A DNA stretch of 64,000 bases from Labia minor. Lineage: Eukaryota > Arthropoda > Insecta > Dermaptera > Spongiphoridae. The notes below the pieces were generated by a model that did no database searches, was not told the origin of the DNA, and was given only the letters and a program-made list of their open reading frames with translations. The position numbers and the translations under genes were made by a program. Shown piece after piece: positions 1 through 64,000 of the stretch; the first letter of the stretch is position 1; every line of letters begins with the position of its first letter. The DNA is taken from contig OY720345.1 of assembly GCA_963082975.1 (NCBI GenBank), forward strand, positions 57,828,528 to 57,892,527, read 5' to 3'.

Positions 1-636
1 AACCTATGAATCAGCAGCTAATATATATATATATATATATTGTATGATTGATTACAAAGAAGTTTGCAATAAGAATTTACTGAAAATACTTGTCAGTTAT
101 TCAATGAATAATCATTGGTAAAAAAAAAAATTAAAAAAATTTGTTATTATAAATTAAATTACATCATCAATTAATGATTTCAATTTTTCAAAAAGCAAAT
201 ATTTGATACAAAAAGAGTATTGAAATAAATAATTGTTCTTTTAATATTAGAATAAAGCGCAGATGATAATATAATAATTTTTCCTGAGAAATGAATATAA
301 GTTGAAATCGTATCAACGGAGAAATATTGCTTCCGTTCTTTTATGGATACCTAGCTACCTGTTGCTGCTAAAAAAATATATTCATTTTGTTTTTCTATTG
401 ATTCGTTTTAGAAAAAAAGAGAGATGAAGAAAATTAGAAAAAAAGAGATTTATTTTAAAAATTAAATTCATAGACAAATTATATATCTATGCAATGAAAT
501 TCGACGAGTTTATGGTAATATAATAAAGGTGAATATAAGAAATTGACAATTATTAAACTTGTGTCGACTGAATTCAAATTAAATAAATAGAAAACGAAAT
601 AAGAATTAGAGTAATTAAAATATTTTCGGTGTATTA
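1..636. other. AT-rich non-coding stretch
   Basis: No supported gene. Holds an (AT)n tract near positions 23-41 and scattered A/T homopolymers. The short open frames here are AT-rich and look like chance. Confidence 0.6.
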
Positions 637-897
637 CAAGTTGATTGATTTTTATGTCTATTGACATTTCGGTTATTACAGCACCATCAAGAAGCTATGT
701 TCTTGTCAACTGGCATACTTTGAATTATGTTGCTATCTATATTTGTACTATTGACTATATAAACATCAATTATTTTAATATTATAGATTTAATTGCCTAT
801 AAAGTGCATGATTCAATGAATGGGATTTGATTAAAAAACCTTCAGACGCTGGTGTAATTATTGAAATGCACATAAAGTGAAAAAATCAATCAACTTG
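637..897. repeat. Foldback MITE-like element, family E, short copy
   Basis: The left end (CAAGTTGATTGATTTTT, followed by ACATTTCGGTTATTACAGCACC in separate blocks) is the imperfect reverse complement of the right end at 848-897 (CTGGTGTAATTATTG, TGCACATAAAG, AAAAATCAATCAACTTG). Arms of about 55-60 bp enclose about 150 bp of non-coding DNA. A second, longer member with matching arms lies at 33575-34104, so this is a dispersed family and not a chance palindrome. No transposase reading frame is present. The family is probably a non-autonomous DNA transposon; its superfamily was not determined and no clear target-site duplication was seen. Confidence 0.6.
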
Positions 898-2519
898 AAA
901 CTTCATTGAGAGTGTTTTAAAAATTTTTTTTTAAATTATTCTTATAAAGTTTTAATTTTAGTATATAAAATATTTTATTTCAACGAGAGAGTATAAAGTT
1001 GAATCTATTAATTTCATATTATCATATTTTTTCTTTGTAAATAACATAAAATAATCAATAAAGATTTTATGGTCCGTAGAAAAATCAAAATATTATATTG
1101 TTTTTGATATCTTTGATATTTTTTAAATTTTATATAATAATAATATAATGAACTTTATACTAAAATAATTATGATAATCTTTTGTTCTGAATTTAAATTT
1201 ATATTGAATTATTAATTGACAATTTTAATAAATAGGTACATAATAACTCATTAATGTGTTTGATTATGTATTTAGTATTAAGTACAAGGAGATCATAAAC
1301 TTTTCTTTAGATTAATTAAAACTTTTCTGTATTAATATTTTTAACAACATTTAATATAATTAATTAAGGCGTACATGACATGATTGTTTTTTATTTTTAT
1401 AAACTTTTTTTTATTCAAAATTAATATTAGATTGTTTTTACCTTAAAATAAAATGAAAAATGAAAAAAAAAAGAATTTTAGATAATGAAGATTCCTTTGT
1501 AAATTATAATATTCATTTACAATTTAATTTTGCAATCATATAAAAATAAATGAAATTAGTTAGAGAGACTGCTTTGAGGGGAAAACTAACATAACAGGAG
1601 CATGGGATGGGGATGGAGCAAAAGGACACCAGCCTGAGGCTACATCGTGGTCGAGGAATTAACAAATACCCTCGTAATGACACAAAACGAATGGGTTGAG
1701 TGAAAAAAAAAATTATAAAAATTAATTTCTTTGTGAAAGTCTCATAGAATGGAACTGTGAAATTTAGAAGAGCGCAAAAACAAACTCTTTGCGAGAAGAT
1801 CGTTGAAAATGGAGTGTGGGAGGATGAGAAGAGAAGAAGGAGGAGATTCCTATTAAAATTATGCTCAAATAGCAAAAGAAATTCCAATAAAGAAAGGGAC
1901 TCCTATCGAATTTTCTTTCGCGTCTTATCTCGATGCTGCTTGTCCCATTGTTCTCGTATATCGGGCGCTAAACAACTTTTTTCTTTTTTTTTGTTCTTCT
2001 TCTTCTTTTACTTTGTCAGCACTTTGTCGGACATTTCCTTCCCTCATTCTCCTTCTCCCTTATCTCGTGAACCATCTGTTTCATTTTGCATCCGTACCAT
2101 CTTTTATAGTTAAGGTGAATTGACACGAAGATTAAGTCGAGAATATTCAATAAAAAAAAAAAAATAAAAAATAGGAAAAAAAGTAAAAGAAAAATGATTG
2201 GAAAATCAAATTCATGAAAGAAAGGAGATAAATTTGACAAGTGCAAAAATAGCAAATTATATTATTTAGTTATTTTAGTTAATTAAAAATCAAAATACAA
2301 AATTAGAACTCTTTTGGCATTCATTCAAAAAATAAATAAATAAACAATAATTAAATAAGACTTTCTTTTGAAAGGGAAAAAATGATTAATGGGTTAATTT
2401 ATAAGGGTGAACAGACACTCCCCATTAATTTAACATAATATTTTATTTATTTATTTATTTTTTAGTTTTTAAAAGTAAAAAAATAAATAAAAACATGAAA
2501 AAATAATGGATACACCTGT
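898..2519. other. AT-rich stretch with purine/pyrimidine-biased block
   Basis: No supported gene. Positions 1555-2110 are less AT-rich. They contain a purine-rich half (GAGAAGAAGGAGGAG near 1829) followed by a long pyrimidine-rich half (near 1976-2085, TTCTTCTTCTTTTAC). Open frames exist on both strands through this block, but their composition simply follows the strand bias. Confidence 0.5.
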
Positions 2520-3122
2520 GTGAAATTAGTTAAACTAATACTTAATATTTTTCTTGTTTGATGTTTTCTGTTCAAGAGCACGAAGTCCAAATTATACCAA
2601 AATTTCAATTAATCACTTTGATCTGTTTTCAACAATCAACCTTATATATTATTAATTTCAAATGTTTACTATTCTTAATAATTATCATATTTAAATATTT
2701 GAATATTGCATATTTTGTTATCTTTTTTGTTATATTTAATTTTCACATATAAAATAAAAAAAAAACTAATTAAATTTTAAATGTATCAATTTATTTTTAA
2801 ATTTAGACAAAAAAAAGTTCAAAGCTAACAAATTTACATGCATGATTTGATAGATTGTTCTTTAAAACAATAATAAATATATATTTACATATTCGAAATA
2901 AATAAAAATTGAAAAATTCTAGATTATTAATTAATAATTTTTTAAAAATTATTTAAATATTTATATATTATAATTATTAATATTAAGAATAATAAACATT
3001 TGAAATTAACAATATATAAGGTTGATTGTTGAAAACAGATGAAAGTGCTTAATTGATATTTTGGTATAATTTGGACTTTGTGTTCTTGAATAATCAAATA
3101 CCCGGAAGTTTAACAAATGAAA
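2520..3122. repeat. Foldback element F with about 130-bp inverted arms
   Basis: Positions 2571-2700 (from TTCAAGAGCACGAAGTCC through CTTATATATTATTAATTTC) recur as the reverse complement at 2951-3090 (GGTTGATTGTTGAAAACAG, TTTGGACTTTGTGTTC). The similarity extends outward more weakly to AGTTAAACT near 2528 and AGTTTAAC near 3107, which would be the terminal inverted repeats. The centre is AT-rich with no coding capacity. It is probably a MITE or foldback transposon; no other copy was recognised in this window. Confidence 0.6.
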
Positions 3123-4823
3123 GAAAATAATAAATAGATAGGTTAGAAAATATTTATATGTATTTTCATTTCTTCACTAATTTATTTATTTTTTTTTTTT
3201 TTTTTTACAAAAGTAAATATTATTATTGATATAAAAATAGAAATGTTAATAGAGTTCATGGATAGGAGAAGGGGAATGTAATGAATTCGTGGATTTTCCA
3301 GGTCTTCCTCCTCGCGGAACATCAATAAATTTAAATTAAAACAAACGTTTCATTCAACGGGTAATTTTATGATTTTTAATATTTCTCCCAGGTCATAAAC
3401 AGTTGGGTTAAATTGTGTGGAAAGACGCCATATGAGAGGACAACTGGATTTAGAGCCACCCCCCCCCCCCGTCCAGCCTCCTACACTCTTTCACTTTTAC
3501 AAATACAAACGACTATAACAGTTCCACGTCGGCTTCCTCCACACTCCGCCATTCGGATACAAATTTATATGCATGGCTCCGTATAAATAATAAAACGTAA
3601 ACAAATTATTTCTTTATCATTCTAAACATAATCTATAGAAATATAAATATATTGTATGTAGAGAGAGAGAGAGAAAAGAATTCATAAAAAAATTTCATTT
3701 AAATAATAAATAAATATAAAAATTTAAATAGATTTTTTTCAATGGTACGAGGCGGTGTTAGTGTTAGTGCATTTGAAAGATACCTACTTACCAAGCAATG
3801 ATGCAAGTAATGAAAAAAAAAAAATAGAAATTAATTTACTGTACTATTATCTTTGGCCTTCATTTTTATAAATTTTTTTTCCTATCTATTTTAATTTTAA
3901 TTTTTTAATATTTCAGAATTTTAAATGAAAAGTTTTGTTATTTTTATTCATTTATTTAGAAAAAGAAATGTGTGTGATAAAGATTTTATTTATATTAATC
4001 AAATTTAATTAAAATTAATGAATATATAATAAAATGTTATTAAAAAATTCTTGAATGAAAAATTTAATATTATTAACATATTAGCACCCCCAAATGACAA
4101 TAATATTTTATTTAATCTAAAATTTTTCTAATTTGAGACTTATTCTATATAAATTCAAAAATATATTATTATTACAATATATTCATTAATATCAATTAAA
4201 TATTACTAACTTATTAAAACTTATAAAAAGCAAAAAAGTTCTCACGATTAGTATTAATAAATCAAAAGTCATATATTTTCTTTAAAGTATTAGTCACCGT
4301 TCATTCTATATTTATAGCGTAGGTACTTAAATTTAATCATTCAAATGATAAAAATATTTTAAATTCACTCCCATACCAATTATGTCTGAATTTACGTGAC
4401 CTTGAAACTTAAAGAGATAGCAAAATCGCATAGTTTGTTTTATTATGTTTGAAACCCTTTTGTTTACTCTATCGTACCTGAACTGTAATATATTTTGATT
4501 TTGAACCCGAACCAAAAATAATAGAAGACGTCTTGTTAATGGCAAAAATTAATAATGATATTTTAATGTGCAAATAGTATATATTTCTTGAATATAATGC
4601 CATTAAATTAAATAAATAAAGTACGTGAAAAATATAGGAAAATATTTGAGAAATAAACAAAAATAACTCGATTTTTATTTTCAAATGTAATCCCAATTTT
4701 TAAATTAAATTATATTAGAAAACTTATCTATGTTAGAATTTCAGTCTGCTTGAGTCGGAGCAAGCGTAAGGTACATGATAACGACTGGAGAATTAGCAGT
4801 CGAAACGTTATACATTTATTTAA
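3123..4823. other. AT-rich stretch with a small GC-richer island
   Basis: No gene supported. Positions 3265-3580 are GC-richer and include a C12 homopolymer (3459-3470) flanked by mixed-composition sequence, possibly a conserved non-coding element. A (GA)n tract lies at 3660-3674. The remainder is simple AT-rich DNA. Confidence 0.45.
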
Positions 4824-5177
4824 TTAAATGTGGCTCTGCCGAACTCGAAAGTTCTTGGCCGCAGCAACCACACCCCTCCAAGTATTTCTATTCTGAGCCA
4901 CAACCTTCCAGTCCCTATCCTCTCCCACATTATCCACCCACCGTGTCCTTGGTCTTCCAAGTGGACGTTTCCCACTCGGTCTCCCTACCATTATATTTTT
5001 CGCCATTCTATCTTCTCCCATTCTAGCCACGTGTCCTGCCCACCGCAGCCTTCTCGATTTTATAAATCTAACTATATCTGGAGATGCATAAAGGTCATGC
5101 AATTCCTCGTTATGCAATCTCCGCCATTCCCCGGTGACCTCATCTTTCTTTGGCCCAGAAATGCTTCGCAGAAATAA
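4824..5177 (-). pseudogene. Non-LTR retrotransposon reverse-transcriptase C-terminal tail, 5'-truncated
   Basis: On the minus strand, about 118 codons stay open to a stop at 4824. Reading from 5176 the protein begins FLRSISGPKKDEVTGEWRR, then HNEELHDLY, then SRRLRWAGHVARMGEDRMAK, then GKRPLGRPRTRWVDNV, and ends in NTWRGVVAAAKNF. This is the known C-terminal signature downstream of the polymerase domain in insect jockey/CR1-like LINEs. An in-frame stop and simple AT-rich DNA precede it, so everything upstream (endonuclease, catalytic YADD region) is missing. That is typical of 5' truncation during target-primed reverse transcription. The frame is intact, whereas the copy at 25281-25530 has stops, so this copy is younger. 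A (TAAA)-like 3' tail region lies at 4815-4830. The protein is not functional as it stands. Confidence 0.88.
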
Positions 5178-7061
5178 ATTAAATTAAATTATTAAATAAA
5201 TAAATTATACAAATATGTGGTGTATTAATACAAATCCATTTAATATGTTTGAATCATTTAAAAATATAATTTACTTTTTTTTGTTTAATATTAAAAATTG
5301 TAGTGTAATAAATAAATTTAATAATTTTAATTAGTAAAAAAAATTAGTTAATTGCTTCCAGTTAGAGATTCAGTATGTTTATTAATGCCCCTTTGATCGT
5401 TTAATTGAAGGGAGTGCAGATTGAAATTTAATCGTCTCTGTTCGTGATTTCATATTATAATCCAAATTATAATAATCAAATAAAAAAATAAACTCCATCC
5501 TTGAGGGAATCTTAAGAAATGGAATAAATAAGATTTCTTAGAATCATATTATATATATATATATATATACATTATATACCTATATACGAAGGTATATAAA
5601 AAGTGAATATGATATCTGAATGTAAATGAAGAATGAGCTCATGTAAGGTTCTATTAAATCTCTCTTTTGAATATTTTTTTTTATTTATTTCATAACCAAA
5701 GGGACAAAGACATCAAAACTCGATATCAACAATATTAGCATACACCCCCGAAGAATTATGTATTGAGCGTGAGTTGTGTTGATGAAAGTGAAAATAAAAT
5801 CATTTGGGAGAGGGGGTGGCACGTAACAAGCAAACAGGGGAGCCTAATCGCTGGCAACATAAAAGGAAAAAAAAAGCAATTTCCAATTCACATAAAAAAG
5901 GGTTAAATAAAATCCAGCTTGAATGGTAAGATTATTGATAGAAATCTTATTTTAGAATCCTCCACCCCTTAAAAAGAATTATTTTTCATATCTTTTTTTT
6001 TTCTTTCTTCTACGATATTTAACTAAAAGATAATTGACATTGCATGTAAATTCTATCTAAGATATAAACAGAGACACAGTTTGGATCCCTTTGGTTAAGA
6101 CAACAAAAAAAAAAGTTTTTAAAAAGAAAAAGAGAGGAAAAAAAAATAAATAAATTCTTGAAAAGTTCTTCTTAAACAAAATTAGTTCAAATTAAATTTC
6201 CTTAATTTTTAAAATCATATTTTAAAAAAGATTATCTAAATGAAAAAATAAATAAGTAAATAAATAACATTCTTGATGAAACAAATTTTGAGATAATATA
6301 ATATTTTATATGTGGAAAAAAAGTTTATATTAAATGATTGATATTAATTTGAAAAAAATTAAAATTTTTAACGATGATTTTAAAAAATGATGATAACATT
6401 TTTATTACAATTATTTGAAAAAAATCTAATGCAATAATCAAATTTATATAAAAAAGTACATAAATAATTTATTTGAATATATCTTGGTTATTTAGAAATT
6501 TATTATTATTTATTCAAGACATAAGACTAAGGTGGCCCCTTTACAGTCATCCCAATTTCTATTTGTGCATTTGTATATGAATATTGTGTAGGAGTTTGGC
6601 GGTTATGGTCTGGATTGCTTTTACATCCTATCTAATAGAATAATGACTTAGGAAATAATAACTATATCTATAAATATGAATGCATATATATAATATTTGC
6701 TATGGTGAGGCACAACATTAATATTCACCATACTAATGAATTGCAAAAAAATTTGCAGAGTTGAAATTTAATATCAGAAGATGAATACTGAAAAAAAAAA
6801 TAAACGAATTGGCTGGATTCAATTATCTTTCTTTTCTTTGTTTTTTTTATTTATTTTAATTATTTTTTTAGTTACCACAAATAAAAAAAAAGTTTAAGTA
6901 ACTTATTAAAATAAAAATATTTTTTATACTTTTACAATATAATCAAAATTGACCATAATTATAGATAATATATATAAATATCTATATAATAAATACCAAA
7001 TACAAATTCTATAATTCTTATAATTTGATTAGAAATTGGGGAACATAATAATTAGTTAATA
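5178..7061. other. AT-rich non-coding stretch
   Basis: No gene supported. Contains (AT)n at about 5550-5570. Two small mixed-composition patches, 5345-5450 and 6525-6650 (the latter with ATTTGTGCATTTGTATATG), could be regulatory. Otherwise it is homopolymer-rich DNA. Confidence 0.5.
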
Positions 7062-7196
7062 TATTATTATTATTATTTGCGGATAGACCATGAGGATCAG
7101 GCAGATTTTTAAAAATAAATTTTTAATTATTGAATTACCCTAGGCCCGAACTTCTTCACTGTCATACTAACCACTAATCCTCTGAAGTGCCTCTTA
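7062..7196 (-). repeat. tRNA-derived SINE copy 1 (diverged)
   Basis: The plus strand reads (ATT)n, then GATAGACCATGAGGATCAGG, and ends CTAACCACTAATCCTCTGAAG. In sense (minus) orientation the head carries the box-A-like GATTAGTGGTTAG and the box-B-like GTTCGGGCCT, and the tail is (TAA)n. It matches copies at 37687, 40081, 43825 and 59472. Box B has decayed in this copy, so it is probably transcriptionally dead. Confidence 0.75.
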
Positions 7197-7481
7197 ATAA
7201 ATTAGATTAATATTAAAATTTAATTTAATTAATGCTCCAAATCCTTATTTGTAGTTGTACAATTTTAATGAATAAGTTTATGTGTCAAATTACAAATTGA
7301 TATTTAATTGATTATTTATTTTAAATAAGTTAAATCATAAAAAAATATAAACTAAGTTGATATAAAATTAATTTTTAATAAAAGTAAGGGCATAATTTAT
7401 AGTTTTTTTTAAATAGGAAATTAAACAAAATATTTTCTACACCTGTTTAAGTGGATAAATTAATTTTAAGTTAAATATACA

Positions 7482-7516
<35 letters not shown>

Positions 7517-8010
7517 TTATAATAATATATATTATAGAAAATATTATAGTGATAGTTATAATGAAGCAAACACGTATATTCGAGAGAATTGTTGTTTCTC
7601 ATCATTTTTTCTTTTGGTTAAATAATCGCTTGTTAAACATAAAAAACACCTTCATTAAAAAATCATTAATAAACAATTGATACAGTTGAAATAAGCTGAA
7701 TCGTTTGGTCTAATTATATTTTTCCATTTTCTAAGCATAAAAGAGATCGAAACACCCATCAAGTGCATCAAGGTAGAAAAACTTTCAGGATCGATGCCTA
7801 ATGTTTTTGCCTTCATTTGATTTCATTGATTACTAAATTTTTTTTTCTTGTTAATTCTCTGAGAAAATTTCGGGGAGATGCTCTCAGGAATTTTTTTTGG
7901 GAATCATTTTAATATCGAGACATTCTTTTAATTCTTACAAAGAGAGGGAGAAAATTATAACTAAGAAACAGTAAACATATAAAGAATATAAAACTAATTA
8001 AGTCTTTAAC
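7197..8010. other. AT-rich non-coding stretch with (AT)n tract
   Basis: No gene supported. An (AT)n microsatellite covers about 7483-7511. Nothing else was recognised. Confidence 0.5.
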
Positions 8011-8190
8011 TCGCAGAACTCGAAAACTCTTGGGTGAAGCATCCAAATTTCTTTAACAGTCCCCTATCCTGAGGTAAATCCTTCCAATTCCTATCTTTTC
8101 ACAATCCCTTATATATTTGCTTTTATAGTATCACCTCTTCTAAACATTGGTCCTTCCCACATTACTAGTTTCTAATATTCTTTTCAAAAC
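8011..8190 (-). pseudogene. Highly decayed LINE reverse-transcriptase tail
   Basis: The plus strand shows GAACTCGAAAACTCTTGGG, then CCCCTATCCTGAGG, then TTGGTCCTTCCCAC. These lie in the same order as the 3' ends of the LINE tails at 4824 and 25281 (GAACTCGAACGTTCTTGG, GTCCCTATCCTGAG, TTGGTCTTGCCACC). Several indels destroy the frame. This is an old 3' fragment of the same LINE family. Confidence 0.6.
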
Positions 8191-9074
8191 TCATTACTAT
8201 TTAAATAAATCATTCAAATTTATGAAAGTATTTCGGTATTTAATCATTTATTTTAATCCCTCTTTCATTTGATACTTATTTTCCATAAAAAATCAAAATA
8301 ATATTATTAGATTAATTCTTGTAAATTATTTAAATCATATGCAAATGTGATTTATCTTTACATTTTACTTATTATTTTTACATTAAAAACTAAGTTATAC
8401 TTATTACTTATGTTCACATTTATTTTGTTCTTCAATAATATGTTAGGAATTTTGCTGAATTGGTTATCATACACAATTTCAATCTTTACCTTTCGATTGT
8501 ACTATTATTAAGAGGTTTAAAGACAGATGTAAATTCTACTTGCCATTTTAAACTCATTTTAAAGGTCATCAAAATATTAATCGGTAGTAATTACTAATAA
8601 TTGCTATTTAATGATTTTAATTAAGATAAGTTAAATAATTTTGTTAATTAAAATACATATGAATCATTTCAATGAAATTTCAATATTTAGAAATTGTTTA
8701 TGGTTCAAAATATCCAAATTCATTGTAGGTATGGAGTGTAGTTCTATTTGACTTGAATTACCATTGCGAAAAGTTTACAATTTCTTATCAAACTTTTTCA
8801 GCTGGTCTGAATATTTTGTATTCATATTGCTATTTTATAACTCATAAACAGAATTCTGTGTTGAAATTGATAGATCTTCAAATTAATTCAAAACATAAAA
8901 TACAGAACAAAACAAAACAAAGCTTGTCACGAATTAGGTTTTGTTGTTACTAATGTTGGAAACTCTAAACAATGATGTCGTTTACACACATTGACAAAAT
9001 AATATATATACTTTAAATAAGTTTTCGGGATGTTGATAAAACATGAAGTTAACAATATGATATAATCGAATAAG
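8191..9074. other. AT-rich non-coding stretch
   Basis: No gene supported. Nothing structured was recognised apart from a short poly-purine patch near 8900-8925. Confidence 0.5.
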
Positions 9075-9560
9075 CTAATCTTGAAAATCCTTAGCGCACA
9101 ATTCTATTATTATTATACAACCAATTGCTAATTCATTATTAAGGTCGATTATTCCCGCGGAGCATTTTAAATAATTTGAATGAAAAGGGTTGAATGGGTA
9201 GGTGGGGGTAGTGATTTGGTGAATATACCCGGTGCTTTCTGTGGGTGAAGCGGCATGAAACATTTTGTGTTACAAATGTAATTCAGTTGATACACCATGA
9301 AATAGACTGAAAGCCCTTTGAATGACAGCTTCGCTCCCCGGGGCTGCTAAATGAATCGTTGCCTCCTTCCAAAAATTCTTGAGTGGTTTCGGGAGGATAC
9401 CCCCGGGGCCCTTCGTCCTTTACTCCATTCTGCAGGCTACCGTCTTCACTTCTTCCTTTTGCCTTGAACGCCCCAGGCATCCATTTCCACCCACCAGGCA
9501 AATGTTTTACAATTAATTAAATACCCCTGAGCATGCCCTCCACCCCCAAGCAAACTGCGA
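9075..9560. other. GC-richer island, candidate regulatory element or exon
   Basis: The base composition rises sharply. A minus-strand frame is open across about 9283-9510 (with PRGYPPETTQEFLEGG) and a second follows at 9075-9263, preceded on that strand by an acceptor-like CTTCACCCACAG. Neither has a convincing acceptor/donor pair and no protein family was recognised. A conserved non-coding element is at least as likely as an exon. Confidence 0.35.
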
Positions 9561-9892
9561 AAATATCTTACTTAGTTATTTTTTCTTCTTCTCTTTTCGA
9601 ATAATATATCTATATATATATCTATATCTATATAATGCTATTTTAACTCTCTTCTTACGTTTTTTTTTGCTTTTTTCCGCTTTCGACTGCCACTTACATG
9701 ACGCAAACCCTCTTGATTTCTTTTTCTTTTACTGTATCGTTATTTGTATATATATATATATATTCTTTAAAGTAATTTCCTAAGTTGTTGCAAAAAGTCA
9801 CGAAGATGAATGATAAAAGGAAATGGAATGAGAAAATTATATCTTACTAAAAAGCAACAAAAGAAAGCTCAAAATTTTCTTCTTAAATTTTT

Positions 9893-10522
9893 ACTATCTC
9901 GCCAGAGATAGTATTGCGATCATGAAAATTTTCGATGTTGAGATTTTGATGTTTTTATACGTTTTGAAGGTTCCTGAATCATTTTCACTAAGGTTGAGAA
10001 AAATGTCTGTGTGTGTGTATGTGTGTGTGTATGTGTGTATGTGTGTATGTGTGTATGTATGTAGGCAAGATTACGCAAAAACGGTTTGAGCTAGAATGAT
10101 GAAATTTGGTACATGGACATTATTCAAAATTCATAGTTTTCTATCAACTTTTGAGAAATGTAGCTCAACCGGAAGAGGGTCATTACCTACAACGTTTTGA
10201 TTTTTTTTCCTCTAAAGTGACCGTAAAAATAAAGATATATGTTTGATAATTTTTCACATGATTAATAATTATATAAAACTGCTATATATAGAATTTCAGC
10301 TTGATTGATTCGCTGAAATTACCAGAATTAATTTTTTAACACTGAAAATCTCACGCGTCAACACGTGACGTGGTGCCATCAACAAAAAGCCAAACATGCG
10401 CTGGTTTAATATTTATTATTTATTATTTATAATTTATAATTAATTAAATTTAATTTAAATATAATATATTATGTTATTTAATCCAATTCAAATTGCGAGA
10501 TAGTCGAGTGGAGACACTCCAG
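9893..10522 (+). mobile_element. HINE-B (non-autonomous Helentron-like), full-length copy
   Basis: The element starts after an oligo-T (AAATTTTT) with the subterminal repeat ACTATCTCGC and a hairpin CTATCTC-GCCA-GAGATAG. It then carries a (GT/GTAT)n microsatellite (10009-10063), the core GATGAAATTTGGTAC and an AT-rich stretch. It ends with the inverted subterminal repeat GCGAGATAGTC followed by a terminal hairpin GAGTG-GAGA-CACTC. Paired subterminal inverted repeats, an internal microsatellite and a 3' stem-loop are the described architecture of HINE/DINE-1 elements. There is no coding capacity. Four other copies lie in the window. It also carries CACGTGACGTGG at 10362-10373. Confidence 0.75.
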
Positions 10523-10990
10523 CTAATTTTATTTCTCTTTGTGAGTCGTTTTTTCTTCACGAGTTCTTTAATTTTTTACAATGTATATTAAACAGACAAT
10601 AGAACCCAAAAAGAAAATAGCCCCAAGACAAAAGGTTAAATTTAGAACTTAATTTTTACAATTAATATAATTGAATTGAAAGGGGTAGTATATGTTACTT
10701 ACTTAGACTTCTTTGATTTTTTTTTATTTTATTCAGATATATAGGCACTTTGGGCAAGGTGACTAGAACTAAAATATCTTCTTTTTTTTAATAAAGAAAC
10801 GCTTGGAAGAAGGCTTTAATAATTTTAGATTACAGTGATAATTAAATTTGGTGAGTGAAAGGGTAGAAAGGTTAAAATAGAAATTGAGATCTTTAATATG
10901 TTACACTAGGATATTATAAATTAAACTTAAAAGTTATTAATTCAATTTAATTTAAAAATAAGGAAAATATGTAAATTATTTTTTAAAAAA
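10523..10990. other. Spacer between two inverted HINE-B copies
   Basis: 468 bp of AT-rich unique-looking DNA enclosed by HINE-B copies whose 3' ends face each other. No reading frame or repeat was recognised inside it. Confidence 0.5.
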
Positions 10991-11287
10991 TCTGGAGTGT
11001 CTCCACTCGACTATCTCGGAAATTTGAATTGGATTAATAACATATATATATTTAAATTAAATTTAATTAATTAAATTATAAATTAAAATTAATAAATAAT
11101 ATTTATTAAACCGTGCGTGTTTGGCTTTAGATGGCACCACGTCACGTGCTGGAGCGTGATTGCCAGTCAACGTGTTAAAAAATTAATTCCGGTACTTTTA
11201 GCGATTCAATCAAATTGAAATTATATATATATATCAGTTTTATACAATTTTGGGGGTGATCGCAATACTATCTCTGGCAAGATAGTA
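10991..11287 (-). mobile_element. HINE-B, internally deleted copy
   Basis: The plus strand begins TCTGGAGTGTCTCCACTCG (the 3' hairpin of the element) and ends TATCTCTGGCAAGATAGT followed by AAAAA. It has both ends of the family but lacks the microsatellite and the GATGAAATTTGGTA core, so it is about half the usual length. It carries the family's GGCACCACGTCACGTGC motif. Oligo-A/T flanks both ends, which agrees with insertion into a T tract. Confidence 0.72.
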
Positions 11288-11550
11288 AAAATTATTGGAA
11301 AATGAAATGTAAAAAAAAAAAATGTTTTTTAATTTCCTAAGTATATGAATACCTGAGTTCAAAATATTTGGTGTGTATATGATAGAAAAGAAAATAGTTT
11401 AATAGAAGTCTAATTGGATTATTACTTAAACAAGGCGTCGATAATTCAGGCATTGTGAAAATTGATAACGTTTATCTTGTAATTTACACGAGCGTCAAGG
11501 TGATTCCCGATTGAAGTTGTTTGTTGACCGAGAGGTGTTGGTTTCTAAGC
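11288..11550. other. Non-coding stretch
   Basis: Nothing recognised. The composition becomes less AT-rich toward 11490. Confidence 0.4.
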
Positions 11551-11700
11551 ATGGAAGACAAAAGTAACGGTTTTGATGATTCAGTTGTTGAAACCTGTAG
11601 GAAAGGTATCCCTCCTCTCCCGCAATTCCCATTTTTTAACATGATCATGAAGAGGAGACCGAGATTAAGTAAACTACCAGTCGAAGAGAAAAGTACTTGA
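11551..11700 (+). CDS. Small ORF or candidate first coding exon, 49 codons
   Basis: The ATG at 11551 lies in a good Kozak context (AGCATGG: A at -3, G at +4). It opens a frame beginning MEDKSNGFDDSVVETCRKG and ending MKRRPRLSKLPVEEKST before TGA at 11698-11700. The composition, with an acidic start and a basic end, is more protein-like than that of the surrounding AT-rich frames. A donor-like AAAG-GTATCC occurs inside at about 11610, so the true coding part could be shorter. The opposite strand is also open (11484-11798). No family was recognised. It lies just downstream of the paired HINE-B elements. Confidence 0.3.
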   Translation: MEDKSNGFDDSVVETCRKGIPPLPQFPFFNMIMKRRPRLSKLPVEEKST

Positions 11701-12709
11701 ATACTAATGAGTAATGGTGGATGGTTGTTATTTAGTTTCGGTGTGTCGAGCAGAATTCGGGTTTCCAGAAGCTGGCGAGGGGCCAGCCTCTGTTGCACAC
11801 CACCAGCAATCTATTTCCAATGCAAAAGGACAGGATTAGCAGTGTATTTGTGTCTTCACGTCTATCAAATAGAGCTGAATGCCAAAAAAAAGAACGAAAG
11901 CAGATTAATTAACTTCTTACATTTATGTATAAGTTTATAACAAACCTTGTCTTTTATTAAAATTCAGTACCAAATCAATGAGTTTAAATTACCTTTAAAA
12001 ATTGAAATTAAACTTTACAAAGCCAAATTAAAGAAAAAAAGCTGTAAATCTATCAAATAACAACAAATCATCGACAAATTTTATTTATAGTTTATGTTTT
12101 TAAGTAAAATAAAATAATATTTATTTTAAATGTAAGTAGATAATTATTTATTGAGAAATAAGATAATTAATTTTTAATTATTAATTAGTTTCTTACTAAA
12201 ATTCTCATTTATATTTAGATTAAAAATAAAAAATAAAATCTTATGAGAAAATTTCGTTTTAATTTGTTTACTAAGCGTTTTATTAAGGAGAACAAAACAA
12301 TTTTAAATAAATCCCCTTCTAGGTGTATATATAAAAATAGTATAAGGTAAATTGAGCGGGCACCCAAATTTTTTATGTAATTCTTAATTTTAATCTAATC
12401 CTAATATTAGAAAATAATCTTACAATGTTTATATTATTTTATTATTCTATTCCAAAAAATAAATATCAAGTTGAATCAATATTTTGAAACCTTGAATATA
12501 TATATAAAATGATAAAATTTTAATGAATTTACAATTTACATTCAATGTTTCCAAAGTAATTGGATTGAAAGTCACTTGAATCATTGCAATTTGTCGATTT
12601 AGATATTGATACATGCTAATTTAGTAAAACTAAATCTATTAGGATTCATGAAATTAATATATGAATCATATAGTCAATATCATTGAAATATTCCCTTTTA
12701 TTTATATTA
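11701..12709. other. AT-rich non-coding stretch
   Basis: The first 150 bp remain mixed in composition, then simple AT-rich DNA follows. No gene supported. Confidence 0.5.
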
Positions 12710-12717
12710 GTTTATAC

Positions 12718-12981
12718 CAAGGGTCGGCAATCTGCGGTTCGCGAGCCGCATATGGCTCTTTCGATGTGGTTCTCCAGTATAATTATATTATTTTATTTTT
12801 AAAACTCTCAAAATATTATATTGAAATATAAATATAAGTAATACAAACAAGATCAAAACACTCAACAGAGAACAGTTTATTTATTTTAAATAAACAAAAA
12901 TGTTAGAGCCTCTTTAAAAATTTCGAAATTTTGTAAATTGTAATTTTTGGCTCTTTCGTCTCAAAAGGTTGCGAACACCTG
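12718..12981. mobile_element. hAT-type MITE with perfect 8-bp target-site duplication
   Basis: A 264-bp element with imperfect terminal inverted repeats: the left end is CAAGGGTCGGCAATCTGCGG and the right end reads GGTTGCGAACACCTG. The octamer GTTTATAC flanks it exactly on both sides (12710-12717 and 12982-12989). The ends match the widespread hAT consensus CAGGGGTCGGCAACC, and GAGCCGCATATGGCTCTTTCG / GGCTCTTTCGTCTC form subterminal repeats. An 8-bp duplication is diagnostic of hAT. The element has no transposase. The intact duplication suggests fairly recent insertion, although the termini have already mutated. Confidence 0.88.
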
Positions 12982-12989
12982 GTTTATAC

Positions 12990-13874
12990 ATCCGAGTAAT
13001 GTATTCCTTACTGTTAAACTTTCCATCTTTATTCTTCTTTATTTTTCTTTCTTCTTTAAGAATCAAACGAAAAACCAATTTAATATATAAGATATAATAC
13101 AATAATATATTCTTACCTAAAAACAAATTGGTTTTTATAGTCAACTCTATAATCGTATCTTATTAATAACTAAATAACTTAGGAGTATATCTAATGGTTT
13201 TCCAATTTTATAAAACCTAATTTACCTAACCTTAACACACAACAATCCCGTCTCATTGTTTTGATATAAACTTGGGAATATTAAAGTAATATAATTAATA
13301 TTATTTATCAATATTATTCTTCATATTCATAATAATAATAATAATAGGAATATTAAAATAATATCATTATTATTTTGCATATATATAAGTATAGATATTA
13401 TAATTAGTTTATAGAGGTAATCTATCATAAAAATTGAGTTTAATTGAATGCGTTGGATTTAAATGAGTTTATTGGTGAAATCTAATTTGTTTTTATTTAT
13501 TTATTTTTTTTTTTTTTGACACCTTCCAAACTTGCAATCTGTCTTTAGTTTTTATCTAATCTACTGAAAAAGTAACATCATTAATATTATATCTTATTCA
13601 CCTGAGAAAAGGTTAAAGGGGAAGATTGCTGCTGTTCTATAGACACGCATGAGAATCGTTAATTCGACTAATTCCCCAAGCAACAAATACAATTTCAACT
13701 TCAGATTCAAACGAGAGAGGTATCTCCATTGATAAAAAAAAACCTTGTAAAGTTCAAAGCGAATTAACATTATATTGAAACTTAAAAAATAAAAAAAATA
13801 AAAAATTACATGGTGTTCATTTTTCATTGATTCCTTTTTTTCCCTTTTTTCAATGGATTTCATAATATCATTAA
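12990..13874. other. AT-rich non-coding stretch
   Basis: Contains an (AAT)n tract at about 13329-13346 and poly-T runs at 13507-13518. No gene supported. Confidence 0.5.
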
Positions 13875-14350
13875 TCATTGCAAGTTTATTTCGAAATGAA
13901 AAGGCCGCCCAGAACCCAGCCAGTCAGTGGTTGAGTATATTTTCACTCGTTTCCCGATGAATGAATGAATAAATAGTGAAGAGGAGAAAAATGGAGAGAT
14001 AACTCTATAAACACAGTAATTATTTGTTAATCGCACTTTGTAAATGGAAGCAGCTGCATAATGGATGTCCGGCAACCATGCCAGCCCGAATGAGATCCCC
14101 TGCCAAGTCACCAAACTGCTGCACGGAGATTTTCTTAGTATTCTCGTGTTGATGGTTTTAATCAATGTGTGAGTGTGTGTCGCTTTAAGACCTGACTCAT
14201 TCTAGGGCGCGTAAATCACTCAACAAAATTAACAAAGTTGAAGCGAAGAGGTTGGCTTGTCTCGACTCCAACTCGTGAAAGGACAACCACCTAAACTACT
14301 GCGAAGCCATTAGGCTGCTACACTCATTTTTAGACACAAACCAATTGGGG
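13875..14350. promoter_or_regulatory. GC-richer complex island, candidate conserved enhancer
   Basis: Complex sequence standing out from AT-rich flanks. It includes CAGTAATTATTTGTTAATCG, GCAGCTGCATAATGG (an E-box next to a homeodomain-like core) and the AP-1-like CTGACTCATTC. A minus-strand frame (13875-14165) is open but has a hydrophobic, repeat-free, unconvincing sequence and no splice pair. Motif density favours regulation; the assignment is inferred from composition only. Confidence 0.35.
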
Positions 14351-14708
14351 AGGTGTGGGGGGGGAGGTGTGTGGAGCAGGAAATGGAACATCGACACTTA
14401 ATCAATTCGCAAAGGGGATAGTTATGATTTATATTCAACCAGGAATGAAGTGAAAGATAAAACTATAGACATTGGTTATGGATACTATGGAGAGTGAACT
14501 ATTTGAAATTCTCTGGATAAAAAAACTTTTGCAGATATTTTAAAAGATCAATGATAGTATATATATATTTATTTACGATACAATTTTAATTGATTAAAAT
14601 TATAAAAAAGAATTGTTTAACTGAAAAATATTAAAGTTTTACAAATAAAGAAATATGAAATTTACAAATTATAGTAAAAATGCCTTGAATTTTAAATGAA
14701 AATCCAAA
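14351..14708. other. Non-coding stretch with G-rich start
   Basis: Begins with a G-rich run (about 14346-14375), then becomes AT-rich. No gene supported. Confidence 0.4.
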
Positions 14709-15331
14709 TAAGTTGACCCGTGGCCAGGTCCGAACCGACCGACGGTATGAAGTAAATTAATTAGCGGCTACAGAAACAATTTCAAATAATTTTAATATAT
14801 CTATTAATGTAATAAAAAACAGATATGGATACATAAATAATAAATATAAACATTTTTAATTTTATTTTATTTATAATATATATGCAAGACCAGGCTGTGA
14901 CGTCATGAATGGCTGGATGACGTCATATAATTTTAAATCAAGAAAAAACTAATAAATATGATTTTCCCGAGGATAAAACCAATACAAAGTGTATGATTCG
15001 TGGTGATATATAAAAAAATCTCCTCATGTGAAATTTTGTGTGAAAATAACCCTTCCCTTCCTATCGTCGATCGCTAATACTACCACTTCCGGTTTCCGGA
15101 TTTGCACCAAAAGTTGATCAATTCATCCCACTGATGCATTAAGTAAATATACCAATTTTCATCAAAATCGGTTGGGCCGTTCAGGCTGTACACATCTATA
15201 CGGACGGACAGACATCATGCTAAAAATACTTTTTTCTGTTAAGAAAATGCATGATTCGTGGAGATATGTAAAAATCTCCACATGTGAAATTTGGTGTGAA
15301 AACAATACCTCCCTTACTATCGTCGGTCGGT
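14709..15331 (-). mobile_element. HINE-A (non-autonomous Helentron-like), full-length copy
   Basis: Shown on the plus strand, the 3' terminus is TAAGTTGACCCGTGGCCAGG, a stem-loop with a TGGC loop, followed by the subterminal repeat ACCGACCGACGG. The other end is CTATCGTCGGTCGGT followed by AAAAA. Between them lie two TGACGTCA palindromes (14898-14905 and 14918-14925), an ETS-like CCGGTTTCCGG block, the core ATACCAATTTTCATC and a short GGACGGACAGAC microsatellite. Copies at 31019 and 54691 are near-identical over the full length. There is no coding capacity. The flanks are oligo-A/T, consistent with insertion between T residues. Confidence 0.78.
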
Positions 15332-15710
15332 AAAAAGGAGGAGTTAATTGAAGTATTTATATTATATTTATTTGCTTTTTATAGTTAATAAACTTTTTAA
15401 AAATTATTAATAAACAATTTGTATAATGCGTAGTAATTCAAAGGGCCCCCTGAGACTTGATAACAAAAGTTTAAAAGTCAAGAAGTTCATGTAAAATTAT
15501 AAATTTGAATATATAATAAAATTAATATTAAAAATATATTTAAAGTATACACCTATTTCAACTATTTAAATTTAGATCAAATTACATATCATAATTTTTT
15601 TTAATTGATTTGATATAAATATAAAGAAATTATAACTATTGAAGAAAATTCTTGTGAGTCTCCCTTCCTTAAGTTCATACCTCTGACTTTTGTACTTCCT
15701 ACGCAAGGAC
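15332..15710. other. AT-rich non-coding stretch
   Basis: Nothing recognised apart from a short GGGCCCCC patch near 15443. Confidence 0.4.
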
Positions 15711-15914
15711 AAGTCGGTGATATCAATTACGTGTCCTATGATCAGTAGAACGGATCCTATCAACCTTTATCTTGATGATTTTGATTGGAGGCGCTACTTT
15801 TTATTAAGTAACTTCAGAATTTTGATCCCGGAGGCTGGTTCGACTCCATCGACCCCAGCTAGAGAAATTCCCTTGCAATGTAAGACAGCTACGCTACCTT
15901 CCACTCTGTGGCGC
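15711..15914 (-). repeat. Interspersed repeat D, tRNA-like, copy 1
   Basis: It matches 51042-51273 in opposite orientation (shared blocks GTCCTATGATCAGTAGAACG, GTAGCGCCTCC, CCTCCGGGATCAAAATT, GGGAATTTCTCTAGCTG). On the minus strand this copy has a box-A-like TAGCGTAGCTGT (15885-15896) and, about 40 nt further on, GAGTCGAACC (15837-15846), which resembles a tRNA box B. It could be a second SINE family. The box A is not kept in the other copy, so the assignment is tentative. Confidence 0.6.
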
Positions 15915-17231
15915 CTTAACCTTAAGTTCATACGAGATAAATAAGGGTAATATAAATTTTAATGAAAGGTTATGCATCCAGTTCATACTAATTTCAAACA
16001 CATAAGTATATCTAAAAAAAATAATATAATTAAAAATGGAAATTAATATTAAATATCAATAGTATATGGTAAACAAGAATAAAATTCCTGGTGTATGTTC
16101 TGTACTTATTTTTTATTTGAGAGTATAGAGATCTTTATTCAATTAAATATAATGACTAAATAATTGATTTCAATTCGAGTAATATGAATGAGTTAAACTT
16201 CTGAACTCAAGTTATCCAACGATTTTACTATGAGATTATTTTTAATGTTAATTTGTTCAATCTTAAGAATGAGTCGTTCATCTATCAAAGAGAATAAATT
16301 TAACTCAACAACAACAATAATATTAATAATAATAATAGAAATAATAATATAAGTTGCATTAATGAAATGTCTTATAACTTATCAAATAAATGGAAACAAA
16401 GAATTCCCGCAATGAACTCAGCGGGTTATTTGATAAATTATTCAATTCATAAATGAAACGATCGAATTAGGTCAATGGAGAAAAATTGAATAGCAACTTG
16501 ATAAAATTGAAATTATCTTTTCTTAGAAAATTCAAATAAATTTAGAATATATCGATCGTTCGAAATCTATTTAATATTATTCTTTGATCAAAGAGAATTT
16601 ATATTATTTTTTTGTTTAAAAACAAAAACAGATTGAATTACAAGAATGCATTGATTGATTATAAAATAAAAACAACGAATTGTCATTTTTTTAAATTATG
16701 AATATTATACAAAAAAATTCAAACCATTCATTCAATTTCGTTAATTTAATAGCTATGAAATATCAAATTACTTTCACTTTTTCAATGTTCGTTAATTAAA
16801 AAAAAAATGCTTCTTATGTAAACACACAGGTAAAAAATGGCAAATATCTCATAGGAATCAGATCAATTAATGAACAACATAGTTTTAAAATAAAAATAAA
16901 AAAAAAAAAACTTTTGTCAATATTTATAAATTCAATAATATATTAACTCTAATTTCGTAAGAACCGTTGTGCAATTCATTACATTCAAATATTAGGATAT
17001 GAATAAAAATAAAATAAATTCATATAACAGTAGAAAATGATAATTAATTCTATTAAATATTCATTATAATTAATATTAATGCAATTAACTTATATATACA
17101 TATATAAGATTTGTATTATATTATATAAATATTTATATCTATATCTATCTCATCTATCTATCTACCTATCTATATATATGACTTTGTCACTTTTCTGTAA
17201 GTTTTATGGGCTTTATTTTGTTAAAACTTAG
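15915..17231. other. AT-rich non-coding stretch
   Basis: No gene supported. Contains an (AAT)n-like patch near 16310-16350 and a (TCTA)n microsatellite at about 17135-17178. Confidence 0.5.
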
Positions 17232-17620
17232 TCCATTCCATTTATTATAACAATTAAAAGCAATCTTATAATTTTAATGGCTACAAATCAACAATGCAGA
17301 TATTCAAAAAGTCTTAGCTATCATCAGGACGAGCAATAATAATTAGCAATAATTTTAATAATAAATTAAATAAAAAAATAATAATTTAAATTTCGATATA
17401 AGGGTTAAGGAGAAAAAATTGATTCCATTCCATTTATTATATTAATTAAAAGCAATCTCTTATAACAAAAATCTAATTTTAATGGCTACAAATCAACAAT
17501 GCAGATATTCAAAAAGTCGTAGATATCTTCAGGACGAGCTATAATAATTAGCAATAATTTTAATAATAAATTAAATAAAATATTAATAATTTAAATTTAA
17601 ATTTCTGTATATGGGTTAAG
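17232..17620 (+). repeat. Two-copy tandem duplication, about 190-bp unit
   Basis: 17232-17421 and 17422-17620 share the same ordered blocks: CCATTCCATTTATTAT, AATTAAAAGCAATCT, TTTTAATGGCTACAAATCAA, CAATGCAGATATTC, AGGACGAGC, GCAATAATTTTAATAATAAA and GGGTTAAGG. Differences are scattered substitutions and small indels. There is no coding frame. The duplication is moderately old and was probably produced by unequal crossing-over or slippage. Confidence 0.85.
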
Positions 17621-17915
17621 GCGAAATCGCAAGGAAAGTAATTGATCTTTTGTTTTTTTCATTTTATTTTGTTTTTTTTTGTTTTTTGTTTTTCTTCCCT
17701 TCAATAATTTCTCATTTAACGAAATGAAAAATCAATTCATGTAAATGAGGTTTTAATAGAAATAATCAGAATGCAATCTGTTGAGTGCATTCAACCTTAT
17801 CTATTTATTATGGCAATTAATTAGAAAAGTCGATTCCAATTTGTTATTGCAAAATGAATGACTTTTTTTTCCAAGAATTTTCTGAAAGCGAAAGAGATAG
17901 AGAAATGATTCTGAT
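17621..17915. other. T-rich non-coding stretch
   Basis: Dominated by T/G homopolymer runs (about 17650-17695). No gene supported. Confidence 0.4.
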
Positions 17916-18190
17916 GGTGGTGGTGGTGATGGAAGGGGAGGGGGGTTTAGTGTACTCCAATTGTCTCTAATTGGAGGAGTCTCAAGTCTTGTCGGCTGTA
18001 TGACGGCACTTTTTAGCCAGTTGCCAAGCTCGCTGTTAATTTCTTAATTGGTTCGTTAACAGGAGCCAACGCCTCTTAATAAGCTGCCCTTGGCTTAATC
18101 CATCCCCCCCCCTGCCGGCATCTCCCTGTCATATTTCTTCCACGCTCCGCTCGAATGAATCAAAACAACAACCGGCTGCAAACTCAATCG
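17916..18190. promoter_or_regulatory. GC-richer island with homeodomain palindrome, candidate enhancer
   Basis: Contains the inverted repeat CCAATTGTCTCTAATTGG at about 17957-17974, the cores TTAATTTCTTAATTGG and GTTAAC, and the Otx/bicoid-like GGCTTAATCC. It also has a (GGT)n patch and a C8 run. No reading frame is convincing. Dense TAAT/ATTA cores in an otherwise GC-richer block suggest a developmental cis-regulatory element. This is inferred from motifs alone. Confidence 0.35.
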
Positions 18191-18466
18191 ACATCATTAT
18201 AAACTGGAAAAAAGGACACTCAAATGACGTTATATAAAAAATAATAACAATAAATAAAATAATCATCAAGAAGGCAAGGGATTATTTTAAAATAATTTTA
18301 AAGAATACACACAAGTGAAAAATAAATAGAAGAATTTCCATAGGATTGAGCGATCAGGAAATGTTATGTAAAATTTTAAAATCATTAAATTTCCTTTTTT
18401 ATGTTTCTACGTAAATCATCAAAAATATTATTAATATAAATTTTAAAAAAAAAATTAACAGGATTT

Positions 18467-18482
18467 ATAAATATATATATAC

Positions 18483-18539
<57 letters not shown>

Positions 18540-18542
18540 TAT
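18467..18542. repeat. Long (AT)n microsatellite
   Basis: About 75 bp of alternating A/T interrupted by single ACAT/GTAT units. It is self-complementary and cruciform-prone. Confidence 0.95.
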
Positions 18543-21038
18543 AATCTTAAAATAAAAAATAAGTAGTAGAAATTTTAAATATTCATCAACTTATTTGAAC
18601 TTAACTGAACTTGAAAGTTCATTGCCGCATCAACAACTCGTTGATGTTTCGTGATTTGAGTTTTTAGAGAAACGAACATATAACTTGAAGGCTATAATCC
18701 TTCTATGTAAGCCTTGCAGCTACTCTATTAATATTTATTCACTTATATATTATATTATATAATTTTATAAAAAATTTTAAGAGCTATATATATATATTAC
18801 ACCAATACTATATTCTTACAAACACATATATATAGTATATTAAAATTTGTAGAAATTTGTAAATGTAGTATTTGATACATGTAATACTGGTGTATATTAT
18901 CTTCAATAAGTACACATCCGCCGCCTGGGATTTATGCAACCCTGATATTTTTCAAACAAAAAAATAAAGACTAAATAAATACTCTGATAAAGCAAGTTTT
19001 TTTTGTTTGTTTAAAAAATAAAAAATAAATTTTATTCCAAAATCGTATAATAGCGCAAAATATTATAACTGTAATTTAATAAGTCGTGACGTTATTTAAA
19101 AAAATTGATTAAGATAGAACATGATATATATTGATAGATTAAGGGATTTTGTTTTAAAGAATTTGATTCTAGTATAATTATTTTCTATCTAATGTATTGT
19201 TTGTTAGAATTATAAAAGTAGGAAACTGTTGCGCTTGGTTGATGGTAAATCGAAATAAAACCGCGTGAAGAAAAAACAAATTGAAGAAAAAACAAATGTT
19301 GGCAAATAAATACGATAAACGATGATTTCCGAATATATTTAGATCCAATTTTGCCACTTTTAAATTTTATATATATTTACTTAAAACTTATATAGAAAAA
19401 TAAAAAATATATTTATTTTTATTTAACTACCCATTTAATATCGTTTCTTCATTATATTCTGCTTTGGCATGAAAACATATTCTCGGTTTACCTCTTGGCT
19501 TGTCAATTTTTAACCCCTCAATTTATTTATTTTTTATTTAATATTCATATAATTAATATATAATTTAATATAATGTATTATTATCATATATTATAAACGA
19601 GAGTCCTATAACTTGGAACACTTGTTTCAATCTTTTTATTTTGATGTGTTCCAAACTGTACCCCCTTACAAATTTAGAAACTTGAAAATACCATACTATT
19701 AGACTTAACACTAGATCAATTATTATGCATTAGTTTTAAAGAGAATACTTTAAATTCCATTATAGTACATTTTATTTGACAATATTTATATTAAAAATTC
19801 ACTTTACTTATCTAAATTTTATATTAAATTTACTAGGCATATTTAAAAATAAATTTTAACCTACTTTCACAATTGAATCCAAACATATTCGACAATTTGA
19901 TTGTAATGCCCTTTCCCTACATCTGAAAGATCTAAGAGTTGATTTAAAATTTAGGACAAAAAATAAAGCTTTCTCGAGGTTTACTGGGCCAAGTTGTGCC
20001 ACTCACCCCTAATTTTTTTTTTTTTTTAATATTAAAAATAATTAATATATTATTTATAAAAATTAAATAAATTAAAATAAATTAATAAAATAAAAATGTT
20101 ACTAATTTATTGATGGTTGTTGAAATTAATTAAAAGACAAATATATGATTGTTAGTAATTATTTAAATGTATACGAACAAACTTGAATAATTTCAGTTTA
20201 ATTGCCATTTCACATCTGATTATCATTATTCACCAAAACAAATAAAAACTTTACGATTAATCATATTTCGAGAATTAGTTATGAAAATTTCATGATTATC
20301 ATTTAAGAGTTAGTTTGAATGATAATTTCTTTTTGTCCTAATATAAAATAATTCTTTGTTGTCAAATATATAAACAGAGTTGGTTATAATTTTACCAATT
20401 TGCATAAATAGAGTACAAGCCAACTTTATGTTCCTAGTTAAATCATTTGACAAATAAAAATATATTAACGAGCCTCCTATAAAAAAAGGGTAAAAAAAGC
20501 AATTTTAAATGAGAGCTTAAGAAAGATTAAATATTATTAAATTAGATCTAGTGGAGACTCATAAAAAATGTATGTTTCATTTCATAGACTTAATTTTATG
20601 ATATAATTTTAAAATCCCTTCTTCCGAAAAGATAAACATCTGAGGAATTCTAAAGGTTTTAACAGAGGCTGGATATTCCGTAAACAGAGAGAAAAGGAGA
20701 GGCAATTCAGGTTTGCTTTGTTAATAAAGAAAGGAAAAAAAAATATTCACACATTTATACAACTGGATTAGACTAATCCTATACAAATAAATTTTATTTA
20801 TCCTCTTTAGAAGGATTTAATATATTATCCATTTAATAGTAAGGTCATTTTTTTTCTATTGATTTGATATTTCTATTTGGTAGATGATAATTCTATTGAT
20901 CTTTAATTCTCAAATAAAATATTAACACGTATTTTATATTGTGACATTATTACTATTATAAAATTAATCATATTAAGAGAAGTAATTTAGTGATTTAACA
21001 AAAAAACCTATCAATTCCTTAATATAATTATTTTTTTG
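18543..21038. other. AT-rich non-coding stretch
   Basis: No gene supported. A weak inverted repeat spans about 18797-18894 (ACACCAATACTATATTC against ATACTGGTGTAT). A possible very decayed LINE 3' end lies near 18600 (GAACTTGAAAGTTCATTGCC). Confidence 0.45.
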
Positions 21039-21580
21039 GTAATTATTCAATCGAGTTATTACGACATGGATTTGGATAAAACTTTACAAGTGGGTTTTTT
21101 TAATTACAAATAAACTTTTCTTATGCAATTTTTGCGGGTCGCTTCTAGTTTAAGAGAGAAAAAGGATTAAAGTTTGCCAGATTAGCTTACTATGAACCTC
21201 GAAATAATAATGTCATTAAGAAATGTTTTATCAATTAATTCACTAATTCACCTATTCACCTATTTCTAATTTTCGGTTTTTTTTTCTGTTCGGTTTGGAT
21301 ATAGAAAAATTATTTAATTAATTAATTATTTAATCTTCTTATATCCAAACCGAACTTACAAAAATAGGAAATTAGTGAGCCCTCTGGTAGTCAAATAATA
21401 AAACAAGGTAGTTAAATAGAATATCAATGGGTTTATATGCAAACTTTAATCCATTTTAATCTCTTAAACTAGAAGCGACCCGGAAAAATTACATAAGAAA
21501 ATTTTATTTGGAATTAAAAAAGGAACCCAGGTAAAGTTTTATCCAAATCCATGTCATAATAACTTGATTGAATAATTATC
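21039..21580. repeat. Foldback element G, about 140-bp inverted arms with inner palindrome
   Basis: The left arm 21039-21178 (TAATTATTCAATCGAGTTAT, ATGGATTTGGATAAAACTTT, GGGTCGCTTCTAGTTTAAGA) recurs reverse-complemented at 21436-21580. A second, inner palindrome, GTTCGGTTTGGATAT / ATATCCAAACCGAAC, spans 21288-21355. The whole element could fold into a nested hairpin. There is no coding frame. It is probably a foldback/MITE DNA transposon; no second copy was seen in the window. Confidence 0.75.
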
Positions 21581-22238
21581 ATTTTTATTTTTGTAGAACT
21601 TCAATTTATGTCCATAAAATAATTTGTAAATTTACTATATCAATTATTTCAATTTTTAAATTTAAAGAATTTGAAAAGGTTTGAACTCATATCCCTAAGT
21701 TCTAAAGATCATGACTTTACCATTCTTTTATAATTTTTTTTACTGATTTCCAAATTTATACTCATTAAATAATATATTTCATTCTAAATTTTTGGATTAA
21801 ATGTATCAACTATTGAACATACATTAGATATATTTATTGAAATTGTTATTATATCAATTATTTCAATTTTTAAAGCAAATGAATTTGGAGAGGTTTGAAC
21901 TTTCATCCCCAAAGACCATGACTTTATCATTCGAGCTGAGATTGGATTGATTTAATTATATTTTATTTTTTTGTTCAATATTAAATTAGAACTACGTTAA
22001 TTTTAGACATTGTGAATTATAAGATTTATTAGATTAATTGATTATTAATATATATATATATATATATATATTAATTTGGGGATGTTAAATCGCTTTCGGG
22101 GCTTTAAATAAGCCAAACGAGCCATTCGTGTGTAATTTAATTGGATTTTAATGGATGTTTATAATATAATTCAGTGTTTTGAAAATACAAGCTGAGTGGA
22201 TGTTTGTTATAATTTTATCTTAGACCTTCCTTCTTAAG
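21581..22238. other. AT-rich non-coding stretch
   Basis: Two weakly similar patches (near 21635-21710 and 21850-21930, sharing TATATCAATTATTTCAATTTT and AGGTTTGAACT in parts) suggest an old local duplication. An (AT)n tract lies at 22049-22071. No gene supported. Confidence 0.45.
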
Positions 22239-22345
22239 ATTTATTTGGTGATTCAGTAAAAGATTCAAGTTATGATGGGCAGGAAATGGAAGATTTAGAT
22301 AGTGGTTTTTGTTTTGAGATTGTTATTGATGAACAAAATCATAAA
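22239..22345 (+). CDS. Candidate internal exon, acidic, product unknown
   Basis: A good acceptor (pyrimidine tract ACCTTCCTTCTTAAG ending at 22238) precedes 35 in-frame codons. They read LFGDSVKDSSYDGQEMEDLD, then SGFCFEIVIDEQNHK, up to a weak donor GTTAGT at 22346. The upstream frame is closed by a TAA overlapping the acceptor, as expected for an exon. Asp/Glu-rich composition in otherwise AT-driven DNA supports coding. The donor is the weak point. No family was recognised and the opposite strand gives nothing comparable. Confidence 0.35.
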
Positions 22346-24125
22346 GTTAGTAAATTTTTTTTTATATTATTATTATTATTAAAAAAAGAAATATATGTTT
22401 TTAATGTCGAGTGTAAATATTTTGATTTTCAAATAGAAATCGGTTATAATTTTATGACTAATGCCAGGTGCTATTTCTCTGCATGTATATTATTTTTTTA
22501 AGTGTTAAATAAATAAATACCATTTTAAAGAATTGTTTTTTTTATGTATGTGATTTCAAATTGATGATATATTTAATGAAAAAAAGACTCACTATATAAA
22601 TGCGATTTGTAAAAAGCTAATATTTATGTTTTAAAATATACAAATATAATAACTAACATACATATAGATAAACTTTTTTTTTCTGACATACGTGATACAT
22701 GTATTGATAAAACCTCACCTGGTTATTATACATTTAATCTTTTCTGTTTTTAAAATTTTTCATTAACAAGATAGAATCCATTTAAAATAAAATTTATGAA
22801 ATAGTTTTTGTTTAGACATTTTTATATTTAAGTTACATCGCTTAGGAAAAATTTACTACAAAATACATATATTATAACATATATACGCTCTATCGATAAA
22901 CAAATATACATCTTGAATATATGATCAATTAATTAGATATAATAAAAACTAAAAAATTTGATTTAGTATAATGTTAAATATTTATTATTTTATTTAAATT
23001 AAAAATAAAATCTCAACCGATTTACTAAGAATAAATTAATTAAATAAAAATAATTACAATAAAAACTTGAAAATAATCATAATAACTAATAAATTGAAAA
23101 ATTGAATTCTTTATCATATTGTATACCAAATTGTTATAATGGAATAAAGTAAGAAATATATGTACAAAATGTAAAATAACTTCCAAAAATAGATAGGAAA
23201 ATAGAATATTAGATTACCTTACTTAATAAAATTACAGGAAATGAATATTGAGGATCCAGGTGGTTTGTTTTGACTATTTATACAAATTTCCCACTATATT
23301 TCATTTCCTAATGAATGAATATGATAGAAAGAGTTAAATTTTTAACAATAATTAAATATATAATAAAACGTTTAAAGTATTATGTTTTAATAATACATAT
23401 TATTTGTGTTGATAACAAAAAAGGTAGTTTTATCGTTTTTTCTACTTTTCAATTTTTGTAATTACAAGTTTACCTATGTATCAATTATAGATTTTATTTA
23501 CTCATTATTAATTAATAAATATTGCTACTGGATTTATATATTTATTACCAGATGTCGAATGTATTTAAAATTTTATTGACAACAAACCGTTCATATTATA
23601 ATAATTAACAAGCAATGACCTAATGAAGATGATGTTGATAATTAGTTTCAAACATAAAGAAAATCAAAGGGTGATTTGGCAACACCGCCGAGTTTTATAA
23701 AAAAAAAGAGTACATAACAGGGAAGATAGCGTTTAATGATGACTCTATATTTAAAATTAGTTTCTGATATATATTCTAATTTGTATATAATTAACTTTGA
23801 GAATAATTTTAGAAAAATTATAAAAACAAAACAAAAGAAAAAAAAAAACTAATATAAAATTAATGTAAGTTTAAAATTTTTCTTTTTGAGATGAAGAAGT
23901 TGTAAGTGGTCATTGTAATAGAGGAAGCACTTGTGGCTACATTATCCTGATCCAAGTTTGCAAACAAAAATCAAACTGGATAAGGAGCCCGCATTCTGAA
24001 TATCGATAACTGAGTTATTCAATTATAGATATTCATTTTAGTAAAACTTGGAGAAAATTCTAATTGATAATTTCTTAGAATTTATCTGTCAGTAAAACTT
24101 TATTGATTATATTATCCATAAAAAA

Positions 24126-24157
<32 letters not shown>

Positions 24158-24542
24158 ATCCTGTTAAGTTGTTGAAGGAATCTATGGAAGAGTTTGAATT
24201 TGTAATCCAATTTCATATGAAGTGGTTGTTGTTTAATTTATTTATTATCTTAAAAGGGTGGTAGATTCACGGTTATATTAACTTGTTAATTTTCCACCCT
24301 TTGTAACTGGATTAGACAAATTGTTTTCCAATAATTATGACTTCCGATAATTCGCTGTTTAAATTGATTCAATATAATAATAATAATAATAATAATGTTA
24401 ATAATAATAATAATATTCCCTCTAACTCGAATACAAGGGAATGTTATTATTTATAAATGAAGAGATAGAAGAGGAAAGAAATTATTATAAATAGTGAATG
24501 GTTGAATGTATTTAAAAAAAAAAAATTTGTTTAATTTTGCGA
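22346..24542. other. AT-rich non-coding stretch
   Basis: No gene supported. Contains (AT)n at about 24130-24156, an (AAT)n tract at about 24377-24415 and a short hairpin AAGGGTGG...CCACCCTT (24254-24301). Confidence 0.5.
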
Positions 24543-24749
24543 ATGGGTGAGTTCCAAAGGACAGTGAAACCGATTTCAAAGATCGTACGATCCATCAGTG
24601 TCGATAGAATGAGGGAAGGAAAAGGGAAGGCCTTGAAAAGGGATCAGAATCGTCCTCTATCAAATTGGGTAGTTAAACCATTAAAGACGATAAGAAGGAT
24701 ACTTCAAAACAGGAAAACAATTACAAAAGATAATCATTTTCCATTATAA
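24543..24749 (+). CDS. Basic small ORF, candidate exon, 68 codons
   Basis: From the ATG at 24543 (poor Kozak context) the frame reads MGEFQRTVKPISKIVRSISV, then DRMREGKGKALKRDQNRPLS, then WVVKPLKTIRRILQ, and stops at 24749. It is strongly basic and its composition is unlike that of the flanking AT-rich frames. No domain was recognised. It may be a coding exon, a decayed gene fragment or chance; no strong splice pair was seen. Confidence 0.3.
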   Translation: MGEFQRTVKPISKIVRSISVDRMREGKGKALKRDQNRPLSNWVVKPLKTIRRILQNRKTITKDNHFPL

Positions 24750-25280
24750 CTAAGCCTATTGAAATAATTGGAGCTGAAAAATAATGATAAAATGACAAAT
24801 TAATTTGGAAGTTTAATATTATATTATTAGTAATTTTTTTTCCTTCTATAATTATTCAAATAAAAGATTATAATTATCAATTATTTAATATTAAATTAAT
24901 GTTTTAGATAAACGTAGGTAGATTTCTTCAATATTTAATTATTTTTCTATCAGTCTGAAAATCGTTCTTTTTTTCTAATGTTGGCGTCCTTGAGTAAGAA
25001 GAATGAAATGATTTATGTTCAAATATATTAATGTATATTCAGTTATAAATCTAATTCACTTTAACTTTTGAATTTAATTAACAAATTTAAATCTAATCTC
25101 CGCCCAAATAAATAATTTATTTTAAATTTAATTATCAAATCTATCTGTTATATATTTGCATTTTCAAAGTTTAATTGTATAAAACTGAGAAAGTAGTTTT
25201 GGTTTTAATAAATTCTTTATGATTGATTGTAATGACTTACGAGTAGTAGTTTTAGTATCTATCTATTTATTTCTGTGGCT
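24750..25280. other. AT-rich non-coding stretch
   Basis: Nothing recognised. No gene supported. Confidence 0.45.
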
Positions 25281-25530
25281 CTACGGAACTCGAACGTTCT
25301 TGGCCGCAGGAACCACATTTCTCCAAGTGTCCCTATCCTGAGACACAACCATCCAACTCCTACCCACTCCCATCTCTTTCTTGTCCCTTTCTACATTGTC
25401 CACCCACCGCGTACTTGGTCTTCCTAGCAGACCTTTCCCAATTGGTCTTGCCACCAATATATTTTTCGCCATTCTTTCCTCTCCCAGTCTAACCACGTGC
25501 ACTGCCCATCACAGGTTTCTCGATTATATA
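25281..25530 (-). pseudogene. Non-LTR retrotransposon reverse-transcriptase tail, degraded
   Basis: The minus strand encodes HVVRLGEERMAKNILV, then LGRPSTRWVDNVERDKKEMG, then SQDRDTWRNVVPAAKNVRVP. It is collinear with the tail at 4824-5177 but has stop codons in the expected RRLRWAGHV segment. It keeps a KKEMGV segment that the 4824 copy has lost, so the two are independent insertions. Only the 3' end of the LINE remains. Confidence 0.82.
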
Positions 25531-27349
25531 TACCTAAATATGCCTGAAAGGTTTTAGTAAAGACATTTAAAAATTTTTAATCAATTTTTCATTAATATTT
25601 TTGAAAGAATATCAATATTTTTTTTTATTTATTTTTGCAATGAAAATAATAATTAAAATTTTATTTTAAAATATTTAAATATATTAATATATTCATTAAT
25701 ATAAGTGTGTATAAAATATGTTATAAAGTTAAATTATGATATATTTAAATTTAATTATTTATCGGTTTTTTATGTGTATGTGGTTTCAGGATGATAAAAA
25801 AGTGGTGCTTAAAAATTTATTAAATTTAGGTTAGGTAATTTTTTTTTTGTGTAAATAAATAAAACGTAACACCGATCCGTGGTAAAACAATCAGTACTAA
25901 ATTAAATACTCATTAAATGGAAAATTTTCAACTCATTAAAAATAAATAAAAGCAGCCCCCATGGACTGTATTCTTTCAACGTGATTTGTATCCGAGAAGA
26001 TTTACGTGTTCTGTAACTCGAGCCTCGCCTCGCAATTAAACTCACCCCTAGCAAATCAATTCACCACTCGACATACTCTACACTTATTGAAGAAATGAAC
26101 CAACCCTTTCCTGTTAGGCTTTGAGGATGAAACTCTCCTGTGATAAGAAACGGTAAGCTTCCAAAATTCATTATTCAATAATTATTATGTTATATTCTCT
26201 ATTCAATATAAATAAAGATGAAGGACAGACAAAAGGTATGTGAGAGATTTAGGAGAGAATGGAAATTGGATGGAGTGGCCAAAAATAGGAAAGTATGTAG
26301 GAATGTGGTTGTTGTGGTCAATTAATATCACAGAGATAAGTATATATGAAGATAAAATAAGATCATCATTATTAATAATATTTATTAATAAATATAATAT
26401 TATCAATTTATTATATGTAAATATAGATAATTGAAGATAAGCTTTATTTATTCATCTTGAAAATTAAAATTAATTTTATTTTAATTTTAATGTTAAAACT
26501 AATTAATATAGTGAAGGTGTTTTTTTATATCACTAAGATATATATATGATAATATATATATATATTAACGATATTTTTGGTATATATTGGTATTATAAAT
26601 TAAATTTATATTTATATATTTATAAAATTGCAATAATATATATTCTTGTATTTTTAGCATGCCAATCTGTAAATTTGTCAGTAAATATTTTAATTGTTAC
26701 CAATAAATTTTTACACAATAGTCAGAATAGTATCAATACCATTTATCTCATTTTTTTTATGAATTTGTCTCAAAATATTAAAACTCGCAGTTTCTCTGAT
26801 CAACCAATTGAACTCGTGCATATCAAGTTCATGTTTCCCAATGTATTGAAATCATTGTTATTGCTCATCTGTAAAGTTGGCCAGAATTAAATAATTAGAG
26901 CTACTAGGACAATATATATAATATATATATATATATGTAATTTAGGTATGGTCTTTTGACAGTTTGATTAGTAGTTCTTAGAATATATTCTCTAAAAATC
27001 TGATAAAATCTTCTGAAACAATTTTGGTTTTGTCTGTAAATATGCACTTTATTAAAAGTACTTCCATTTTGATATATTTAATTAATTATATTAATAATAT
27101 CGTTTACTATTCAAGTCCCAAACAATATAAATAATTGAAAAATGCTTACTGAGGGGAATCCCTAAAAAGGTTTTAAAATATATTCCTAAATAATTTCATT
27201 TATAAATTAACAATCGATTGAAAATAGTTTCACCCTACTTAAGGGTTAAAGTGAAACTAAAAACCTTAAAGATTGAAGAATCGGTTGATCGACTTTAATC
27301 GAACATAACTTCTCAATGTGTCATTCATCTTAACTCCTGAACATGTATA
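25531..27349. other. AT-rich stretch with one mixed-composition patch
   Basis: Positions 25955-26160 are less AT-rich (CCTCGCAATTAAACTCACCCC) and may be regulatory. An open frame at 26546-26890 is very Ile/Tyr/Leu-rich and looks like chance. No gene supported. Confidence 0.45.
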
Positions 27350-27560
27350 ATTCATCAAGGACATCAAGAAACAAGTGACATTGTACAAGTGGCTTGCTGA
27401 TACTAGTGATATCGTTAGTTATTACTTGCAAGAAGCCTCGTCGTGGCTGATATGCATAAATGTCTTGTTGACTCAAGAGCAAAGTGGAAAATTAACATTT
27501 AAGCAATTAATGAAGGAAGCAATGCAAACCGTATCGGGAAAGAAAGATCAATCGAATTGA
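27350..27560 (+). CDS. Candidate terminal exon or decayed gene fragment, about 70 codons
   Basis: Directly after a TAA the frame reads FIKDIKKQVTLYKWLADTSD, then IVSYYLQEASSWLICINVLL, then TQEQSGKLTFKQLMKEAMQT, and stops at 27560. The mixed amphipathic composition (Lys, Gln, Glu, Trp) is unusual for this AT-rich region and looks like real protein. The start could be an acceptor at ...TTCATCAAG (27357). No family was recognised. It may be a last exon, a retrocopy remnant or a transposon-protein relic. Confidence 0.35.
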
Positions 27561-28035
27561 GTTGCACTTTTAATTCAAGGCGATCCAGGAAGGAATTTCC
27601 CAGTAAAAAGTAAATAAATGTCTACCAGATGCCAGATTTATTCTAAATCAAAATAAAATATTCTTTTACTGGAATTTATAAAATGTTTACTTTATTATTA
27701 ATAATAAGCTTTCTTTAAAAAAAAAAATAAATAAATCTCGTTATTTCAAAATGTGTTATACTTAATTATTAAAAATTTATTAAAAATTTTTTATAGTTAT
27801 AATTTTTTTAATAGTAATAAGATCTAAATTTGCTGATAATAAAATAACTTATATATATATTTATATAAATTTATATTATAAATAATTAATAAAAAGTAGA
27901 AACTAAACAATTTTAAAAATATTTTCAGAATGAAAAAAAAATTTAATTGAAATAACTTAATTATGTTTATATATATATTCGGATTTGAGTTGATTATAGT
28001 CAGTTAGTTAAAATATGAGATTTTATATATATATA
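27561..28035. other. AT-rich non-coding stretch
   Basis: Nothing recognised beyond A/T homopolymers. Confidence 0.45.
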
Positions 28036-28265
28036 TGACGTCGGGCCGGGGGGCACGTATCCCCCCAAACATTGTGCAAAAAATAAATTTAAAAGTGATT
28101 AGTTTTGTAACTGAGAACCTAAAAGAAAAAAAACATATTTAAATTACGTATAAGTATAGTCTAAACGTTATGAATAAATAAATTATTTATTTTATCAAAA
28201 TTTTAACTGGAGGAGACCCCCGGACCCCCCCCCCCCTCATCATAATAGATCACGCTACGCCACTG
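28036..28265. mobile_element. DNA-transposon remnant with CAGTGGCGTAGC-type end
   Basis: The right end, read on the minus strand, is CAGTGGCGTAGCGTGATC, a terminus found on many animal DNA-transposon MITEs. The left end TGACGTCGGGCCGG can be an imperfect partner that has lost its first bases. G/C homopolymers (28225-28236) lie inside both ends. (AT)-rich flanks make the target-site duplication ambiguous (TATATATA against TATAAATA). There is no coding capacity. Confidence 0.45.
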
Positions 28266-31018
28266 TATAAATATGTGAAATATAATTAGTTATATTCAAT
28301 TATATGTTTTAAGGGGAGAATTATTTGTAAGTAATTATCAAAATATTTGAAATTTGAATCCCATTCTCAAGTTCATTAGTTTAGTATTTTATTATTAATA
28401 CTATGTAAAAAAAATGTTGACTTATATTAAATTATATTTTTTGAAGAGAAAATTATTTGTGAATTATTATCAAAACTATAATTCAAATTTTTGACATGGA
28501 TTTTTTATTTAATTACAAAATTTTGTATTTTTTTTTTTATGTAAACAAATAAAATCTTTCAAAAAAGAGGCCAGAGTTATGAAACCAGGAAATACTAGTA
28601 ATAAATAGGTTAAGAATTTTGTGATTATTCAAATGAAACAGGAAATAGGACCACAGTAAATATAAATGAAATAAAGGAGGCTTTTTTGGTTGAAAATAAA
28701 TATTATTAAGACTTATTCTTATAAAGTCTGCAAATGATGAGCTTATATATATCTATCTCCGTATAGGTCGAAATCTATAATAAAATGAAATGATCTCGAA
28801 AAGAAATTAGAGTTCATTCATTTTGAAAATCCTTTACAACTTTAACCGGCTTAATTTTACATCATGAGGATATTATATTTATAGAAAAAAATTAAATGAA
28901 AAGCTTGGCAGTTGGATTAAGAGGGTTGGCTGCTCTTCTCTCTTCTCCCTCGACTGAAATGGCCCTTAGAGGCAAGTCACCCTTCACGCTCTTGACATTC
29001 CTGCTTTCACAATGATTAATCATTTTTATTAAATTCTATATATTTATTTATCTTCTTTGCACTCTTTCAAATTATATTAACGAATAGAATATTTTGGTCG
29101 AGATCGTTCCAAGCATACCTGTTGCTTTGATTTCTTTTATTATTAATGAAGCACGATATTACTTTTTATCGTCCAATGGATTATTTATTGGAACTATAAA
29201 ATAATATTACACATTCTACATCTTAGAAAGTAATGGACTTAGTTACTAATTAATAAATAATAAAAAACAACAACAACAACAACACAATTTTAATATATTT
29301 TACGATCTAGTTAAATATACTTCAAAAACAGCCCCTGTAGGACAGCTACCAAATATACACGTTAACTCCTAACTAATTCTAAGAAGTGTAATTCTCATTA
29401 TTCTTTTTGTTTAAATTACAAAAGGTTGACAAATTGACAATATCTCTGAGAATTAGTTAAGATTAAATTAGATTAGATTAGATAAATAATATATATAATG
29501 ATAACTGATTCAAAATAGAATACTTAACAATTTCTAGTTTATAATTTTTAAGGATAAATGATCATAAATAAAATCACTGAAACATTTATCTAAAAATATG
29601 TTGTAACCACTTTAGACACTTACAAAACAATAATAAGGAAAAGAGAGGGTAATTTAATTTGAAATTTCGTTGACATCTCAGTTAAATGCTTCTTTAAGTT
29701 CTACTTTGAAACGGTAATCAACGAAAAAAACAACAACAAAGGGTTGGGGTTGTTGGAATGTAACGTCCTTTTGCGATTGCTGAAGAAGAAAAACTGTTCT
29801 ACGAAACGATAACGTAGCTTAAAAATAAAACTTTCCATAAAAATAACTCAACGCCTTATTTATCAACGTTCACATTCTCTGGAATAAAAGTTCATGGTGC
29901 AGAAAAAGTTTATGTGTGTTTAAAAAATAAAAATAAATAAACAAACCAACAAACAAATCTGAAATTGTAGCAGAATTAAAATATACATATAAATTTTTTT
30001 AATTTAACAATTTAATTATAGTAATTAGTATAAGTATTTAATTATGAGGTAATCTAACCAACAACGTGATAATTTAAATAAGAAGACATTGGATAATAAA
30101 GTATTAATTATAAATATGAAAGTATACAATAATGAATAATAAAATATATGAGAACGCATGGTAAACAACAAATAAATATAACATGAATAAAAATTGTTTT
30201 ATAATGTGAGGTTGATAATTATGTGTGATATCTTAATAAATTGAAAATAAAATATGCACACAAGGAGTATTTATTTATTTTCTCTGTAAAATGACGGTTA
30301 TATTCACCATTAATAAAAAAAATGTAAACGGAATTAAAAGCATAAATAATATAGCTCATGAAATTTTAAAAATCATTGAATGAATGTAATTTTAGATTAA
30401 TATTATTCTGTAAGCCTAGTTCGAGGTTACCTTTACTAATCGGATTTCGCTAGGTGTTTATTATAGTCAGATTATTGATATTAACACATTAATCAATATA
30501 TATATATATATAAATTTCAATGTATGTATGTATGTATGTACTTATTTATTTTATATGTTGTAAATAAGAAGGAAAATAAAAATAAAAAATTTGATGAATT
30601 TAAATAATTTATTTTATTGACCAGGATTCGGCCGGGATGGCAACATATAATTCAAAGACTTATACTTATAAAAAAAAACTAAAATAAAGAATGAACAAAT
30701 TAGTAGTAAATTAGTAGTAAATTATGAATAATATATATATATGTTTACAATTGGTTATTTTTTTTTTCTTTCACTCACCGTGACAAACGATAATTTTTTA
30801 ATTTGAGTAGTGATTCACATATATATTTTAAAGATGATAAGATACTTTAAATTTTCAAATTCACAAGAGAGAAGACGATACGGCAACGCAGAAAAAAAGT
30901 GAGCTGGGCAACAATCGACAATCACTCGTCACCAGAGGGAAGCTGAGCGCGAAATTTTAAACGTTACAATGTATGTAAAAAAAGGTAAAATGTTTTTGCG
31001 ATCAGTCTCTTAATCATT
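28266..31018. other. AT-rich non-coding stretch
   Basis: No gene supported. Simple tracts include (CAA)n near 29271-29283, (GATTA)n near 29465-29482 and (ATGT)n near 30521-30541. A small mixed-composition patch lies at 28915-29010. Confidence 0.5.
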
Positions 31019-31638
31019 TCCGATTTTAAGGGAGGTATTGTTTTCACACCAAATTTCACATGTGGAGATTTTTACATATCTCCACGAATCATGCATTTTC
31101 TTAACAGAATAAAGTATTTTTAGCATGATGTCTGTCCGTCCGTATAGATGTGTACAGCCTGAACGGCTGAACGGATTTTGATGAAATTTGGTATATTTAC
31201 TTAATGCATCAGTGGGATGAATTGATCAACTTTTGGTGCAAATCCGGAAACCGGAAGTGGTAGTATTAGCGATCGACGATAAGAAGGGAAGGGTTATTTT
31301 CGCACCAAATTTCACATAAGGAGATTTTTTTACATATCACCACGAATGTATTGGTTTTATCCTCGGGAAAAATCATCTTCATTATGTTTTTCTTAATTTA
31401 AAATTATATGACGTCACCCAGCCCTTCATGATGTCACAGCCTGGGGTAACGCCGGCAACGCCGGCTACTTCAGCTATATATTATAAATAAAATAAAATTA
31501 AAAATATTTATGTTATATGCCTATATGTTTTTTATTACATTAATAGATATATTAAAATTATTTGAAATTGTTTCTGTAGCTGGAAATTAATTTATTTCAA
31601 ACCGTCGGTCGGTTCGGACCTGGCCACAGGTCAACTTA
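31019..31638 (+). mobile_element. HINE-A, full-length copy, opposite orientation to 14709
   Basis: It runs from a mutated 5' end (CCGATTTTAAGGGAGG in place of CCGACGATAGTAAGGGAGG) through TGTCTGTCCGTCCG and GATGAAATTTGGTATATT to CCGTCGGTCGG and the terminal stem-loop GACCTGGCCACAGG, ending CAACTTA. One of its two TGACGTCA sites is mutated to TGATGTCA. It differs from all other copies by a 30-bp replacement (about 31444-31475) holding a GCCGGC-AAC-GCCGGC inverted repeat. Confidence 0.78.
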
Positions 31639-31720
31639 TTCAATATGGCTCTAAGTGTCCACCTCTATTATATTTATTATTTCAGAAATGTGCCCTACTA
31701 TTGAAAAAGGTTGCCGACCA
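31639..31720 (-). mobile_element. hAT MITE end fragment
   Basis: Read on the minus strand, it starts TGGTCGGCAACCTTTTTC and continues TAGTAGGGCACATTTCTG, matching the CAGGGGTCGGCAACC type of hAT terminus. It abuts the 3' end of HINE-A at 31638, so the other part may have been cut off by that insertion. No second terminus was found. Confidence 0.45.
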
Positions 31721-31779
31721 TTATCATAAACTATATTACACAGTCTATTATAGGTAATTAAATAACTTTTACACTTATC

Positions 31780-31859
31780 TTTTTCTTTGTGCGCCGCTAA
31801 ATTTTTAAACCATTAAAAGTGTGCCGCGGTAAAAAAAATTTGGGAGTTGAGAATCACTG
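31780..31859 (-). mobile_element. Second hAT-like MITE end fragment
   Basis: The minus strand begins CAGTGATTCTCAACTCCC, followed by ACCGCGGCACACTTTTAATG and TTTAGCGGCGCACAAAG. The CAGTGGTTCTCAA start and paired GCGGCAC/GCGGCGCAC motifs are typical of another widespread hAT MITE group. The opposite terminus was not identified. Confidence 0.5.
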
Positions 31860-33574
31860 ATCTATTGTTTGTTTTATCTATTTATTGATAGTTTATAAAT
31901 TGCTTGTTTATAATTAAAAATTTTAATTAAAATATTTAAAAAAAAAGATGTATAATTATTAAAATTCCAGTATAAATGAATAAAATAAAATAAATAAATA
32001 TATGTTATAAAAATTCAAGTTGACATCACTGATCAAAAACAGCAGCGATTTAAAAAATTTCAAGCTAATTGAATAAAAAGTGTAAATGCTGGATACTACA
32101 TACATACATACACAAAAATACACAGATATAGATACAAAAATGTAGTTATATCAAGAGAGTTTAAAAAAATATGAAAATCTTATTGTCTTTTTTATCTATT
32201 TTTCTTTTTCTTTATATTCAATTCGCAATGTTTGGAATGTAAAATCGAAATGGTTTTAAGAAAACATAAAATGATTAATTAAAGTAAATAAGAATTTGGA
32301 TAAATAAATTGTTAATTTGTATATTCAGACATGACATCAAATTATCCTATCAAGTTATGATTTCCTGTTTGTGTATTGGTTATTTTTGTGATTTGTCCAA
32401 GGATTTGGCAAATTGATTAAAAATAATAAATTTAAGCAGCGAGAGAGGGGAGGCGTTGGTCGCAATCATTCAGTTCCCTTCCTCATTACTTACAATGTTT
32501 AATCAATGAACAGAATCAAAATAATTAAAAAAAAAAACTTAAAATTTGTTAACATCCAAAAACAATTTTACTCATCATTTGATAAACATAAATAATATTA
32601 TTAATTATAATGAATACAATTATATTTAATTCCATGGTCTTTTTGAACTATATTAATCATTTTGATTTGATTTAAAAAAAAGTTAGTTTTTATTTGAACA
32701 TTTTATATATTTTGTATTATTTTTTTTTTAAATTTTATTTTTATTTAAAGAGTTTGAATGCTAAAATTCACTGATCTGTCAAATAGATATTTTATTTAAT
32801 GTTAAATACAATAAATATACACATTATAGTGTAGAATAAAAAAAGTGTTTAAATTAAAGCAAAAGCGTAAAATAAATAAAGTAAATAATTAGAGGTTTAA
32901 AAAATACTCCAAAAAAATTTAATCTTGTTTTAATTTTGGATTTTTAATAAGTCTAAATGTTATGAAATATATTTTTAAAATTAAGAAAACATATTTAAAA
33001 GTTGTTTGAAAAACTTTAGTTAAAATTTGTGGGAAAATATTTGTATGGATTAAAAAATAGAGAAGGAGGTTTGAAGCCTAAAATTAATACATTAATACGC
33101 TTAATAATCTAATAATTAATTGTAATTATATATTCAAGAGGCGGCATACAATTTCTCTTTTAATTTAGATCTGATTTCCAGTCGATTGGTTTATCTTTAC
33201 AATAAACATTCAATAATAAGGGATGAAATTACAGAGGGACGACTTCGAACAAAAAATAATATACTAAGACATCCAAAATATTGAAATTATGAAAGATAAT
33301 CCGATTTAATTATCAAATAACGATATTTTCGATTTTTAATGATCAATATTAATCTAAATCAAAATTAAAAATCAAACTTACGAATTAATAAAAAAAAATT
33401 TAAATATTAAAAAAAAATCCTTTATAGTAAAAGTTAATATGAAAATGAGATTTACAATTATAGATATGCATAAATTATTGAATTGGAGAATTTATTTTAA
33501 AATCTGAATTTAAATCTTAAAAAAACAAACAAACATTGAATAAATATAATTTAAATTTAAACAGTTGGTTTAGA
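31860..33574. other. AT-rich non-coding stretch
   Basis: No gene supported. The patch 32040-32150 ends in a (CATA)n tract and resembles the 3' region of an old transposon, but it cannot be assigned. Confidence 0.5.
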
Positions 33575-34104
33575 TTCAAATTGATTTATTTGTTTACTAT
33601 ATGAACATTTCGGTAGTTGCACCATCAATTTGCATTTGGGTGTATTAGTATATTTAAGTAAACCTTATATATAAAAAAATAAAAAAAAAATCTTTATTAT
33701 TTATAAAATATATTTTCAAAACTTAAATGAAATATGAGGTGGTGGAATAAGTAAATTTTGGTGGAGTTGAAATTGGATAAAAAAATAAATTATATTAAAA
33801 TATTATTTGATAATCATAAAAACAATCATAAAAAATAAAGTAGAATCAGGGTTCTTTATTGGTTATTAATGGTTTCAACAAATATATATATTCTAGATGA
33901 ACCCGTTGCAAACGATGTTGTCAATTTAAGTTTAAACTAAATTTGTAATTAACTTCATAATGTTACAGACATCACATACATACTACGGAAATGATTATTA
34001 TAGATATAAATAGTAAGTATAGTATGTTTTGTATTAACAGGATGCTATAACGATGGTATAACAACTGAAATACATATAAAGCAAAATAATTCAATTGACT
34101 TTAA
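33575..34104. repeat. Foldback MITE-like element, family E, long copy
   Basis: The left arm TTCAAATTGATTTATTTG ... CATTTCGGTAGTTGCACC pairs with the right arm at about 34040-34104 (GATGGTATAACAACTGAAAT ... TCAATTGACTTTAA). The arms match those of 637-897. The interior is about twice as long and unrelated to that copy's, as is common for non-autonomous elements sharing termini. No transposase frame. Confidence 0.55.
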
Positions 34105-34395
34105 GCTTAACTAAATATTTTAATTAAAAATAATTAATTATTAATTATTTTAAATTTAATTTTGGATTTTAAAATATATTTTAATTTTATTTTTAATAAA
34201 AACATTATTATTATTTGTTAAGTTAGTTTAAACAATAATAATAACTGAAGAATAAAGACAATAGATAATATCTGAAAATTCAAATTATTATTTTTCTTTT
34301 CATAACTTGAAGGCTGTTCTTGATGCAAATCTCAATAAGTTATTAATAAAATGTCTTGTTCCCTTTGCATAATGATATGTTTATCTCTGATTTAA
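34105..34395. other. AT-rich non-coding stretch
   Basis: Nothing recognised. Confidence 0.4.
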
Positions 34396-34625
34396 CTGAA
34401 AATCTTCGCGTGGAGCATCTGGCCGAGTGCCTGTTGGACCTTTGACTATTTTATTTCCATCCCACGCGACCTTACCCTAAGGGCCTAATTTTAGGCGCGA
34501 CCTATGCGCCCACCAATGAAAAGAAAGGCCACACCATCACTGGGAAACTTCATGAGTGTTGTGGATCAACCTCCCCCCCCCTCTCCCACTTACCTCACCA
34601 CCAGATTATCATGTCCCATGTCTTC
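34396..34625. promoter_or_regulatory. GC-richer island, candidate conserved element
   Basis: Complex, GC-richer block with CGTGGAGCATCTGGCCGAG, CATCCCACGCGACC, GGGCCTAATTTTAGG, GCGCGACCTATGCGCCC and a C8 run. No open frame with a splice pair was found. Its function is unknown. Confidence 0.3.
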
Positions 34626-35618
34626 ACAATTAATAGATATCTGTTAGTAATAACAAATTTTAATTAAGACAATAAAACACTTTTCAGATTTTTTTCAACA
34701 CTTGCCTCCATTCATTATGTTCAAAAACGATTCGTAAAAATAGTTTTTATAATGTTAAATTTCAACCTTTTAATTGTTTATTTTGATTTTCTTTAAAAAA
34801 TCGATTTGTTTCACTTCTTATTGATAATCACTTCTATTGACGTCAATCATGAACATTAAATTTAAAATTTAAAATTTAATTGAATATATTTAAAATTACC
34901 CAATCACCTGAAAAAAATCTAAAGAAAGTTTATAGGGAATATGAATCAATAACTTACTAATTTTATTCATTAAATAGAGGAATAATTATTAATTTAAGAT
35001 TAATTTATGAAATTCATATATTGAACAGAAAAAATATAGATTTAAATTTTTATATAAAATAAGAAAAATTGAAATTTAATTTAAGCTCACAGACATTAAA
35101 AGCAGCCAATTATTTTATTAAAGTTATTTTAAGTAAAAATTCATATTAAAGAATTTTATAAAATTCGTTTACATCATATATACATTTGTAGTGTGCCCAA
35201 GCAATCATTTTATAATGAATAAATAAATATTTTTAATTAAAGCACACAAATCATTGATAATCGTATTTCATAGAAAAATAGTCAAAAGTTCTAAATAATT
35301 ACATTTAAAGAAATAGTAGAATAACAAAAAAATAAAAAAAACTCGTATACGATAGATATAGTTTGTTCTACAAGCTATTTAAAATGTAACGAAAAAAACA
35401 AACTTAATTACTCATTTGGATTGCAAAGCTTTCATTAGATGGATATTATTTTAATTACTTACTTAATTTACTTACTTACTTACTTACTTTATTAAAGTAA
35501 TTATTTTGTTTTAATTATATTTCTATTAAAATAAATAATCATAATAAATATCATTGTATCCTTTATTATCAAAACAATAAATATAGTAATATTTACCCGC
35601 TATACATTAAAAAAAAAA
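34626..35618. other. AT-rich non-coding stretch
   Basis: No gene supported. A (TTAC)n tetranucleotide tract lies at about 35460-35488. Confidence 0.5.
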
Positions 35619-36141
35619 TCTGGAGTGTTGAATAAAAAAAATAATTGATTAATTAAAAAATTTAAATTTACAGTATAGTATTGTTATTCAATTAAATAAA
35701 TTAACATATATTAAATTTAAATTTAAAACTTTTACCTTCATTTCTAAGTCAAAATTTAAAAATTTAAAAAATTAATTCCGGTACTTTCAGCGATTCAATC
35801 GAGCTGAAATTCTATATATATATAGTAGTTTTATATAATTTTTAATCCTGTGAAAAATTATGAAACATATATCTTTATTTTTACCGTCAGTTTAGAGGAA
35901 AAAAATCAAAACGTAATGACCCACTTGCGGATGAGCTACATTTCTCAAAAGTTGATAGAAAACTACGAATTTTGAATAATGCCCGTGTACCAAATTTCAT
36001 TATTCTAGCTTACACCGTTTTTGCGTAATCTTGTCTACATACACGCACACATACAGACATTTTTCTCAACCATATTGTTAGTGAAAATGACATAGGGGCC
36101 CTGCAAACGTATCAAAACATCAAAATCTCTGGCGAGATAGT
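35619..36141 (-). mobile_element. HINE-B, partial copy with rearranged 3' third
   Basis: The plus strand begins with the family 3' tip TCTGGAGTGT, but the next about 130 bp are unrelated AT-rich DNA. From 35766 (TAATTCCGGTACTTTCAGC) the family sequence resumes and continues through ACCAAATTTCATTATTCTAG and a short CACAC microsatellite to CTCTGGCGAGATAGT followed by AAAAA. The CACGTCACGTG block is missing and the 5' hairpin is shortened. Confidence 0.68.
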
Positions 36142-36477
36142 AAAAAGTATATAGGCCTAGGTTTTTTTCTTGTATTAAGTTTTTATATTAAGAGTAAATG
36201 AGAAAACATCTGGTTTGGTCCATCTAATCAAAAATCAAGGCATAAGATTGAAAATGAATGACAATGGATCTGAAAGAGGAGTTCTTAAAGAAGTTCTCTT
36301 CTTTTTGTCTCTCTCTCCCTTTGTTTCGAAGATTTTTGATGGGTATTTATGTGGGTGCTTGAAAGGGTCATGGAACAAAGGGTTCAATGTTGATAATGAA
36401 TTGTGAACTTTCCAATTTAGTTGATCTGCAAGAGAATTAAGTTTGAAGAAATTTAGTGTTAAATTTTATAAACAAAG
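36142..36477. other. Non-coding stretch
   Basis: A short frame near 36215-36406 is open, but no supporting signal was seen. Confidence 0.35.
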
Positions 36478-36860
36478 TGGCATTAGTCGAGTGATCCTGA
36501 GCCGGATGAGCGATGGCAACGAGGGGTGAGAGCAATTCTTTAAAGTAATTAAAAGACCGGGAGGGCGGTTTCAATAAAGGCCCGTGTTCATGTAATTACA
36601 AGCGAGCGAAGAAAGCGGTGGGTGGGATCTTAGCTCCCACAACCTCCACTCCCTCTCACACCACCAACTGCTTGTTCTCTTCCCAGACGACGACGCAACG
36701 GGTTCATTTCCAAGGCGGTTGTTTAAATATGCCCCGTATAAAATGAGATAAATCTCGGCGAGTTTGGAGGCCGTTCGCCAGGCAAAGAGAGGCCAAGAAA
36801 TCAACTGGCCGGTTTATGTAGCAGAAAGTCATCTGCTCCCGTCGTTGCTCCCTTCCTAAG
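36478..36860. promoter_or_regulatory. Large GC-richer island, candidate enhancer (exon not excluded)
   Basis: One of the clearest composition islands. It contains CATGTAATTACAAGCG, TCAATAAAGGCCCGTG, TTGTTTAAATATGCC and, just past the end, TTTAATTATGCGAGC. A minus-strand frame is open at 36571-36804 (with LGNEPVASSSGKRTSS), without a clear splice pair. Homeodomain and POU-like motifs argue for a regulatory element. Confidence 0.35.
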
Positions 36861-37686
36861 AACATTTAATTATGCGAGCAGAATAGTCGAATATTTATGA
36901 AAGTTGAGATAATACCAGAGAAAGATGGGAGGGGGGGGTGAAGAGAAAAGTGATGTTGTCTTGGACGCGTCTTATTTAATATTCTATTCTTTTACGCCAC
37001 GCTTAATTCCTTCTCAAGAGCAAATATATCAAATTAGGATAAAAAATAAAAGGAAAACTCATTTTTCTCGGCATCTCGAATATTTCAGCATATTATGCAA
37101 ATCACTTTTTTTTATTATTTTTATATTTATGAATAACATTAAAGAAGAAAAGTGATTATTAGTTACTCTAAATTAGAAAAGAGAAGAATGAGATGGACGT
37201 GCCCTGTTCTCTAAATATCAAGCATATAAAAAAAACAATAGAAATTTCACAGTTGAAATCACTTGAGGGGAAGGAAAGATGGCGCGATATCATCCATCCA
37301 TTCTGGTACAGATATAATGGTGAAATGAAATAAAAAAAATACTCCTGAGGGAAGAATGAACTACCCCCTATATCATTCCGGCTAAATTTACTATCAACGC
37401 TTTTGTATTAAAAAATCAAATAAAATAAAAATAAAATAAAAATAAAAAAACAAAAAACAAATGAATAAATAAATATTCAACTTTAGCATAATAAATTTAT
37501 AAAATAATATCTTGTTATTTATAGTTTATTGAGTATATTGATCAGAATTTATTATAAATAAATACATTTGAGACTTAAGTGAAGAATATCGAGAATATTT
37601 TTCTTCTTTTCTGGGATTCCTTCGATCTCCTGTTCAGTTTAGAGTGTCTTTAATTTTAATTATTATAGTAATGTTAATGTTTATGA
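36861..37686. other. Non-coding stretch
   Basis: A G-rich run lies at about 36928-36940, then AT-rich DNA. A patch at 37270-37325 (GATGGCGCGATATCATCC) has mixed composition. No gene supported. Confidence 0.4.
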
Positions 37687-37826
37687 CTCTTGAGAGGTTT
37701 AGAGGTTAGCACGACAGTCTACCACGCTAAAGTCTCAAGTTTGAACCTAAGGAAATTCAATAATTAATATTTCATTTTTAAAGTTATGCGTGATTTTCAG
37801 GGTCTATCAGCAAATAATAATAATAT
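37687..37826 (+). repeat. tRNA-derived SINE copy 2
   Basis: The sense strand reads AGGTTTAGAGGTTAGCACG (box-A-like), CAGTCTACCACGC, then CAAGTTTGAACCTAAGG (box-B-like), ending TTTTCAGGGTCTATCAGC and (AAT)n. It is the only plus-strand copy and it defines element orientation. The length is about 140 bp. The two internal RNA polymerase III promoter boxes are recognisable but mutated. Confidence 0.8.
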
Positions 37827-38786
37827 TTAATGTTTATATATTATATTAAATTATGGTACTTAATTAATGTTTATTGACCTGGAATATAACTATGAAATAA
37901 GATACGATTGTAACTTATGGTAATATTATGAATGAAATTTTTGGAAAAATAAATAGATAAATTTATCTAAAAGAAGCTCAAATGGACTAGTCATAAAAAA
38001 AATGTACATTAAATAAAATAGTTTAATACATTTTGAAAATTCAAATTTGGACTTCAAAGAAAGTGATTTATTTGTAAACATTAAAAATGAAAGTAATTGA
38101 ACAATTATTTTGCTAATTTTAAAATAATTTTAGGTCTTTTATTTGTTTTATAATTTGTAGCTGCCAGACATTAAAAATAACCACTTCCAATTTATTTCTT
38201 AATGTATATTAAGGTTATTTGAAATAAAATTTCATATTAAACAATTTTATAGAATTCGATTGTACCATAAATACAAAAAGAGAAAAATTTGTTTAGGATT
38301 TGTTTTAAACGTTTCAATTGTAAAATTATAATAAAATTTGTACTTCGATGGGTTGTAATGTTAATTTAATGTGAGAGATTGGGAAATGAAAGATTATTAT
38401 TAATTTCAATTGAATTAAAGGTAAATTTATAAAACTATAAATTATTAATTTTCATTGAAAAAATAAAGTAATGAACATGAACCTGTAAAATAAATTTTGT
38501 GTTACTGACCAAAAAAAAATATTTTTTTTTTATTTATTATATATGGTAAAAAAAAATTTTGATTTTTTTTTTTATCAAAAGCATATATATGGTAGATGAG
38601 AAGAGGGGTGGGAGAAGTGTGATAGTAGCGGTGGCAGTGTAGTGGAAAAAGGAAGAAGAGGAGGGGAAAGAGAGACATCTTGAAAAGTAAATAAATCGTG
38701 AACGTGATCTACAACTGTAAAACGAACTTGTATTTGATTAGGCTTTGGTTTGTATGAATCATGTGAAAGGGCCTATTATACAACAG
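37827..38786. other. AT-rich non-coding stretch
   Basis: No gene supported. A purine-rich patch lies at 38590-38690. Confidence 0.45.
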
Positions 38787-39000
38787 TTAGATAATCTGTC
38801 TTGGGAGATGAGGAGGCCGAGGAGGCAGCTGGCCAACGGCCAGCAACCCACGACGTGACTCATCGAGTACACCACTCCTCACAAGAGGCGGAGGATCGGA
38901 AGCCACACGACACATCGGATCTGATCTGAAGAAGTGGATGAATCCATCACGGACAGAGAAAGGAATTAAATTCACAATGAAGAAGGGAAAAAGAGGGAAG
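38787..39000. other. GC-rich island, exon or regulatory element
   Basis: All three plus frames and one minus frame are partly open. The most protein-like is a plus frame with LGDEEAEEAAGQRPATHDV. A minus frame at 38787-38975 (with VRSGVLDESRRGLLAVGQLP) is also open. No unambiguous acceptor/donor pair was found, so coding status and strand remain open. Confidence 0.3.
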
Positions 39001-40080
39001 AGTGGGGGGTAAGAGAGGGGTATGAGATGAAAAACCTATCATTTTAGTTCATTTAACAAATGATTAACAAATTTACAAAGCTGGGAAAGATTTAAAAATC
39101 GAATAAATCCGTCAATGAAAAAAGTAAATCATTATTAATCCAACGTCATTAATTTCAATAAAATTTTACCTGGATCCGATTGTTCATAGAAGAAAAATAT
39201 GAAATAGATAATGAGAGTGCTTACCTGAAACAAAAAAATAGACAGTAGATTAGAATAAGAATAACATTATATTATTATTTTTTTTATTTTATTATTATTA
39301 TTAGAAAAACACATATAAAAGAAATTTTATAGTTATAAATATATAAAATAATTATATAATAAGATTAGATTATTTTAAAAAATATATAAAAATTATATAC
39401 TCATAAAATTCGTGATTTATTTTAGTATAATTTTCATTTAAATTTAAATAAAATAAGATAATCTCTTTGATAGAATTTTCTAATTGGTTGAAACAGGATA
39501 ACAATGAAAAATTTAAAAATTGAATTTTTAATTGGTTTATATTTACATTATGAGAGAAATATTTCATGCATAAAAAATAATCAAATATAAATAAATAGGA
39601 GTAGTATTTAAAGTTCATTTAGGTATTTATCTTTTTTTTTTATTTAGACAAAATAAACAGAAATCAAGACATTTGAAGTGAACAGGACTCCGTTTGATTA
39701 AGTCTCACACAATAATTATAATTATAAAAAATAAATTTAATTGATGTAAAAATAAAGAAAAACTATTTATTTTAGGTCTATTCATTTTTAGGATTTATAA
39801 AATTAAAATTAATTATTATTAGGACTAGGAATAATTATATTATAATAGAATTTTATTTTTCAAAATCAACAAAAGTTAACCTGGTTCCTATGGTTTATGA
39901 CTTGATTTATAAAGATCACAAAGAAATCAATCAACTGGAATGTGGAAAGAAGGTAGAAAATTGTACATAAGAAAAAATTACATATATTTCAAGTGAAAAT
40001 AATTAAAAATTAAAATTTTTTATTCCCTTAAATGATTTTAATAGTTTTTATGATATCTAATAATGTTTAAATATATATCA
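39001..40080. other. AT-rich non-coding stretch
   Basis: No gene supported. Simple AT-rich DNA. Confidence 0.5.
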
Positions 40081-40224
40081 TTATTATTATTATTATTATT
40101 TGAGGATAGGCCCTGAGGATTTAAAGAGTAATTATTAATTATTAAATTTCCCTCGGGCCGAACTCGATTCTTCAGTAGAATAGACACTGTCATGTTAACC
40201 ACTAAAACACTGAAGTGTCATTTA
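40081..40224 (-). repeat. tRNA-derived SINE copy 3
   Basis: The plus strand is (ATT)n, GATAGGCCCTGAGGATT, CTCGGGCCGAACTCG, CACTGTCATGTTAACCAC. In sense the head is GTGGTTAACATGACAGTG and box B is CGAGTTCGGCCC. It ends beside an (AT)n tract. Confidence 0.78.
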
Positions 40225-40440
40225 TATATATATATATAATATTCATATATATTTTTTTTTTTGTTGAAATGAAAATTAACCCTTAAAAACTTTTTAATTC
40301 GACTTTGAAGAATGCGAAGTGTACAAAAGAAAAAACTTTTTGATAAAAAAAAAATCTTTTGTTGTCGTTACAAAAAGTTTGTGTGTTAAAATTAAATAGA
40401 ATTGTAGTTTGTAATTTGGAACCCTAATCCATGATTTTGA
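40225..40440. other. AT-rich non-coding stretch
   Basis: Nothing recognised. Confidence 0.35.
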
Positions 40441-41110
40441 TCTTTCACGGATTCATTTGAAATCCAGTAAAAAGTTCGTTGATGGTATTCAATGCGAGTG
40501 TTAATTCATTAAAAACCATTTTTGATTTTATCTCTTCGACAGAATCGTTTATCTTTGGCAAACATGATAATACAAATCGCATTCGAGGATTCCTGAATAA
40601 GATGGAAAGGGTTGGATGGGTTCAATAATTTATAATCTATGAGCATGATCAGAAGGGTAATTTTGAGCCCTTAAGTGAGGTTCATCGAAGCTTGAAACTC
40701 TCCCTAGAATCCCCGCGCTCCACCCTACCACGAAACGCAAAGCTTTGTGAAACCCGAAAAGAATGTTCATCTATCCACTCTTTATCTAATAAAATATATA
40801 ACCTAATAAGAATATTTGCAGAATAAAGGTAGGAATTTTATCCGCCCCTCTGAAGTTGCTAAACAAGTTTTCCAGCTATTGTCATTGAGGAACTGCTTTG
40901 TATTTCGGTTATAGAATAATAAAGGGAGGAAGATTATCTGAGGGAATTTTTAGGGGGTATCCCATTCGACGACCTCAACTCACTAAGGAGAAAGCGTGTT
41001 TTGTTTAATTGTAGAAGCTTGGAAATTTTATTATATCATTAAGTTAATGTAGCATGCGGATTTGAAAAGCGCATTTGCGTCAGTCCCTTTCAATTAACAA
41101 GAAATCTTAA
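40441..41110. promoter_or_regulatory. Mixed-composition region, candidate conserved elements
   Basis: A long stretch of complex sequence with few homopolymers, with a GC-richer core at 40675-40760 (CCCCGCGCTCCACCC). It contains ACAAATCGCATTCGAGG and CCCTTTCAATTAACAAG. There are no long open frames. Possible regulatory DNA, inferred from composition. Confidence 0.28.
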
Positions 41111-41569
41111 TTTAGATTCCCCTGCGGATTTCAGCATCTTTTTTTTATTTTTTCTTTTTAATGGTAGATGTTCGAGAGGAAAAAAAAATATTAGAAATTG
41201 TAATGAACATTAATTTCATTGTATAATCGTAAATCTATCGGTTAAAAATAAACAATTAATTTATAATGTAAAGAGAATAATGTGGAGTTGGTGATGGGAA
41301 TGAATGACGGAAGGGGAAAAGTTCTATTTTGAATTGAAAAATAAAATAAAAAAAAAAATAAAAAAATTGGTAAACATTGATTTAATTATAGAAAGTTTTC
41401 AGATGGAGATTTATGGATGATCTTTTCACTTGGGACTTAGGAACCTAAAAATATAATTTATTGCTTGTAAATGCTGCTGCCTTCATTGGGTGGAGTGAGG
41501 AGGGTGCGGGGAAGGTGGGGTTGGAAAGGGGGGAGGAGGAGGAAGAAGAGAAATTCATGATCCAAGTAG
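41111..41569. other. AT-rich then G-rich stretch
   Basis: AT-rich to about 41480, then a G-rich block GGGTGGAGTGAGGAGGGTG at about 41498-41540. No gene supported. Confidence 0.4.
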
Positions 41570-42073
41570 CTCTACTCAAACTGGACCGGAAGTCAAGTTG
41601 GATCTTTCAAAATAACCGTCGATTGGCGAGTGGAGAGTGATACTAATGAAGAGCCCTTGCAACTGAAATTCAAGATCTTCTTTAAGAGGAGAGAGAGAGA
41701 GAAAGGGCCGATTGATACGGACACATTCCCAAAGAGAGAGAGAGAGAGAATGGCAAAGATTTCAGGTGAGGTGGAAATAATCAAGAACGGATGTTTGGAA
41801 GCACGTAAGGGCCTTTCTCCCAAGAACGCCCCAAAGGCCAAAACGGCAGTTTGGGTTACCTACACCTCTCCTTCCCCCCTCCCCACCCCTTCACGTTCAC
41901 AAAGAATTGCCCTGGCGCCTCATTTTTCCATTGGTACAAATAAACGAAGGTCAATTTTCACCTGGGCTCGGTTCACTCACTCGTCTGTTACATTTTTTTC
42001 TTTATTATTTTTTTTTTTACAAAGTACTTCTTTGCTTTCTAAGAATGATCATTATATGAAGTTAAAAAACTAA
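41570..42073 (+). CDS. Long open frame with GA microsatellites, doubtful coding
   Basis: The plus frame is open for about 168 codons after a TAG at 41567. It includes SFKITVDWRVESDTNEEPLQ, then LKFKIFFKR, then two (RE)n blocks from GAGAGA tracts, then MAKISGEVEIIKNG and a Pro/Ser-rich segment. It ends in a hydrophobic T-rich tail that is probably not protein. The first 60 codons look protein-like. A minus frame (41593-41841) is also open. No domain was recognised. An exon of unknown extent or chance are both possible. Confidence 0.28.
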   Translation, partial: LYSNWTGSQVGSFKITVDWRVESDTNEEPLQLKFKIFFKRREREKGPIDTDTFPKRERERMAKISGEVEIIKNGCLEARKGLSPKNAPKAKTAVWVTYTSPSPLPTPSRSQRIALAPHFSIGTNKRRSIFTWARFTHSSVTFFSLLFFFLQSTSLLSKNDHYMKLKN

Positions 42074-42377
42074 GAGGCTACTTGAGTGGGCGAATGAAAA
42101 TAAAATAGAGCGGTTGAGAAGCTCGAATCGATGGATGTCGAGAGGAAACGATTGCTTTTCCGATATTTCCTTTATTTTTATTGAACATTATTACGCTCTT
42201 TAAAGGAAATCTTTAAAGACAGTATTATCTACGTATAGGATTTGAAACTTGAAGCTATTTAATCCAGAGAGGTGTACACAAGAAGAGAGTAAATAATAAA
42301 AAAAAAAGAAAAGAGAAAGATCTAAAATAAATAAAATAAGGAATAAATGAAAATGAGTTAAGAAGAGAAAAAAAAAA
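42074..42377. other. AT-rich non-coding stretch
   Basis: Purine-rich toward its end. No gene supported. Confidence 0.4.
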
Positions 42378-42971
42378 TCAAGGGTGCCTCCACTCGACTA
42401 TCTCGCAAATTTGAATTGAATTAATTAACATAGATTATATTGATATTAAATTTTATTAAAATTAAATTAATATTAATTATTATTAATATTAATATTTATT
42501 AGACCAGCGCGTTTTTGGCTCTTTGTTGATGGCACCACGTCAAGGGGTGGCGCGTGATTGCCAGTGGACGTGTTAAAAAAATAATTCCGGTACTTTCAGT
42601 GATTCAATAACTGAAATTATATATGTAGCAGTTTTATACAATTTTTAATCATGTGAAAAACTATCAAACATATATCTTGATTTTTACGCTCAGTCTAGAG
42701 GGGGGGGGGGGGGGGATGAAAACATGGTAGGTACATAATGGTCCTCTTCCGAAAGAGCTACGTTTCTCAAAAGATGATAGAATACTACGAATTTTGAATA
42801 ATGCCCGTGTACCAAATTTCATCATTCACACACACACACAGAGAGAGAGCGAGAGAGACATTTTTCTCAACCTTAATGAAAATGACTCAGGGACCTTCAA
42901 AACGTATAAAAACATCAAAATCTCGACATCGAAAATTTTAATGATCGCAACACTATCTCTGGCAGAATAGT
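42378..42971 (-). mobile_element. HINE-B, near full-length copy with G16 tract
   Basis: The 3' tip is mutated (GGTGCCTCCACTCG), followed by ACTATCTCGC, GGCACCACGTCAAGG, ACCAAATTTCATCATTC, a (CA)n(GA)n microsatellite (about 42829-42857) and the 5' end ACACTATCTCTGGCAGAATAG. The family's AGTCTAGAGG(A)n segment has become a run of 16 G (42700-42715) in this copy. It has no coding capacity. Confidence 0.72.
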
Positions 42972-43719
42972 AAAAGTAATAATTATCATGGCTGGGGGTG
43001 GAGAGGCAGAGTATATGATAATTTAGTTTATCAATAGTTATATCATCAAAAGAAGATAACAATAATAATAACACTTTAATTTGGCAGAAAATCATTAATA
43101 CTTAAATATTTTCATTCTTTTTATATTGGACTATAAAGGGCTGAGAACAAAAAAAAAAACAGATTTAGCTGATCCATTAGATAAATGAAAATTGTGATAA
43201 TAAAACATTTTTCATTGATAAAAATAAAATAAAAAAAAAAAATTAAAAAGAACTTATCAATGTCTCGATTAAAATTACACTCAATTGATTAAAACAATTT
43301 ATTATTGATAAATTATAGGTATATTAATGAAAATAATTAAACTAGAATTTTAAGATAATTTTTATTGTAATTGAAATGAAATAGATAAGTACGAATAAAA
43401 ATTAATTTCTTGGTAGGGACCTGTTGAATACACTAGATTTATTCCAAATGGTAATGCAACATTTGGGGGAAAGGCCCCAGAGGGGTGATTCGGATTTCTT
43501 CTTTAATACCTTCTTCATCGTTTAATTTTGTGGTTAGAATTCTACAACTACATCCACATTGAATAGACAATTAAATATTACAGAATGAAATTTAGATATA
43601 TTTACTATATTATATAAATATATATATATATATTATACTCATTTTAAAAATGTAAAAAAAAAATATAAAGTTTTAACTCATTTTATATTAGGGGTTACGG
43701 GGGGGGGGGGGTTAGAGCT
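42972..43719. other. AT-rich non-coding stretch
   Basis: (AT)n at about 43618-43634 and a G13 run at 43699-43711. No gene supported. Confidence 0.45.
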
Positions 43720-44150
43720 CAGTACATTTTAGTCGTCCGAATAATTTCTCGCAGATTGGTCCTGTTTAGTATTTCCTCCATTGATTCATGTCAAATCACA
43801 ATTTGCCTCTTAGGTTGTGCGATATAATAATTATTATTATTATTTACTGATAGACCCTGAGGATCACGCAGATCTTTATAGAGAAATTATTAATTATGGA
43901 ATTTCTCTAGGTTCAAACTCGACTCCAATGTGGTAGACTGTCGTGCTAACCACTAATCCACTGAAGGGTCGCTTTATAACTATACTATACTAATAAATAT
44001 TAATTTAGAAAACAAAGATTAAAAAGTTTAACTGATTTCTCTAATTGGGTTATAGTTTTTTAATTTTTTTTTTATCTTTCCTGTAATTTCTCCTCAATTG
44101 GCACTGTTAAGAATTTCTCCTTTGATTCATATCAAATCCCAATTTGTAAC
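43720..44150 (+). repeat. Direct duplication interrupted by a SINE
   Basis: 43745-43807 and 44087-44147 share AATTTCTC, ATTGGYCCTGTTWAG-like sequence, TTTCTCCATTGATTCATRTCAAATC-like sequence and CAATTTG in the same order (about 60 bp, about 80% by eye). The SINE 43825-43974 lies between them. The simplest reading is an older tandem duplication later split by the SINE. Confidence 0.6.
43825..43974 (-). repeat. tRNA-derived SINE copy 4, best preserved
   Basis: The minus strand reads GCGACCCTTCAGTGGATTAG, then TGGTTAGCACGACAGTCTAC (box-A-like), then GGAGTCGAGTTTGAACC (box-B-like). This is followed by a non-tRNA body ending CAGGGTCTATCAGTAAA and (TAA)n. The spacing of the two boxes is about 35 nt, as in a tRNA gene. 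Confidence 0.85.
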
Positions 44151-46286
44151 TGAGTTTGCTACAAGTTTAAATATATTTGGTGAACAATATTTACAACTTT
44201 ACATATTCTACACCGTTGCCCGAAGTCCTTCGTTTTAAGGTATTCGTTTTAAGCCATTTTTTCTTCCTTACTTTTATCTTTTAGATATAGATAATTTTTT
44301 CTTTTTTACTTGATGACTTTAAAGTAGTAGAGACAATATGGAGGGTTGTCTATTTTTTTTGCCCAGTCCATTTGAATTACTATCTGATGATCAGTATCTG
44401 TCCTAATCAATCATATCATTTTGTCTATTGGTATTTGGACCATCGAACTCTTCATCAATCAGTTTCCTTTCAAAAATTTTATTTCTACATTTAAAATTTT
44501 AAAAATTATCTGTAAAATCGATTTTCACAAAATCAATTAATCAAGAAAAGAAACCAAAAATAAATAAATATATAATTTGGAGAAATAATTGTCAATGATA
44601 TACATATTAATCTTATTTTTAAAATAGTTTTCCAATAATTTCCTAATTATTTAATCTGGGTATAAATTTGACCTTTCCCCTGCTTTACCTTTACCTTTAT
44701 TGCTCAGTTATTTCCATTTATTTTGTTTGGTGATATTACATCGATTATATTACTATTTTTAATTAGACTTTGTTATTTGTTTTGTTCAATAAATCATAAA
44801 TTTATTATTTCTTCTTAATATGTTTATATATTTATTTTTAATATATATATATATAAATATTTTTGTTAAATAATATACCTACATATATACAGATAGAAAT
44901 TAATGTTATAAATGGTTTATCTCGTGTATCGTGTCATTTTAGTAAGATGCATGAAAAACTCTTCAGATTGAAATTGTAATTATTTACTTGTAATTATGAA
45001 TGTTTTCAATGATTATTCATGGCTGAACGCTTTCGTTAAGACATTAATTCAAGTTCTATTTAAATTTAATCAGAAATGTCAAAGTGCATTTATAAAGTAC
45101 TCAATTAATTTATGGTAAACATTGATAAGAAATAAAAAAAAAATTTTTTGTTTTTTTTTTTGTCAATTTGAATAAACTAATCAATTGGATGAAGAAGAAA
45201 AGTTTAAATTGATTTGTAATATATATATATATATATTTGAATTAAATATTTGCAAGCATAAGAAAGTTTCGTGTTCATGTCCATGTCTGCCTGATTTTGA
45301 TTAATATAGAAACTTTCTTGATTGACATTTCCTATTATTCATTTCTGATAGCTACTAAAACTAAATACTTTAATAAAGATAAATAAATAATTACAAATTG
45401 GAATCAATTTATAGAAAATATTTAAAATTTCATTTTCTGACCTTTCTCTCTTAATTTATAAACGAAATGCAAATTTTGAAAGTTTATGGTCTCTTCTCTA
45501 AAAGTGTTATTCAATTTAATTTAGTTATTTGAGATAAAAAATAATGTTTGGTTTATTTTACAAATTATACAAAAAAAAAAATTTAAAGTTGATGAAAAAT
45601 CGATTTAAATTTGTCATAAGAGCGAACAGACAGACAGACAGACATGAAGTGAAGTTGAGAAAAGCGTTTTAAAAAAATAATCACAATAAAAAGAGCGCAT
45701 AAAATCAATAATATTCATTATAAGAAGAAAAGTTCAAAAAATATCAAAACTGATGTATTAGATTAGAAAAATTCTTAACCAGAATAATAACAATAACATT
45801 ATTATAATTTGTAAAGATGGAAGCAAATTCTAAGTAATAATAACTCTTGGAAATATGAAATCATTAAATATTAATGATAAACTGAAAGATAAATAAATAA
45901 AAATTCTTTTAAAATATTGTTCAAACAACAACAAAGTTTCTTGGAAAGTAACAAACTTTATTAAACTCTTGTTGATATATTTTTTCATTCAATATTTTCA
46001 TAATTTTTATATATATATATAATTATTATAAATAAATGAAAACATATGAATTGATCAAATATAATGAAATTTTAAATTTTACTATAAATTTATTTGAACT
46101 TTATAATTTAGTGAAAAGGTTAATTTTATATTATTTTAAATTGTTCTAATATTAAAAAGATATTGTTATTGAAAATTAACGTGAAATAAAGAATTTGAAT
46201 AGAAATTCGAATGAAAAAAATTCTATAAAAGATTACATATATATATTCGTTTAGGCTTCCAAGTTTTAATTATGAAAATTTCCCAA
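44151..46286. other. AT-rich non-coding stretch
   Basis: No gene supported. A (GACA)n tract at 45627-45643 is followed by TGAAGTGAAG, a context seen at the ends of insect transposons, but no element could be bounded. (AT)n lies at about 45219-45236. Confidence 0.5.
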
Positions 46287-46375
46287 CATTTCGGCGCCTA
46301 TTTTGGCACCATTTTTAAGACACATAATTTTGAAAATTGTCTTGAAAATGGCTTTAAAATTAACACCGAAACGTC
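46287..46375. repeat. Imperfect palindrome with CGAAACGTCG-type ends
   Basis: The outer arms TTTCGG / CCGAAA and the inner arms ACCATTTTTAAGACA / TGTCTTGAAAATGGC enclose a 14-nt loop. The downstream CCGAAACGTCGAAACTC resembles a motif in dispersed animal repeats. It is probably the folded terminus of an old transposable element. No second copy occurs here. Confidence 0.5.
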
Positions 46376-47379
46376 GAAACTCAAATCTTATAAAAACCCG
46401 TGAATTTAACCCGGAAATACATTTTCATAATATATATGATGATATAACCAGACTTATATACATATTAATTTACAATTAATGCATAAACTAAAAGCCACCC
46501 CCTTCCATTCCCAAATTTCAAGCTGTTTATCAAACCTTAAATTGAAAATGTATTCAAAATAAATGAATAGAATTATTAAATTATCTTTAGAATGAAACGA
46601 ATGAAATACATGTATATATCCTAAAAACGGATTAAACATTTTCAACCATAAAATGACTAAATGAACCAAATAAATTCAAGAAAATAAAATTGTACAATTT
46701 TGGCAATGAATGAATGCATTAGTAGTACTTATTAAAAATTTATTTGAACAATTTTATTATATAATGGTCGGTTTGAATGTAAAAACAGTATAATTATAAT
46801 TAATTAATAATAATTTGATATATTACTGAAAGTTTTCTAGTGGAACTTTGTGTTGACTAAATATTTCGCTAAATTCATGTTTTTCTTTTTGGTTCGATGA
46901 TAATAACTTCAAGTATATATATATATATATATATATGTAATAAAGTTATTTGAAATTTAAAAATATTAGTCAGATGAACAGAAATGTTCAGTGAGAAAGT
47001 AAAAAAACAAAACAAAATTCTAGTTTAAAATTAAAGAGAAGCAGGCAGGCAAGAGGAAAATTGATTACAATCAAGATCCAAACTAATTAGAAGATGGTAA
47101 CGAATATCGAGGTGAAAACTACTTTTCAAGTATCTAGATGGTTAAGAGAATTTTAATTATATGTTTAAAAATAAATAATATAAAATGTAAAAAAGAAAAT
47201 GAAAAATAAAGTTTTTAAAATAGCCAACCCTCTTTAGTAATTATTCGAGGATTAGATTAAAATCTTTAAAACTTTTATCATGATGTTAATTCAGTTGCTG
47301 TCTCTTAATTAAATTAGTTTTTATAAGAATATGAAGGAGTAAAAGGGTGAAGTTGGAGGCGATGATTGAAAAAGGAAAA
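46376..47379. other. AT-rich non-coding stretch
   Basis: (AT)n at 46914-46935. No gene supported. Confidence 0.45.
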
Positions 47380-47700
47380 ATAATGCACAGGCAACACCCA
47401 CAATCCCGTTGGCATGAACCACTAGCGTAATTCGATCCAAATTCAGGGAGGAGAGCTCATAAAGTTTCGTTAAAAAATGAAGTCATTTCGAAATGGAATG
47501 ATGATGATGTTCCCAGCAAAGGAAGTTCCCGGTGACCAAATCCCGATATCTCCCCGAGGAGCCGCTTTTATGTCCCATGATTGATATCAAAGAAGGAATG
47601 CTGCAGCCTCCATTGTTCCGGGCCCTTTGTCTACACAAGAGACGGTATTGTAATTAAACCTGCGCTTGAGGTAAGAAACCGAGGGAAATCGCTCATGTAC
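47380..47700. promoter_or_regulatory. GC-richer island with SOX/homeodomain-like motifs, candidate enhancer
   Basis: Complex sequence with CCTCCATTGTTCCGG and GGCCCTTTGTCTACAC (two SOX/TCF-like cores 10-15 bp apart), CATGATTGATATCAAAG and TATTGTAATTAAACC. No convincing frame. Motif spacing suggests a compact regulatory element; inferred only. Confidence 0.35.
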
Positions 47701-49096
47701 AATTCTATTACCTTTACCATTGTTTAGTCGAGTATCTTTTTAAGCCCTTGTTTCAAGATAATCCAACCTTGATTCGATTTTACTTTTACTAAATACAAAA
47801 TAATAGAATTCAGTTTGGATTTGAAATGAAACCAAAATTAAAAATAAACAAAAAAAAAATAATGAGAGATATATAATTTTAAATGGTGAGTAATTAGACT
47901 ATACAAGAAGTTTTAATTGTTTATATTAAAGATCATAATAATCTTATTTGGTCTGAGAAATATGCATGAGTCTACTGTGAATAAACAAATAATGCATATA
48001 TTATTGTTCATTTAAATATATATAAGTATATAGTTAATATAATAATAATATAAATCATTTAATAAAATTTAAATTCATATTTAGAATTTAATTATTTTTT
48101 TTTTAAAAAATTTAAATTAAAAAAAATTTGTTGGATCTTGGAATTAGTTTAACAGGAAGTCTAATTTTAAGGGGTTTCTGAATATTATTCAGATTATTAT
48201 TTTATTCTTAATTAAATTTATATATATAGAATAGTTCAGATTAGATGAAATTTTGCTATGATATGTTATTTTGATATGATTGCTATGTTTATGCTTTTCA
48301 AAAAGAAATATTAACTATTATTATTATTATTAGGAAAATATTTAAAACATTTTATTAATATTATTAATTGATGGCGAATTCGAATAAATTATTAACTGCT
48401 TATTTAAGGAAAATTATTTTTTAAATTATAATTATTATTCAATTAAAAATTTTAATGGTATTGATAATACAAAAAAAAAAAAAAAAATTAATTTTCAGAA
48501 TAATATATATTAAGAAAGTCATATGTCAAACTTGTTGGAGAAACACAATGCAATTTCACTAAGGCTCAAACTTATTGCAAGATTTTGCAACAATTGATAC
48601 CATCAAACTTTATGGCTTTTTGAGATACGAATCATCTAAAATTAGTCAAATCGAAATAGAATATGAATAATTTTAAAAGGATATAATTATAAAAATAATA
48701 ATACCTGAATGAATAATAAAAAAGAAAAAAAAAGAAAATAATTCATTCGTGTTGTCTAAACCTGTATATAAACAAGACATTGCTGTGTCATTAAAATGAC
48801 TTCATAGTTTCAATTGAAGAGAGAAGTGGGATCTTTTCCATGAATTTATTACTCAGTTTCTTTCAGCGTATTTCAATAAATACAATCCATGATCTTTAAG
48901 TACCAAATAACAGCTGGTAATTTCTGGTTCCTACGCGTCAAGGATTCTATTAAATGAAACCAGTTGAGTCGAGAATTATCAAATGCAATGAATCTCTAAT
49001 GCACCACGGTTGGAGTTTAAACAGAGCATGATTAGGAGGCAAGAGAAAAATGAACAACACTTGATAGAAATACACTCCCGAGGATATGCAGTTAGA
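47701..49096. other. AT-rich non-coding stretch
   Basis: No gene supported. Positions 48770-49080 are slightly more complex but without a recognisable feature. Confidence 0.45.
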
Positions 49097-49589
49097 TACG
49101 ATGGCAGGTCAATAAGTCCGTGACTTTTTGAATGAAACTCAGGTTTATGGATAAAAAATTATTTTATTTTTCAATGTAGTCTCCTTTGAGCTCTATACCC
49201 TTCGTCCAAAGTTTCTCCCTTCCGAATAATAAGTTTTATCGAGGACATCAAAATAAGTATTTTTTTGAGAGATGGAGTCAAATCTCTTTCCACCGAGTCA
49301 CATCTTCACAGGTTTGGAAACAAAAAATAATCACTCGGGGCTAAATCCAAAAAATAAGGCGGATGAAGGAGCAATTCGTATCCCAATTCATGGATTTTCA
49401 TGGATATTCACTTTTTCCATTTTCTTATCAAATCACATGGTTGTCTGCTATTAATGGATGTAAAACAAAAACTACAACACCAAGCTGGTTCAAATTTGGA
49501 CAGGAGTTAGCTGATAGTTGCATGCTACCTCATTTCATTTAAGAGACAGGAAATTCAAAAAGTCACGAACTTATTGATCTACCCTCGTA
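49097..49589 (-). mobile_element. mariner element, internally deleted, transposase relic
   Basis: About 490 bp bounded by TA at 49097-49098 and 49588-49589. Terminal inverted repeats of about 30 bp start CGATGGCAGGTCAATAAG on the left and, read inward from the right, CGAGGGTAGATCAATAAG. The minus strand still encodes the transposase C-terminal catalytic segment HPPYFLDLAPSDYFLF (about 49317-49364). That segment contains the third acidic residue of the D,D34D triad, and further on comes GIELKGDYIEK, the usual mariner C-terminus. The N-terminal DNA-binding half and the first two catalytic Asp residues are gone, and stop codons interrupt the rest. It is an inactive deletion derivative with recognisable ends. 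Confidence 0.88.
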
Positions 49590-50080
49590 CCATATCACTA
49601 ATTGCCAAATAAAAGGGACCGCCTAATGACTCGGAATCAAAACACGAGAGGGTTAATTGACCCCAAGAGGAAAGAAGACAAACAACCCCACCGAAAGAGA
49701 TCACCATTACCTGACCTGTGTTCAGTAGCGTTCATCCAGGGACAACAACGATGACATTGTCAGAAATGACGACAAGTGTGATGGATGGATGGATGTTGTT
49801 GCTATCATCCCCTCTTTCATTTCCACTTCTCCCTCCCCAACACTACTACGTCCATATTCTGTTCAGATTATCATTATGATTAGCATGATTGTTTTATTAG
49901 AACTCGGGGTGAATTAGCCGCTCAAGTTTCGAGTAGAGAATTAAATGGAAATTGATTTGTGTTGCTGCATACAGATTCCAATATTAAATCAATGAATCTA
50001 TAATTATGAATCAATTAAAGAAGCCATCAAGCAGAGCGAGGGGCGGGGAAACTCATCGGTAGATGAAAGACACGTCCATT
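49590..50080. promoter_or_regulatory. GC-richer island, candidate conserved element
   Basis: Mixed composition with CCGCCTAATGACTCGG, GAGGGTTAATTGACCCC (TTAATTGA homeodomain core), a (ATGG)n patch at 49785-49797 and GAGCGAGGGGCGGGG near 50036. No long open frame. Possible regulatory DNA. Confidence 0.3.
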
Positions 50081-51041
50081 ATCATTCGGATGATGTTTTA
50101 TTTAAGAGAGTATTGTAACAAAAAAAAAAGGTAGAGAACAAAAAAATATATTGAATAATAAAATGAAAAAGAACAAAAAAAAGGAGAAGAACTGAGCTAA
50201 ATAATAATAGAAAAAAAGTTAATCGAAAGATTAACTTAGTATTGTATCCTCGGATACGATTATGGAAAAACATGCCAATGTAATGGAAATGTCAGAATTC
50301 ATTGGAAAAATGAGAAGTAAATCGATCATAAACTATTCGGCAGGCGTGCATTGTTAAATGCGTCAGATGAATAATTATACCAACTAATTGTACAACACAA
50401 ATGGAATTGATGAATTATCCAAATCATTTCAATGAATTTTAATTGATTTTTCATGCTAAGCTCTTAGTCGGCTGTAATTTAAACAAAAGCATTCAGTGGA
50501 GATTGCAATGGAAAGAGTATTCCGATTTGCAATATTCCATTTGGCATTTATGAAAATGAAACAAAGTAAGGAAGCTATGCCTGGAATTTGGTTACTAGAT
50601 TATTTTGAATTTGCCAAAACTAACCATATTTACAAAATAATTATTTATTTCATAAATGTTGGATATTAGACTAAAAGTTCATGCATGTTCTATGAAGAGT
50701 TTCATTTTGTATTTTATTACTAAATATATTAATTATAGATGGTATGCTAATATCCATATTTCAGTATATATTTTTTTTAATTCAATTAAATGTCTATGGA
50801 ATAAGAATAAAATTGAATTATTTTATTTTAATTTGTAGTTTATAAAAGATCGAGTATAATAAAAAAAAAATATATATATTAATAATTATTGTACTGACCC
50901 CTTGAACTGAAGGTTGAGGGAACAAACCCCCCCTCCCAAGTTCAATAATTTAATATAAAAATATTATAAATATTGTAAATAATGGTTAATATAAGAAAAA
51001 TAACAAAATAACAAAAATGATAATATTAATAGAGTGATGAA
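50081..51041. other. AT-rich non-coding stretch
   Basis: No gene supported. A C-rich run lies at 50926-50936. Confidence 0.45.
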
Positions 51042-51273
51042 GACGCCACAGGGTAGGAGGGAGGCAACATCGTTGGTTCATATTCTCGTGGTCCTGGGCC
51101 TGGTAAGGGAATTTCTCTAGCTGAGGTCTATGGGACGGAGACAACTCAGCCTCCGGGATCAAAATTAGGAAGTTACTTGATAAAAAGTAGCGCCTCCGAT
51201 CAAGAAAATCAAGATAACGATTGATAGGACCCGTTCTACTGATCATAGGACGCCTAAAAAATATAACCGACTT
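51042..51273 (+). repeat. Interspersed repeat D, copy 2
   Basis: The plus strand runs ACGCCACAGGG, GGGAATTTCTCTAGCTG, CAGCCTCCGGGATCAAAATT, GTAGCGCCTCC, GGACCCGTTCTACTGATC, matching 15711-15914 reverse-complemented. The tRNA-like box A of the other copy is not conserved here (GGGAGGCAACATCG), so a SINE origin is uncertain. Confidence 0.6.
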
Positions 51274-52083
51274 GATAGGTGTTGATTTTGCATTTTGTAC
51301 AAAAATCAGATGATGTTTTTATTAATAGTATGATTGTGGTTTATAAAAAGTGAAATTTCATTAATATTTACTGTTTAGACGAAATTAAACCTCCTGCTTA
51401 TTGATTATACCAAATTTTGAAAAATATTAGGTCGTGAATTTACCATTCTTTCTAGAGTTATAAAATATTTTAAGCAAGTAGAGTATTTAAGCCTTTTGCT
51501 TAATAATAAATTTGGTAAGTCCGTGATCGGCCTGAATTTATAATCCTCTTTGCTTTAATATTAAATTTACTGTATTTTATAGTAAAATATACAAATACCA
51601 ATATCGTCATTCTTGTATTTTGAATAAAAATGGTATATTTATTTCTTACCTCAATAGATTTGTTAATTTTCTTATAGTTTATATTATAGTTAAGAATCAT
51701 TATCTAATTATTAATTAATAATATTATTTTCCATTTCCTGTTATGATTATTACAGCGTGTGTTCTGTTTCAGTGTCATCAATAACCGATGTTTACCTATC
51801 GGACGATGATCCCTTGTCATTATACGGCAAACACCAAAGATGATTTAGATGCATGTTATTTTATCATTAATTAATTACACGGTTTTTGTAGCAATGGGAT
51901 ATAAACAAAATATGATATCCAGATGGTTATTTTAGATGAGAAATTTAGAATGATTATGTAAATTAATCTGAAATAAAAACGATTGCATACAATTTTCGAT
52001 GTAATTAAGTGAGTAATTGGGTGCGGGTTTCATTACATGTGATGTGGTGTGGTGTAGGATTGTAGGAAGGCGATGGATCTCAC
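51274..52083. other. AT-rich stretch downstream of the 52-kb exon on the minus strand
   Basis: Nothing recognised. If the minus-strand exon at 52084 is real, this is intron. Confidence 0.45.
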
Positions 52084-52213
52084 CAGTTCAAATGGCTGAG
52101 GAGAGGCAAGAAATGTTGCCGTGACCTCCGCCCGACCGGATGACTCATCAGGAGCGTTGAAAGCGGCCCTTCCACCTACATACAACCAGGGGGTCAGTTT
52201 CTTATCACCCGTC
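52084..52213 (-). CDS. Internal coding exon, 43 codons, product unknown
   Basis: On the minus strand a strong acceptor (TTTTTTGATTTCAATCTGCAG, abutting 52213 in two blocks) and a consensus donor CTG-GTGAGAT (just below 52084) bound 130 bp. Only one frame is open; the other two carry stops. The exon reads TGDKKLTPWLYVGGRAAFNA, then PDESSGRAEVTATFLASPQP, then FEL. Entry is phase 2 (the first base completes a codon) and exit is phase 0. Composition jumps from AT-rich intron to balanced codon use exactly at the splice sites. The alternating hydrophobic pattern of GRAEVTATFLA suggests beta strands, as in extracellular modules, but no family was recognised. It is the best-supported exon in the window. 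Confidence 0.72.
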
Positions 52214-53693
52214 CTGCAGATTGAAATCAAAAAATTTAAAATATCTCCATGTTCACCCACACTGAAACCTTTCATTTCCGTTCCAGATAATCTCGAATAA
52301 TCACAAAGAATAGTTTGAGTCAATAAACAATCACCAACCTAATTATTTGGTCTAGCTATTAGAAAATAAATAAATAAATATAGTTTATAAAAGAAAATTA
52401 TCATTCGAGAATTGTTTGTTATTTTAGAACACGAACTGTATATATTGTATAATCAATAATTTTTTTAACTAAATATTTTTAAAATTGGTTATAAAATTAT
52501 TTTTATGAAATTCAAATATATTGGGGAGTTGAAAAATTGATTTTTCAAAATTTTATTCATCGATAAATTAATTTAAATTAATTAAATTAAATATTAAGAG
52601 ACGTGTTAATAAATATGAAAGAATATCAATTAAAAAAAAAAAATTAAATGAATCAAGTGGTTTAGTAACTACTTTGAGAAAATATTAATAATCAATAAAT
52701 AACACTTGGTTTACCGAGTAACAGATCTGTACTTTAGGATTAGAAAACAGATATAAGATTTTGGTATGTACATTGTTGTACTGTGTGTTCGATTTAAATT
52801 TGATTCCATTTATTATTCTATATATATTTATATAATTTGAAAATTAAAATATATTGTATAATAATATATAAATAATTTGTCATGCCAGAGAAAATAAATT
52901 TCAGCAAAAACTTTTAAATATAATTATTATAATAAATTAATATTTTTTTAAACTACTGATCGGCGGCTTAGGGTACCAGTTATATATATATATATAGAAG
53001 TCAATTACTGATTTCGATCAGTAGTTATAGATTTTTAATTTGATACGTTCATTAAATTAATTAATTTAAGATAAATTTTGTTACAAGAAAATATTAAGAA
53101 AATAAAATATAAATTAATGTAACATTATCAGGTAACCCATTATATTATTTTATAAAGTATAATTATATTACGCTGACATCAAGTTAAATGTAAGTTTTAT
53201 TTTTCCTCATTTCTATATATATATATATATTTCCTATAAATAATTCATTATATCATAGTAAACTAGAGAGAATGTTGATGCTACGCAGAAGAATATTACT
53301 TTTATAGAAAAAAAAATCATGGAATTTAAAATTTTAAATTTAACGTCCATTAATTGGTTGACAAACGTTTTATACCATTTATGGTCATCAAGGTCATTTC
53401 CTCCATAAAATGATAGAAAGAAAGCCTTGGTAACTTTTATTTTGAAGTGGAAAGAGATTACCAATCTCCATTTTGCACCCATTTCAACGAAAACTAATAA
53501 AAAAGAATTATAAATGCAAGGGTGAATAGAAATACTTTGGTTTTTATGAAGTTGAAAAAGAGAATTGTAAGTGGGATTAGGTGAGATTGCAGGAAGAGAA
53601 AGGTCCTGAGCGGACTGCAAAAGGCGAAGATTAAAGTGAGCGCCTATAGAGAGGCCCCTTTGGTTCAGCTGGTCTCCCAGGTCACTCACTCAC
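52214..53693. other. AT-rich stretch, probable intron
   Basis: Contains (AT)n at 52979-52995 and 53214-53230. Near 53560-53690 the minus strand is less AT-rich and open (with SIGAHFNLRLLQSAQDLSLP), with an acceptor-like CTTCGCCTTTTGCAG inside. Coding there is possible but not supported. Confidence 0.4.
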
Positions 53694-53710
53694 TTTACAA
53701 TGAATACAAT
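53694..53710 (-). CDS. Possible 17-nt microexon
   Basis: On the minus strand a near-ideal pyrimidine tract (CTCTCTTTTTTCCCC then CCTCTCTTTTGTAG) ends at 53711. After only 17 nt (ATTGTATTCATTGTAAA) comes the strong donor GTGAGTGAGTG. Longer exons from this acceptor soon meet stops in all frames (TAA within the 17 nt in one frame, TGA in or just after the donor in the others). The signals may instead belong to an unused cryptic site pair. Confidence 0.25.
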
Positions 53711-54420
53711 CTACAAAAGAGAGGGGGGAAAAAAGAGAGATTGGAGAGTTGAACGCTGGTTATTCCTCCCTCCCACCTGGTCGGTTACACTTGTTTTCTG
53801 CAAAAATCATACATTATTCTGACCAGCAGGTAATGAAAAAAAATTTTATTTAAAAAAAATAAACAATAATTCAATGAAAATATTTGAATTTTACTAAAAT
53901 ATATATTTAATATAAACAAATAATAATAATAAAAGGTTAGAAAAAAGTTAATAAATTAAAAAATTAAAAAAGAAGATGGCTCTTAAATATAATTATATAC
54001 TTAGTTTGTTACTTTTAATTTTGCTAAATATTTTTTTTTTAATGAAAAAGTACTTGAGAGCTTGAAGTCTTGTAGAGAATTAGTAACAATAAATTTCACC
54101 TTAAATCTTAGAATATTCAGACAAAGAACAAAAATAAATAAAAACGTTATAAAAAAATAAAAAAAATTATAAATAAATATAAATAATTATAATAAGTTGA
54201 TCAAAATTTAATTATTATTATTATTTTCATTCCTTTGTATATATAATACAAATTTAATTCAAAAAGATAAAAAAATGAAAGATATTTTTCGAATATAAAT
54301 TTTTGAATTAAAGATTTCAATGAAAATTGCACATAAAAAATTTTCAGCCTAGAATAAACATTATTTATTTAAATTTAACGAAATATTTAAAAATAAGTCC
54401 CTATAGGATGTTAAAATTTA
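53711..54420. other. AT-rich non-coding stretch
   Basis: Minus strand 53775-53795 shows another acceptor/donor-like pair (TTTTTGCAG ... GACCAG-GTGGGA) around 21 nt, weaker than the one at 53694. The rest is simple AT-rich DNA. Confidence 0.4.
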
Positions 54421-54585
54421 AAAGTTAAAAATTTCGATAAGATTTATGAATTTAAAAAATTAATTTAATATTTGTTTCTTATTAGCTATATGATTCAATT
54501 TCTATAAACTATATGAATTGAAACATTGATTTGTGACATAAACATTATCAATATAAATAATATAATATATTAATTTATTAAATAT
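54421..54585 (+). repeat. Repeat C, left part (split by nested HINE-A)
   Basis: Blocks TTCTTATTAGCTATATG, TATAAACTATATGAATTGAA and TTGATTTGTGACA recur in order at 57541-57720 and reverse-complemented at 57040-57150. The right part of the same repeat resumes at 55854, directly after the HINE-A insertion. Confidence 0.7.
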
Positions 54586-55853
54586 TTTTACCGACCGACG
54601 ATAGTAAGGGAGGTATTGTTTTCACACCAAATTTCACATGTGGAGATTTTTACATATCTCCACGAATCATGCATTTTCTTAACAGAAAAATAAGTTGACC
54701 TGTGGCCAGGTCCGAACCGACCGACTGTTTGAAATAAATTAATTTCCAGCTACAGAAACAATTTCAAATAATTTTAATATATCTATTAATGTAATAAAAA
54801 ACAGATATGGATACATAAATAATATATATAAACATTTTTAATTTTATTTTATTTATAATATATATGCAAGACCAGGCTGTGACGTCATGAATGGCTGGAT
54901 GACGTCATATAATTTTAAATCAAGAAAAAACTAATAAATATGATTTTTCTCGAGGATAAAACCAATACAAAGTGCATGATTCGTGGTGATATATAAAAAA
55001 ATCTCGTTTGGCGTGAAAATAACCCTTTCCTTCCTATCGTCGATCGCTAATACTACCACTTCCGGTTTCCGGATTTGCACCAAAAGTTGATCAATTCATC
55101 CCACTGATGCATTAAGTAAATATACCAAATTTCATCAAAATCGGTTGAGCCGTTCAGGCTGTACACATCTATACGGACGGACGGACGGACAGACGGACGG
55201 ACAGACATCATGCTAAAAATACTTTTTTCTGTTTAGAAAATGCATGATTCGTGGAGATATGTAAAAATCTCCACATGTGAAATTTGGTGCGAAAACAATA
55301 CCTCCCTTACTATCGTCGGTCGGTAAAAAAGTATTTTTAGCATGATGTCTGTCCGTCCGTCCGTATAGATGTGTACAGCCTGAACGGATTTTGATGAAAT
55401 TTGGTATATTTACTTAATGCATCAGTGGGATGAATTGATCAACTTTTGGTGCAAATCCGGAAACCGGAAGTGGTAGTATTAGCGATCGACGATAGGAAGG
55501 GAAGGGTTATTTTCACACCAAATTTCACATGAGGAGATTTTTTTATATATCACCACGAATCATGCACTTTGTATTGGTTTTATCCTCGGGAAAATCATAT
55601 TAGTTTTTTCTTGATTTAAAATTTTATGACGTCATCCAGCCATTCATGACGTCACAGCCTCGTCTTGCATATATATTATAAATAAAATAAAATTAAAAAT
55701 GTTTATATTTATTATTTATTTATCCATATCTGTTTTTTATTACATTCTATTAATGTAATAGATATATTAAAATTATTTGTTATTGTTTCTGTAACTGGAA
55801 ATTAATTTACTTCAAACCGTCGGTCGGTTCGGACCTGGCCACAGGTCAACTTA
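54586..55853 (+). mobile_element. HINE-A outer copy, split by a second HINE-A
   Basis: The 5' part is 54586-54690 (TTTTTACCGACCGACGATAG ... TTCTTAACAGAAAAA). The rest resumes at 55325-55853 (AAAAAAGTATTTTTAGCATG ... GGACCTGGCCACAGG, CAACTTA). Joined at the A tract, the two parts match the uninterrupted junction CTTAACAGAATAAAGTATTT of the copy at 31019. It carries both TGACGTCA sites (near 55627 and 55648), the core GATGAAATTTGGTATATT and the terminal stem-loop. The insertion splitting it lies in an oligo-A (T on the other strand) tract. Confidence 0.82.
54691..55324 (-). mobile_element. HINE-A inner copy, full-length, inserted in another HINE-A
   Basis: Full element from TAAGTTGACCTGTGGCCAGG (3' stem-loop) to CTATCGTCGGTCGGT, in opposite orientation to its host. 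Its (GGAC)n microsatellite is expanded here (about 55172-55203). Both TGACGTCA sites are intact. Because host sequence is known on both sides, this copy fixes the element ends to within the flanking A tract: 634 bp, with no target duplication beyond possible A residues. Confidence 0.85.
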
Positions 55854-56010
55854 TTTAAAACTGGAAAAATGTTAAATTTTGAGTGGTGTAGGTATTTTTT
55901 GGTTTTAATTTAAGATATTAGAATTAAATCACAAATAAGCCATCGTTCTGATGTCCACTTTAGGAATCGAGCCCATTATAAGAGATAAAAAATAATAAAT
56001 TAAGAATTTA
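55854..56010 (+). repeat. Repeat C, right part
   Basis: CTGGAAAAATG, AATTTTGAGTGGT, GGTTTTAATTTAA, ATATTAGAAT, CACAAATAAGCC and AATAATAAAT follow in the same order as at 57735-57890. It continues the left part at 54421-54585; the nested HINE-A pair separates them. Confidence 0.72.
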
Positions 56011-56261
56011 ATATACAAGAAATTATACGATTTATTTGCAAAAAATATATAATAATAATTAATATATTAATTGAATTTCAATATATTTTGTTTTGTGGGC
56101 TTTAGTAATAATATATAAACCCATTTTGGTCAGTTTTATCATTCATTTGACTTGATAATTGATCCATTTTATTAATTTTTAAAAATTTGATAAGTTGTGA
56201 ACTCTCATCTCCAGTTATTCATTATCCAATTTTAATTTTGATATGAAAATTACATATATTT
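56011..56261. other. AT-rich non-coding stretch
   Basis: Nothing recognised. Confidence 0.4.
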
Positions 56262-56458
56262 TTCTCTGGGAGAGAATTGGCAATCACGCGCCAACACCTG
56301 ACGTGGTGCCATCAACAAAGAACCAAACACGCCCCGTTTAATAAATATTATTTATTAATTTTAATTTATAATTTAATTAATTAAATTTAATTTAAATATA
56401 ATATATGTTATTTAATCCAATTCAAATTTGCGAGATAGTTGAGTCTAGACACTACAGA
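56262..56458 (+). mobile_element. HINE-B 3' fragment
   Basis: It starts near GGCAATCACGCGCCAACACC and continues CTGACGTGGTGCCATC, AACCAAACACGCC, AATCCAATTCAAATTTGCG, AGATAGTTGAGTC and ACACTACAGATTTTTT. Only the 3' third is present. The terminal hairpin and the CACGTG site are mutated, so it is old or was copied incompletely. Confidence 0.7.
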
Positions 56459-56640
56459 TTTTTTCAAACAAATTTTTTTATATTTATAACCTTTTTCCAT
56501 AAAATATAATCTAATTATAAAGATGAATGGGGAAAGTATTATAAAATAATGTATCCGTATATGCAATTCGCCATTGAAAGCGTAGAAGTTGATCATCAAT
56601 GATCCATTGTTTCTCTAACCAGCCACTTGGGAAGCATTAA
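56459..56640. other. AT-rich non-coding stretch
   Basis: Nothing recognised. Confidence 0.35.
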
Positions 56641-56950
56641 GTTTTTACGATCGATTACAAGTGCGTGTAATTATGGTAATCGAACTCGGAGTAACTTGGC
56701 GAACTGGGTCAACAGGAGTGACAATTGCAGGGGACGAGGGAGGCGAAAACAGAAGCCGTACAAACCTCCCCCCGCAACTGGTGTTTAGCTGACGACGGCC
56801 ACGAATGGCAAAGTTTAATCCGAATGTCGTGATAAATCGTAGAACACGAACTACGATAAATCGCAAACAAAAGTCATATTAATAATAATAAGGAAGCGTT
56901 GTCGGGGTAACAAACCAAATCACGCCTCTACTCCCCTTCATTTTTAAAGA
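56641..56950. other. GC-richer island, candidate exon or regulatory element
   Basis: A minus frame is open at 56645-56866 (with GLNFAIRGRRQLNTSCGGRF). An acceptor-like CGTCGTCAG and a donor-like GGGAG-GTTTGT lie only 23 nt apart inside it. Coding is possible but unproven; a conserved non-coding element is equally likely. Confidence 0.3.
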
Positions 56951-57039
56951 AAGTTAGCTGAGTGTAAAAAAAAAAATCAAGAAAATTTACTAAGATCCTG
57001 TCCATTCCACTAGAATAAGTTTTAAAATTTATAATTTAT

Positions 57040-57150
57040 TAAATGTTTATATCAATATTTCAATTCATATAGTTTATAAAAATTGAATTCTAATAGCTAA
57101 TATTAATAAGAAATTAAATATTAAAATATTTTTTAAATTCATAAACGTTT
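57040..57150 (-). repeat. Repeat C, inverted partial copy
   Basis: The minus strand reads CATAAACG-flanked AATTTAAAAAATATTTTAAT, TTTCTTATTAATATTAGCTA, ATAAACTATATGAATTGAA and ATATTGAT, matching the left part of repeat C. With the plus copy at 57541 it forms an inverted pair about 400 bp apart. Confidence 0.6.
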
Positions 57151-57540
57151 ATATTATTATAACGATAACGTTACTTATAATTACTTATAATTATAATTTT
57201 AGAAATAACAAATTGATAGAACTAATAGAATAATAAAATGTAAAATTACCATAGGAATCGTAAAGTTAAAAAAAATAATTTTTATGATTTTTTTGTACAA
57301 ACGAAATAATCTACAATAGATACGTTTTTGGTTTTTTCTTAGATATTAATAAGTGATGGAGCAGAAGATACTATTTCTATAATTTAAATTTCTAAAATAT
57401 AGATAAAAAATTATTATTAAAAGAACATAGGTTAATTTTATTATCATTTCTAATAAAATAATTTATTCATTTAGAATCTTACCTTAAAAAATTCGAGATA
57501 ATCATATTATATATGGTACTATATATAATACTAAGTATAT
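57151..57540. other. AT-rich non-coding stretch
   Basis: Nothing recognised. Confidence 0.4.
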
Positions 57541-57890
57541 ACCTTATGAAACAAATCAATTCTGAAATGTCAATATACAAATTAAAAAAATAATTTACTA
57601 TCTGTTTCATATTATTATTAGCTACTTGAATTTTATTTTTATAAACTATATGAATTGAAATGTTGATTTGTGACACAAATATCAATATAAAAATATTGGT
57701 AAATAAAAAGTTTTTTTTTTAATTAAACCGACCAGGAAAAATGAACAATTTAATTTTGAGTGGTAAAGGTATTTTTTTTTTGTTTTAATTTAAAATATTA
57801 GAATAAAATAACAAATAAGCCCTCGGTCTTTTAACACTCCAATTGAGAAATCCAGTACATTTTGAGGGATAATAAATAATAAATTCGATT
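57541..57890 (+). repeat. Repeat C, uninterrupted copy (empty HINE-A site)
   Basis: It contains both halves of repeat C in order. At the place where the 54-kb copy holds HINE-A there is only AAAAAGTTTTTTTTTTTAATT and a short ACCGACCAGG. The poly-T fits the expected HINE-A target. The ACCGACC is either coincidence or a trace of a HINE-A end. Confidence 0.7.
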
Positions 57891-57912
57891 TATTTATATA
57901 TATAATAAAAAG

Positions 57913-57950
<38 letters not shown>

Positions 57951-59471
57951 TTAATTTTGTTAATACAATATTGTTTATAAGCAAAAAAAAAAAAATAAGA
58001 ATATTAGTTTAAAAAATTCTGGATTCCATAAAAAAAGAGAAATGAATCTAGAATTTGAATTTTTTAAAATAGTTGAATAAAAATAGAAATAAAAATCGTT
58101 TTCACAGTACTAAAAATATAATATTTCAATGAAAGCGTGATAGTACCTGTGGATGATAAATACTTAAACAATTATCAAATAGAAATCTTAGTTAATTTAA
58201 ATATTTCCATAGATCATGTCAGTAAAGATAAAAAATAATAAGAAGAATTAATAATTAATTTGATTATCTATTGTTTTTTTTTGGATGATATGATAAATGA
58301 TAAATAATGTTTTCTCTATGTATGTAAAATAAGATTTATTTAATTGAGGCAGGATAATCGATCTATTATGTCGTTGATGAACAATAAGAATATTTGAATA
58401 GAAAAACTTTGGAAGGAAAGGGATGGGCAAGAAGAGTATGAAACCTAGAAGAGAAATAAAAAAAAATTGAAAAATGATGATGACAAAAGATCGTTTTTTT
58501 TAAGTTAGATATATTTTGAGGAATCTGATATTTTCTTAGATGGATCATTAATAATGTCAGTTGATATTTTTCAAAATATCTGCCACCTAATCACGTAGTT
58601 AGATTTGTGTAGTGCAGGAAGGTTTGTTCATTGTGTCCATTATGTTCACTGAACATTTGTTTGCAGATTAATTGTTTTGTTTTATCAATTATATAAATAT
58701 TAACTTATTATTATTATATAATTTTAACTCCTGGACTAAAAATTTAAATGTTTGAGTTTCAATTTAGTGTTTTTTTTAATATTTAAATATTTTTAAAAAT
58801 AATTTATAATACAAAGCTTAATAATCAAGATTATATAGACAGGTGGGCCAGATAGAAGATTTGGAAGGGATTTTCCCCGCGTCCTCCTTTATATTTTCTT
58901 CATTTCACCTTTAAAAAGGTTTAATTTCTACTATTTAAAAACAGAAATATAAAAAGTCTTTTTTTTTCAACTATAGTTAATTATTTTTTTCAAATTACAG
59001 GACATTTGAATTAAATGGTTGTTTTAAAATTTTTAAAATCAGTTCTATATATAGTTATTGAGAAAAGAAACTTTTTCATTGAAGACATTCTACGGTTTTG
59101 CCTACCAAATGTAAATACAATTATTGCTTTTTCCTAAAGGAATTGGATGGAAGTACAGAATGGGGACGACTTGATGAATGTGATTGTTGGGGCTATTTAT
59201 GAGTTCTGGCACAAAATTAGATAGATTATATACAAATATCTCCAAGTATACATAAGCGAGCACGAATTATCTGAAGCAATAATATAATAATAAAATACAT
59301 TATAAAACAATAGAAGTTATGTTGAATTAACCGTTTGATATTTATATCTGCCTAAATTAACTCCACCCAAAAGATGGATGCTTTTCTCCCGAAATAAAAA
59401 TGATAAATTATTATTTTTTTTAATATATCGAATTGATTATAATTAATAAGAAAGAATAATGTTTTTATGAT
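57891..59471. other. AT-rich non-coding stretch
   Basis: (AT)n at about 57917-57946. A short self-complementary GTTCACTGAAC lies near 58645. No gene supported. Confidence 0.45.
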
Positions 59472-59580
59472 TTATTATTATTATTTGCAGATAGACGCAG
59501 AGGAGCTTTTCTGTGAGTCTTCAGTGCGGTAGATTGTCGTGCTAACCACTAAAACCCTGAAGAGAGAAGTGTCATTTATA
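59472..59580 (-). repeat. tRNA-derived SINE copy 5, shortened
   Basis: The plus strand is (ATT)n, GCAGATAGACGCAGAGG, CAGTGCGGTAGATTGTCG, TGCTAACCACTAAAACCCTG. The box-A region in sense, GTGGTTAGCACGACAATC, is preserved. The body between box B and the tail is deleted. Confidence 0.75.
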
Positions 59581-60140
59581 ATATTAAAATGTAAATAAGA
59601 AGGTGATCTTAACTCGATTCCAGAAATTAATGTATAGAATAGAATTATCCGATATATTGATTTGAGATCCCCACAAAACCAATAATCATCTTAGTACTTG
59701 AATTTGACTGAGTAGGAAGAGATTTGACGAGCTATCAGCAAACATTTTTTTTTTTATTATTAACTTTGAAGAGAGAATATCAATAGAAACGGTTTACACT
59801 TAGTATAATTGAGTGAAGTATTAGAAATGTAAAAATAATGGCCTCTTTCATAGAGATTATTTGAATGGGTTGGTGCTCCAAAAGTGTGTTTACATTGGAG
59901 AATGGCTGTTGATCCGTGTAACTGACTGTGTTTGTGTAGCGTAGTTAACGAGGCTGACGCCGAGCCGAGACAGAAATGACAATTGGAAGACGAGCATCGG
60001 TCTGGAGACGAAACTCATTAAGGTGTCAGTCGGCGAGAGGCATAAATATCCGAATGTCTCCAGCGAGGAGTCGCACAGGCGGAAGGGCGATGACCCCCTC
60101 GGGAGCGGCGACCGTCTTCCGGAAACGGCGCCGGGTTCAC
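59581..60140. other. AT-rich stretch running into a GC-rich island (59885-60140)
   Basis: The minus frame continuing from the exon candidate at 60141 stays open to a stop at 59890, so the coding segment could be longer than the splice-bounded part. Two plus frames are also open across 59976-60259. Confidence 0.35.
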
Positions 60141-60221
60141 CTGGCCGATTCTCATTCAAATACACAACTCCGAACAATACAATCGCCAAGACAACAGCCA
60201 GTGACATCCCAATGCAATGGT
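60141..60221 (-). CDS. Candidate 81-nt exon encoding a transmembrane helix
   Basis: On the minus strand an acceptor with an upstream T tract (CTTTTTTTTTTATTTATTT ... GGCGCCAG, ending at 60222) precedes 81 nt. It is followed by the good donor CCAG-GTGAAC (60140 downward). In the open frame the exon reads HCIG, MSLAVVLAIVLFGVVYL, NENRP: one hydrophobic helix then a polar linker, a typical single-pass membrane segment. Entry and exit are both phase 1, common for exons of cell-surface proteins. The same frame stays open to 59890, so an intronless longer reading is possible. No family was recognised. The plus strand also has open frames, which lowers certainty. Confidence 0.42.
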
Positions 60222-60569
60222 CTGGCGCCAATTATAGATTTCAAAGAATAAATAAATAAAAAAAAAAGATTTCTAAATTTAACAAAAATCACTGGACTTC
60301 TTTGTAAAAATTGTCAAAAAAATATATATACATTTTACTTTATGGAAGACAAAGTCGGAGAAGGAATTAAAATTATTTTCTGCTCTACTCACCTCCACTA
60401 GTAAATAAAATGGATAATTATTTAATATATGAAGTACCTACGTCAATGGATAATCGTATAATCTCAAAAAATTTAATAAATAATTAAGTAGGTATATAAA
60501 AAAAAAATTAAAAATAAACGATTTGCAATGTAATGTCATTAACATTTTTGTAAAAAGGATTCTGAAGAA
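60222..60569. other. AT-rich non-coding stretch
   Basis: Nothing recognised. Confidence 0.4.
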
Positions 60570-61125
60570 TATAATCCTTGATGTATAACGGCCAATATGT
60601 AACAAGTAAATTTCTATAATAAACAAATAAATAAATATATAAATGTATATTAACACAGAAAATCTTAGAATACAAAACGAGGAATTTTAAAATGTAGTCA
60701 AATGAAATTAAATAACAAATATGTAAAAAAAAAATTTTAAAATTTAAAAATTTGTGAAATTTTTTTTTTTAATTTTTAATTTGGATTAAATAACTAATTG
60801 TATTTCATTCTTTAAAATAAATAAATACAATTATTTTTTTTATTTATCCTTTTTATAATCCTTAACTTCAAATATGTCACAAGTAAATTTCTACAATAAA
60901 TATATATATATATATATATTAACACACAAAATCTTAATATACAAAACGAGGAATTTGAAAATGTAGAAAAATGGAATTAAATAGCATAAATATGCGGAAA
61001 AAAAATTTAAATTTACAAATTCGTGGGAATTTTTTTTTTAATTTAAAATTTTTTTAATTTGGATTAAATAACTAATTGTATTTCATTCTTTTGTTTAAAA
61101 AAAAAATACAATTATGTTTTTTATT
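60570..61125 (+). repeat. Two-copy tandem duplication, about 280-bp unit
   Basis: Unit 1 (about 60570-60855) and unit 2 (about 60856-61125) share, in order, ATAATCCTT, AATATGTMACAAGTAAATTT, CTAYAATAAA, TATTAACACA, AAAATCTTA, ATACAAAACGAGGAATTT, AATTTGGATTAAATAACTAA and TTGTATTTCATTCTTT. Divergence is moderate, with homopolymer length changes. No coding frame. Confidence 0.85.
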
Positions 61126-61177
61126 TATATGTTTCTCTGTCATTATAAAGTAGCATCTAAAAGGGATTGATCGTTGC

Positions 61178-61620
61178 ATGATTAATTCATTACAGTTCGT
61201 TAATTCAAGGGGCATCATCAGAGATGAAGTGTCTTTCTATCCCACCGAATGGACATCCAAATTATTTAATATATTTAAATGGATGTCTGATAAGAATCGA
61301 GAGACCGAAATGAACAGATTAGGTGGAGGATTAAAAATCGTAGCTGGAGTGGCTTTCAGAGAATGGATCCTCAATCATTAAACAGATGCTTGTTTTTGGC
61401 ATTAAAGGCTCATTTGCAAACGGGCCTCGGCTTAATGCCCCTCGTAAAGGCCCCACCTGAAACAAGAGGGGCCTAAGCCGCTTATGCAAATGGGGGCCGC
61501 CTACACGACGTCCACTCCCCTCGATTGGGCCAATTTAGGTTAGCATACGCATATTTACAAACGTGCAACAGGCTACTCCAAATGGGGATCCAAAAATCAA
61601 CCGGAATAAGACCTTTTAGG
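61178..61620. promoter_or_regulatory. Complex GC-richer island with 82-nt palindrome, candidate enhancer or structured RNA
   Basis: The first 200 bp have an open plus frame (61178-61381, with WMSDKNRETEMNRLGGGLKI) of uncertain meaning. The second half is GC-rich and contains a palindrome at 61411-61492 made of three paired segments: CATTTGCA/TGCAAATG, CGGCTTA/TAAGCCG and GCCCCTC/GAGGGGC. The loop contains CCCCACCTG (an E-box-like CACCTG). Further motifs are CGATTGGGCCAATTTAGG and CATATTTACAAACG. No splice pair. The block is the most complex non-coding sequence in the window. Confidence 0.4.
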
Positions 61621-62874
61621 TATCAACGAGGAAATAAACATTGCAACTACTAACTTAGAAAAATAAATTACAAATATATATCTATAAAACAAAAATTGAT
61701 CGAATAAATAAATAAATTATAATAAAACATAGCATTTTATAGGATTATAAATAAACATAGCAATGGATGGATTCAACAGTTGACACTTGTTGAATCGCCA
61801 AACGCGTTCTACAATAATAAATGAATTGACCAGGATTGTTTGTTGTAGTCGGTAAGCTTAGCGGAAATCCGATTTCTTTTAAAACTAGATTGAGAAAACA
61901 TCTCGAATGGGAGGGACATCAACAACCGGTTGATATTTATTAGAATTAGTATGAATATTGACTTCTATCTAGTCGAAATAAATAATTTATTAAAATTATT
62001 CATTTAAAGAAAAAACAAAAAAATTAATAAATAATAAATATATTAAATAAAAATTACAATTTAATAAATTAATGTTCAATATGAAATTAAATTAGGTAAT
62101 TTAATATCAATGAAAATAAAGAATTTAAAAAATTTTTGATATGAAAAATTTATAATAAAAACTAGTATATATATGTATTATATATCTTATCTTATTATAC
62201 TAGCAAAAATTATATATATATCTTTGTATATTTTTCAGATAATAAACCGAAATTAACACCATAGATAACAATTATAAAGAAAAATCGATATAGGTTTAAG
62301 CTTAAGGAAAAATCAACTTTATTGTATTTTCTTAATTTAAAATAGCAAATATAAGTGACGTTCATTATGTCATCCATATTGAAATTTGACTCCCGCCTTT
62401 TTTTAATGTATTAATATTTGTTTATATTTAAAATTGTATATCAATATTTTTCAAAGGGTTGAGCGATAGACTTTAATAAAATTTTATAATAAACAATTTG
62501 AGGTTATTGAAAATAAGAGCAGACAAGGAATAAAAGATAATATATATTTATAATTAATCAAAAAATATATATAAAATTTAAGGTTTATAAGTAAATTACT
62601 AACCATAAATATAACAGTATATAATCAAAGAATACAATTTACAAATGTTATTTTTGAATGTTTTATAATTCAGTCAAAAAGAATAAAAAGATGCTAGATG
62701 TGGTAATTAATATGGAAATTTAATGTATTTAAGTTAATTTGTAAACCATAAAAAAAAATATTAAAAATTTAATTTTATATAAATTAAATTGTAGAAATTT
62801 TTCAAAGTAAATAGGTATTCCTTTTTGGTATAGTTGAAATAAATTTAATAACTTTTTACTAATCTAATTATAAC
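61621..62874. other. AT-rich non-coding stretch
   Basis: No gene supported. A patch at 62310-62385 (TATTTTCTTAATTTAAAAT, GTGACGTTCATTATGTCATCC) loosely resembles the TGACGTCA region of HINE-A but could not be bounded. Confidence 0.4.
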
Positions 62875-62940
62875 CAGCTGGTCAGAGCGCCTTAGGCGCT
62901 CTTCACAGCTGGACGGGGGCTCCGCCCCCTGTACCCCCGA
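62875..62940. repeat. Two adjacent GC-rich hairpins
   Basis: GAGCGCC-TTA-GGCGCTC (62885-62901) is a perfect palindrome enclosed by CAGCTGG and CAGCTGG direct copies. It is followed by GGGGGC-TCC-GCCCCC (62915-62929) and GTACCCCCGAG. This 60-bp block is wholly unlike its AT-rich flanks. It is probably the folded end of a mobile element. Confidence 0.55.
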
Positions 62941-62984
62941 GTGGTACATCGTATTTGGTTAAAAGTAGTATTCTTCTATTTATA

Positions 62985-63130
62985 TAGCTCAAAGATAGTC
63001 GAAAGTTCTTGGCCACATTTCTCCAAATGTCCCTATCCTGAGCCCTTGTCCTATCTCTCTTACGTCCCTTCCTATGCGTCCATGGTCTTGATTCCCTTTG
63101 ATAATAATTTTGATGAGATAAGCCTCTTTA
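62985..63130 (-). pseudogene. Decayed LINE reverse-transcriptase 3' tail
   Basis: The plus strand shows GTCGAAAGTTCTTGGCCAC, TTTCTCCAAATGTCCCTATC, CTGAGCCC and CATGGTCTTGATTCCC, collinear with the LINE tails at 4824 and 25281. A 15-nt segment is deleted and the frame is destroyed. It starts about 45 bp after the hairpin pair. Confidence 0.6.
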
Positions 63131-63837
63131 CTGCATGATAACAGGCGTTTCCCGATTGATACCTCGATTTAAATTGTATATTAAGATTTTGTATGTTAAT
63201 ACTGTTCCTCTTTGTCACTAAATATTTTTTCTTATCACTATTAATTTCAAACCTCCATTAATTTTTCCTCGCTATCTGTAATTGCAATTGCCGAATCTCT
63301 TATAATATTTAAGACGTCTGCTTAGCCTAACTTTTCAATTATTTTGTTTAATTGCATTTCGAGTGATTTTTTCCCAATTTGTGTAATCACATACTCACAA
63401 CATGCAACATATAATTGGTCAAAGAATATGTATATAATATTTATAATTTTTATGTTTTATTTATATTTATAATTTAATTTTGTTTTTGTTTTCTTTTAAT
63501 AAATAATTCTAATATTAAAAATGCGTAGAGAACGTCTAAAAAATCATATTTTAATTTTTATATAACCAAGAAATCATTTTTCACTCATTTTCAATTGGCG
63601 TTTTGATATACAAAATTAAAGATTATATAAATAAGTAATTTTAATTTTGATCTCATAATTGGATTTCCTTTTTCATGTAAGTATATAATTAAGAGTGGAA
63701 TTACAATATAATCAATAGCTAATATATAATATTAAAAATATATTTACGGATTCGTTCTATAATAAATTGATGATGTCATTTAATTCTCCTACTATATATC
63801 GAATCGAATATAATGATAAATCTTCTTTTAAACGTTG
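63131..63837. other. AT-rich non-coding stretch
   Basis: Nothing recognised. Confidence 0.4.
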
Positions 63838-64000
63838 TGTGAAACAATTTCAAATAATTTAAATGTAAAACTATTAATGAAATTAAAAAATCAAATATAT
63901 GAATATAATATAAATATTTTTAATTTTATTTTAAGAATAGATATATATATCTCACAGGCGGTGGTTGTGACGTCATCCATATATTATAAATTTAAATTAA
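63838..64000 (-). mobile_element. HINE-A, diverged copy cut by window end
   Basis: GAAACAATTTCAAATAATTT, ATTTTTAATTTTATTTTA and GGTTGTGACGTCATCCATAT match the 3' half of HINE-A in order (compare 14775-14905). The stem-loop and the subterminal ACCGACCGACGG are not preserved. More of the copy may lie beyond 64000. Confidence 0.5.

Follow-up and report, generated by a model that had tools for sequence, protein, structure and literature searches.

The window, by which we mean the whole 64,000-nucleotide stretch of the Labia minor genome that was analyzed (contig OY720345.1), is AT-rich, with a GC content of 22–32% in 4-kb steps. BLASTN of the window against itself located four copies of a HINE-like element, designated c15k, c31k, inner and outer, the last of which is present as two pieces (Table 1). 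The first-pass annotation had placed the inner copy within an oppositely oriented outer copy that it splits, and this was confirmed; the outer copy in turn stands between two halves of a sequence designated repeat C. The inner copy is 92.4% identical to c15k and 84.0% identical to c31k, and its first 101 bases match the left piece of the outer copy at 98%. Shorter similarities to the element were seen at 62289–62343 and 63841–63976. The whole analysis rests on four copies within one window.

Table 1. Element copies and repeat C sequences in the window
Feature	Positions	Strand	Located or compared by
c15k, uninterrupted HINE-like copy, 623 bp; empty site for the inner insertion	14709–15331	minus	BLASTN, alignment, chimera
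c31k, HINE-like copy, 5′ subTIR lost or diverged; also an empty site for the inner insertion	31021–31638	plus	BLASTN, chimera
Inner complete HINE-like copy, 634-bp core, ACCGACCGACG...CAACTTA	54691–55324	minus	BLASTN, T counts, site comparison
Outer HINE-like copy, 5′ part; starts ACCGACCGACG, ends in the A tract holding the inner insertion	54590–54690	plus	
Outer HINE-like copy, 3′ part; subTIR CGTCGGTCGGT and palindrome GACCTGGCCACAGGTC near its end	55325–55853	plus	
Repeat C, left half; ends in a T5 tract (54585–54589) at the outer site	54443–54589	plus	
Repeat C, right half; starts TTT at the outer 3′ junction	55854–56001	plus	
Repeat C, diverged uninterrupted paralogue; T10 at 57711–57720, ACCGACC at 57727–57733	57579–57885	plus	
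Repeat C, partial third copy, left half only; ends near the outer insertion point	57014–57145	minus	

Only two stop-to-stop frames of at least 150 aa (167 and 151 aa) are present in the window. A Pfam scan of nine chosen frames, out of the 119 of at least 60 aa, identified no family at cut-off, and no gene of an autonomous Helentron was found in the window by that scan. A sub-threshold match to DUF3701 (E 0.033) fell in frame 4827–5183, which also holds RRLRWAGHVARM, presumably a LINE-like stretch, for which Pfam gave no confirmation. Frames 4827–5183 and 25284–25508, both on the minus strand, have a stretch in common (RRLRWAGHVARMGEDRMAKNI / HVVRLGEERMAKNI) that we take to resemble arthropod LINE remnants, with no Pfam family at cut-off. 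Rfam at its gathering threshold gave no match in the window, a result that does not rule out every SINE, and ARAGORN in its bacterial setting found no tRNA there.

Anatomy of the element copies

HINEs are described as carrying a subTIR near the 5′ end, another deeper inside the 3′ end and a 3′ palindrome (PMC4067079). In three of the four copies in the window, the 5′ end ACCGACCGACG has 5–6 Ts upstream, and the same three carry the 11-bp subTIR pair ACCGACCGACG / CGTCGGTCGGT, which agrees at 11 of 11 bases in outer and c15k and at 10 of 11 in inner. The fourth copy, c31k, has neither the 5′ subTIR nor a 5′ T tract. Most of the remainder of c31k is present, and the lack of a recognizable 5′ subTIR at 31000–31045 may reflect truncation, divergence or a different 5′ start. 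The 3′ subTIR sits 25–28 bp inside the 3′ end (36–39 bp when measured from its far edge), and three bases past it comes the 16-base palindrome GACCTGGCCACAGGTC, followed by AACTTA. This palindrome (GACCTG-GCCA-CAGGTC) is perfect in three of the four copies and has one changed base in c15k. The number of Ts directly after AACTTA is five in inner, three in each of outer and c15k, and two in c31k.

Folding predictions covered the 3′ ends of outer and c15k and the 5′ end of outer. The outer 3′ end was predicted to fold as the palindrome hairpin (z −3.2, matched by 1 of 200 shuffles), and a further short stem, of 5 bp, was predicted over its subTIR, the 3′ subTIR region being partly palindromic. 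For the c15k 3′ end the prediction favored a fold other than the palindrome hairpin (z −1.8, matched by 13/200 shuffles), and the predicted fold of the outer 5′ end was no better than those of shuffles (z −0.1). A GTCC microsatellite comes after the 5′ module. Positions 3–88 of the c15k element are carried again at 259–346 with 84% identity, and this doubled 5′ module suggests a composite origin of the element. The two modules of c15k are separated by the GTCC microsatellite and other spacer.

The inner and outer insertion sites

Insertion sites were assessed by aligning a chimera of the two 50-bp insertion flanks to homologous sites, for which 90% identity over 90% of the 50+50 bp chimera has been used as the standard for an empty site (PMC4067079). 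Coverage of the inner chimera was 1.00 in all three comparisons. Identity was 91.0% with gaps and 100% without gaps (no substitution) for c15k, 90.0% and 98.9% (one substitution) for c31k, and 81.0% and 98.9% (one substitution) for the inner copy's own homologous site. By that standard, c15k (91.0%) and c31k (90.0%) are both empty sites for the inner insertion, and the lower value for the inner copy's own site is due to a microsatellite gap. The sole change at the junction, in all three comparisons, was a gain of five Ts (11 versus 6), the remaining gaps of 4, 4 and 16 bp (c15k, c31k and own site, respectively) being those of the GTCC microsatellite. The tract before insertion, AAAAAA in both c15k and inner and AATAAA in c31k, reads T6 and TTTATT, respectively, on the strand of the inner element, and after insertion six Ts stand before ACCGACC of the inner copy and five after its CAACTTA. 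The annotated location of the inner insertion in an A/T tract of the outer copy was thus correct, the tract being T6 on the inner strand. In the 623-bp c15k this tract is the only A-run of at least six, positions inside such A-runs making up 0.8% of the copy; T-runs of at least six occur at three other places in c15k, on the other strand. When the two halves of the outer copy were joined as the first-pass annotation had proposed, they aligned contiguously with uninterrupted c31k (31021–31638) and also with c15k. The inner insertion event is precise.

It had also been claimed that the nest fixes the ends of the element. This was overstated, because the five extra Ts are indivisible between element and target, and the ends may lie at different points within the T tract. 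These Ts may represent a T-only duplication at the inner site. The flanks of outer and c15k have T5 on the 5′ side and T3 on the 3′ side, and c31k has T2 on its 3′ side. The longest string common to the two 20-bp flanks of a copy was 5, 5, 4 and 4 bp in the four copies, which is the level of random flank pairs (mean 4.3 bp; 175 of 500 reach 5 bp), and no target duplication beyond Ts was seen in these flanks. The pattern found is therefore one of oligo-T insertion without duplication of other sequence, and the proposed lack of an ordinary target duplication was borne out for non-T sequence. A fixed duplication of at least 4 bp is disfavored, barring later T loss, because outer and c15k carry just three Ts on the 3′ side. 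The target preference for oligo-T was likewise overstated as fixed: it is well controlled at the inner site, but the outer site is seen only through a weak paralogue, c15k has T flanks but comes without an empty site of its own, and among the copies c31k departs from the pattern on its 5′ side.

At the outer site, positions 54449–54563 of the left half of repeat C are 81% identical to 57579–57696 of the paralogue, and from 54443 the left half also aligns with the partial copy at 57014–57145; the stretch 54564–54589, whose alignment has many gaps, was assigned by position. On the right, 55863–56001 is 77% identical to 57735–57885. When the two flanks were joined, they matched 57579–57885 at 75.6% (E 4e-54) in an alignment that spans the junction, and the partial copy matched them at 77.9%. 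The local score of the joined flanks was 276, whereas none of 300 dinucleotide shuffles scored above 56; the left half scored 136 (shuffle maximum 55) and the right half 144 (shuffle maximum 46), each likewise with 300 shuffles. Because the joined and half scores far exceed those of the shuffles, we conclude that repeat C was interrupted by the outer copy. The outer 50+50 bp chimera, however, aligned to the paralogue with a coverage of 0.91 and an identity of 70.8% with gaps and 90.4% without, so that this site falls short of the empty-site standard. The join is not clean, since several indels surround the junction. Thus, the description of repeat C as running on both sides of the outer copy, with a paralogue carrying a poly-T (T10) near the insertion point, stands, but this paralogue, being only about 76% alike and changed where the junction falls, is weak evidence, and the outer insertion event is approximate, unlike the precise inner one. 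The outer copy, annotated at 54586–55853, was confirmed as a split copy, but its core begins at 54590, after T5.

The repeat C paralogue has ACCGACC, the first seven bases of the element, at the junction. Across the window the motif was found at ten sites, four reading ACCGACC on the plus strand (14734, 54590, 54716 and 57727) and six reading its complement GGTCGGT (15325, 31607, 46766, 53779, 55318 and 55822). Of these ten, three (46766, 53779 and 57727) belong to none of the four element copies. Its presence at the repeat C junction may be due to chance, or it may be a part of repeat C or a scar. It was noticed post hoc that AACCGACCA is readable outside the element copies at 57727 (plus strand) and at 46766 and 53779 (minus strand), which by a hand estimate from base composition, likewise made after the fact, is more than expected. 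The two other copies of repeat C, at 57014–57145 (minus) and 57579–57885 (plus), are inverted relative to each other and approximately 430 bp apart.

Age order and alternative explanations

By nesting alone, repeat C is the oldest of the three sequences, followed by the outer and then the inner copy. The age order given in the first-pass annotation is supplied by this nesting, but divergence adds nothing to it, because inner, outer and c15k each have seven private substitutions in a four-way alignment scored with gapped columns left out (c31k has 25). Pairwise substitutions numbered 15/604 between inner and outer, 18/613 between inner and c15k and 14/610 between outer and c15k, and of the remaining sites in the four-way alignment one unites c31k with inner and two fall into other classes, whereas inner and outer are united by none. 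From these counts we infer that inner, outer and c15k probably arose from similar sources within a short time.

The inverted pair could in principle have arisen from a single element by local inverted duplication, through template switching or hairpin copying, in view of the adjacency and inverted orientation of the copies and the 88.9% identity of inner positions 97–634 to the right part of outer. Against this, the inner copy, which is contained within outer, is complete and has T-flanked ends of its own. Moreover, no site groups the two, so that it does not resemble a copy made locally from outer, to which it is not specially close in pairwise substitutions, and we regard such a duplication as extremely improbable. 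Misassembly of a repeat-rich region would be a concern for any nest known from an assembly rather than from reads, inverted repeats of the same family being prone to it, but the join at the inner site, in a T tract, is exact to the base, and private substitutions and indels set the copies apart, which makes an artefact highly improbable.

The inverted repeats near both ends would also suit a MITE, that is, a terminal-inverted-repeat element that is mobilized by a DDE transposase and duplicates only Ts of its target, and the five extra Ts at the inner site could then be a TTTTT duplication. The 3′ inverted repeat, however, is set 25–28 bp in from the end and is followed by a palindrome. A duplication of five Ts at the inner site is not matched by outer and c15k, with just three on the 3′ side, and because the 3′ T counts differ, any one fixed duplication length could apply only if Ts had later been lost or gained. 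Given this variation in flanking Ts among the copies, and with no non-T duplication seen, the assignment to TIR transposons or MITEs was rejected and is very unlikely to be correct. A canonical Helitron, which is described as having 5′ TC and 3′ CTRR termini and inserting between A and T (PMC4067079), was also considered and rejected, the junctions here reading T-ACCGACC...CAACTTA-T.

Relation to published Helentrons

The nest is very probably the product of two successive insertions of one family of non-autonomous Helentrons (HINEs). Less in keeping with this assignment are the failure to find an autonomous Helentron among the window frames scanned, the lack of a DINE-1-type inverted repeat next to the 5′ subTIR as judged by eye, the 5′ end of c31k and the predicted fold of the c15k 3′ end. 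The first-pass reading of a HINE-A within a HINE-A within repeat C was sound in that opposite copies of the same family lie inside an older repeat, but its conclusions went too far. HINEs have T-rich targets with a variable number of boundary Ts (2 to 5 in Culex), and their insertion without target modification was considered by the authors to be consistent with a single-stranded intermediate; comparable conclusions, with the same ambiguity over Ts, are thus already published (PMC4067079). As described there, the HINEs of Metaseiulus occidentalis, Culex and Drosophila resemble the element here, by description, in their subTIRs, 3′ palindrome, T-rich target, variable boundary Ts, absence of target duplication and lack of coding capacity. 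The subTIRs of the mite HINEs are partly palindromic, as predicted for the 3′ subTIR region here, but are 12–15 bp long compared with 11 bp, and the distance from the 3′ subTIR to the 3′ end is ~38–60 bp in the mite compared with 25–28 bp here (36–39 bp from the far edge). As far as that account goes (PMC4067079), the mite HINEs likewise are without an inverted repeat beside the 5′ subTIR. DINE-1/INE-1 of Drosophila is similar in general layout, microsatellite and TT preference (PMC4067079) but differs in its inverted repeat beside the 5′ subTIR, none of which was seen here on inspection by eye.

The Cg_HINEs of the oyster Crassostrea gigas are alike, again by description, in their 11–12 bp subTIRs, 3′ palindrome and oligo-T (T-rich) insertion, and they too insert into other repeats; several carry a GTCC/GTCY microsatellite in the left module, as here, but they are described with tandem arrays of mostly 140–180 bp units where the present element has instead a second 5′ module of 84% identity (PMC7492417). 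Exact searches for a 22-base 5′ pattern, together with a 28-base 3′ pattern, gave no matches in viral contigs, nor did a 24-base pattern in prokaryote genome contigs or a blastn search of phage records with the inner copy at settings for distant similarity, but this does not imply rarity because such collections would hardly hold an arthropod repeat and may omit records close to the genome of the window. A literature search with a 14-letter stretch of the 3′ end found no paper, and the family may still have been described.

From what was observed here, namely the nest and the order of its parts, the T tract of the inner site with its additional Ts, and the terminal anatomy, the following course of events may be proposed. 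A first HINE would have placed a copy at a T-rich point in repeat C, which was already present, and a later copy, in the opposite orientation, would have entered the sole T6 tract that the first copy offered on that strand. By analogy with the published Helentron model, both would have moved by rolling-circle transposition, for which an autonomous Helentron at another genomic location would have supplied the Rep/helicase/endonuclease. The subTIRs and 3′ hairpin would be the putative signals for recognition and termination, and the intermediate, in single-stranded form, would be joined between Ts, so that other sequence would not be duplicated.

The nest is ordinary behavior for a known kind of element, and it agrees with published Helentrons and goes no further. 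A wider reading, which we consider improbable, is that HINE-A is itself the product of an earlier nested or tandem event, with the 5′ module present twice, and that ACCGACC in repeat C is the scar of an earlier HINE insertion. If the former were true, the joining of one element to the 5′ end of another may be a source of new HINE families, and if the latter were true, this T tract of repeat C would be a recurrent target. What the locus provides is a single HINE insertion that is clean and internally controlled, its target being shown by two uninterrupted copies and by a third homologous site, and its main use is in the annotation of this HINE family and its T-rich targets.
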